From Gallionella sp. (lineage in GTDB: Bacteria; Pseudomonadota; Gammaproteobacteria; Burkholderiales; Gallionellaceae): a stretch of 40,283 bases of DNA. The stretch is taken from positions 1 to 40,283 of the forward strand of contig DAICZN010000089.1 in assembly GCA_027311105.1 (NCBI GenBank), given 5' to 3'. The translations under genes and the position numbers were made by a program. Numbering within the stretch: position 1 is the first letter of the stretch; each line of letters opens with the position of its first letter. The notes below the pieces were generated by a model. The model did no database searches and was not told where the DNA came from. It was given only the letters and a program-made list of their open reading frames with translations. Shown here in pieces: positions 1 to 40,283 of this stretch.

Positions 1-12
1 TTCTTATCTAGA

Positions 13-471
13 TCAGAACGGAATATCGTCGTCGAAATTATCAAAGCTGCCTTTCGCTGCCGGCGCTGATTTGGCAGGGGCGCCGCCGCCGGATGATGAT
101 GCCGGTTTGTTTTCCACCACCTCGAAACTGCCGCTGCCGGAGGACTTTCCGCCCAGCATGGTCATTTCGTTGACGACAATTTCGGTGGTGTAGCGGTCTT
201 GCCCTTCCTTGGTTTGCCACTTGCGGGTTTGCAGTTTTCCCTCGACGTAGATCTGCGAACCTTTTTTCAGATATTCCCCGGCGATTTCGGCAAGGCGGCG
301 ATAGAACACCAGGTTATGCCACTCGGTTTTTTCCTGCTTCTCCCCGCTCTTGTCCTTCCAGTTTTCAGAGGTCGCCAGCGTGGCATTGGTCACCGCCTCA
401 CCGCTGGTCATGTAACGAGTCTCCGGGTCTTTGCCCAAACGGCCTATCAGTATCACTTTATTCACCGACAT
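13..471 (-). CDS. ssb: Single-stranded DNA-binding protein SSB
   Basis: This 152-residue protein binds single-stranded DNA as a tetramer in replication, recombination and repair. The N-terminal OB fold (about residues 1-110) begins [17 protein letters not shown], which is typical of proteobacterial SSB. A short Gly/Ala/Ser-rich linker follows, and the protein ends in the acidic tip DDDIPF that recruits partner proteins. The length is slightly below that of E. coli SSB (178 aa) because the linker is short. The ATG lies one base past the TGA of the upstream MFS gene, and its ribosome site AAGGAG is inside the end of that gene, so the two are probably translationally coupled. Its terminator would lie outside the window. 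Confidence 0.97.
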
Positions 472-472
472 G

Positions 473-1852
473 TCATGCTCCTTTCATTACAAGTTTGTCT
501 ACCGCCGACTCATCGAATCCCTGCATGTCTACCTTGAGGCAGGCAATGCCTTCCGCAGCCACCACCATCGCCTCGCGCTCGCCCTGCAGCTGGCCGAGTT
601 GCTTTTGCAATTCTACCGCAGCAGCTTCATTTACCCCGGACAAATGATAAAGCCTGGTACGCACAGCGGCGGGGGGCTGCATCGTGGATGCGATGACAAG
701 CCACGCCAGCAGCAGCAGGCTGGCGAACACGAACACCGAGTCGCCGCCGACAAATTGCATCAAGGCGCCGCCCACCGCCGCACCGGTGAAGGCACCGAGA
801 AACTGCACGCTGCTGTATACACCCATTGCCGTGCCTTTGGCGGCCAACGGCGCGATCTTGCTGATCATCGAGGGCAGCGTGGCCTCCAGTACGTTGAACG
901 CGGTGAAGAAAATCAACAATGCCAGCGCCACACCCCACAAGCTGTTTTGCCCGAACATCAACAGCGCCTGCGCGCACATCGCAAGAAAGATGGACAGCAT
1001 GAATACCTGTTTCATCTTGGACTTCTTTTCCGCGATGATGATGGGGGGAACCATGAGCACAAACGCCACCAGCATCACCGGCAAATAGATATACCAGTGG
1101 TGCGACACAGCCAACCCGTCTTTTTGCATCACGAACGGTACCTGCATGAACACCGACATCAGGATCGCGTGCAGCGAGAAAATGCCGAAGTCGAGGCGCA
1201 GCAGATCCCTGTTGCGCAACACCTCGGCAAAATGGCCCCAGTTGGCCTGGGTATCGCTGTGGAAGCGGGTAATCGCCGGGTCGGGTATCGCGAATTTCAC
1301 GACGCCCAGCGCCATTAGCGCGAGTATGCCTGTCATCGCAAAGATACCCGGCACGCCGATCACATTGTTGAGCATCGGCGAAAGCACCATCGATATGGAA
1401 AAAGTGATGCCTATCGTGATTCCTATCATCGCCATCGCCTTGGTGCGGACTTCCTCACGGGTAAGATCGGCGGTGAGCGCCATCACCGCGGCGTTCAGCG
1501 CGCCCGCTCCCTGCACCACGCGCCCGATAATGATCCAGTAGATATTGTGCGCATCGGCGGCAATGAAGCTGCCCGCCGCAAAAAGTACCAGGCTGATGTA
1601 GATCACCGGCTTGCGCCCGTAGCGGTCGGACATCCAGCCGGCCGGTATCTGCAGGATCGCCTGGGTCAAGCCGTAAGCACCGAGCGCTATACCGATCAGC
1701 AAATGGCTCTGGCCGCCCGGCAGATGCTGCGCATAAATCGCAAAGACCGGCAGGATGATGAACAAGCCCAGCATGCGCAGGCCGTAGATGCTTGCCAGGC
1801 CAATGCTGGCGCGGCGCTCGATTGCAGTCATGATGTCGGGTACGGGCTTCAT
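473..1852 (-). CDS. MFS transporter, YajR-like
   Basis: This is a 459-residue major facilitator superfamily permease of the inner membrane with about 12 predicted helices. Motif A is clear after helix 2 ([13 protein letters not shown], around residues 72-84). The helices end near residue 390. A soluble C-terminal tail of about 65 residues follows, containing GIACLKVD; it resembles the small ferredoxin-like domain of E. coli YajR. The natural substrate is unknown, and members are usually annotated as drug or proton-driven exporters. ATG at 1852 is preferred because GGAA lies just upstream, whereas the internal Met8 has no ribosome site. The gene runs directly into ssb; an MFS-ssb pair next to uvrA is common in betaproteobacteria, but here uvrA is about 21 kb away. 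Confidence 0.9.
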
Positions 1853-1946
1853 GGATATTCCGGAATGTATTGGGAAAACTTATTTTAGCAGGACGCCACG
1901 CATGCGGCACCGTTATGGCACCGGATGCTTGCTGCTCAATCGATAA

Positions 1947-4900
1947 TCACGACGCGGAGAATTTCGGGTCGTCATCAGGCTCGGCGGGTTTCACATGATT
2001 ACTTGCCAGCAACATATACACTGCAGGCACCACCAATAGCGTGAACAGCGTGCCGATGGCAAGACCGCTGGCGATCACCAGGCCCATGTTGAAGCGCGAT
2101 GCCGCGCCGGCACCGCTGGCAGTGATCAACGGGATGACGCCCAGCACCATCGCGGCGGTCGTCATCAGGATGGGCCGCAGCCGGATACCGGCCGCCATCT
2201 CGATTGCCTCGCGCTTGCTCTTGCCTTCCTGGCGCAGATTGTTGGCAAACTGCACGATCAGGATGCCGTGTTTGCTGACCAGGCCCATCAGGGTCACCAG
2301 CCCGACCTCGGTGTATATGTTCAGGCTGGCGCCGCCGATACCGAGACTGATGAAGACCAGCGCACCCGCGATCGACATCGGCACCGATACCAGGATGATG
2401 AACGGGTCGCGGAAACTTTCGAATTGCGCCGCCAGCGCCAGGAAAATAATCACCAGCGCAAACGCGAACATTGCGATGAAGCCGCTGGATTCCTGCATGA
2501 ACTGGCGCGACAGTCCGCCGTAGTCTACAGAATAACCCTGCGGCAAGGTCCTGCTGGCCAGGTCCTTGAGATAGCCCAGCGCTTCGCCGGTGGTAACTCC
2601 CGGCAACGCCACCCCTTGCACAGTTGCCGCGTTGAGTTGCTGGAAGTGGTTCAGCGACTCCGGTGTCGTTTTCGAGGTGATGTGTACGATGCTGGACAAA
2701 GGCACCGAAGTGCCGTTTGCGGCGCGCACATAATAATTCAGCAGCTGCGAGGTATTCAGGCGGTAGCGCTGCTGCACCTGCGGGATTACCTTGTACGAGC
2801 GCCCGTCCAGGCTGAAGTAATTGACGTAACCACCGCCCAGCATTGATGAGAGTGCGTTGCCGATATCCTGCATCGACAGGCCGAGCAAGGCGGCCTTGTT
2901 GCGGTCTATCACCACGGTGGACTGCGGCAGGTCTATGCGCAAGTCGGTATTCAGGAACATGAACATGCCGCTTTTTTGCGCCTGCTGCAGGAAATCCTGC
3001 GTCACGTCATTCAAGCGCTCGAACGGCTCGGTGGTGCCGATGATGAATTGTATCGGCAGGCCGCGGCTGCCCGGCAGCGAAGGCGGCTGGAACGCCACCG
3101 CCTGGGCACCGGCAATCTGGTTCAGTTGCTGCTGCACCACCGGCTGCAGTTCATTGGTAGTCTTGACGCGTTCGTCCCAAGGCTTCAGCACCATGCCGGA
3201 AATCATCCGCCCGGGCACGTCAATCTGGAAAACATGGTCGGTTTCCGGATGAGCGGCATAAATATTGTAGTTTTGTTGCGCATAGGGAATGCGCTGCTGG
3301 TACGTGGAATCAGGCGCCGCAGTCAGCATCGCAATGATGACGCCCTGATCCTCCTGCGGTGCCAGCTCGTGCTTGGCGGCGGCATACAGGAAATAGATGC
3401 TGCCCAGCACGATCAGTGCGAACACCACCGTCACCGGCAGGTAATTCAGCGACCCGTGCAAACTGCGCGCATAGAACTGGCGCACTTTTTCGAAGCTTGC
3501 GTCGATGAAGTGCACGGCACGGGATTCCAGACCGGTATCCTGCGCGGGATGCGGCCTGAGCAAGTGGGCACACATCATCGGCGAAAGCGTCAGCGCAACG
3601 ATCGCGGAGACCGTGACGGTGCCGACCAGCGTGAAGGCGAATTCGGTGAACAGCGCGCCGGTCAGCCCGCTCTGGAAGCCGATCGGCACATACACCGAGA
3701 CCAGCACGATGGTCATCGCGATGATCGGACCGGCCAGCTCGCGAGCCGCCATGATCGCAGCACGCAGAGGCGCGACACCCTCCTCGATGTGGCGGTTGAC
3801 GTTTTCCACGACGATGATGGCGTCGTCCACCACCAGACCGATGGCCAGCACGAAGGCGAGCAGCGTCAGCAGGTTAATCGAGAAACCCAGCGCCAACATA
3901 ATGGTGAAGGTTCCGATCAGCGACAGCGGGATGGCGATAACCGGAATCAGCACCGAACGCGGCGAACCGATAAAAGCGAACACCACCAGCGTGATCACCA
4001 GCAGCGATTCAGACAGGGTCTTGATCACCTCGTGGATGGAGCTGTTCACGAAGCGGGTGGAATCGTAGACGACCTTGCCCTCGATGCCCTGCGGAAGCTG
4101 CGCCTGGATATCCGGCATCACCTGGCGCACCCCTTTGACCACATCCAGCAGATTGGCGGCAGGCGCCACCTGGATGCCGATATACACCGCGCTGTTGCCG
4201 TCGAATGCGACCCCGGAGTCATAGTCTTCCGCGCCCAGCGTCACCTTGGCGACATCCTGCAAACGCACCATGGCATTGCCAGATTGCTTGATCACCAGGT
4301 TGCGGAATTCTTCCACCGAATGCAGGTTGGTGGACGCATCCAGATTGACCTGCACCATCAGCCCCTTGGTGTTGCCGATACCGGACAGAAAATCATTCTG
4401 CGCCAGCGCCGTGTTCACGTCATTTGCCGTCAAGCCATAGGCCGCGAGTTTTTTCGGGTCCAGCCATGCGCGCAGCGCGAAGTTCTTCGCGCCGATCATT
4501 TCGGCGGTCTGCACCCCGTTCACCGCCTGCAGCCTGGGCTGCACCACGCGCAGCAGGTAATCGGTGATGTAATTGGACGGCAGCACCTTGCTGGAGAAAC
4601 CGATATACATCGCATCCAGGGTCTGGCCGATACTGATGGTCATGACCGGTTTTTGCGTCTGCGGGGGCAGCTGGTTGAGCACCGAACTGATCTGCGCGTT
4701 CATCTCGGTGAGCGCCTTGTCCGAATCGTAATTCAGCTTCAGCGTCACGGTGATGATGCTGCTGCTGTTGGTACTGGTCGAATTCATGTAATCGATGCCG
4801 TTGACCTGGGCGATCGCATTTTCCAGCGGCGTGGTGATGAAGCCGGCAACCAGCGCAGGGTCGGCGCCGAAATAGGTGGTGCTCACGGTAATGATCGCAT

Positions 4901-5024
4901 TTTGCGTGCGCGGAAACTGCAGCACCGGCAGGATGCCGAACGAGCGCAGCCCGAGCACCAGCAGCGCCAGACTGATGACGATGGCCAGCACCGGCCGCCG
5001 GATGAAAAGATCGGTAAATTTCAT
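1947..5024 (-). CDS. RND multidrug efflux transporter, inner-membrane pump subunit
   Basis: This 1025-residue protein is a full-length HAE-1 type RND pump (AcrB/MexB/MdtB superfamily). It exports substrates from the periplasm or inner membrane using the proton gradient. The N-terminus MKFTDLFIRRPVLAIVIS is the family's first transmembrane helix. The proton-relay aspartate pair is present in helix 4 (GLVVDDAIIVVEN, D400/D401, equivalent to AcrB D407/D408). Two repeats of six helices surround two large periplasmic loops. It is the last gene of the operon, 15 bp after the adaptor gene. The drug specificity cannot be read from sequence. It belongs to the hydrophobic/amphiphilic branch rather than the heavy-metal (CusA) branch, since CusA-like methionine motifs are not seen. 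Confidence 0.95.
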   Translation of the reverse strand: MKFTDLFIRRPVLAIVISLALLVLGLRSFGILPVLQFPRTQNAIITVSTTYFGADPALVAGFITTPLENAIAQVNGIDYMNSTSTNSSSIITVTLKLNYDSDKALTEMNAQISSVLNQLPPQTQKPVMTISIGQTLDAMYIGFSSKVLPSNYITDYLLRVVQPRLQAVNGVQTAEMIGAKNFALRAWLDPKKLAAYGLTANDVNTALAQNDFLSGIGNTKGLMVQVNLDASTNLHSVEEFRNLVIKQSGNAMVRLQDVAKVTLGAEDYDSGVAFDGNSAVYIGIQVAPAANLLDVVKGVRQVMPDIQAQLPQGIEGKVVYDSTRFVNSSIHEVIKTLSESLLVITLVVFAFIGSPRSVLIPVIAIPLSLIGTFTIMLALGFSINLLTLLAFVLAIGLVVDDAIIVVENVNRHIEEGVAPLRAAIMAARELAGPIIAMTIVLVSVYVPIGFQSGLTGALFTEFAFTLVGTVTVSAIVALTLSPMMCAHLLRPHPAQDTGLESRAVHFIDASFEKVRQFYARSLHGSLNYLPVTVVFALIVLGSIYFLYAAAKHELAPQEDQGVIIAMLTAAPDSTYQQRIPYAQQNYNIYAAHPETDHVFQIDVPGRMISGMVLKPWDERVKTTNELQPVVQQQLNQIAGAQAVAFQPPSLPGSRGLPIQFIIGTTEPFERLNDVTQDFLQQAQKSGMFMFLNTDLRIDLPQSTVVIDRNKAALLGLSMQDIGNALSSMLGGGYVNYFSLDGRSYKVIPQVQQRYRLNTSQLLNYYVRAANGTSVPLSSIVHITSKTTPESLNHFQQLNAATVQGVALPGVTTGEALGYLKDLASRTLPQGYSVDYGGLSRQFMQESSGFIAMFAFALVIIFLALAAQFESFRDPFIILVSVPMSIAGALVFISLGIGGASLNIYTEVGLVTLMGLVSKHGILIVQFANNLRQEGKSKREAIEMAAGIRLRPILMTTAAMVLGVIPLITASGAGAASRFNMGLVIASGLAIGTLFTLLVVPAVYMLLASNHVKPAEPDDDPKFSAS

Positions 5025-5039
5025 TGCCGCTGTCCCGTG

Positions 5040-6170
5040 TTAATCGTCCTTGGGCTTTGGATCAGCCTCGTTGCTCGGCTGGATGTCGTTGTTGACCGAA
5101 ATCAGCGAGCCGTTATGCAGCTTGACCTGCCCTGTGGTCACAACGGTGTCACCTTCCTTGATTCCCTTGAGCACGGCCACCTGGTCGCCGCGTTTGTCGC
5201 CTGTCGTGACGAACACCTGCTTGGCAATGAATTTCGGCTTGCCCTTGTCGTCCGTACCCTGCGCCTCGACCAGGTACACAATATTTCCATACGGGTTATA
5301 GGTGATCGCGGTTTGCGGAAGCGTGATGTAGCGCTGCGTCTTGCCGGTTGCAATGTCCACGGTCGCGTACATGCCGGGCAACAGCTTGTGTTTCGGATTT
5401 TTCAGTTCCGCACGCACCTTCACGTTGAGCGTGCCGCCATCCACTTCCGGATTGATCACTGCAATCTTCCCTGCAAACACCTCATCCGGATAGGAGTCGG
5501 TCCTGGCGGATATATCCTGCCCTGCGCTGATCATGCTGATATTTTGCTGCGGCACCGAGAAATCCAGGTAAACCGGGTCCAGCGCCTGCAGTGAAACCAC
5601 GGGGGTGCCGGCATTCAGGTATTGCCCCACGCTCACCTGGGTGATGCCTATGCGGCCGGAAAACAGTGCCGGGATAAATTTTTTGTTCACCAGCGCCTGC
5701 TGTTCCGATACCGCGGCCGCGGCCTGCATCAGATTCGCCTTGTCCACGTCTACCGCCTGCTGGCTGATCGCCTTGAATTCGAGCTGCTGCTTGTCGCGCT
5801 CGTAGGTGATTTTGGCCAGCGCGGAAGCAGCCTGTAGCGAGTGCAGCCTGGCAATATCGTTATCGGCAATGAGCTCGACCAGCACCTTGCCCTTCTTGAC
5901 GTCCTCGCCCTGCTTGAAATGGAGAGCGGCAACTGTGCCGGATACTTCCGGGCTGACCTCGGCGCCGTTTACCGCCCGCAGGCTGCCTACCGCCTCCAGC
6001 TGCGGCTGCCAATCCTGGTAGCCGACGCTCATGGTTGAAACTGTCTGCGGGGCGTTTCCCATCGACGACATGTATTTTTTCATCATGCTCCCCTTGAACG
6101 CCTGGAAGCCGAATATGCCGCCGAATACCACTCCGGCCAAAACGAGCATGATTATCATTCGTTTTGTCAT
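5040..6170 (-). CDS. RND efflux periplasmic adaptor (membrane fusion protein)
   Basis: This 376-residue adaptor links the RND pump to the outer membrane channel. An uncleaved N-terminal membrane anchor covers about residues 1-27 (IIMLVLAGVVFGGIFGF). The biotinyl-lipoyl half-motif VSGTVAALHFKQGEDVKKG follows near residue 73, then a helical hairpin of about 75 residues rich in Ala/Gln, a beta-barrel domain with the conserved stretch LLPGMYATVDI, and the membrane-proximal domain. No lipobox is seen, so it is probably anchored by its N-terminal helix. It is the middle gene of the efflux operon, with 40 bp separating it from the upstream channel gene and 15 bp from the pump gene. Confidence 0.94.
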   Translation of the reverse strand: MTKRMIIMLVLAGVVFGGIFGFQAFKGSMMKKYMSSMGNAPQTVSTMSVGYQDWQPQLEAVGSLRAVNGAEVSPEVSGTVAALHFKQGEDVKKGKVLVELIADNDIARLHSLQAASALAKITYERDKQQLEFKAISQQAVDVDKANLMQAAAAVSEQQALVNKKFIPALFSGRIGITQVSVGQYLNAGTPVVSLQALDPVYLDFSVPQQNISMISAGQDISARTDSYPDEVFAGKIAVINPEVDGGTLNVKVRAELKNPKHKLLPGMYATVDIATGKTQRYITLPQTAITYNPYGNIVYLVEAQGTDDKGKPKFIAKQVFVTTGDKRGDQVAVLKGIKEGDTVVTTGQVKLHNGSLISVNNDIQPSNEADPKPKDD

Positions 6171-6210
6171 TGTAGCTGTCTCCTTATTTGCTGCTGGTTG
6201 GTCAAGAAAT

Positions 6211-7716
6211 TCATGGTTTGCCTTCTGCCGGTTTCTGGCTCACCGTCACAGCCGCATTGTCGCGGTTCCACCATCCGCCGCCCAACGACTGGAACAGTGC
6301 GGCGGTATCGGCATAACGGCTTGCCCGGGCCTGCGCCAGCGCAATCCGGGTCTGCTGGTATGCCTGCTGCGCGTTGAGCAGCGCCAGATAACTGGACGCG
6401 CCGATGCTGTATTGTTTGCGGGCGATGTCGAGACTGTCGGCGGCGGATTGCGCAGCCGCAGTCTGGGCCTGAAAGATATTCGCATCCGACTGCACCGCAT
6501 CCAGCACATTGGCCACATCCTGGAAGGCCGACAGCACCACGCTGCGGTATTGCGCGGCCGCCGCGTCATAAGCGGCAACCGATGCGCGTTTCTCGTGCAA
6601 CAGCGTACCCCCGCGGAATATAGGCTGGGCGATATTGGCCCCAAGGCTCCATACGCCCGATCCCGCCGAGAACAGGCCGCCGGTGGTGGTGGCCATTGAA
6701 CCGGCGCTGCTGCTGAGGGTGAATTGCGGCAGCATGTTGGCGGTGGCTATGCCGATCTGTGCGCTGGCCGCATGCAGCATGGACTCCGCCGCACGGATGT
6801 CGGGGCGCTGTTCAACCAGCCGGGAAGGCAGGCTGACCGGCAATTCCTGCGGGAGTTGCAGCATTTCAAGATCGAACGCCCCCGCCTCGTTTTCGCTGGG
6901 GAAAGAACCGGCCAGCGTGGCCAATTGATTGCGGATCAGCGCCAGCTGCTTTTCCAGCAGCGGCAGATTGGCGCGGGCCTGAGCCAACAGCGTTTTTTGC
7001 GCCAGCACTGAGGAAAGCGCGATCCCGCCCACCTTGTACTGGTTCTGCAGCACATCCAGCTGCTGGCTTTCGGCATCGATGATCTCGCGGGTTGCGGCTA
7101 TCTGCGCGCGCAACGAAGCTTCCTGCACCGCCGTGGTCACCACATTCGCGGTCAGAGCCAGATAGGCTCCCTCGAGCTGGAAGCCCTCAAACTCTTGTTG
7201 CGCGCCCATGGCCTCCAGCGTCCTGCGTGCCGCGCCAAACAGGTCCAGGCCGTAGGAAACGCTGACCGAAGCGCCATACAGGCTGAATATCGAGCCTGGA
7301 TAGGACGGCTGGCCAAATTCCGCGCCAACGAACTTTTGCCGGGTAGCCGATCCGTTGGCATTGACCGAGGGGTACAGCGCCCCTTGCGCCGCATAGACAT
7401 TTTCCTGCGCCTGCAACAATGTGGCCCGTGCCGCCTGCAGATTGGGGTTGGCCTTCAGCGCCCGCTCCACCAGCTGGTTCAGGGCCGGGGAATGGAACAG
7501 CTCCCACCACTGGGACGGGATGTCCCCGCCTTCCATGAATTTCTGCGCCTGGCCGTTCGCGGCATCCGTCGCTGCAGTATTTTTGGGCAGCGGCGCAGCG
7601 GTATAAGCCTTGACCGACGGGGGCTCCGGCCGCTTGAAATCCGGACCCACGGCACAGCCTGCCAGCAGCAAGGCGGCGGCGGAAACGGCAGCGAATTTTT
7701 TGCTCGGCTTATTCAC
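6211..7716 (-). CDS. Outer membrane efflux lipoprotein, NodT/OprM family
   Basis: This 501-residue protein is the TolC-like channel of the tripartite pump. It starts with a lipoprotein signal: a hydrophobic stretch ends in the lipobox LLAGC, giving lipidated Cys21, followed by AVGPDFKRPE, the hallmark start of mature NodT-family proteins. Two internally repeated outer-membrane-efflux domains cover roughly residues 70-260 and 285-475. The reading frame begins with GTG. An in-frame stop lies just upstream and no better ATG gives the signal peptide, so GTG is accepted. It is the first gene of the efflux operon (channel, adaptor, pump), the reverse of the usual adaptor-pump-channel order. No regulator gene is adjacent. 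Confidence 0.94.
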   Translation of the reverse strand: MNKPSKKFAAVSAAALLLAGCAVGPDFKRPEPPSVKAYTAAPLPKNTAATDAANGQAQKFMEGGDIPSQWWELFHSPALNQLVERALKANPNLQAARATLLQAQENVYAAQGALYPSVNANGSATRQKFVGAEFGQPSYPGSIFSLYGASVSVSYGLDLFGAARRTLEAMGAQQEFEGFQLEGAYLALTANVVTTAVQEASLRAQIAATREIIDAESQQLDVLQNQYKVGGIALSSVLAQKTLLAQARANLPLLEKQLALIRNQLATLAGSFPSENEAGAFDLEMLQLPQELPVSLPSRLVEQRPDIRAAESMLHAASAQIGIATANMLPQFTLSSSAGSMATTTGGLFSAGSGVWSLGANIAQPIFRGGTLLHEKRASVAAYDAAAAQYRSVVLSAFQDVANVLDAVQSDANIFQAQTAAAQSAADSLDIARKQYSIGASSYLALLNAQQAYQQTRIALAQARASRYADTAALFQSLGGGWWNRDNAAVTVSQKPAEGKP

Positions 7717-8080
7717 AATGAAATGTTTACGATTTCAGTTCGGGAAAATAACAGCTATTGGTCTTTACGCAACTCACACGCCTTCATTACTCTATCCGCC
7801 CGGTCTTCCCGATAGCTCACATGCCGCCCGCACAATCGATGTTCGGGCTGAAGCGGCCGAGGTAACCGAAGCGGGCGATTCTATAGCAGGCACTGTCAAA
7901 TCACCAAGCACATAATCAACCTATTGCGTATGTGGGAATACCGCGATCTACGCGGGTATCGGCACAACACCATCGGAGTGAAAAAATCGGCAGGCACGCC
8001 GCCCGTGCCCGCCGCAGAATTCGCCGCGCCTCGACCGGCCTGACCGGAAACAACCCGGTTCCGTCAAGCGCATCACGCGC
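7717..8080. other. Intergenic region upstream of the efflux operon
   Basis: No credible gene is seen in this 364-bp stretch; the ORFs listed across it have no family-like sequence. It should contain the promoter for the minus-strand efflux operon. One possible sigma-70 site on the minus strand is TTGGTG at 7902-7907 and TATAGA at 7880-7885 with a 16-base spacer, but the match is only moderate. Near 8041-8066 there is an imperfect stem-loop (tgac-c-ggaa ... ttccgtca) just after the 3' end of the ECF-linked small gene. It lacks a T-run, so it is at best a weak terminator or processing signal. Confidence 0.4.
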
Positions 8081-8425
8081 TTAATCATGCTGCCGTTTCG
8101 GCGCATCGTCACCGTCTCCCTTGCGCTTGCCGCAGCAGCCACGCATACCGGCCTCGAATTTCTCGCGCTCTTCCGGTGTCATTTGCTCCAGGCGCTGGCG
8201 GTGCCAGCGTCCATGACAACCGCGTCCGCGGAAGCTGCCGAACAATATCTTGCTCAACACCAGCAGCCCCAGGGCCTGCAGATAGCCGATCTCTCTGGTG
8301 CCGGAAAACAATGCCGGCATCAGCCAGTTCCACAGCGCCATCAAAACCCAGCCCAAGACAGCGATGCCGGCCAGCACCAGCAGCCCCATCTTCCAGCATC
8401 TCGTTTTCCAGCAGTTCATGCCCAT
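8081..8425 (-). CDS. Small Cys/His-rich membrane protein next to ECF sigma factor
   Basis: This is a 114-residue protein I cannot assign to a named family with certainty. A hydrophobic N-terminal segment (about residues 13-37, LLVLAGIAVLGWVLMALWNWL) and a second one (about 47-64, YLQALGLLVLSKILFG) suggest two membrane helices. The tail is basic and rich in His and Cys (RGRGCHGRWHRQ, GCCGKRK) and contains the phrase MTPEEREKFEAG. Small proteins of this shape, with QALGLL.LSKILFG followed by a charged SPEEREKF-like tail, occur next to ECF sigma factors. A role as anti-sigma or metal-sensing partner is therefore plausible but inferred. ATG at 8425 has GGAG at a good distance, and the gene follows the sigma gene by 12 bp, so they are co-transcribed. 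Confidence 0.7.
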   Translation of the reverse strand: MGMNCWKTRCWKMGLLVLAGIAVLGWVLMALWNWLMPALFSGTREIGYLQALGLLVLSKILFGSFRGRGCHGRWHRQRLEQMTPEEREKFEAGMRGCCGKRKGDGDDAPKRQHD

Positions 8426-8437
8426 CTTAATTCTCCT

Positions 8438-9013
8438 TCACAAGTCAAATTCATCGTAAATCGTTTGCAACCTCGCGCGCAAATGCAGCACCGCATAACG
8501 CTTGCGCGCCAGCAAAGTATTCACGCCCGTGCCGCTTTCCGCCGCCAGTTCCCTGAAGCTGCGCCCTTCCAGTTCGTGGGCAATGAACACGGCGCGCTGA
8601 TCCTCGGGCAGCTCGGTTAGCGCGGCATACAATTCCTCGATCAGTACCGACCACGCGTAAGCCGCTTCCGGCCCGGCATCCGGCGATGGCAGAACCCCAT
8701 CGAGCCAGACTCCCTCTTCATCCTCGCCCGATATTTCGGGCAGCGGCTGCTCCCTCTTTTTTCGAAAGCGGTCGATGATGCGGTTGCGTGCCACGCCGAA
8801 CAACCATGCACCGACCTGCTCGATGGATTCCGGCAGCCGGTAGGCCGCGACAAACTCGTAGAACACGTCCTGCAGGATGTCCTCCGCCTCGCCGGCATCG
8901 GGCACCCGCCGCCTGATGAAATTCCCCAGCCGCCCGCGCTCGCGCGTGACGGCTTCGGCGATACGCTTTTCTTGCTCAACCATCAGCGCGTTGGGGGTTA
9001 ATGTCGTGGCCAT
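8438..9013 (-). CDS. ECF-type RNA polymerase sigma-70 factor
   Basis: This 191-residue alternative sigma factor directs RNA polymerase to a small stress- or signal-responsive regulon. The sigma region 2 domain covers about residues 25-95, with the acidic AGEAEDILQDVFYEF stretch of region 2.2 and WLFGVARNRIIDRFRKK of region 2.3/2.4. Region 4 covers about residues 125-185, with the helix-turn-helix SFRELAAESGTGVNTLLARKRYAVL. The two domains are joined by an acidic linker (ISGEDEEGVWLDG). No region 1 or 3 is present, as expected for the ECF group. Start ATG 9013 has only a weak ribosome site. A CGTCTA element just upstream could be an ECF -10 motif for self-activation, but no convincing -35 was found. 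The small membrane protein downstream is its likely partner. Confidence 0.93.
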   Translation of the reverse strand: MATTLTPNALMVEQEKRIAEAVTRERGRLGNFIRRRVPDAGEAEDILQDVFYEFVAAYRLPESIEQVGAWLFGVARNRIIDRFRKKREQPLPEISGEDEEGVWLDGVLPSPDAGPEAAYAWSVLIEELYAALTELPEDQRAVFIAHELEGRSFRELAAESGTGVNTLLARKRYAVLHLRARLQTIYDEFDL

Positions 9014-9170
9014 ACCGGTGTAGACGAATCAGGGATGAAAATATTGCAGGAACAGCCAAATATATATTCCGCGTTGGCTTGCTTGATCGAGGTCACTCCC
9101 CGGGTTATGGTGAAAGCGCCGTGTCATGGCTTCGCCTGCCGGGCGAAATTCGTGTTCCGCACCGGATTTT

Positions 9171-9404
9171 TCACTCTTCTTTATTTCCGGATAGCTCCAA
9201 TACCACAACCAGCGGCCAGAGGAAAAATGCAAACAATGTCATCAGCAACAGATTCCGCACTGCCAGCACAACAAGGGAAAAACCGGTTTTATCACCCGGC
9301 TGCTTCACCAGCCGGCTTGCGGTCTTTGGCAAATACTTGTAATCCCAGAGTACGACGCAGAACATCGCCAGGCCGAGTATGAAATATATTTTTACAAAGT
9401 ACAT
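9171..9404 (-). CDS. Hypothetical small inner-membrane protein
   Basis: This is a 77-residue protein of no recognised family. I chose the ATG at 9404 (MYFVKIYFILG) rather than the longer ORF start at 9452, because AGGGGG lies about seven bases upstream of it and the extra 16 residues are not membrane-like. Two hydrophobic helices are evident (about residues 5-20 and 42-68), separated by a basic loop (KYLPKTASRLVKQPGDK). The protein ends in a charged tail, GNKEE. It lies 157 bp upstream of the ECF sigma gene on the same strand and could share its transcript. Coding probability is supported by the clear membrane topology and ribosome site. Confidence 0.6.
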   Translation of the reverse strand: MYFVKIYFILGLAMFCVVLWDYKYLPKTASRLVKQPGDKTGFSLVVLAVRNLLLMTLFAFFLWPLVVVLELSGNKEE

Positions 9405-9539
9405 GATGGCCCCCTGAAAACCACCGCCGCAATTTTCCCTGCCGCCCCGCACGCAAACAAATCAGTGGCCGCCGGAAACATACCGGATGGCCGGTTTTCC
9501 CGGCAGCAGGACTTCGCGTTCCGTGCCATGGCCGGCCTA

Positions 9540-9833
9540 TCAGACATCAATCGTTTCATAGGTCGCAACCTCCCGGGCCTCCAGGTACTGGAGGGCGTAG
9601 CCGAATACGTGTTTCCGGAAGTGTTCAGACGCCTTGTGCTCCTCATAGGCCTGTTCGCTGGCATACTGCTCATACAAAAAGAACTTCGCCGGGTCCTGGG
9701 CTGAAACCTGGGCCTGATAGAACAAATTTCCCGGCTCCCTGCGGGACAGCGGCGTCATTATCCTGATGACCTCTTGTATCCGCCCCTCCTCACCGGGCTT
9801 GGCCGTCCAGATTGCCGCAACAACAAATGCCAT
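9540..9833 (-). CDS. Antibiotic biosynthesis monooxygenase (ABM) domain protein, YgiN-like
   Basis: This 97-residue protein is a single ABM (dimeric alpha-beta barrel) domain. Family members include cofactor-free quinol monooxygenases such as YgiN, as well as heme-degrading relatives. The pattern VAAIWTAKPGEEGRIQEVIRIMTPLSRREPGNLFYQ, then FFLYEQYASEQAYEEHKASEHF, follows the family layout, including the EP-G turn, the F-L-YE-Y strand and the A-HK-S-HF helix. Residues His66 and His72 are in the expected helix. ATG at 9833 is preceded by AAGGAG. The natural substrate cannot be inferred; a quinone or reactive small molecule is the common theme in this family. Confidence 0.88.
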   Translation of the reverse strand: MAFVVAAIWTAKPGEEGRIQEVIRIMTPLSRREPGNLFYQAQVSAQDPAKFFLYEQYASEQAYEEHKASEHFRKHVFGYALQYLEAREVATYETIDV

Positions 9834-9888
9834 GATGCACTCCTTTTTTCAAGGCTGGATTATGGCATTTATTGCCGGGCACGGCTGC

Positions 9889-9905
9889 CTGCCGGCGGCC
9901 GGCAG
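9889..9905. repeat. Perfect palindrome CTGCCGGC-G-GCCGGCAG
   Basis: An eight-base perfect inverted repeat with a single central base lies 56 bp upstream of the ABM gene start and about 240 bp upstream of the sigma-54 promoter. It could be an operator for the minus-strand ABM gene, a hairpin, or a distal activator site. No T-run follows on either strand, so it is not an intrinsic terminator. The rest of 9834-10140 shows no convincing gene. Confidence 0.5.
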
Positions 9906-10140
9906 TATTGCGCAGGTTGCCGGTATCGGTGCGTTACGGTGCGCTTGTGATTGCGACAGGCACTACATGAGTGCGATGCAAACTGCCAACAGCAGATACA
10001 CCTCACGAGCCTTGTCAGCGTCCGCCACCCAGCTTTCATTGCGGGACAGGCGCAAAAGCCTGCAGCAGCGGGCAATTCCGCCGACAGCGTGCCGGGCCAA
10101 CCCTTCCAACCCGGCCGATAAATAGCTGCGCCGCAGCCAC

Positions 10141-10156
10141 TGGCACAACATTTGCT
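10141..10156 (+). promoter_or_regulatory. Sigma-54 (RpoN) -24/-12 promoter
   Basis: TGGCAC-AACAT-TTGCT is an exact match to the sigma-54 consensus TGGCAC-N5-TTGCW, with the invariant GG and GC separated by exactly ten bases. Transcription would start near 10167, leaving a leader of about 37 bases that carries the strong ribosome site GGGAGGA and leads to the ATG at 10204. An inverted repeat CAGGC-N6-GCCTG at 10047-10062, about 80-95 bases upstream of the -24 box, is a possible site for an enhancer-binding protein, but this is weak. Confidence 0.75.
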
Positions 10157-10173
10157 GTATGTATTTACAGCAA
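10152..10173. promoter_or_regulatory. LexA-like palindrome overlapping the sigma-54 -12 element
   Basis: Perfect eight-base arms TTGCTGTA and TACAGCAA flank a six-base centre. The core reads CTGT-N8-ACAG (10155-10170), the same architecture as the LexA/SOS box of gamma- and betaproteobacteria. It covers the -12 element and the predicted start site, so a protein bound here would block transcription. It may be a LexA site, another repressor's operator, or a 5' mRNA hairpin. Confidence 0.55.
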
Positions 10174-10203
10174 CTCCATCTTGATTTTATTTTGGGAGGA
10201 ATC

Positions 10204-10383
10204 ATGGAAAACAGAACATCTGTAAAACTTGTCACTTATGCATTCGTAACATCTCTGCTGTTCCTGGGGTGTCCTGACAGGCGAAGCAGTGATGAGATCG
10301 CTGACGAGGCAAGCGCCGAAGATTTATCGATACATCAGGAATATGATGCCGACTCGATGCCCGCCTACTATGATCCGAGATAA
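10204..10383 (+). CDS. Small putative lipoprotein (59 aa)
   Basis: This 59-residue protein belongs to no family I recognise. The start is moved from the ORF-track position to the ATG at 10204 because GGGAGGA lies at ideal distance and the longer form would begin inside the promoter palindrome. A basic N-terminus and hydrophobic stretch (LVTYAFVTSLLFLGC) end at Cys23, which would be the lipidated residue; the -3 residue is Phe rather than Leu, so the lipobox is not ideal. The mature part is only 37 residues, very acidic (DEIADEASAED) and ends in PAYYDPR. The sigma-54 promoter and the palindrome upstream imply tight, signal-dependent expression. It could act in envelope stress or as a small signalling protein, but nothing in the sequence identifies a function. 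Confidence 0.6.
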   Translation: MENRTSVKLVTYAFVTSLLFLGCPDRRSSDEIADEASAEDLSIHQEYDADSMPAYYDPR

Positions 10384-11138
10384 GCCGATAGCTGCTTCGA
10401 CTCACACGGGCTATAGAAATATAAACTTGTGAATGGTCGCACGGCCGGAAACAGAAGTTGCGTAGCACGAAAATCGGTCGGATTGGGTAACCGTCCGCTT
10501 TCCAGCAACCAATTTAACAAAATTGATTTCTCCAAATAACCAGTCATACAAGTTTTCCGATAGCGGACACAACTAAGGAAGCGCCGAGTAAGTCCGTTCG
10601 TGGTGAGTGTTTTCCGTTCGCACCTTCGATACACCGCGCTACGCGCGGCACTCAGGACGAACGGAAAATGTATCGAACCATAGTTGGGACTTATTCGGCA
10701 CTTCCCTAAATGCATCATTTAATCTAGCTACGATATGTTCTACCAGTTATCGTGCGATTGACAGAAACCACTCGAATTCATTTGGATTAGTGGCACAAAT
10801 TGACCACACAATCCACCTGATGTATGCACCCACTGGATAGAAGAGTTGATGGGTTTTCCATCTTTTAAGTGCATTCCCATTATGGTTGCAATCCAAGAAC
10901 AAAAGACAACCCTACATATTGCAAAAAAGAGATGTCCAAAAAGTATTTGCGAATGACTCTTACTGGCCGATATTACCCTTTGATAATCTTATCTGCGAAC
11001 GTCTGAAATACACCAGTCAGCGCCCGTTTGATTGCGAATCTTCAATCTCTCCTGTTCAGTTGCAAGCGGACGATGAATTTTCTACTGGTTGTCGGTCTCT
11101 GTGTGATTTACAAAGTGCTTTGAAAAATGGCTGAATCG
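10384..11138. other. Gene-poor accessory stretch with repeat remnants
   Basis: No convincing gene is seen in this 755-bp, relatively AT-rich stretch. The ORF at 10368-10718 (minus) runs through the MITE-like element and has the low-complexity look of translated dispersed repeats; the 82-aa plus-strand ORF at 10886-11134 has no family-like pattern or ribosome site. Besides the MITE-like element, phrases such as gaatgactcttactggccga (10951-10970) and gaacgtctg (10998-11006) resemble fragments of short dispersed repeats, and gaacgtctg recurs at 11831-11839. The stretch looks like decayed mobile or insertion-prone DNA. Confidence 0.5.
10574..10708. repeat. MITE/REP-like element with 22-bp imperfect terminal inverted repeats
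   Basis: The left end (aaggaagcgccgagtaagtc) and the right end (complement ggaagtgccgaataagtcc) match at about 18 of 22 positions and enclose about 90 bp. Inside are a second nested pair, TTTCCGTTCG (10611-10620) and CGAACGGAAA (10658-10667), and a perfect central hairpin CCGCGC-TAC-GCGCGG (10634-10648). There is no transposase, so this is a non-autonomous element or a compound REP-type repeat. The inner sequence resembles the ttcgtcctgag/ctcaggacgaa class of dispersed proteobacterial repeats. Confidence 0.65.
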
Positions 11139-11534
11139 TTAGGCAGCCACGAAGCCAGATAATTTGGATGCCTTCACATCGAAGGACGCCGTCGCACGAC
11201 ATCCCATTCGTCGGTTTTTGGTGCCGACCAGGCAATCAGCAAAATCGGCAGTTGTATCCTTCCACATGAAAATAGCCTCCTCAATGGCCGGCTCATCTTC
11301 AAATTGTATATCGGTCGCATCCAGTAAGCCGGAAATGGCCTCGATGATCTGATTCTTAGGCACGGCATATCGGCTACGTAACACCCATTCGGTTTCCATG
11401 AGAACCAACTGGTTTACGAAAACGCGGCGACCTGCTGCAACTTCACGCTTGATCAGCTTGCGTGCCTTCTCAAACTGGGTTTCGTCGTCCCGAACCAAAA
11501 AACGAACGAGGACGTTGGTGTCAATTCCAAGCAT
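11139..11534 (-). CDS. vapC: PIN-domain ribonuclease toxin, VapC family
   Basis: This 131-residue single PIN domain is predicted to be a metal-dependent endoribonuclease toxin. The acidic active-site residues are in place: Asp5 (LGIDTNVLVR), Glu47 (LMETEWVL), Asp97 (TADFADCLVG) and Asp119 (ATASFDVKA). Length and layout match typical VapC. The ATG overlaps the TAA of the antitoxin gene by one base (TAATG), so toxin translation is coupled to antitoxin translation. The likely target in this family is tRNA or rRNA, which cannot be specified here. Neighbouring DNA suggests an acquired module. Confidence 0.92.
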   Translation of the reverse strand: MLGIDTNVLVRFLVRDDETQFEKARKLIKREVAAGRRVFVNQLVLMETEWVLRSRYAVPKNQIIEAISGLLDATDIQFEDEPAIEEAIFMWKDTTADFADCLVGTKNRRMGCRATASFDVKASKLSGFVAA

Positions 11535-11752
11535 TAGCGCGACAGTTGCTCAACAGGAACAGGCTTCCGCCTTTTCTTGTGCAGCATGCCTGCCAGTTCG
11601 GCAACGCTCTTGCTTTTCACTCGCATGACGACGGTAGCATCAGGCATCAGCGTGAAGGTCATTCGGTCTCCCGCCTTCATGTGAAGGCTATCGCGGATTT
11701 CCTTTGGAATTGTGGTTTGGCCCTTGCTGGTAAGTGTTGCATCGGCTGTCAT
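11534..11752 (-). CDS. vapB: AbrB/SpoVT-type antitoxin, VapB family
   Basis: This 72-residue protein is the antitoxin for the adjacent PIN toxin. The N-terminal swapped-hairpin AbrB domain is obvious (TLTSKGQTTIPKEIRDSLHMKAGDRMTF, about residues 6-33) and binds DNA. The C-terminal half (VKSKSVAELAGMLHKKRRKPVPVEQ) is the likely toxin-binding tail. ATG at 11752 has an excellent AAAGGAG site. The upstream promoter is embedded in an inverted repeat, consistent with autoregulation by the VapBC complex. Confidence 0.9.
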   Translation of the reverse strand: MTADATLTSKGQTTIPKEIRDSLHMKAGDRMTFTLMPDATVVMRVKSKSVAELAGMLHKKRRKPVPVEQLSR

Positions 11753-11766
11753 CTCAAACTCCTTTA

Positions 11767-11810
11767 ATCCTTACATATTGTATTCTAGTAAGGATAATAA
11801 AAAAAGGCAA
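11767..11810 (-). promoter_or_regulatory. vapBC promoter with operator palindrome
   Basis: On the minus strand a sigma-70 promoter reads TTGCCT (11805-11810), a 17-base spacer and TAGAAT (11782-11787). Perfect eight-base inverted repeats ATCCTTAC (11767-11774) and GTAAGGAT (11788-11795) bracket the -10 box exactly. A VapB dimer binding both arms would cover the -10 element, the usual mode of toxin-antitoxin autorepression. Confidence 0.75.
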
Positions 11811-11953
11811 TTGGAAAGTAATTTGTATCTGAACGTCTGCAATTGAGAAGATTCGCGAACGGCCCCTTGTGGCCGGTTTGTGTCCTTGGATCATCTTGAC
11901 TGAAAATATCCGCAACCCAATACCAGCTCCTCTATTTGTTTCGATATACCCAG

Positions 11954-12778
11954 CTATTTGTCTCCTAGTACGTGAAAAGTAGTCATATCATTCCAGATGC
12001 CATGTTCGGTATTAAGTTTTTCTAGTTCACGCTCAAAATCAGCACGTGCGTCGATCAATTGTTCTGGAGTCATTTCAGCCATGGGGTGTGGATATTGCCC
12101 CGGCGCTGGGTGCGATGCAGATACCCATAAACCTTTCGCTTCTGCTAGGTCAATGTAACTTCCATTGGAATCGACCTTAATATCAATATTTCTGTATCCG
12201 GCTCGCTTCATTAACTCTTTGCACTTGTCTACCGACCCCGTGAGCTTGCTCATCAAGTAGGAAACACCGTACTTCTGCAGCACTGATTGGGCAGTCACAC
12301 CCTCAACAAAGGCACTTTCTGAAAATGCATGAAATCCAACTTTTCCACAGTCTTTTAGCCTGGTTCGCCAATGTGCTAAAGCTGATTCGATGTCAGACAT
12401 CCATATAAATGCCGAACCACAAAGAATGTAATCAAAACTGTTTTCTTCAAAATCCAAAGCTTCGCCGTCTCCAAGAGCAAATCCAACATTTGGCATTTCA
12501 AATGTTTTCAGTTTTGAGTTGGCTATTTCAATCATGCCTTCTGAAATATCTATGCCAATCACACTTCCATGGGTTCCAACTTTGGTAGCAGCATAGAACG
12601 CCACCATGCCTGTTCCTGTTGCAATATCCAACACTTTGGAATTGGCTGTTATGTCTGCATAGTCAACAAGCCTGCGAGCTAATCGATCATGCCATTCGCT
12701 ATCATCATAAGTCCCGCTTCGTCTCGAATAGAGATTCGCAATAGCTTGCTTGTATTCTTGCGATTCACTCTTGTTCAT
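11954..12778 (-). CDS. Class I SAM-dependent methyltransferase
   Basis: This 274-residue protein is a Rossmann-fold methyltransferase similar to the UbiE/Methyltransf_11 group. The SAM-binding motif I is KVLDIATGTGMV (residues 48-59), followed by the acidic motif II VIGIDIS (Asp77) and motif post-II GDGEALDFEENSFDYILC. The C-terminal 80 residues are variable and probably bind the substrate, which is unknown; both small-molecule and natural-product methylation are possible. The codon and base composition are clearly more AT-rich than in the flanking sthA and DUF2126 genes, pointing to horizontal acquisition. It stands alone, with repeat-like sequence on both sides. Confidence 0.88.
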   Translation of the reverse strand: MNKSESQEYKQAIANLYSRRSGTYDDSEWHDRLARRLVDYADITANSKVLDIATGTGMVAFYAATKVGTHGSVIGIDISEGMIEIANSKLKTFEMPNVGFALGDGEALDFEENSFDYILCGSAFIWMSDIESALAHWRTRLKDCGKVGFHAFSESAFVEGVTAQSVLQKYGVSYLMSKLTGSVDKCKELMKRAGYRNIDIKVDSNGSYIDLAEAKGLWVSASHPAPGQYPHPMAEMTPEQLIDARADFERELEKLNTEHGIWNDMTTFHVLGDK

Positions 12779-13017
12779 TACTGGCCCGACAAACTTCCAA
12801 GGTATTAGGATTAATTAAGCGTGTGTTGTGGGTGACTGCTTGTGGCCGCTTGTTGCCGGTCACGACCGTCCGTTTTCTTGCTGGATATATTACACCTCTA
12901 CCGGAAGTAAAAGGCACCGAACAAGCATACACACACTGCACATGATCAATATTACCGCTACATTTTTCCGTCAACCCAAGCTATGGAAAGCCCTGACAAA
13001 TCGCAAACGGCCGCAGG

Positions 13018-14421
13018 TTATCCGGACTGCATGCTGTTTTGCTTCAACTGGTGTATGCAATCCATCGCGGCGATCTTGTAGCACTCGGCGAGTGTCGGGT
13101 AGTTGAACACATTGCTGACCAGGTCGCGCACGGTGCCGTGAAAGTTCATCACCAGTTGCCCGATGTGGATCAGCTCGCTGGCCTGCTCGCCGACGATATG
13201 CACACCCAGCAATTTCTCGTTGCGCGCATCGACGATCAGCTTGAGCAGGCCCTGCGCGTCGCCGATGATCTGCCCGCGAGCGCTGTCCTTGAAAAAGGCG
13301 CGCCCGACCCGATAGGGAATATTCTCCTGCTGCACTTCTTTTTCGGTTTTGCCGACATAGGAAATTTCCGGGATGGTGTAAACCGCCATCGGCAGATTTT
13401 CCGCGGTGACCTGCTGCTCGCCATCTAAGGCATACAACACCGCCGCGCGGCCCTGCTCCATACCGGTCGAGGCAAGCGCGGGACGGCCGATAAGGTCGCC
13501 GACCGCGAAGATGTGCGGCACGCTGGTCTGGTAATGCTCGTTGACTGCTATCCACCCGCCTTCTGCAACGATGCCGGCGTGCTCGACATGCAGCTTTTCA
13601 CTGTTGGGTTGCCTGCCCTGCGCGTAGAGAACCGCGTCGCTGCGTATCTGTTTGCCGCTTTCCAGCACCGTGAGCGTGCCGCCCTGTTCGCGGCGTATAT
13701 GGGCGACGCGTTCCCGCATGTGGAAGGTGACGCCCATGCCGAGAAAACTGTCGGCCAGCACGCCCACCACATCTTCGCTCAGATATTCCAGCAATTGCGC
13801 GTGGCTGTCCACCACGCAGACCTTGACGCCCAGTGCCGCGAATATCGAGACGAATTCGCACGCGATCACGCCGCCGCCCACCACCGTCAGGCTGTCCGGC
13901 AGGTGGCGCAGATTCAGGATGGAGGTGGAATCCAGCACGGTCTTCTTGTCGAACGGAACATCGGCCGGGCGGCGCGGACGGGAACCGCTGGCCAGCACAA
14001 TGGCGGAGGCGGATATTGTGCGTATGTTGCCTGCCGCGTCGGTGACCTGCATCGTATGCGCATCGGCAAACGCCGCCTCGCCCGGAATCAGCGCGACACC
14101 GGAACGCAGCAGGCGCTGCAGGATTACCGACTCCTGCTGCGCGATCACCACTTCCTTGCGCCGCACCGCATCGGCCAGCAAGGCGTGGCGGTTTACACTA
14201 TCGGGCGCGAGAGCCTGGCGCATGCCGCCGTAGCCCGAGCGCGACAGCAGGTAAGCCACTTCGCGCATCGCCTTGCTGGGTATCGTGCCGGTTTGCAGAC
14301 CCGCTCCGCCGAGCTTGGGTTTGCGCTCGATGATCGCCGCGCGTTTGCCCATGCGCGCCGCCTGCCACGCGGCCTGTTGGCCGGCGGGGCCGGAACCGAT
14401 GATGAGTACGTCGTAATCCAT
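13018..14421 (-). CDS. sthA: Soluble pyridine nucleotide transhydrogenase (Si-specific)
   Basis: This flavoprotein of about 467 residues transfers hydride between NADPH and NAD+ in the cytoplasm. It has the FAD-binding IIGSGPAGQQAA, a central NAD(P)-binding VVGGGVIACEF, and the FAD motif IFAVGDLIGRPALASTG. The C-terminal dimerisation domain carries FNYPTLAECYKIAAMD. The dithiol motif of lipoamide dehydrogenases is replaced by GGAGLQTGTIPSKAMRE, with no redox cysteines, which is the diagnostic trait of SthA. I start it at the ATG (MDYDVLIIG) rather than the TTG two codons upstream. It follows the DUF2126 gene by 15 bp on the same strand, so it is probably co-transcribed with it. Confidence 0.92.
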   Translation of the reverse strand: MDYDVLIIGSGPAGQQAAWQAARMGKRAAIIERKPKLGGAGLQTGTIPSKAMREVAYLLSRSGYGGMRQALAPDSVNRHALLADAVRRKEVVIAQQESVILQRLLRSGVALIPGEAAFADAHTMQVTDAAGNIRTISASAIVLASGSRPRRPADVPFDKKTVLDSTSILNLRHLPDSLTVVGGGVIACEFVSIFAALGVKVCVVDSHAQLLEYLSEDVVGVLADSFLGMGVTFHMRERVAHIRREQGGTLTVLESGKQIRSDAVLYAQGRQPNSEKLHVEHAGIVAEGGWIAVNEHYQTSVPHIFAVGDLIGRPALASTGMEQGRAAVLYALDGEQQVTAENLPMAVYTIPEISYVGKTEKEVQQENIPYRVGRAFFKDSARGQIIGDAQGLLKLIVDARNEKLLGVHIVGEQASELIHIGQLVMNFHGTVRDLVSNVFNYPTLAECYKIAAMDCIHQLKQNSMQSG

Positions 14422-14436
14422 GCGCAATCCGGAGAC

Positions 14437-17400
14437 CTATTTTGGTGTGCCTCCGGATGGTATATCGGGCATGCGGCGCAAGTCCAGCGTGAACGGAAAA
14501 TCGCGATTGAGGCTTTCCGGCTGCACGCTCATAGCCCCCGGTGTGTGTCCATGATCCCGGAAACGCGCCGCGCTGCGCGCTTCGGCCTCGTTGGCATTGA
14601 CCGGGAATGTTTCATAACTGCGTCCGCCGGGATGAACCACATGGTAAGTGCAACCGCCGATTGAGCGGCCCGACCAGGTATCGACGATGTCGAACACCAG
14701 CGGCGAGTGTACCCCGATGGTGGGATGCAGCGCCGAGGGCGGCGCCCAGGCGCGGTAACGCACACCGGCGACGAATTCGCCTTTCACACCGGTGGGGTGC
14801 AGCGGCACGGGCCTGCCGTTGCAGGCGACTACATGACGGGAGTCTGTCATATTGCTCACCTTGACTTGCAGCCGCTCCAGCGACGAATCCACGTAACGCG
14901 CGGTCGCGCCCAGCTTGACTTCTTCGCCCAGCACGTTCCAGGGTTCGATCGCCGTGCGCAATTCCAGCGCTATGCCTTCGTAGACCACCGTGCCGTGGCG
15001 CGGAAAACGAAATTCCAGGAACGGCGCCAGCCATTCGAATTCAAATTTGTAACCGGCCGTCTTCAGGTCGCGCACGACATCCTGCATATCCTGCGCGACA
15101 AAATGGGGCAACAGGAAGCGGTCGTGCAATGCGGTGTCCCAGCGCACCAGCCCGCCCTTAAAGGGTTTCTTCCAGAAACGTGCGGCCAGCGTGCGCAGCA
15201 GCAACATCTGCACCAGGCTCATGCGCGCATGAGGCGGCATCTCGAAGGCCCGGAATTCCAGCAGCCCAAGCCGCCCGGCCGGGCTGTCGGGCGAATAAAG
15301 TTTATCGATGGAGAATTCGGCGCGGTGGGTGTTTCCAGTGAGATCGACCAGCAGGTTGCGTAGCAGCCTGTCAACCAGCCACGGCGTCAGCGACTCATCC
15401 CCTTCCTTGAGCCCCGCATCCATCTGTTCGAAGGCGATCTCGAGTTCGTAAAGGCTGTCGTGGCGCGCCTCGTCCACGCGCGGCGACTGGCTGGTCGGCC
15501 CAACGAACATCCCCGAGAACAGATAGGACAGCGCGGGATGGTTCTGCCAGTAGGCGATCAGGCTCCGGAGCAGGTCGGGGCGGCGCAGCATCGGGCTGTC
15601 GGCCGCGGTGGGCCCGCCTAGCGTGATGTGGTTGCCGCCGCCGGTGCCGGTGTGCCTCCCGTCCAGCATGAATTTTTCTGTGCCCAGCCGGGTCAGGCGG
15701 GCTTCTTCATACAGTATCGTGGTGTTCGCAACCAGTTCCTGCCAGGTTTTTGCGGGGTGGATGTTTACCTCGATCACGCCGGGGTCGGGCGTGACCTGAA
15801 AACTCTGCACGCGCGAATCGCGCGGCGGCGGATAGCCTTCCAGCCACAAGGGCATGTCCAGTGCCCTGGCGCTATGTTCGACCTCTTTTACCAGCGCCAG
15901 GTAATCTTCGATATGTGGCAACGGCGGCATGAATACATGCAGGCGCCCTTCCCTGGCTTCGACGCACAGCGCGGTGTGTATGATCTCCTTCGGCTTTTCA
16001 TCGTTGCGCGGTTTTTTCTTCTGCGCCACCTGTTCTGCACTGCTGTCCAGCGGCGGATGCTGGCCGAACGGATCGCGAATATGAACCGCCTCCCTTTCAT
16101 CCGGTGCGACCCAGGGCAATTCGTCCAGCGGCAGGCGATAACCCAGCGGCGAGTCTCCCGGCAACAAAAATATCTGTTCGCGCTTGAGCGGCCATGAACT
16201 GCTGAGCCATCTGTCCCGGCGTTTCTCGACCGCCTTCAGCGGCAGTACGTAACCGGCCTGCTTGCCCAGTCCCTGCGTCAGCAGCGCGGTGAGCCGGGTG
16301 CGCGCTTCCGGCGTCGCCAGGTCATGATGCAGGGGCTGGATGTTCAGCGGCAGGCGCTGTTCCGCCATCAGGTGATGCCAGACATCTTCGTAGGCGGGGA
16401 GCACGAATGAGTTGTCCAGCCCGAGCCGGCTCGCCAGGTCTTCGATGTAGCGTCTGGCATCCGCCTCGGTGTATCCGTAATCCCTGGTTTCGTCGGCGAC
16501 CAGGTCGATGTCGTTCCACATCGGTTTGCCGTCGCTGCGCCAGTAGCAGCCCAGCGCCCAGCGCGGCAGGGGTTCGCCGGGATACCATTTGCCCTGCCCG
16601 AAATGCAGCAAGCCGGTCGGCGCGAAACGCTGCTTGAGTTTTTGCACCAGCACGCCGGCAAGCTTGCGCTTGTCCTCGCCCAGCGCGGTCAGGTTCCATT
16701 CCGTGCCCTCCATGTCGTCTATGGAGACAAAAGTCGGCTCGCCGCCCATCGTCAGGCGCACGTCCGCGGCGATCAGCTCCTTGTCCACCTCGTTGCCCAG
16801 TGCATCGATGGCCTGCCATGCTGCGTCGGTGTATGGCCTGGTGACGCGCGGGTCTTCGTGGATGCGCGTCACGGTCATCGCAAAATCCAGCGTCGCCTGG
16901 CATACGTCCACCAGCCCGGTGATAGGCGCGGCGCTGATCGGTGCCGCCGTGCAGGCGAGCGGGATATGTCCTTCGCCGGCCATCAGTCCCGAAGTCGGAT
17001 CGAGCCCGACCCAGCCCGCACCCGGTATGAACGCCTCGGCCCATGCATGCAGGTCGGTGAAATCGCGTTCGGTTCCGGATGGCCCATCCAGCGACTTCAC
17101 GTCTGCGGCCAGCTGGATCAGGTAGCCCGAAGCGAAGCGCGCCGCGATGCCGAAACGGCGCAGGATATGCACCAGCAGCCAGGCCGAGTCGCGGCATGAA
17201 CCGCTATTCAGGGTCAGCGTCTGCTCGCAACTCTGCACACCCGGGTCCAGGCGCACCGTGTAGGCCACCCTGCCGTGCAGGCGCCGGTTCACCTCGACCA
17301 GAAAATCCGTCGTTGTCAATTTTTCCGGCAGCGCGCTGTTGATCCCGTCGAACAGTGCCAGGAATTGCGGACCGGCTTCATCGCTTTCGAGGAATGGCAC

Positions 17401-17742
17401 AAGCTCCTTGCGCAACTGTTCCGAGTAGGCAAACGGAAAATGCTCGGCATATTTTTCGACAAAAAAATCGAAAGGGTTGAACACGGTCATGTCCGCAACC
17501 AGATCCACCACGACCTCCAGTTCAGTGGCAGGCTCGGGGAACACCAGCCGGGCAATGTGGTTGCCGTACGGATCCTGCTGCCAGTTAATGTAGTGTTTGG
17601 CGGGCAGGACTTTCAGGGAGTAACTCAGGATGGGCGTGCGGCAGTGTGCCGCCGGGCGCAGCCGCACTTCATGCGGGGATATGCCTACCGGGCGGTCGAA
17701 TTGATAGCGGGTTTTATGATTGAGTGCGACACGTATCGTCAT
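14437..17742 (-). CDS. Transglutaminase-like protein with DUF2126
   Basis: This is a very large protein of 1101 residues, the usual length of this family. The first 100 residues form the bacterial transglutaminase N-terminal beta domain (RPVGISPHEVRLRP). A transglutaminase/papain-like core follows with the expected catalytic triad: Cys183 in NSGSCRDSAWLL, His232 in DLHAWAEAF and Asp248 in GLDPTSGL. From about residue 310 onward is DUF2126, which begins VRLTMGGEPTFVS and includes GTGGGNHITLGG. Such proteins co-occur with circularly permuted ATP-grasp, alpha-E and Anbu genes, as they do here, and are thought to cleave or form amide bonds on a peptide substrate. The gene is on the opposite strand to those partners but only about 1.6 kb away. 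Confidence 0.93.
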   Translation of the reverse strand: MTIRVALNHKTRYQFDRPVGISPHEVRLRPAAHCRTPILSYSLKVLPAKHYINWQQDPYGNHIARLVFPEPATELEVVVDLVADMTVFNPFDFFVEKYAEHFPFAYSEQLRKELVPFLESDEAGPQFLALFDGINSALPEKLTTTDFLVEVNRRLHGRVAYTVRLDPGVQSCEQTLTLNSGSCRDSAWLLVHILRRFGIAARFASGYLIQLAADVKSLDGPSGTERDFTDLHAWAEAFIPGAGWVGLDPTSGLMAGEGHIPLACTAAPISAAPITGLVDVCQATLDFAMTVTRIHEDPRVTRPYTDAAWQAIDALGNEVDKELIAADVRLTMGGEPTFVSIDDMEGTEWNLTALGEDKRKLAGVLVQKLKQRFAPTGLLHFGQGKWYPGEPLPRWALGCYWRSDGKPMWNDIDLVADETRDYGYTEADARRYIEDLASRLGLDNSFVLPAYEDVWHHLMAEQRLPLNIQPLHHDLATPEARTRLTALLTQGLGKQAGYVLPLKAVEKRRDRWLSSSWPLKREQIFLLPGDSPLGYRLPLDELPWVAPDEREAVHIRDPFGQHPPLDSSAEQVAQKKKPRNDEKPKEIIHTALCVEAREGRLHVFMPPLPHIEDYLALVKEVEHSARALDMPLWLEGYPPPRDSRVQSFQVTPDPGVIEVNIHPAKTWQELVANTTILYEEARLTRLGTEKFMLDGRHTGTGGGNHITLGGPTAADSPMLRRPDLLRSLIAYWQNHPALSYLFSGMFVGPTSQSPRVDEARHDSLYELEIAFEQMDAGLKEGDESLTPWLVDRLLRNLLVDLTGNTHRAEFSIDKLYSPDSPAGRLGLLEFRAFEMPPHARMSLVQMLLLRTLAARFWKKPFKGGLVRWDTALHDRFLLPHFVAQDMQDVVRDLKTAGYKFEFEWLAPFLEFRFPRHGTVVYEGIALELRTAIEPWNVLGEEVKLGATARYVDSSLERLQVKVSNMTDSRHVVACNGRPVPLHPTGVKGEFVAGVRYRAWAPPSALHPTIGVHSPLVFDIVDTWSGRSIGGCTYHVVHPGGRSYETFPVNANEAEARSAARFRDHGHTPGAMSVQPESLNRDFPFTLDLRRMPDIPSGGTPK

Positions 17743-17761
17743 TGAACATTACCGTTTAATT

Positions 17762-18997
17762 TTATTCCAGTGACTCCCCGGCACCGGCTGCGGCAGTGAG
17801 CCTGGCCACGTTGTCTTTCGTGAAGAAGCCCTGAAAGTCGCCAAAACGTTGCACATACTCGATGATCAGTGCCGAGATCGGCGAGGCGGCGGAAAATATC
17901 TGCTTCAACCCGGCATCGCGTGAACCGACAACTTCCAGCAGGAAGCTCTTGCCCTGGCTGGCGATGGCATCGACCACAAAGTCGATGTTTTCCTTGCTGC
18001 CGCGCTCTCCGTCTTTCACCGACAGCGCGATGTGATGCAGGCGCGGGCCGAAATTGCGCACGAAAGTCTCGGTGGGGGATGGCAGTCCATCCAGATGGTT
18101 GACACAGTATGGCAGATTATTCGCTGTGAACACCTTGGCGGGGCTGAAGGATTCCGGCACCGGTCTGACACTCTTGCATACGTTGGTCGACGAGTTCTGG
18201 TCGGGAATGTTGTAACTGCCCCAGTAGTAATAACTGGACAAGGCCAGATATTCGAGCAGTGCCGCCTCGCGATTCTGGCTGTAGCCGCGGGTCGCGAGAT
18301 GGTCGACAGGCTGGATCAGATCGCCGATATCGAGCTTTCTCTGAAGCTCCTTGGCTTTTTCATAGGTATCTTGCGCATGAGGCATGATGCTGCAATTCCC
18401 CAGCGGGTGATAGACGCGCACCGCATTGGGTTCGCGCTCCATGTAGCCGACCACATTATGCGTATACGGCGAGGGTTTACTGAAACTGGCATTGGAAGGC
18501 AGGTCCAGGCCCGCCAGCGCATCGGCAGAGAAGAAGCGGAACTCCCGCGCCTGCTGCAGTTCCAGCACCCGCTCCCGGTCGCTGACCCAGAGTATCTCGC
18601 CCAGATAGCGACTATGGGGGCGCTGCGCGCCAGAGGGATGCAGGTCGTTCAGGTTACGGAAGATGTCATGGTAACCGGGGTCCTTGACTTCGCGCAGCAG
18701 GATGTCCGGAGAATTCATGTCGATGCGCAGGATATGCGTCAGGTGCCGCGGGCTGTCTAACGTCACCAGATAATGGTATGGTGTCATCAGCGCGAGTTCC
18801 GCGATGTACTCGATCGAGTTGCCCGGTTCGACCGTGATCATCAGCGCTTCTATGCCGCCTATCATATCTGTCAGGCCGCAACGATCCCGCTCTTCCAGCA
18901 GCCTCGGCAGATAGGTTTCGAAGAACTCGGAATTCAGCTTATCGCCGTTGCGCGGCAGTCCGGTTGATTTCAGTTTTGCAGCGTCTGGATAGTTCAT
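17762..18997 (-). CDS. HPPD-like two-domain VOC metalloprotein of unknown function
   Basis: This 411-residue protein looks like a distant relative of 4-hydroxyphenylpyruvate dioxygenase. The C-terminal half keeps all three expected iron ligands: His233 in QPVDHLATR, His322 in RLHHIALSVKD and Glu380 in LIIEYVQRFGD. The closing stretch QRFGDFQGFFTKDNVARL and the KQIFSA phrase are close to HPPD signatures. The N-terminal half is divergent and about 50 residues longer than in true HPPD, and no tyrosine-catabolism genes are nearby. It lies 19 bp upstream of the DUF2126 gene and next to the ATP-grasp/Anbu unit, so a role in oxidising a product of that system is inferred. It might act on a 2-oxo acid substrate. 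Confidence 0.8.
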   Translation of the reverse strand: MNYPDAAKLKSTGLPRNGDKLNSEFFETYLPRLLEERDRCGLTDMIGGIEALMITVEPGNSIEYIAELALMTPYHYLVTLDSPRHLTHILRIDMNSPDILLREVKDPGYHDIFRNLNDLHPSGAQRPHSRYLGEILWVSDRERVLELQQAREFRFFSADALAGLDLPSNASFSKPSPYTHNVVGYMEREPNAVRVYHPLGNCSIMPHAQDTYEKAKELQRKLDIGDLIQPVDHLATRGYSQNREAALLEYLALSSYYYWGSYNIPDQNSSTNVCKSVRPVPESFSPAKVFTANNLPYCVNHLDGLPSPTETFVRNFGPRLHHIALSVKDGERGSKENIDFVVDAIASQGKSFLLEVVGSRDAGLKQIFSAASPISALIIEYVQRFGDFQGFFTKDNVARLTAAAGAGESLE

Positions 18998-19167
18998 GCA
19001 GGACTTCGCTTGAGATAGGGGTCGGGCAGAATCAGGCGAACACTTCGAGCAACCTTGCCGTCATATGGCGGGCAGACCAATTCATTGCCGTGGTATGACT
19101 CGTCGATTACATTTTGTGCATTCATACTGCGAAGGTCCGGTAGATTTCCAAAAGCTCCACACGACAT
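18994..19167 (-). CDS. Possible small ORF overlapping the HPPD-like gene start
   Basis: Reading the minus strand shows a 57-codon ORF too short for the supplied track (an inner ATG at 19125 gives 43 codons). Its TGA overlaps the HPPD-like ATG as ATGA, the classic arrangement of translational coupling. The product ends LVCPPYDGKVARSVRLILPDP plus seven residues, a balanced composition unlike random sequence. No good ribosome site precedes either ATG. It could be a small coupled protein, a leader peptide, or the 3' remnant of a lost gene. It matches no family I know. Confidence 0.35.
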   Translation of the reverse strand: MSCGAFGNLPDLRSMNAQNVIDESYHGNELVCPPYDGKVARSVRLILPDPYLKRSPA

Positions 19168-19310
19168 CAGCAAATATTGAGCCAGTCACCCGCGAGTGGC
19201 AACCATCATTCAGCACCACCAGTCCGGAACCGGTATAGCCTTGAATTTGGTCGCCCGGGGAAAGCACGGGCTGTCTAGTTTGGGACCGTGCCGGGGTTTC
19301 GATAATTCAG

Positions 19311-19326
19311 TGGCATAGTATTCGCT
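19311..19326 (+). promoter_or_regulatory. Possible sigma-54 promoter of the ATP-grasp operon
   Basis: TGGCAT-AGTAT-TCGCT keeps the essential GG and GC at the exact ten-base spacing of sigma-54 promoters, with two mismatches to the extended consensus. The predicted start near 19337 leaves a leader of about 23 bases containing AAAGGGA before the ATG at 19360. A sigma-70 alternative upstream (TTGGGA and GATAAT with a 15-base spacer) is poorer. Confidence 0.35.
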
Positions 19327-19359
19327 TTAGTTCCATTAGAAAAACCAAAGGGACGCATT

Positions 19360-20811
19360 ATGGAACTCGCTTCTTCAGAATACGCCAGCAATACCGCCTA
19401 CGATGAACTGCTGGACCGCAAGCTGCTGCCGCGATCTACCGCCCAGCCGTTGTTCGATTACCTGAACTCCCTGGACCCGAGCGAACTGGCGGCACGCCAT
19501 CAGGCGGTGGACGCGACGATCATGGCGATGGGCATCACCTTCACGATCTACAGCGAGTCCGGCAACATCGACCGCGCATGGCCGTTCGATCCCATCCCGC
19601 GGGTCATGGCACGCAGTGAATGGGACTGGGTACAAGCCGGACTAAAACAGCGTCTGACCGCACTGAATCTGTTCATCAATGACCTGTACAACGAACAGAA
19701 TATCATCAGGGACGGCGTGTTTCCGGCAGAAGTGCTGGAAGGGTCGGGAAATTTCCGGCCCCAATGCATCGGCGTCACGCCCCGCTTTGGGATCTGGGCC
19801 CACATTTGCGGCACCGACCTGGTGCGTGACAGCGACGGGACCGTGTATGTACTTGAAGACAATCTGCGCGTTCCTTCCGGCGTGTCGTATATGCTGGAAA
19901 ACCGCCAGGTCATGAAGCGTATATTCCCCGAAGTATTCCGCACCTCCCATATCCTGCCCGTGGATGACTACCCCATGCAGCTCTACCAGACACTGGCAGC
20001 CCTGTCTCCCCGTCCCGGCGACCATCCGGTCATCGCGGTACTCACCCCGGGCATCTATAACTCGGCGTATTTCGAGCACAGTTATCTGGCCCAGCAGATG
20101 GGTGCATACCTTGTGGAAGGGTCGGATCTGCTGGTGGGCAAAGACGATGTCGTGTACATGAAAAGTATCGAAGGCCTGGAGCGCGTTGATGTGATCTACC
20201 GGCGCATCGACGATGAGTTTCTCGATCCGGAAGTATTCAATCCGGATTCCGTTCTGGGCGTGCGCGGTCTGATGCGGGCCTGGCGCAACGGCAATGTGGG
20301 CATTGCCAATGCGCCCGGCGCCGGCGTGGCGGACGACAAGGTGGTATACGCTTTTGTGCCGCAGATCATCCGCTACTATTTGGGTCAGGATGCCATCCTT
20401 GCCAACGTTCCGAGTTATCTGTGCATGTACGAAGACCAGCGCGAGCATGTGCTGAACAATCTGGACAAGCTGGTCGTCAAGCCGGCCAACGAATCTGGAG
20501 GTTACGGCATGCTGATCGGTCCGCGCGCCACACCCCAGGAACGCGCAAAATTCGCCGAGCTGATACGCGCCAATCCGAGAAATTACATGGCGCAGCCCAC
20601 ACTCGACATCTCCACCGCGCCCACTCTGGTGGACGGACAGCTGGCTCCGCGCCATCTGGATTTGCGCCCCTTCGTGTTGCAGGCGGACAAGCTTTACGCC
20701 ACCACCGGCGGATTGACACGGGTAGCCTTGCGCAAAGGTTCTCTGGTGGTCAATTCTTCGCAGGGGGGCGGCAGCAAGGACACCTGGATAGTCGAAGACG
20801 GGGTTGCCTGA
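19360..20811 (+). CDS. Circularly permuted ATP-grasp protein (COG2308 type)
   Basis: This 483-residue protein belongs to the circularly permuted ATP-grasp family (formerly DUF404/DUF407). Such enzymes are predicted to form amide bonds through an acyl-phosphate made from ATP. Characteristic stretches are GIWAHICGTDLVRDSDG with VYVLEDNLRVPSGVSYMLEN (about residues 147-185), the nucleotide-binding DKLVVKPANESGGYGM (about 368-383), and FVLQADKLYATTGGLTRVAL near the C-terminus. The ATG has a good AAAGGGA site. Its TGA overlaps the ATG of the alpha-E gene by one base. It starts the plus-strand unit ATP-grasp, alpha-E, Anbu, and diverges from the HPPD-like gene. Confidence 0.93.
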   Translation: MELASSEYASNTAYDELLDRKLLPRSTAQPLFDYLNSLDPSELAARHQAVDATIMAMGITFTIYSESGNIDRAWPFDPIPRVMARSEWDWVQAGLKQRLTALNLFINDLYNEQNIIRDGVFPAEVLEGSGNFRPQCIGVTPRFGIWAHICGTDLVRDSDGTVYVLEDNLRVPSGVSYMLENRQVMKRIFPEVFRTSHILPVDDYPMQLYQTLAALSPRPGDHPVIAVLTPGIYNSAYFEHSYLAQQMGAYLVEGSDLLVGKDDVVYMKSIEGLERVDVIYRRIDDEFLDPEVFNPDSVLGVRGLMRAWRNGNVGIANAPGAGVADDKVVYAFVPQIIRYYLGQDAILANVPSYLCMYEDQREHVLNNLDKLVVKPANESGGYGMLIGPRATPQERAKFAELIRANPRNYMAQPTLDISTAPTLVDGQLAPRHLDLRPFVLQADKLYATTGGLTRVALRKGSLVVNSSQGGGSKDTWIVEDGVA

Positions 20812-21797
20812 TGCTGGCCCGTGTAGCGGAAAATCTGTACTGGATGGCGCGCTATCTGGAAAGAACCGAAAATACCGCGCGTCTGATCAACAGCACCACG
20901 CATGTCCTGCTCGACCTGCCTCTCGGCGCTGCTTTCGGCTGGGCCAACCTGATCGAAATCGCCGGTCTGGATAACATGTTCCACCGGCATTATCCGGACG
21001 CCAATGAAGAGGCCATCATGTGCTTCCTGATCGAGGATGACCGGAACCCGAGCTCGATTCTGTCCTGCGTGCAATATGCCCGTGAGAACACCCGCACGCT
21101 GCGCGAGGAACTTCCTGCCGAAATGTGGGAACGCATCAACAGCCTGTTTCTGTATGTCCGGAAAAATGCCGCCACCGCCTGCCGCAGCAGGCGCGACCGC
21201 TACATGGTGCTGAACAGTGTCATCGAACAGCGTCATGCCATCGTCGGCCTGTTTTCGGGCACGATGGGGCACGACCTCGCCTACCAGATCATCAAGCTGG
21301 GCCGCAACATTGAACGCGCCGACATGACCACCCGCATTCTCGATCTCAATTCGGCGGTTCAGCTGCCGCAGGATAGCGTATTGCATGAGTCCATCATGGA
21401 GCGGATCTGGATGAGCACGCTGAACTCATTATCCGCTTACCAGGCTTACCGCCATCTGGTCAGCATGCATGTGCGCAGCAGGGAAGTGATCAACTTTCTG
21501 ATCGGCGACATACGCTTCCCGCGCAGCGTCGAGCACTGTTTGTCTGAAATAGAGTCCTGCCTCAAGTTGATGCCAAAATCGCAGCATCTGCAGAATATCG
21601 TCGCCCAGCTGCGGAACAAGATCTCACAACGCCATACCGGAGAACTCGGAGCCGTTGCGCTGCACGAATATCTGGATCTGTTGCAGGCCGAGCTGGGCAA
21701 AATTCACGATTTGTTGATGTACCATTACTTCCACGCATATCGAGTGGAACTTCCTTCCGCGGGGCCAACCCTGACAGAATCGGGATTTGCCGAGTGA
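20811..21797 (+). CDS. Alpha-E domain protein (COG2307 type)
   Basis: This 328-residue, almost entirely helical protein belongs to the alpha-E superfamily (DUF403). It pairs with circularly permuted ATP-grasp enzymes and is thought to assist the ligase reaction or bind its product. The family motif is at the very start (ENLYWMARYLERTENTAR) and is echoed mid-protein (KLGRNIERADMTTRILDL). The ORF track begins this frame at 20421, but that extension lies inside the ATP-grasp gene. The true start is the ATG at 20811, overlapping the upstream stop as TGATG, which implies coupled translation and matched amounts of the two proteins. Confidence 0.93.
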   Translation: MLARVAENLYWMARYLERTENTARLINSTTHVLLDLPLGAAFGWANLIEIAGLDNMFHRHYPDANEEAIMCFLIEDDRNPSSILSCVQYARENTRTLREELPAEMWERINSLFLYVRKNAATACRSRRDRYMVLNSVIEQRHAIVGLFSGTMGHDLAYQIIKLGRNIERADMTTRILDLNSAVQLPQDSVLHESIMERIWMSTLNSLSAYQAYRHLVSMHVRSREVINFLIGDIRFPRSVEHCLSEIESCLKLMPKSQHLQNIVAQLRNKISQRHTGELGAVALHEYLDLLQAELGKIHDLLMYHYFHAYRVELPSAGPTLTESGFAE

Positions 21798-21838
21798 CAT
21801 CGCGCATGTTAGTGTTACGCGATTGGCTATATGCCTGA

Positions 21839-21868
21839 TTAACCGTTCAAACCAACACGTCCTAAAAT
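21839..21868 (+). promoter_or_regulatory. Possible promoter giving a leaderless Anbu mRNA
   Basis: TTAACC (21839-21844) and TAAAAT (21863-21868) are separated by 18 bases. The -10 box ends six bases before the Anbu ATG, so transcription would begin at or next to the A of the start codon. No ribosome site is visible in front of this ATG, which fits a leaderless transcript. The -35 match is only moderate, and read-through from the upstream operon is equally possible. Confidence 0.3.
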
Positions 21869-21874
21869 ACCAAC

Positions 21875-22612
21875 ATGACTTACTGCGTTGCCATCAACAC
21901 CGATCAGGGGCTGGTATTCTGCTCGGACTCCCGCACCAACGGGGGGCTCGACAATATTTCCGTCTATTCAAAGATGCATACTTTTGTGTGGCCCGGCGAA
22001 CGCACATTCACTTTGCTTTCCGGGGGTAATCTGGCCACCACCCAGTCCGTGGTGAAGCATCTGTGGAGTGATATCGAGAGTGCGGCAGCGGTGAATCTGC
22101 GCAACGTCGCCAATATGCTGAAGGCTTCAGACTATATTGCCGCCATCAGCTCCAGTGTGCAGAAACAGCATACCGACCGCGACACCGCCAGCACGAACTT
22201 TGAGGCGACTTTCATCTTTGGCGGCCAAATCGGCACCGAACGCCCGGAGACCATGCTGATTTATCCCCAGGGTAACTACATACACGAGTCTGAGGAACAT
22301 CCCTTCCTGCAGATCGGTGAAGTCAAATATGGCAAACCCATCCTCGACCGGGTCATCAAGCGCACCACACCATTGGCTGATGCCGCGCGCTGCGCGCTGG
22401 TGTCGATGAACTCCACGGTTCGCAGCAACCTGACAGTCGGTCCGCCGATCGATTTGCTGATTTATGAAAAGGACCGCCTTGATTTCGGCCAACGCTTAAC
22501 CATGACCGAAAACGACCCGTTTTCGAAACAGATTTCCGATTCATGGAGTCAGGGTCTGGTTCAGGCACTGGAAAACCTGCCGCGCTTTACGTGGGAGCAA
22601 CAGCCAACCTAA
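21875..22612 (+). CDS. Anbu, proteasome-like peptidase
   Basis: This 245-residue protein is a member of the Anbu (ancestral beta-subunit) branch of Ntn-hydrolases, related to HslV and proteasome beta-subunits. After removal of Met1 the nucleophile is Thr2 ([24 protein letters not shown]). The supporting Asp18 (SDSR) and Lys33 (YSKMH) sit at proteasome-like positions. Family members assemble into open helical or ring-like particles rather than closed barrels. Unlike HslV, no ATPase partner (HslU) is adjacent. The gene follows the alpha-E gene by 77 bp. Co-occurrence with ATP-grasp, alpha-E and transglutaminase genes is the recurring genomic context for Anbu, suggesting it cleaves a product of those enzymes. 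Confidence 0.92.
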
Positions 22613-22706
22613 CCAGGCTGTGCTGCGGACCTTGACAATAGTCCTGCGGTGCACCCCGAACCGGGAAGCATCCGCACCGCCTTCCCGGTACTCCCGTAAT
22701 CACGTG

Positions 22707-22735
22707 TTGGGAAAGCATGCAAAATCGCGTATATT
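22707..22735 (+). promoter_or_regulatory. uvrA promoter, sigma-70 type
   Basis: TTGGGA (22707-22712), a 17-base spacer and TATATT (22730-22735) form a good promoter about 30 bases upstream of the uvrA ATG. No CTGT-N8-ACAG LexA box is visible in the 22613-22765 gap, so uvrA may not be SOS-controlled here, unlike in E. coli. Confidence 0.55.
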
Positions 22736-22765
22736 GGCGGGCTGGCTTCACTCAGGTTGGTTCGC

Positions 22766-25585
22766 ATGGAACAGATACGGATACGCGGTGCACGCACCCA
22801 TAATTTAAAGAACATAAGCCTTGATTTGCCGCGCCACAAACTGGTGGTGATCACCGGTTTGTCGGGTTCCGGTAAGTCCTCACTCGCGTTTGATACCTTG
22901 TATGCAGAGGGACAGCGCCGCTATGTGGAGTCGCTGTCGGCGTACGCGCGACAGTTCTTGCAATTGATGGAAAAGCCGGATGTGGACTTGATCGAGGGCC
23001 TGTCGCCGGCCATCGCCATCGAACAAAAAGCCACTTCGCATAACCCGCGCTCGACGGTCGGCACGGTCACCGAAATCCACGATTACCTGCGCCTGCTGTT
23101 CGCGCGCGCGGGCGATCCGTATTGTCCGCAGCATGACCTGGTGCTGCAGGCGCAGAGCGTCGGGCAGATGGTCGATCATGTGCTGCAACTTCCCGAAGGC
23201 ACGCGCATCATGATTCTTTCCCCCCTGGTCGTCGAGCGCAAGGGCGAGCAGTTGGATCTGTTCGACGAGCTGCGCGCGCAGGGCTTTACGCGGCTGCGCA
23301 TCAACGGCAAAGTGTACGAGATGGACACGCTGCCGACCCTGCAAAAAACAAAAAAGCACACTGTGGAAATCGTCGTGGACAGGCTGAAAGTGAATGCGGA
23401 ATCCAAACAGCGCCTGGCGGAATCTTTCGAGACCGCGTTGCGGCACGCCGACGGCCGCGCTGTTGCGGTCGAAATGGATACGGACAAGGAGCATTCATTC
23501 TCGGCAAAATTCGCCTGTCCGGTCTGTAACTATTCATTGCCGGAACTGGAACCGCGCCTGTTCTCGTTCAATAACCCGATGGGTGCCTGCCCCAAGTGCG
23601 ACGGTCTTGGCAACATCAGTTTTTTCGACCCCAAACGCATCGTCGCTTTCCCGACTCTCAGCCTGAGCTCCGGTGCGATCAAGGGCTGGGACAGGCGCAA
23701 CCAGTTCTACCACCAACTGCTCGCCGGACTCGCCAAACACTACAACTTCGATATAGAACAATCTTTCGAGAGCCTGCCGGAAAAGATCCAGCAGGTGATT
23801 TTGTACGGCAGCGGCAAAACCGAGATCGCTTTCCAATATCTGAACGAGCGCGGCAAACCGACACTGCGCGAACACGCCTTCGAAGGCGTCGTGCACAATC
23901 TGGAGCGCCGCTACAAGGAGACCGATTCGCCCACCGTGCGCGAGGAGCTGGCGAAATACCTGAACAGCTGCACCTGCCCGGAATGCAAGGGCACGCGCCT
24001 GCGCCTGGAAGCGCGTCATGTGCGCGTTGCGGACAAAAACCTATACGAGATCAGCGCACTGCCGCTGAAGCAGGCCCTGGCTTTCTTCCAGGGCTTGAAA
24101 CTGCAGGGGCAAAAACAGGTTATTGCGGACAAAATCGTGCTGGAAATTGCCAGTCGTTTATCGTTCCTGAACAACGTCGGGCTGGATTATTTGTCCCTGG
24201 AACGTTCCGCCGAAACCCTGTCCGGTGGCGAGGCACAGCGCATACGGCTCGCCTCGCAGATCGGCTCCGGGCTGACCGGAGTGATGTATGTGCTGGACGA
24301 GCCCTCGATAGGTTTGCATCAGCGCGACAACGACCGGCTGTTGACCACATTGAAAAAACTGCGCGACATGGGCAACAGCGTGATCGTGGTTGAACACGAT
24401 GAAGAGGCGATCCGCAACGCAGATTATGTGGTGGACATGGGGCCGGGCGCGGGTGAGCACGGCGGACTGATAGTTGCGCAAGGCACGCCGGACGATATCT
24501 GCCGGAACAAGGATTCGCTGACCGGCGATTACATGACCGGCCGCCGCAGCATCGCGATGCCGGCAAAATCCCGCAAGCCGGATCCGGAACGCATGCTGCA
24601 AATTGTCAGCGCCAGCGGCAACAACCTCAAGGACGTGACGCTGAACCTGCCCGTCGGCCTGATGGTTTGTGTGACCGGAGTATCCGGTTCGGGAAAGTCA
24701 ACACTGATCAACGACACTCTGTATCCCGCCGTGGCCCGGCATCTGTACGGCAGCAACACCGAGCCTGCACCCTACGCCGAGATCAGCGGGCTGGAATTTT
24801 TCGACAAGGTGATCAACGTAGACCAGAGCCCGATCGGTCGAACACCGCGTTCCAATCCGGCAACTTATACCGGCCTGTTCACGCCTATCCGCGAACTCTT
24901 TGCCGGCGTGCCGTCATCGCGCGAGCGTGGTTACGGCCCCGGACGCTTTTCGTTCAACGTCAAGGGCGGGCGCTGTGAATCCTGCCAGGGCGACGGTGTT
25001 ATCAAGGTTGAAATGCACTTTTTGCCGGATGTATATGTGCCCTGCGACGTGTGCCACGGCCATCGCTACAATCGCGAAACCCTGGAGATCAACTACAAGG
25101 GCAGGAACGTACACCAGATACTGCTGATGACCGTCGAACAGGCGCATGAATTTTTCAAGCCTGTGCCTATCATCGCTCGCAAACTGCAAACGCTGCTCGA
25201 TGTCGGCCTGGGATACATCACGCTGGGGCAATCAGCCACCACGCTGTCCGGAGGGGAAGCGCAACGCGTGAAGCTTTCGCTGGAACTATCCAAACGCGAC
25301 ACAGGCAGGACACTCTATATCCTCGATGAGCCAACCACCGGCCTGCACTTCCACGACATCGCGATGCTGCTCAAGGTGATCCACAAACTTCGCGACCAGG
25401 GCAACACCGTGGTGGTAATCGAGCACAACCTCGACGTGATCAAGACCGCCGACTGGGTGATCGATCTCGGCCCGGAAGGCGGAGAAGGCGGCGGCCGCAT
25501 CATTGCCGAAGGCTCGCCCAAGGAACTTGCGCAGAACAAGCTCAGCGCCACAGGAATGTATTTGAAACAGGCACTCGACAGATAA
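22766..25585 (+). CDS. uvrA: Excinuclease ABC subunit A
   Basis: UvrA is the damage-recognition ATPase of nucleotide excision repair and loads UvrB onto lesions. The 939-residue protein has two ABC ATPase modules. Walker A motifs are GLSGSGKSS (residues 31-39) and GVSGSGKST in the second module; both signature sequences are present ([12 protein letters not shown] and [12 protein letters not shown]), as are the Walker B boxes [11 protein letters not shown] and [11 protein letters not shown]. Zinc-binding cysteine pairs appear in CPVC/CPKC, CTCPEC and CESC/CDVC. I use the ATG at 22766 ([17 protein letters not shown]), which matches the family's start, rather than the TTG three codons earlier. 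arfB follows after 17 bp. Confidence 0.97.
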
Positions 25586-25602
25586 TTTCCCCGGGCACGA
25601 TT

Positions 25603-26022
25603 ATGCTGCAGGTCTCCAAGAATATAGCCATTCCGGATACCGAGATCGAATTGCATGCCATACGCGCGCAGGGGGCAGGCGGCCAGAATGTCAACAAAGT
25701 TTCAACCGCCATCCACCTGCGCTTCGATATCAGCGCATCTTCACTGCCCGATACTTGCAAAGAGCAGCTCGTACAACTCAAGGACAGGCGAATTTCCGGC
25801 GATGCGGTGATCATCATCAAGGCGCAGCGTTATCGCAGCCAGGAAAAGAACCGCGATGATGCCCTGGCAAGGCTGGCTGAATTGATCAATAGCGCAACCG
25901 TTACACAGAAGAACCGAACTCCTACCAGGCCGACGCGCAACTCGGTCAAGAAGCGTATCGAGGGCAAGACCCGGCGCGGGAAACTGAAAGCACTGCGCAG
26001 CAAATTCGGGGAATCCGGCTAG
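25603..26022 (+). CDS. arfB: Alternative ribosome-rescue factor ArfB (YaeJ), peptidyl-tRNA hydrolase
   Basis: This 139-residue protein releases nascent chains from ribosomes stalled without a stop codon. The catalytic GGQ is in RAQGAGGQNVNKVST (GGQ at residues 26-28), within a class-I release-factor catalytic domain. It lacks stop-codon recognition domains. The C-terminal tail is strongly basic (KKRIEGKTRRGKLKALRSK); in ArfB this tail enters the empty mRNA channel. Length matches E. coli YaeJ (140 aa). The gene sits 17 bp after uvrA and is probably co-transcribed with it, ending at the bidirectional terminator at 26041. Confidence 0.95.
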   Translation: MLQVSKNIAIPDTEIELHAIRAQGAGGQNVNKVSTAIHLRFDISASSLPDTCKEQLVQLKDRRISGDAVIIIKAQRYRSQEKNRDDALARLAELINSATVTQKNRTPTRPTRNSVKKRIEGKTRRGKLKALRSKFGESG

Positions 26023-26040
26023 GTGCGGGTATACAAATGC

Positions 26041-26066
26041 AAAAAGCCGGACGAATCCGGCTTTTT
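26041..26066. terminator. Bidirectional intrinsic terminator between arfB and rplQ
   Basis: A ten-base stem AAAAAGCCGG / CCGGCTTTTT with the loop ACGAAT forms a GC-rich hairpin flanked by A-runs on the left and T-runs on the right. It can terminate the uvrA-arfB transcript on the plus strand and the convergent ribosomal transcript ending with rplQ on the minus strand. Confidence 0.9.
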
Positions 26067-26086
26067 GTTTGCTGCTGCATTCCTAT

Positions 26087-26473
26087 TTACTCGACATCAA
26101 CCGCGGTAGCGTCTGCCGGGCGATCCATCAGTTCGACCAGCGCCATCGGTGCATTGTCTCCCTTGCGGAAGCCAAATTTGAGAATACGCGAGTATCCGCC
26201 GTTGCGTGCCGCGTAGCGCGGTCCGAGTTCGTCGAACAGCTTCGTGACCATCTCGCGATCGCGCAAACGGGCAAATGCCAAACGGCGATTGGCAAGACTC
26301 GGGTTTTTGCCCAAGGTCAAAATTGGTTCGGCGACGCGGCGCAACTCCTTGGCCTTGGGCAGGGTAGTCTTGATGAGTTCGTGGCGCAACAGTGACACGG
26401 TCATGTTGCGGAACATTGCCAGACGGTGACTGCTGGTACGGTTGAGTTTTCTTAAACCTAAACGGTGACGCAT
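26087..26473 (-). CDS. rplQ: 50S ribosomal protein bL17
   Basis: This 128-residue protein sits at the exit side of the large subunit. The start [24 protein letters not shown] is the classic bL17 signature, and the body ([27 protein letters not shown], then [31 protein letters not shown]) matches throughout. It is the last gene of the alpha unit, 67 bp after rpoA, and is followed by the shared terminator. Confidence 0.97.
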
Positions 26474-26540
26474 GATTGCCTCTCTTGATTCTGTTTTTTT
26501 GGCTTCTGGTTTTCTGGAGCTTGTGTATTGACCCGCCGCT

Positions 26541-27509
26541 TCAAGCGGTTGTGGCCGGCCAGTTTTCCAGCTTCATGCCCAGCGACAAATTGTGCTCGGC
26601 AAGAACCTGTTTGATTTCGTTCAGCGACTTGCGGCCAAGGTTCGGGGTGCGCAGCAGATCATTTTCGGTGTACTGGATCAAATCGCCGATGTAGTGGATG
26701 CTCTGCGCCTTGAGACAGTTTGAAGAGCGCGGAGTCAGCTCAAGGTCATCTACCGGACGCAACAGGATAGGATCGACCTTGGGAGTTTGCACCTTTTCAA
26801 CAATGGGCTCGGTACCTTCCAGCGCGGCGAACACCGAGAACTGATCCACCAGAATGCGCGCGGCATTGCGAATGGCTTCCTCCGGGTCTACCGCACCGTT
26901 GGTTTCAATGTGCATCACCAGCTTGTCCAGATCGGTACGTTGCTCAACCCGTGCGCTTTCGACTGCATAGCTCACGCGATTGACCGGACTGAACGAAGCG
27001 TCGAGGGCAATATGTCCGACTGCGCGCGTTTCATTCGGCGCCAGTCTGGAAATCGCGGACACATAACCGCGGCCCTGTTCAACCTTGATCTGCATATCCA
27101 GCTTGCCGCCCTCAGTAAGATGGGCAATCACGTGGTCCGGGTTGATCACCTCGACATCTGCATTGCCGCTGATGTCGGCTGCCGTCACTACTCCCTGGCC
27201 TTCCTTTTTAAGGGTCAGCACAACTTCAGGCGTGTTGTGCAAACGCAACACCACACCCTTGAGGTTCAGGAGGATGTCGACGACATCCTCCTGCACTCCG
27301 TCTATGGTCGCATATTCGTGCAACACTCCGGCCATTTTGACTTCGGTCGGAGCCGCGCCCTGCATCGAGGACAACAGGATGCGGCGCAATGCGTTGCCCA
27401 ATGTGTGGCCATAGCCGCGTTCAAAAGGTTCCATCACCACCTTGGCCTGGGTGTCAGAAATTTTTTGCACTTCAATGATGCGTGGCTTCAAAAAATCATT
27501 TTTAGACAT
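26541..27509 (-). CDS. rpoA: RNA polymerase alpha subunit
   Basis: This 322-residue subunit nucleates RNA polymerase assembly. The N-terminal dimerisation domain (about 1-230) includes [22 protein letters not shown]. The C-terminal domain (about 245-315) contains [28 protein letters not shown], which binds UP elements and activators; the helix-hairpin-helix [23 protein letters not shown] follows. It lies 17 bp after rpsD and ahead of rplQ, the standard alpha-operon position. Confidence 0.98.
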
Positions 27510-27526
27510 ATGCTACTCCGCGTGGA

Positions 27527-28156
27527 TTACTTGGAATACAACTCAACCACGAGATGCTCGTTGATGGTTGCAGGCAGTTCGGCACGTTGTGGTTTGGCTT
27601 TAAAAATTCCTTTGAATGCCTTGGTGTCCATTTCAATCCATTCCGGGAAACCGCGCTGCTCGGCCGCAGCGATTGCAGCCTTGATACGCAATTGTGTCCG
27701 GGTCTTTTCGACCACTTCAACCACGTCGCCGGGACGCACCTGGTAAGAAGGGATATTCACGCGCTTGCCGTTAACCAGCAGGCCGTTGTGACGCACAACC
27801 TGACGCGCTTCCGAACGCGATGCGCCGAAACCCATGCGGTAAGAAACATTGTCCAGCCGGGATTCCAGAATCTGCAGCAGACTTTCGCCGGTAATGCCGC
27901 GCTGACTTTCCGCCTGTTTGTATGTCAGGCGGAACTGCCCTTCCAGCACGCCGTAGATACGACGAACCTTCTGTTTTTCGCGCAACTGACCGCCGTACTC
28001 GGACAGACGGGTATTTTTCTTTTGTCCGTGCTGGCCGGGCGGATAGGCCCTGCGTTCAACCGCACATTTATCGGTAAAACATTTTTCGCCCTTCAGAAAC
28101 AGTTTTTCGCCTTCGCGGCGGCACTGACGGCATTTTGCATCAAGATTTCTAGCCAA
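27527..28156 (-). CDS. rpsD: 30S ribosomal protein uS4, zinc-motif (C+) form
   Basis: This 209-residue primary 16S rRNA-binding protein helps start small-subunit assembly. The S4 RNA-binding domain is at about residues 97-160 ([27 protein letters not shown]). The N-terminus carries four cysteines at 9, 12, 26 and 31, the spacing of the zinc-binding S4 of Thermus, whereas E. coli S4 lacks this site. The start codon is TTG, preceded by a strong GGGAG eight bases upstream; the resulting N-terminus MARNLDAKC aligns with other S4 proteins. In E. coli S4 represses the alpha operon. Confidence 0.96.
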
Positions 28157-28173
28157 GATCGACTCCCAAAAGA

Positions 28174-28563
28174 TTAGATACGGCGCTTTTTAGGCGGCCG
28201 GCAACCGTTGTGCGGCACCGGAGTAATATCGGAAATGCTGGTGATCTTAAAACCAGCAGCGTTCAAAGCGCGCACGGCGGATTCACGGCCTGGGCCGGGT
28301 CCCTTGATGCGCACTTCCAGATTTTTTACACCGCACTCCACAGCCGACTTGCCCACGGTCTCAGCCGCAACCTGGGCGGCAAACGGGGTGCTTTTACGCG
28401 AGCCCTTGAAGCCGTTCGCTCCGCTGGTGGACCATGCAAGGGTGTTCCCCTGACGATCAGTGATCGTGACGATGGTATTGTTAAAAGATGCGTGCACATG
28501 CGCGATGCCTTCCGCCACGTTCTTTTTGACTTTCTTGCGCACTTTCGTGCTTGGCTTAACCAT
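28174..28563 (-). CDS. rpsK: 30S ribosomal protein uS11
   Basis: This 129-residue protein of the 30S platform contacts mRNA near the Shine-Dalgarno helix. The conserved [24 protein letters not shown] run and the C-terminal [21 protein letters not shown] are textbook uS11. It lies 28 bp after rpsM and 17 bp before rpsD. Confidence 0.98.
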
Positions 28564-28591
28564 TATTTAATCCTTTAAGCGTTATAGCGAT

Positions 28592-28957
28592 CTACTTTTT
28601 GGCGCCTGCAATCGCCTTGCGCGGGCCCTTGCGGGTACGGGCGTTGGTGCGGGTGCGTTGACCGCGGCAAGGCAGGCCGCGACGGTGCCGCACCCCACGG
28701 TAGCAACCCAAATCCATCAGGCGCTTGATGTTCATTGTCGTTTCACGACGCAGATCACCCTCCACCGTGATTTTGGCGACCTGTTCGCGCAGCTTTTCAA
28801 CTTCAGCGTCGGTCAGGTCCTTTATCTTGGCGGCAGCATTCACGCCAGCTGCCGCACATATCGCTTGCGAACGCGTGCGTCCGATACCGTAGATTGCAGT
28901 CAAAGCAATCACGGCGTGTTGATGGTTGGGGATATTTACCCCTGCTATACGTGCCAT
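28592..28957 (-). CDS. rpsM: 30S ribosomal protein uS13
   Basis: This 121-residue protein of the 30S head forms bridges to the 50S subunit and touches P-site tRNA through its basic tail. It starts [26 protein letters not shown], with the helix-hairpin-helix [11 protein letters not shown], and ends in a basic extension [20 protein letters not shown]. It is the first gene of the alpha unit and has its own promoter 30 bases upstream. Confidence 0.98.
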
Positions 28958-28986
28958 GCAGCTACCCTATCTTTTGAAAGTCGAAG

Positions 28987-29016
28987 ATTATAACACCCAA
29001 AGTCGTCCATGCTCAA
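28987..29016 (-). promoter_or_regulatory. Alpha-operon promoter upstream of rpsM
   Basis: On the minus strand TTGAGC (29011-29016), an 18-base spacer and a perfect TATAAT (28987-28992), with an extended-10 TG, lie between rpmJ and rpsM. Transcription would start near 28980, leaving a leader of only about 22 bases. That is too short for an E. coli-like S4 pseudoknot upstream of rpsM. Confidence 0.7.
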
Positions 29017-29030
29017 ATAAGCCTGGTCAA

Positions 29031-29144
29031 TCAGCCTTGGCGTTGCTTGTGGCGCGGCTCAGTACATATCACCCTTACCACGCGTTTACGAATAACAATT
29101 TTGCAATTGCGGCAGATCTTTTTAACTGATGCCTGAACTCTCAT
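29031..29144 (-). CDS. rpmJ: 50S ribosomal protein bL36
   Basis: This 37-residue protein is missing from the ORF track because of its size; I read it directly on the minus strand. It starts [20 protein letters not shown] and ends EPRHKQRQG. The zinc ligands of the C+ form are present as Cys11, Cys14, Cys27 and His32. A ribosome site AGGAGAG lies just upstream. It sits 22 bp after infA and closes the spc unit before the alpha promoter. Confidence 0.97.
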
Positions 29145-29166
29145 TTTTCTCTCCTCACTCGCTCAA

Positions 29167-29385
29167 CTACTTGGCGCGGAACACAATGCGCGCCTTGCTC
29201 AAATCATACGGTGTCAACTCAACCGTAACCTTGTCTCCCGGGAGGATGCGTATGTAGTGCATACGCATCTTTCCCGAGATATGACCCAATACCACATGGC
29301 CATTTTCCAGTTTTATTCTAAAAGTTGCATTGGGCAGCGATTCTTCCACTTCCCCCAGCATTTGAATCACATCTTCTTTAGACAT
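29167..29385 (-). CDS. infA: Translation initiation factor IF-1
   Basis: This 72-residue OB-fold protein occupies the ribosomal A site during initiation. The sequence [24 protein letters not shown] and the closing [14 protein letters not shown] match the family over its whole length. Its ATG overlaps the TAA of secY (TAATG). The position between secY and rpmJ differs from E. coli, where infA lies elsewhere, but is normal for betaproteobacteria. Confidence 0.97.
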
Positions 29386-30701
29386 TAGCGCGTCAACCCG
29401 CCTTTGAAATTGGCTTTCTTAAGCAGGCCTTCGTACTGGTGTGTCATCAAATACGACTGGACCTGCGCCATGAAGTCCATGGTCACAACCACCAGAATCA
29501 ACAAAGAAGTTCCGCCAAAATAAAATGGCACATTCCACTTGACCACCAGAAACTCAGGCAGCAGACAGACCAGGGAAATATACACCGCCCCAACCATGGT
29601 CAGACGCATCATGATCTTTTCAACGTACAGCGCAGTTTGTTCACCTGGCCGTATGCCGGGCAAAAAAGCGCCGCTTTTTTTCAGGTTTTCAGCTGTTTCT
29701 TTAGGGCTGAACACCAGCGCCGTATAGAAAAAACAGAAAAACACGATCGCCGCCGCATAGAACAACACATAAATCGGCTGTCCGGGCGACAACTTGTCGC
29801 TGATGTCCTTAAGCCAGGTCATGCTTTGCCCGCTTCCAAACCATCCGGCCAACGTGGCGGGAAAAAGTATTATGCTTGAAGCGAAGATCGGCGGAATCAC
29901 TCCGGACATATTCAACTTCAGCGGCAAATGCGAACTCTGCCCCCCATAAACCTTGTTGCCGACCTGGCGCTTGGCATAGTTCACCAATATCTTGCGCTGG
30001 CCACGCTCAACAAACACGACCAATGCCGTCACTGCTATGGCTCCAAAGAACAGCAGCAGGACCAGCGGTATCGAGAACGCCCCGGTACGCACCAATTCCA
30101 GTGTGCTTCCAATCGCACGGGGCAACCCGGCAGCGATACCGGCAAATATTATCAGCGAAATCCCGTTGCCCAGGCCGCGTTCGGTGATCTGCTCGCCCAA
30201 CCACATCAGGAACATCGTCCCAGTCAGCAAAGTAATAACCGTGGTCATCTGGAACAACCCGCCCGGATTTGGGACCAGACCGGGTTGAGCTTGCAACGCC
30301 ACAGAAATTCCAAACGCCTGAAACGTCGCCAGAACCAAAGTACCGTAGCGGGTGTACTGGGTGATCTTGCGGCGACCGGCTTCGCCTTCCTTTTTCAACT
30401 GTTCAAGATGAGGTACGGCTATCGCGCCCAGCTGCATAATGATGGATGCCGAGATGTACGGCATGATGCCCAGCGCAAAAATACTGAAACGGGACAGCGC
30501 GCCGCCGGAAAACATGTTGAACATGCCCAGAATACCGCTTTTCTGCGACTTGAACAGATCTGCCAGAACCGACGGGTCTATGCCCGGCACCGGAATATAA
30601 GTTCCAATGCGGAACACTACCAGTGCCCCCAGCAAAAACCACAGACGGGTGCTCAAATCGCCATACTTACCCTTGCTTACGCCTTTGGCAACTGTACTCA
30701 C
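29385..30701 (-). CDS. secY: Preprotein translocase subunit SecY
   Basis: SecY is the channel of the Sec translocon in the inner membrane. The 438-residue protein has about ten transmembrane helices. Signatures include YIPVPGIDP after helix 1, the plug-region [25 protein letters not shown], and [15 protein letters not shown]; the cytoplasmic loop motif RPGEQT is near residue 355. The start codon is GTG with AGG upstream; no better in-frame ATG is present. It follows rplO by 8 bp and overlaps infA by one base. Confidence 0.97.
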
Positions 30702-30709
30702 GTGCTAAC

Positions 30710-31144
30710 CTATTCGGCGATGCTACCGCCAGCGGCTTCTATCGCTGTACGTGCACCCTTGGTTGCCAGCAGTCCCTGCAACTTCACTGCACGGGTGATC
30801 TCACCGCACAATATTACCTTTACAGTCAGCGCATTTGCATGCACGACGCCGGCCTGCTTGAGCGCCAGTATATCTATGTTGTCGACCGGCAGCTTCTGCA
30901 GATCGGACAGACGCACCTGGGCTGTGTCGTAACGTGTCAGCGAAATAAAACCACGCTTGGGCAAACGGCGCTGCAGCGGCATTTGGCCGCCTTCAAAACC
31001 GACTTTGTGAAAACCGCCTGCGCGGGATTTCTGCCCCTTGTGACCACGACCGGCGGTCTTGCCCAAACCGGAGCCGATACCACGGCCAACGCGACGTTTG
31101 GCGTGCTTGGCACCTTGTGCAGGTTTAATTTTATTGAGTTGCAT
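30710..31144 (-). CDS. rplO: 50S ribosomal protein uL15
   Basis: This 144-residue 23S rRNA-binding protein starts [38 protein letters not shown], the glycine/basic N-terminal extension typical of uL15. A globular C-terminal domain ends [12 protein letters not shown]. It sits three bases after rpmD in the standard spc order. Confidence 0.98.
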
Positions 31145-31147
31145 CTG

Positions 31148-31345
31148 TTATGCCTCGCACTTAACCATGTAAAACACTTTGTTGATCATGCCGCGAACGC
31201 AGGGAGTGTCTTCCAGCTGCACGGTGTGGTTGATGCGGCGCAACCCCAGACCGCGTATGGTATCGCGGTGTGATTGCTTGGTGCCGATCAGGCTTTTGAT
31301 CTGGGTTACCCTTATCGTCTTTGCTTGTGTTTTGGCTTTTGTCAT
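31148..31345 (-). CDS. rpmD: 50S ribosomal protein uL30
   Basis: This 65-residue protein has an N-terminal extension of about six residues compared with E. coli uL30 (59 aa). The core [32 protein letters not shown] is unmistakable. It follows rpsE by three bases, which implies tight translational coupling. Confidence 0.97.
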
Positions 31346-31348
31346 GAC

Positions 31349-31870
31349 TTACCCCAAAATCTCTTCTACATTCTTGCCGCGCTTTGCCGCAATTTCGGAA
31401 GGCGAGTTCATCGCCTTCAGGCCGTTCAACGTGGCTCGCACCACATTGTAAGGGTTGCTCGAACCAATACACTTTGCCAGCACATCACGCACACCAACCG
31501 CCTCAAATACGGCGCGCATGGCGCCTCCGGCGATAATACCCGTACCCTCGGATGCGGGCTGCATCAATACTTTAGCCGCGCCATGCTTTCCGATCACGGT
31601 GTGGTGCAAGGTGCCGTTCTTCAAACTGACCTTGGCCATATTGCGGCGTGCCTCATCCATGGCCTTTTGTACGGCCACCGGGACCTCCTTGGATTTTCCC
31701 TTGCCCATCGCAACGCGGCCATCGCCGTCGCCAACCACGGTGAGCGCTGCGAATCCCATGATACGTCCGCCCTTGACCACCTTGGTTACCCGGTTAACGG
31801 AGATCATTTTTTCGATCATGCCGTCGTCACGTTTTTCCTGCTGTTGCATTTTTCCTTGCGGCTTAGCCAT
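31349..31870 (-). CDS. rpsE: 30S ribosomal protein uS5
   Basis: This 173-residue protein shapes the mRNA entry region and affects decoding accuracy. The N-terminal double-stranded RNA-binding domain includes [21 protein letters not shown]; the C-terminal domain carries [39 protein letters not shown]. The N-terminus ([17 protein letters not shown]) is slightly longer and more charged than in E. coli. rpmD starts immediately after it. Confidence 0.98.
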
Positions 31871-31883
31871 CGCTCAACTCCAA

Positions 31884-32240
31884 TTAGAACTGCAGACCGT
31901 GTTCGCGCGCTGCTTCAGCCAACGCCTTGACACGACCATGATATCGATTACCGGAACGGTCGAACGCCACTTTGGTAATACCCGCGCTCTTTGCCTTTTC
32001 TGCAATGCGCCTGCCCACCACGGCTGCAGCAGCCGTGTTGCCGCCATTGGCGATGTCCTTGCGCACATCCGCCTCGACGCTGGACGCGCTGGCCAAAACC
32101 TTGCTGCCGCAAGCAGAAATCACTTGCGCGTAAATGTGAAAATTGGTGCGGCTTATTGCCAAACGAACCGATTTCTTTTCAGCAATGCGTGCACGGGTTT
32201 TGCGTGCTCTGCGCTGACGCGCTTCTTTTTTGATCAACAT
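31884..32240 (-). CDS. rplR: 50S ribosomal protein uL18
   Basis: This 118-residue protein binds 5S rRNA in the central protuberance. It begins [22 protein letters not shown], followed by [17 protein letters not shown] and ends [25 protein letters not shown], all standard uL18 features. It lies between rplF and rpsE with short gaps of about 12 bp. Confidence 0.98.
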
Positions 32241-32251
32241 ATCCGCCTCAA

Positions 32252-32785
32252 TTATTTCTTCTTGGTTTCTTTCAAAATCACCACTTCATCGCTATAGCGT
32301 ACACCCTTGCCTTTGTAGGGTTCGGGTTCGCGGAAAGCGCGAATTTCAGCAGCGACCTGACCAACTTGCTGCCTGCTGGCGCCCTTTAGCACAATTTCCG
32401 TTTGCGACGGTGTTTCAACCTTGACACCAGCCGGCATCTTGTAAGAAACCGGATGCGAGTAACCCAGAGTGAGATTCAGTGTGTCTCCGGCAGCCTGTGC
32501 ACGATAGCCGACACCGACCAGGGTCAGCTTGCGTTCAAAACCCTTGCTAACGCCCAACACCATGTTCGCCAGCAAAGCGCGCAACGTGCCGGACATCGCA
32601 TCGGCTTGAACGGAATCATTCTGTGCCTTGCACACCAGACTATCGCCCTCGCGCACCACCATTACATCGCCGGACAATGCTTGCTTCAGGGTACCCAACG
32701 GGCCCTTTACCGAAATTTCATTTGTCGCCAAAGCGACTTCAACACCGCCAGGCACTACAACAGGATTCTTGGCAACTCTAGACAT
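32252..32785 (-). CDS. rplF: 50S ribosomal protein uL6
   Basis: This 177-residue protein lies near the factor-binding site of the 50S subunit. It consists of two similar domains; the first starts [17 protein letters not shown] and the second holds the signature [24 protein letters not shown] at the end. It follows rpsH by 10 bp. Confidence 0.98.
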
Positions 32786-32795
32786 GCTTACCTCA

Positions 32796-33191
32796 CTAGG
32801 CGACTACGCACAGCACTTCTCCGCCAATACCATTGGCGCGCGCTTTGCGGTCGGTCATCAAACCCTTGGAAGTGGAAACGATAGCGATACCCAGCCCGTT
32901 CATCACCTTAGGAATATCTTCGGAACCCTTGTAAATACGCAGTCCGGGACGGCTGATGCGCTGGATTTTTTCAATCACGGGACGGCCGCTGTAATATTTC
33001 AAGCCAATTTCCAGCGTGGCTTTGCCACCGTCCGCAACGACACTGAAGCCCTCCACATAGCCTTCGTCCTTCAACACCTCAGCGATCGCCACTTTCAACT
33101 TCGAAGAAGGCATTGCCACTGATGTTTTTTCCGCGAGCTGCGCATTGCGAATACGCGTCAGCATGTCGGAGATCGGGTCACTCATACTCAT
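32796..33191 (-). CDS. rpsH: 30S ribosomal protein uS8
   Basis: This 131-residue primary binder of 16S helix 21 is the autogenous repressor of the spc operon in E. coli. It starts [22 protein letters not shown] and ends with the conserved [31 protein letters not shown] second ATG two codons in could also serve as start. Confidence 0.98.
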
Positions 33192-33203
33192 ATTTATTTT
33201 CTC

Positions 33204-33509
33204 CTACCAGCTGGCCTTGACGATACCGGGAATCTCACCGCGCATCGCGAACTCACGCAACTTGATACGCCCCAAACCAAACTTTTTAAATGTTCCGCGC
33301 GGACGACCCGTCAAGGCGCAACGGTTGCGCAAACGCACCGGACTTGAATCACGCGGCAACGCCTGCAATTTGACGCGCGCTTCCGTACGCTCTTCATCGC
33401 CCAGCTTTGCATTCGAAATTGTCGCCAAAAGCACTGCGCGCTTTGCCGAAAACTTTTCAACCATTTCGCGGCGCTTCAACTCGCGATTAATTACTGACTT
33501 CTTCGCCAT
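33204..33509 (-). CDS. rpsN: 30S ribosomal protein uS14, zinc-independent form
   Basis: This 101-residue protein of the 30S head is the long, cysteine-poor form without a zinc ribbon. The motif [41 protein letters not shown] is diagnostic. It follows rplE by 10 bp. Confidence 0.98.
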
Positions 33510-33519
33510 TAATATCCCC

Positions 33520-34059
33520 TCATTTCTTTAGTGGGAGTTTGAAAGCAGCCAGCAAGGCCCTGGCTTCTTCGTCGGTTTTTGCAGAGGTGGTGATGGTGAT
33601 ATTCATACCACGCAGAGCGTCGATCTTCTCGTATTCAATTTCCGGAAAAATTATCTGCTCTTTCACGCCCATGTTGTAGTTGCCGCGCCCGTCAAAGGAC
33701 TTTCCCGATATACCGCGAAAATCTCGGATACGCGGGATCGCGACGGAAATCAGCCGGTCCAGAAATTCGTACATGCGCTCCCTGCGCAAAGTCACCTTGC
33801 AGCCAACGGGGTAACCTTCGCGTATCTTGAAGCCGGCGATGGACTTTTTTGACATCGTAACCACAGGCTTTTGCCCGGCAATCTTTTGCATATCGGCGAC
33901 CGCGAATTCCATCACCTTCTTGTCAGCAACCGCTTCTCCGACACCCATGTTCAGGGTGATCTTTTCGATGCGCGGCACTTCCATGATCGACTTGTAGCCA
34001 AACTGCTTCATCAGGTCTTTAGCAACCTTGTCTTTATAAAACCCATACAAACGAGCCAT
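33520..34059 (-). CDS. rplE: 50S ribosomal protein uL5
   Basis: This 179-residue protein binds 5S rRNA and contacts P-site tRNA. It begins [24 protein letters not shown], contains [16 protein letters not shown] and the loop [27 protein letters not shown], and ends [14 protein letters not shown]. It follows rplX by 12 bp. Confidence 0.98.
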
Positions 34060-34071
34060 GCTCTATACCCC

Positions 34072-34386
34072 TTAAGCGTCAATCACTTCGCCGCTGGATC
34101 TGAACACGCGAACTTTGCGCCCGTCTTCCAGCGTTTTAATACCGACCCGGTCACCTTTTTTGGCAGCCGAGTTAAAGATCGCCACATTCGAAATATGAAT
34201 GGGCATCTCTTTCTCTACGATTCCGCCGGCCAACCCCTTTACCGGGTTTGGCTTCTGGTGCTTTTTGACCTTGTTGATGCCGCCAACAAGCAGGAACTCA
34301 CCCAGCACACGCAACACGTTGCCGCGATTGCCCTTGTCCTTGCCCGTAATTACGATAACGTCATCGTTCTTTTTAATCTTGCGCAT
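34072..34386 (-). CDS. rplX: 50S ribosomal protein uL24
   Basis: This 104-residue assembly initiator has a KOW motif near the N-terminus ([23 protein letters not shown]) and the typical [38 protein letters not shown]. It follows rplN by 28 bp. Confidence 0.98.
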
Positions 34387-34414
34387 GATTTTCCTCGACT
34401 CGACCCGTTTGCGC

Positions 34415-34783
34415 CTACAGCACTTCTGGTGCCAGCGAAACGATCTTCATAAACTTTTCGGTACGCAATTCCCGCGTCACCGGCCCGAAGATGCGCGTGC
34501 CGATCGGCTCCAGCTTGGCATTCAGCAAAACTGCCGCATTTCCATCGAACCTGACCAAGGAACCATCTGAACGACGCACACCCTTGGCAGTGCGAACCAC
34601 CACGGCGTTATATACCTCGCCCTTCTTAACGCGGCCGCGCGGAGCTGCATCCCTGATGCTGACCTTGATGACATCACCAACGGAAGCATAACGACGCTTG
34701 GAACCACCCAATACCTTGATGCACATCACAGATCGCGCACCGGTGTTGTCAGCCACTTCTAAAACAGACTGCATTTGTATCAT
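34415..34783 (-). CDS. rplN: 50S ribosomal protein uL14
   Basis: This 122-residue protein forms an intersubunit bridge. The start [33 protein letters not shown] is fully conserved, as is the C-terminal [14 protein letters not shown]. It is the first gene of the spc unit, behind a 134-bp gap that carries a promoter and three small hairpins. Confidence 0.98.
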
Positions 34784-34803
34784 TGTTTACTCTCCAACTT
34801 TTT

Positions 34804-34859
34804 CCGCTCGTTGCGGCCAGTTTTGGAACCCGTTCAGGGTTAGGACGCCGCAAGCGGCG
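34804..34859 (-). promoter_or_regulatory. Three consecutive hairpins in the spc leader
   Basis: Between the spc promoter and rplN are CGCCG-CAAG-CGGCG (34846-34859), AACCC-GTTCA-GGGTT (34827-34841) and CCGC-TCGTT-GCGG (34804-34816). All lie within the predicted leader of about 87 bases. They could form a structured 5' region for regulation by a ribosomal protein or simply protect the mRNA. None is followed by a T-run. Confidence 0.45.
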
Positions 34860-34876
34860 ATGAAACGAAGCCGCGC

Positions 34877-34904
34877 ATTATATGCAAATTTACAAAAGAC
34901 GCAA
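34877..34904 (-). promoter_or_regulatory. spc-operon promoter upstream of rplN
   Basis: On the minus strand TTGCGT (34899-34904), a 16-base spacer and a perfect TATAAT (34877-34882) begin 14 bases after the rpsQ stop. The predicted start is near 34870. The position equals that of the classical E. coli spc promoter, between rpsQ and rplN. Confidence 0.75.
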
Positions 34905-34917
34905 GCAATAATTACAA

Positions 34918-35199
34918 TTAATTTGCCGCCGCTTTCTCAAGCAGCTTTGCCACGCGCCAACTCTTGGTCCTGGCAATCGGCCGACACTCTTCTATCGTTA
35001 CCACATCACCGGTATGACACTCGTTTGCTTCATCATGAGCGTGATATTTCTTTGACACGCGTATGATCTTTCCCAACAGCGGATGCTTTACTTTACGTTC
35101 GACCAGAACCGTAACCGTCTTGTCCATCTTGTCGCTTGTGACGGTACCGGTCAGTGTCCTCTTCAGACTTAACCCACCTGCTTCTTTAACATCGCTCAT
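34918..35199 (-). CDS. rpsQ: 30S ribosomal protein uS17
   Basis: This 93-residue OB-fold protein binds the 5' domain of 16S rRNA. The core [46 protein letters not shown] is standard. Its ATG overlaps the rpmC TGA as ATGA. It is the last gene of the S10 unit before the spc promoter. Confidence 0.98.
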
Positions 35200-35390
35200 T
35201 TCTGGGCACCCTTTTCTGTCAATACCGTTTTAACGCGCGCTATGTCACGACGAACCTTGCGCATTTCACTGGTATTGGTCATTTGTTGAGTTGCGACTTG
35301 CATACGCAAGCCGAACTGAGCTTTGCTCAATGACAGCAATTCATTATGCAGATCTGCTGCGGACTTGGCTTTAAGTTCACTGGCCTTCAT
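35196..35390 (-). CDS. rpmC: 50S ribosomal protein uL29
   Basis: This 64-residue two-helix protein near the peptide exit tunnel is part of the docking site for trigger factor and SRP. It begins [31 protein letters not shown], then [18 protein letters not shown], as in the family. It follows rplP by one base and overlaps rpsQ by four. Confidence 0.97.
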
Positions 35391-35391
35391 G

Positions 35392-35808
35392 TTATGTCCC
35401 TACCTGTCTAACTACAAAAGTTGTGGCCAGAGGCAATTTTGCCGAAGCAAGACGAAATGCCTCGCGCGCCAATGTTTCATCCACGCCGTCCATCTCATAC
35501 AGCATTTTGCCGGGCTGAATCTCGGCTACGTAGTACTCGGGATTTCCTTTACCGTTACCCATGCGAACTTCAGCTGGCTTCTTGGAGATTGGCTTGTCCG
35601 GGAAGATACGTATCCAGATACGGCCGCCACGCTTGATGTGTCGTGTCATGGCGCGTCGCGCAGCCTCAATCTGGCGTGCTGTCAAACGACCGCGCACGAC
35701 CGCTTTCAGCCCAAATTCACCGAAACTGACCTTGTTGCCACGGGTGGCTATACCGGTGTTTCGACCCTTTTGCTCCTTGCGGAATTTTCTTCTAGCTGGC
35801 TGCAGCAT
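35392..35808 (-). CDS. rplP: 50S ribosomal protein uL16
   Basis: This 138-residue protein stabilises A-site tRNA near the peptidyl-transferase centre. It begins [17 protein letters not shown] and contains the conserved [40 protein letters not shown] with an arginine-rich core. Its start lies 17 bases inside the end of rpsC, implying coupled translation. Confidence 0.98.
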
Positions 35809-36502
35809 GCTTGACTCCTGTCTTTCTTACTTTCTTTTCCGCCTCGGCGGCCACCGGAGCAACAACTTCCTGCTCGGAAATTTCGCCTTTGAACACCCAA
35901 ACCTTCACACCAATGATGCCGTAAGTGGTCTTCGCTTCGGAAGTGCCATAGTCGATATCGGCACGCAGAGTATGCAATGGCACACGGCCTTCCCGATACC
36001 ACTCGGTACGAGCGATTTCTATTCCATTCAAACGGCCCGCGCTCATGATCTTGATACCCTGCGCACCCAGGCGCATGGCATTCTGCATCGCGCGCTTCAT
36101 CGCGCGGCGGAACATGATGCGCTTTTCCAATTGCGCAGTTATGCTTTCTGCAATCAGCTGGGCGTCGATTTCCGGCTTGCGAACTTCCTCGATCGCCACA
36201 TCGACGGCCTGCAATCCCATGCGTTTGCGCAACTCAGCGCGCAGAGATTCAATATCCTCGCCCTTTTTGCCAATCACCATACCGGGACGCGCGGTGTATA
36301 TCGTCACCTTGGCATTCTTTGCCGGACGCTCGATAATCACCTTTGAAACGCCGGCAGCAACCAGTTTCTTCTTCAGGTAAGCACGGACATCGATATCTTT
36401 GAGCAACAAATCAGCGAAATTTTTGCTGTTGGCATACCACTTGGAATCCCAGTTTTTGCGTACGCATAACCGGAAACCGGTTGGATGAATTTTCTGTCCC
36501 AT
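35792..36502 (-). CDS. rpsC: 30S ribosomal protein uS3
   Basis: This 236-residue protein lines the mRNA entry channel. It starts [24 protein letters not shown]. The KH domain has its GxxG loop in [16 protein letters not shown] (about residues 73-88), and the C-terminal domain contains [40 protein letters not shown]. The tail ([29 protein letters not shown]) is longer and more variable than in many relatives. Confidence 0.98.
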
Positions 36503-36511
36503 AATTTATCC

Positions 36512-36847
36512 TTAATTCCCTACGCTGACAGTAATGTGGCAGGTCTGCTTTTCAAGACGATTGCCTTGCCCTTTTGCCTTGGCGATAAAGCCCCTGCCGG
36601 ATGCCGCCTTGTCAACGTAAATGACTTTCACCTTCAATTCGTCGATATCGGCGCCATCGTTGTGCTCGGCATTGGCAATCGCCGACTCGAGAGCCTTCTT
36701 GATGATAGTGGCGGCCTTTTTAGGACTGAAAGTCAGGATGTTGAGCGCCTGCGCAACCGGCAAACCGCGGATCTGATCAGCCACCAGACGGCCCTTTTGG
36801 GCCGACAGATGTATCTTTCTTGCAACTGCTGTAGTCGTTGTCATCAT
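36512..36847 (-). CDS. rplV: 50S ribosomal protein uL22
   Basis: This 111-residue protein has a beta-hairpin that lines the exit tunnel. Family features are [55 protein letters not shown] and the closing hairpin region [26 protein letters not shown]. Two adjacent ATGs are possible starts; the upstream one is given. Confidence 0.98.
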
Positions 36848-36853
36848 GCCCTC

Positions 36854-37135
36854 TTATTTCTTGACCACTGCTTTTTTATCAGCAGAGTGGCCTTTAAAGG
36901 TGCGCGTCAGGGAAAACTCACCCAACTTGTGGCCCACCATGTTTTCGGAGACATACACCGGGATGTGCTGCTTGCCGTTGTGAACCGCGATGGTCAGACC
37001 GACGAATTCCGGCAGCACCGTGGAACGGCGCGACCAGGTTTTAACCGGACGCTTATCATTATTTGCGCGAACCGTCTCAATCTTCTTGAGCAGGTGAGCG
37101 TCGACAAATGGACCCTTTTTAACTGAACGTGCCAT
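36854..37135 (-). CDS. rpsS: 30S ribosomal protein uS19
   Basis: This 93-residue protein pairs with uS13 in the 30S head. It starts [20 protein letters not shown] and continues [52 protein letters not shown], an unbroken match to the family. It lies 13 bp after rplB and 6 bp before rplV. Confidence 0.98.
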
Positions 37136-37148
37136 ATCTATCTACCCC

Positions 37149-37976
37149 TTAAACCTGAAAGCGACGACGCACGATCATACCGCTGGTGCGCTTGTTGCGA
37201 CGTGTACGGAAGCCCTTGGCCGGAACACCCCACGGGCTGACCGGATGACGACCCGCCGCCGTCTTGCCTTCACCACCACCGTGAGGGTGGTCGACCGGGT
37301 TCATCACCACACCGCGAACGGTCGGACGAACACCGCGCCAGCGCATCGCTCCGGCCTTGCCGATAGAGCGCAAGCTATGTTCGGAATTGCCCACTTCACC
37401 CAAAGTCGCTTTGCAATCGATGTGCACCTTGCGGATTTCCCCGGAACGCAAGCGCAACTGCGCGTAACTGCCTTCGCGAGCCAGAAGCTGCACCGAGGTT
37501 CCCGCGGAACGCGCCAACTGGGCGCCCTTGCCCGGCAACATTTCTATGCAATGTATCGTCGAACCGACTGGAACATTGCGCAACGGCAAGGCATTACCCG
37601 GCTTGATCGGCGCTTCTGAACCGCTCACCAGAGTTGCGCCAGCAGCGACACCCTTGGGCGCGATGATGTAGCGTCGTTCTCCATCGGCGTAACACAACAA
37701 GGCCAGGTTTGCGCTGCGATTCGGGTCATACTCCAGACGCTCCACAGTCGCCGGAATTCCATCCTTGTCGCGCTTGAAGTCCACCAGACGATAATGCTGT
37801 TTATGGCCACCGCCCATATGACGCGTGGTGATGTGCCCGTTATTGTTGCGACCCGCAGTCCTGTTTTGCTTTTCCAGCAAAGCGGCAACCGGCTTGCCTT
37901 TGTGCAGGTCAGGATTGACCAGGCGCACGACTGCGCGCTGCCCCGGGGTTGTTGGTTTTAGTTTAATCAATGCCAT
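37149..37976 (-). CDS. rplB: 50S ribosomal protein uL2
   Basis: This 275-residue protein binds 23S rRNA and is needed for subunit joining and peptidyl transfer. It begins [19 protein letters not shown], with [28 protein letters not shown], and retains the critical histidine loop [26 protein letters not shown]. It follows rplW after 5 bp. Confidence 0.98.
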
Positions 37977-37981
37977 GATGA

Positions 37982-38314
37982 TTACCCTTGCTCACTTGCT
38001 GCAAAATTGATTTCCTGGCCAGGAGCCAGGCACACATAGGCTTTCTTCCAGTCGTTGCGGCGGCCGAGAACGCGGCCACTGCGCTTGACTTTACCCTTGA
38101 CACAAGCCACCTGCACACTGTTCACGACAACCTTGAACATCATTTCGACTGCGGCCTTGATCTCCGGCTTGGTCGCATCAGTTGCGACGCGAAAAATCAC
38201 CTGCTCGTTTTTCTCCGCCACATAGGTCGCTTTCTCCGAGATTTGCGGGGCAAGCAACACTTTCATCAAACGTTCCTGGCTGAATTGCCCGGCGTTAACT
38301 TTTGAGGCACTCAT
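37982..38314 (-). CDS. rplW: 50S ribosomal protein uL23
   Basis: This 110-residue exit-tunnel protein is the main docking point for trigger factor and SRP. It contains [29 protein letters not shown] and the loop [24 protein letters not shown]. The N-terminus ([14 protein letters not shown]) extends about ten residues beyond E. coli L23. Its start overlaps the rplD stop as ATGA. Confidence 0.98.
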
Positions 38315-38943
38315 GCGAACATCTCCTCGATTTTGGCTACTGCGTTGCGCGTCACCAGTACATTGGGGAAACGCACCAGACTGATCGGGTCGGCCTGATT
38401 GGCCTCCAATATCAGCACATTGGGCAGATTGCGCGACGATAGGTAAAGATTTTCATCAATGCTATCGGTGATGATCAGCAGGCGAAAACGATTGGTATCC
38501 ACGCCCAGGCCCTTGATCTTCTGCGCCAATAATTTTGTCTTGGGAGAATCCACCGTCAGGCTGTCAACCACCACCAAACGGTTTTCACTCACCAGTTTCG
38601 ACAGGATGGAAGCCAAGCCCGCGCGGTACATCTTGCGGTTTACTTTCTGGGTGTAATTCTCTTCCGCGGTGTTGGGGAAAATCTTGCCGCCGCCACGCCA
38701 CAACGGGCTGGACGCCATACCGGCGCGCGCGCGGCCGGTACCTTTTTGCGCGAAAGGCTTGCGTGTGCTTTTGGCGACTTCGCTGCGGCCCTTTTGTTTG
38801 CTGTTACCGGCTCGTGCATTCGCCTGATAGGCGGTAACCAATTGATGGACCAGATCCTCGTTATACTCGCGACCGAACAGCTCGTCGGAAGCCTGCAAAT
38901 TCGAGGTCGGCTGCCCTTTATCGTTAATGACTTTAAGTTCCAT
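38311..38943 (-). CDS. rplD: 50S ribosomal protein uL4
   Basis: This 210-residue protein has an extended loop reaching the exit tunnel; in E. coli it also represses the S10 operon. The loop region [43 protein letters not shown] is complete. The ATG overlaps the rplC stop as TAATG, so reduced translation at the end of rplC would be expected to reduce uL4 as well, which matters given the stop inside rplC. Confidence 0.98.
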
Positions 38944-39587
38944 TACACACCTGCTTTCACTGCGGGGCGCACGACGATTTTGCCGTTGATCGCACCGGGG
39001 ACAGCGCCCTTGACCAGCAATAATTGACGGGCTGCGTCAACGCGAACAACCTGCAGATTTTGCACGGTTCTTTGCACGTCACCCAGATGACCGGTCATGC
39101 GCTTTCCCGGAAACACGCGGCCCGGATCCTGCGCCATACCGATTGAACCCGGCACGTTATGCGACTTGGAGTTACCGTGCGATGCACGGCCAGATTTGAA
39201 ATGGTGGCGCTTGATGGTTCCGGCGTAACCCTTACCCTTGGTCACACCCGTCACATCGACGTACTGGCCAACCTGAAAAATCTCCACACTGACCACGGAA
39301 CCCGATTGCAGGCCGGCCAGCTGTTAAGAAGTTACGGTGAATTCTTTCAGGGCGCTACCCGCTTCCACACCCGCCTTCGCGTAGTGTCCTGCGGCAGCCT
39401 TGCTGACGCGGCCGGGACGACGTACACCGTGTGCCAATTGCACAGCGTTGTAGCCATCGGTAACTGCGGATTTAACCTGAGTAACGCGATTGTTGGACAC
39501 TTCCAGCACAGTCACCGGCAACGAAGAACCGTCATCGGTGAATACGCGGGTCATGCCAATCTTGCGACCGACAAGTCCTAGACTCAT
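38943..39587 (-). CDS. rplC: 50S ribosomal protein uL3, interrupted by an in-frame TAA
   Basis: uL3 is an early-assembly protein that reaches the peptidyl-transferase centre and is essential. The frame opens [30 protein letters not shown] and runs to KEFTVTS, then meets TAA at codon 88. It continues in the same frame as [20 protein letters not shown] and [22 protein letters not shown] to a normal end ([16 protein letters not shown]) at codon 214. Both parts fit uL3 with no residues missing, so only the single codon is wrong. The ORF track therefore shows two pieces (39324-39587 and 38943-39296). A base error or point mutation such as GAA or CAA to TAA is the simplest explanation; stop-codon read-through is the interesting alternative. 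Confidence 0.9.
39324..39326 (-). other. Premature in-frame TAA in rplC (codon 88)
   Basis: The minus-strand codons are act-tct-taa-cag-ctg. Frame continuity is exact: 39587 and 39296 differ by 291 bases, or 97 codons. No alternative frame or nearby indel is needed to restore homology. TAA serves as a normal stop elsewhere in the window (secY, vapB and the end of rplC itself), so codon reassignment is excluded. Confidence 0.95.
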
Positions 39588-39609
39588 TTTATATTTCCTC
39601 TTGTTAAGG

Positions 39610-39631
39610 GGCTGACTTCAATTGGTCAGCC
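39610..39631 (-). promoter_or_regulatory. Hairpin between rpsJ and rplC
   Basis: A seven-base stem GGCTGAC / GTCAGCC with an eight-base loop lies in the 108-bp gap between rpsJ and rplC, about 20 bases before the rplC ATG. It ends next to the ribosome site AGAGGAA. A second short stem GCCC-TT-GGGC lies near 39680. It may modulate rplC translation or be a processing site. Confidence 0.4.
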
Positions 39632-39695
39632 GATTTCCTGCATTTACATCTGGCATCGGCACAGGCTTTACGCCACATGCCCTTGGGCACAACAA

Positions 39696-40007
39696 TTACT
39701 GCAACTTGATTTCCACATCCACACCGGCCGGCAGATCCAGCTTCATCAGCGCATCCACAGTTTTATCCGTAGGATCAACGATGTCCATCAGGCGCAGATG
39801 GGTACGAATCTCAAACTGGTCTCGGGAAGTCTTGTTGACATGCGGGGAACGCAACACGTCGAAACGCTCGATCTTGGTTGGCAACGGCACCGGGCCATTC
39901 ACCACGGCTCCAGTACGCTTCGCCGTTTCAACAATACGCGCAGCAGACTGGTCGATCAAACGGTAATCAAACGCCTTGAGGCGAATGCGGATTTTTTGAC
40001 TTTGCAT
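39696..40007 (-). CDS. rpsJ: 30S ribosomal protein uS10
   Basis: This 103-residue protein of the 30S head also acts as NusE in antitermination. I start it at the ATG at 40007 ([19 protein letters not shown]) because this matches the family and GAGAAG lies just upstream; the track's five-residue extension is not conserved. The motif [33 protein letters not shown] is complete. It is the first gene of the S10 unit, after tuf. Confidence 0.97.
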
Positions 40008-40026
40008 AATCTTCTCTTGCATTTAC

Positions 40027-40080
40027 GCGGCAATGCCGCTAATTAAAGAACGAAATCGCGCAAACCGGAACCAGGCCGGT
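40027..40080 (-). promoter_or_regulatory. Two hairpins in the rpsJ leader
   Basis: GCGGC-AAT-GCCGC (40027-40039) and ACCGG-N7-CCGGT (40064-40080) lie between the S10 promoter and rpsJ. The leader is about 85 bases, about half of the E. coli S10 leader that binds L4. No T-run follows, so attenuation is not evident. Confidence 0.4.
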
Positions 40081-40096
40081 CCACGCGAGGGCGCGC

Positions 40097-40125
40097 ATTG
40101 TAGCCTTACTCGATAATCTTTGCAA
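40097..40125 (-). promoter_or_regulatory. S10-operon promoter overlapping the end of tuf
   Basis: On the minus strand TTGCAA (40120-40125), a 17-base spacer and TACAAT (40097-40102) straddle the tuf stop codon. Each hexamer matches the sigma-70 consensus at four and five positions. The predicted start is near 40090. No terminator separates tuf from rpsJ, so read-through from tuf is also possible. Confidence 0.6.
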
Positions 40126-40283
40126 CCACACCGGCACCGACAGTACGACCGCCCTCGCGGATGGCGAAGCGCAAGCCCTCTTCCATCGCGATCGGGTTGA
40201 TCAGGTTGACCGTGATGCTGACGTTGTCGCCCGGCATCACCATCTCGGTGCCGGCCGGCAGTTCGACCGCACCGGTCACGTCG
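40106..40283 (-). CDS. tuf: Elongation factor Tu, C-terminal part (runs off the window)
   Basis: Only the last 59 codons are present. The fragment [20 protein letters not shown] and the end [16 protein letters not shown] are the domain 3 sequence of bacterial EF-Tu, which delivers aminoacyl-tRNA to the ribosome. The gene continues beyond position 40283. A fusA-tuf-rpsJ order upstream would be expected. Confidence 0.97.

Follow-up and report, generated by a model that had tools for sequence, protein, structure and literature searches.

The Anbu cluster is widespread and brings together a candidate ancestor of the proteasome and two types of amide-bond-forming enzymes; we know of no substrate for it. 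Because Iyer et al. 2009, reportedly the first analysis of the cluster, lay outside our full-text literature search, which found no link between a dioxygenase and the Anbu cluster, priority for such a link is not certain. HglS, a 2-oxoadipate dioxygenase (DUF1338, PF07063), is an iron-dependent 2-oxo acid enzyme of the vicinal-oxygen-chelate (VOC) fold. Two further enzymes are 4-hydroxyphenylpyruvate dioxygenase (HPPD), which carries out a ring hydroxylation with migration, and 4-hydroxymandelate synthase (HMS), which carries out a benzylic hydroxylation (PMC13111500). Human mitochondria contain a paralogue of HPPD, HPDL, which likewise has a 2-His-1-Glu site but functions outside the breakdown of tyrosine (PMC13111500). 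The Anbu operon as described comprises ATP-grasp, Alpha-E, transglutaminase and Anbu genes (PMC6376114, PMC5666114), purified Anbu showed no peptidase activity (PMC6376114), and a dioxygenase is mentioned in neither of these two papers (PMC6376114, PMC5666114). Here we analyse a window of 40,283 nucleotides from Gallionella sp. (assembly GCA_027311105.1, contig DAICZN010000089.1) in which an HPPD-like gene, HPPDL, lies among Anbu-cluster genes.

Results

The HPPDL gene and the Anbu cluster of the window

HPPDL is an open reading frame of 411 codons on the minus strand, running from 18997 to 17762. From its translation, its invariant residues and fold searches, the 411-residue product is a two-domain VOC protein with His233, His322 and Glu380 as predicted iron ligands. 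Relative to the nearest homolog, 10, 6 and 37% of codon positions 1, 2 and 3 differ; third positions are thus about four times as variable as first positions, as expected of a real gene under selection, and purifying selection is clear. A scan of the genome collection found about 293 loci encoding HPPDL, 80 of which were kept, in Gallionellaceae, Sulfuriferula, Halothiobacillus, Methylococcales, Methylophilaceae, Ectothiorhodospiraceae and others; no relatives were found in viral contigs or plasmids. In the alignment set (49 sequences) the other members are 63-88% identical to the window protein. The family is narrow, has had no name until now and falls within the HPPD/HMS branch of the VOC fold.

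After a gap of 19 nt, HPPDL is followed in the same direction by the gene for an 1101-residue transglutaminase-DUF2126 protein (14437-17742, minus strand; PF09899 E=0, PF08379, PF01841), with which it probably forms an operon. This unit is divergent from three genes on the plus strand, from which it is separated by an intergenic promoter region of 362 bp (18998-19359), as defined by the ORF positions and the sequence. The first encodes a circularly permuted ATP-grasp protein of the COG2308 type (19360-20811; PF14403 E=2e-163). The second encodes an Alpha-E protein (20811-21797; PF04168 E=6e-80 over ORF residues 131-437), whose start is approximate because the ORF opens at 20421 and the domain starts at about 20811. 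The third encodes Anbu, an ancestral proteasome-beta-like protein of 245 residues (21875-22612), which phmmer matched to PDB entries 5loy, 5nyw and 5nyj with E values down to 8e-71 (5loy). Thr1, Asp17 and Lys32, the catalytic positions given in PMC6376114, are in place. The preliminary description of this DNA gave neither the strand of HPPDL nor the Anbu gene. Elsewhere in the window, an ORF at 11139-11534 (minus strand; MLGIDTNVLVRFLVRDDE...) resembles, by eye, a PIN-domain toxin of the VapC type.

Sequence relationships and predicted fold

How closely is HPPDL related to HPPD? The window protein had no match in Pfam, NCBIfam or PHROGs, and a sequence comparison with the PDB returned nothing significant. 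An HPPD HMM scored it at 7.0 bits and its homologs at 3.6 (lowest) to 15.9 bits, whereas 2000 shuffles of the window protein reached 4.6 bits at most and reversed sequences stayed below 0. Judged by these scores, the resemblance to HPPD exceeds chance and the sequence homology is weak. When the 49 members were scanned singly, none rose above a curated cut-off; five matched TIGR01263 (HPPD) weakly (best E 0.017), the window protein not among them, 13 matched Glyoxalase_4 (E 0.033), and the VOC family PRK11700/YecM was matched by five members each. The commonest weak matches fell mainly within one superfamily, with scattered chance families alongside. With hhalign, the full HPPDL profile gave no significant alignment to that of HPPD and an E value of 0.25 against HglS/DUF1338 (PF07063), to which HPPDL also had no Pfam match; these profile-profile comparisons are uninformative because the HPPDL family is too uniform.

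Structure prediction bore out the kinship with HPPD that the preliminary description had claimed, in that the predicted fold matches both HPPD and HMS. A model built from the family alone, without HPPD rows, was of moderate confidence (pLDDT 64), and all of its 50 best PDB matches in Foldseek, which include a TIM-barrel/HPPD fusion, were HPPD or HMS (E down to 2e-9). A model built with HPPD rows, which are the reason that it is not independent, reached a pLDDT of 86.4 and a pTM of 0.88; its 50 best PDB matches were again HPPD or HMS (E 8e-16; TM 0.68-0.74 to HMS). Both models thus predict a two-domain VOC fold of the HPPD/HMS type. In the mixed model the C-terminal half consists of two beta-alpha-beta-beta-beta modules, with His233 on beta1 (228-237), His322 on beta1' (319-327) and Glu380 on the last strand (378-384), so that the triad residues, by strand position in the model, are on the canonical VOC strands. 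At this level of detail the model gave no sign of three residues that fail to converge, the outcome that would have spoken against the preliminary description.

The active site

The triad, proposed beforehand at these same residues, is invariant in the 49 sequences, and MAFFT aligned it, unforced, with the iron ligands of HPPD. The closing segment EYVQRFGDFQGFFTKDN likewise matches HPPD FEIIQRKGD-QGFGEGN, and the N-terminal half is as divergent as had been stated. MAFFT also pairs Ser285, Asn300, Gln366, Phe368 and Asn396 of HPPDL with HPPD residues; these would be the equivalents of AtHPPD Ser267, Asn282, Gln379, Phe381 and Asn423 (residue numbers and roles from PMC6750108), the AtHPPD residues having been mapped onto bacterial HPPD by motif spacing. 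Other positions differ: AtHPPD Gln293 and Gln307 correspond to Pro308 and His321, both invariant in the 49 sequences, and in the alignment Phe392 and Phe424 correspond to Ile378 and Val397. The pattern of the aligned residues therefore suggests a pocket that has kept the side facing the iron and the 2-oxo acid and has changed on its aromatic side. In AtHPPD, efficiency falls ~3722-fold in the Q293A mutant and ~99-fold for Gln307 (PMC6750108). Because these two critical glutamines are replaced, HPPDL is unlikely to form homogentisate.

The N-terminal domain of HPPDL contains invariant His85 and His88 (HxTHxLR, residues 85-91), which, on their conservation, could mark a second functional site; no catalytic function has been reported for the N-terminal domain of HPPD (PMC6750108).

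Tyrosine catabolism

A sample of 101 related genomes contained nine HPPDL carriers and 92 non-carriers. HPPD and HmgA (homogentisate dioxygenase, TIGR01015) were each found in none of the nine carriers, of which the window's own genome is ~65% complete and the others 95-100%. This places HPPDL outside tyrosine catabolism, as the preliminary description had held, and the setting in tyrosine catabolism that would have told against that description did not appear. Its further statement that no tyrosine-degradation gene is nearby agrees with our scan of part of the window's ORFs, among whose proteins none was recognised. A role for HPPDL as an enzyme of tyrosine catabolism is rejected because the carriers lack HPPD and HmgA. 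In a genome of the same genus with 7% contamination, a 177-residue ORF (L116, G054:C30:3213-3482) matches the middle of TIGR01263 (158-254, E 1e-11); it may be contaminating sequence or a VOC protein of half size.

Linkage and co-occurrence with Anbu-cluster genes

Is the association with a transglutaminase-DUF2126 protein and a ligase/protease system, noted earlier for this window, a general one? It is conserved beyond the window and reaches the whole Anbu cluster. Genes of the cluster, counted as circularly permuted ATP-grasp, Alpha-E, transglutaminase, transglutaminase-DUF2126 and Anbu protease, lie near HPPDL in 42 of the 45 loci whose flanks reach 9 kb or more on either side. Across the 80 loci, where those of one genus are not independent of each other, the neighbour families were ATP-grasp/Alpha-E (61), Anbu (43), transglutaminase-DUF2126 (43) and transglutaminase (42), and every other family clustered occurred at 10 loci or fewer. 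The transglutaminase family and a fused ATP-grasp-Alpha-E family were identified among these neighbours.

The genes occur in at least five arrangements. For example, methanotrophs and Sulfuriferula have the order ATP-grasp, Alpha-E, Anbu, DUF2126, HPPDL, and Methylotenera has ATP-grasp, Alpha-E, transglutaminase, HPPDL, Anbu. In some Gallionellaceae-like genomes HPPDL and Anbu diverge from each other; in Ectothiorhodospiraceae HPPDL lies between Alpha-E and DUF2126, and in Methylophilus it faces a set of transglutaminase, fused ATP-grasp and DUF2126 genes. Several loci from the same genus (L147, L148, L149 and L150) each contain two Anbu paralogues, about 65% and about 41-46% identical to the window Anbu; the copy with ~65% identity adjoins HPPDL or its empty site.

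In the sample of 101 related genomes, DUF2126 is present in all nine HPPDL carriers and in 17 of the 92 non-carriers (p=1.5e-6). Similarly, in 78 genomes of another order it is present in four of five carriers, one carrier being without it, and in none of 73 non-carriers (p=3.5e-6). HPPDL is unlinked to the cluster in three of the 45 full-flank loci and in three genomes of the second order. Six unlinked loci that were examined had no neighbours in common close to HPPDL. The close relative G008 keeps ATP-grasp, Alpha-E and Anbu and lacks both HPPDL and DUF2126; in the close relative G033 the cluster is kept and, at the syntenic position, HPPDL is the one gene lost. HPPDL is therefore not essential to the Anbu cluster, and this pattern of presence and absence makes it an optional module whose closest tie is to DUF2126. 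The sole Anbu-like match in G006 (25%) is on another contig and may not be Anbu.

Promoter signals

Nitrogen limitation is reported to induce the Anbu cluster of P. putida (PMC8050072 Table 2; PMC7801951), and for this reason we searched for sigma-54 sites of the -24/-12 type. The divergent region contains two. One, TGGCTCAATATTTGCT (19169-19184, minus strand), has one mismatch and faces HPPDL; the other, TGGCATAGTATTCGCT (19311-19326, plus strand), has two mismatches, keeps GG/GC and lies 33 bp before the ATP-grasp start. The pair was equalled in 1 of 5000 base shuffles of the 362-bp region. Such sites, counted with up to two mismatches and with related loci entering more than once, occur upstream of 16 of 34 leading HPPDL genes, 31 of 41 leading ATP-grasp genes and 12 of 20 DUF2126 genes, against 25 of 307 controls. 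From these motifs, HPPDL probably shares the sigma-54 and nitrogen-starvation control of the Anbu cluster. The P. putida cluster is also induced in an rpoN mutant (PMC7801951), so strict sigma-54 dependence does not fit there. The divergent region contained no more sigma-70-type promoters or terminators than expected by chance, and a search of it for inverted repeats gave none.

Elsewhere in the window, an exact sigma-54 consensus, TGGCACAACATTTGCT (0 mismatches; 10141-10156, plus strand), lies 47 bp before a small ORF (10204-10383, plus strand) whose product is lipoprotein-like (MENRTSVKLVTYAFVTSLLFLGCPDRR...).

Discussion

What does an HPPD-like protein contribute to the Anbu cluster? We propose, with a probability of roughly 0.6, that HPPDL is a family of Fe(II) 2-oxo-acid oxygenases of the HPPD/HMS type, accessory to the nitrogen-starvation Anbu cluster, with a substrate other than 4-hydroxyphenylpyruvate. 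Because HPPDL is inherited with the cluster, lies beside it and has promoter signals in common with it, we infer that this ligase/protease system probably includes an unrecognised oxidation step contributed by HPPDL. A narrower reading, which we put forward tentatively and at somewhat less than even odds, is that HPPDL acts as an Fe(II) oxygenase dedicated to making or modifying a molecule that the ATP-grasp/Alpha-E/transglutaminase/Anbu system handles.

If the metal, the use of a 2-oxo acid, the substrate and the place in a pathway are as we infer, HPPDL would bind a 2-oxo acid bidentately at the Fe(II) of its 2-His-1-Glu site, decarboxylate it with O2 to give a ferryl species, and use this to hydroxylate that same molecule in the manner of HPPD and HMS. 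The product would either serve the ATP-grasp ligase as a building block or be a compound released by the cluster and then oxidised, and HPPDL would thus supply or modify a molecule of the Anbu system under nitrogen starvation.

It is conceivable, though we consider it unlikely, that HPPDL is instead a nitrogen-scavenging enzyme that merely shares the regulon. Its task would then be to dispose oxidatively of one of the 2-oxo acids that arise when amino acids give up their nitrogen under nitrogen starvation, and its chemistry would be unconnected with the ligase products. That nitrogen limitation induces the Anbu cluster would suit such a role, as would the unlinked copies in some genomes and the shared sigma-54-type sites, which are also present ahead of HPPDL genes that have a promoter to themselves. 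However, linkage maintained through several rearrangements and the tracking of DUF2126 in two groups exceed what a shared regulator needs, and no other family of neighbours accompanies HPPDL at more than 10 of the 80 loci.

That HPPDL is a true HPPD or HMS with 4-hydroxyphenylpyruvate as its substrate is improbable. The fold, the triad and several identical second-sphere residues agree with this, and HMS entries are structurally nearest by TM-score; an HMS-type product may be formed. The exchange of Gln293 and Gln307 for invariant Pro308 and His321 and of Phe392 and Phe424 for Ile378 and Val397 stands against it, as does the lack of HmgA in carriers. It is equally improbable that HPPDL uses its metal non-oxidatively (as an isomerase or hydrolase) or serves the cluster as a structural or regulatory protein, since, although VOC folds include epimerases and lyases and the weak profile matches include Glyoxalase_4 and YecM/PRK11700, the His-His-Glu triad together with conserved Gln366, Phe368, Ser285 and Asn300 is the set of an HPPD-type oxygenase.

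A linked small-molecule oxygenase with recognisable chemistry is a tractable entry to the Anbu system, as its substrate or product would suggest what that system conjugates. If the reading of HPPDL as a dedicated oxygenase is true, the Anbu system would be an oxidative pathway of peptide or metabolite conjugation, beyond a protein-tagging protease, and the HPPDL product would be a handle on its substrate.

Finally, HPPDL can be set beside the systems already described. With HMS (PDB 2r5v, 3zgj) it shares the predicted fold (TM up to 0.74), the triad and elements of the 2-oxo acid pocket; it differs in its identity of ~14% in the structural alignment, its genomic setting and its longer N-terminal domain. 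With HPPD (TIGR01263) it shares the fold, the triad and the putative equivalents of Ser267, Asn282, Gln379, Phe381 and Asn423. Unlike HPPD, it lacks, in the stretch from the second His to the Glu, a segment of ~30 residues (TPDTYYE...ILIDG), has Pro for Gln293 and His for Gln307, scores below the curated cut-off and occurs in carriers without the partner HmgA. With HPPDL, the HPPD/HMS group, whose fold is a major herbicide target, gains a further, unnamed family. To HglS it has no profile relationship (hhalign E 0.25). HPDL is similar by description, as a 2-His-1-Glu paralogue of HPPD outside tyrosine breakdown, whereas HPPDL comes from bacteria and is linked to a gene cluster. The component types described for the Anbu operon occur around HPPDL, and to that operon HPPDL is an extra, optional component.
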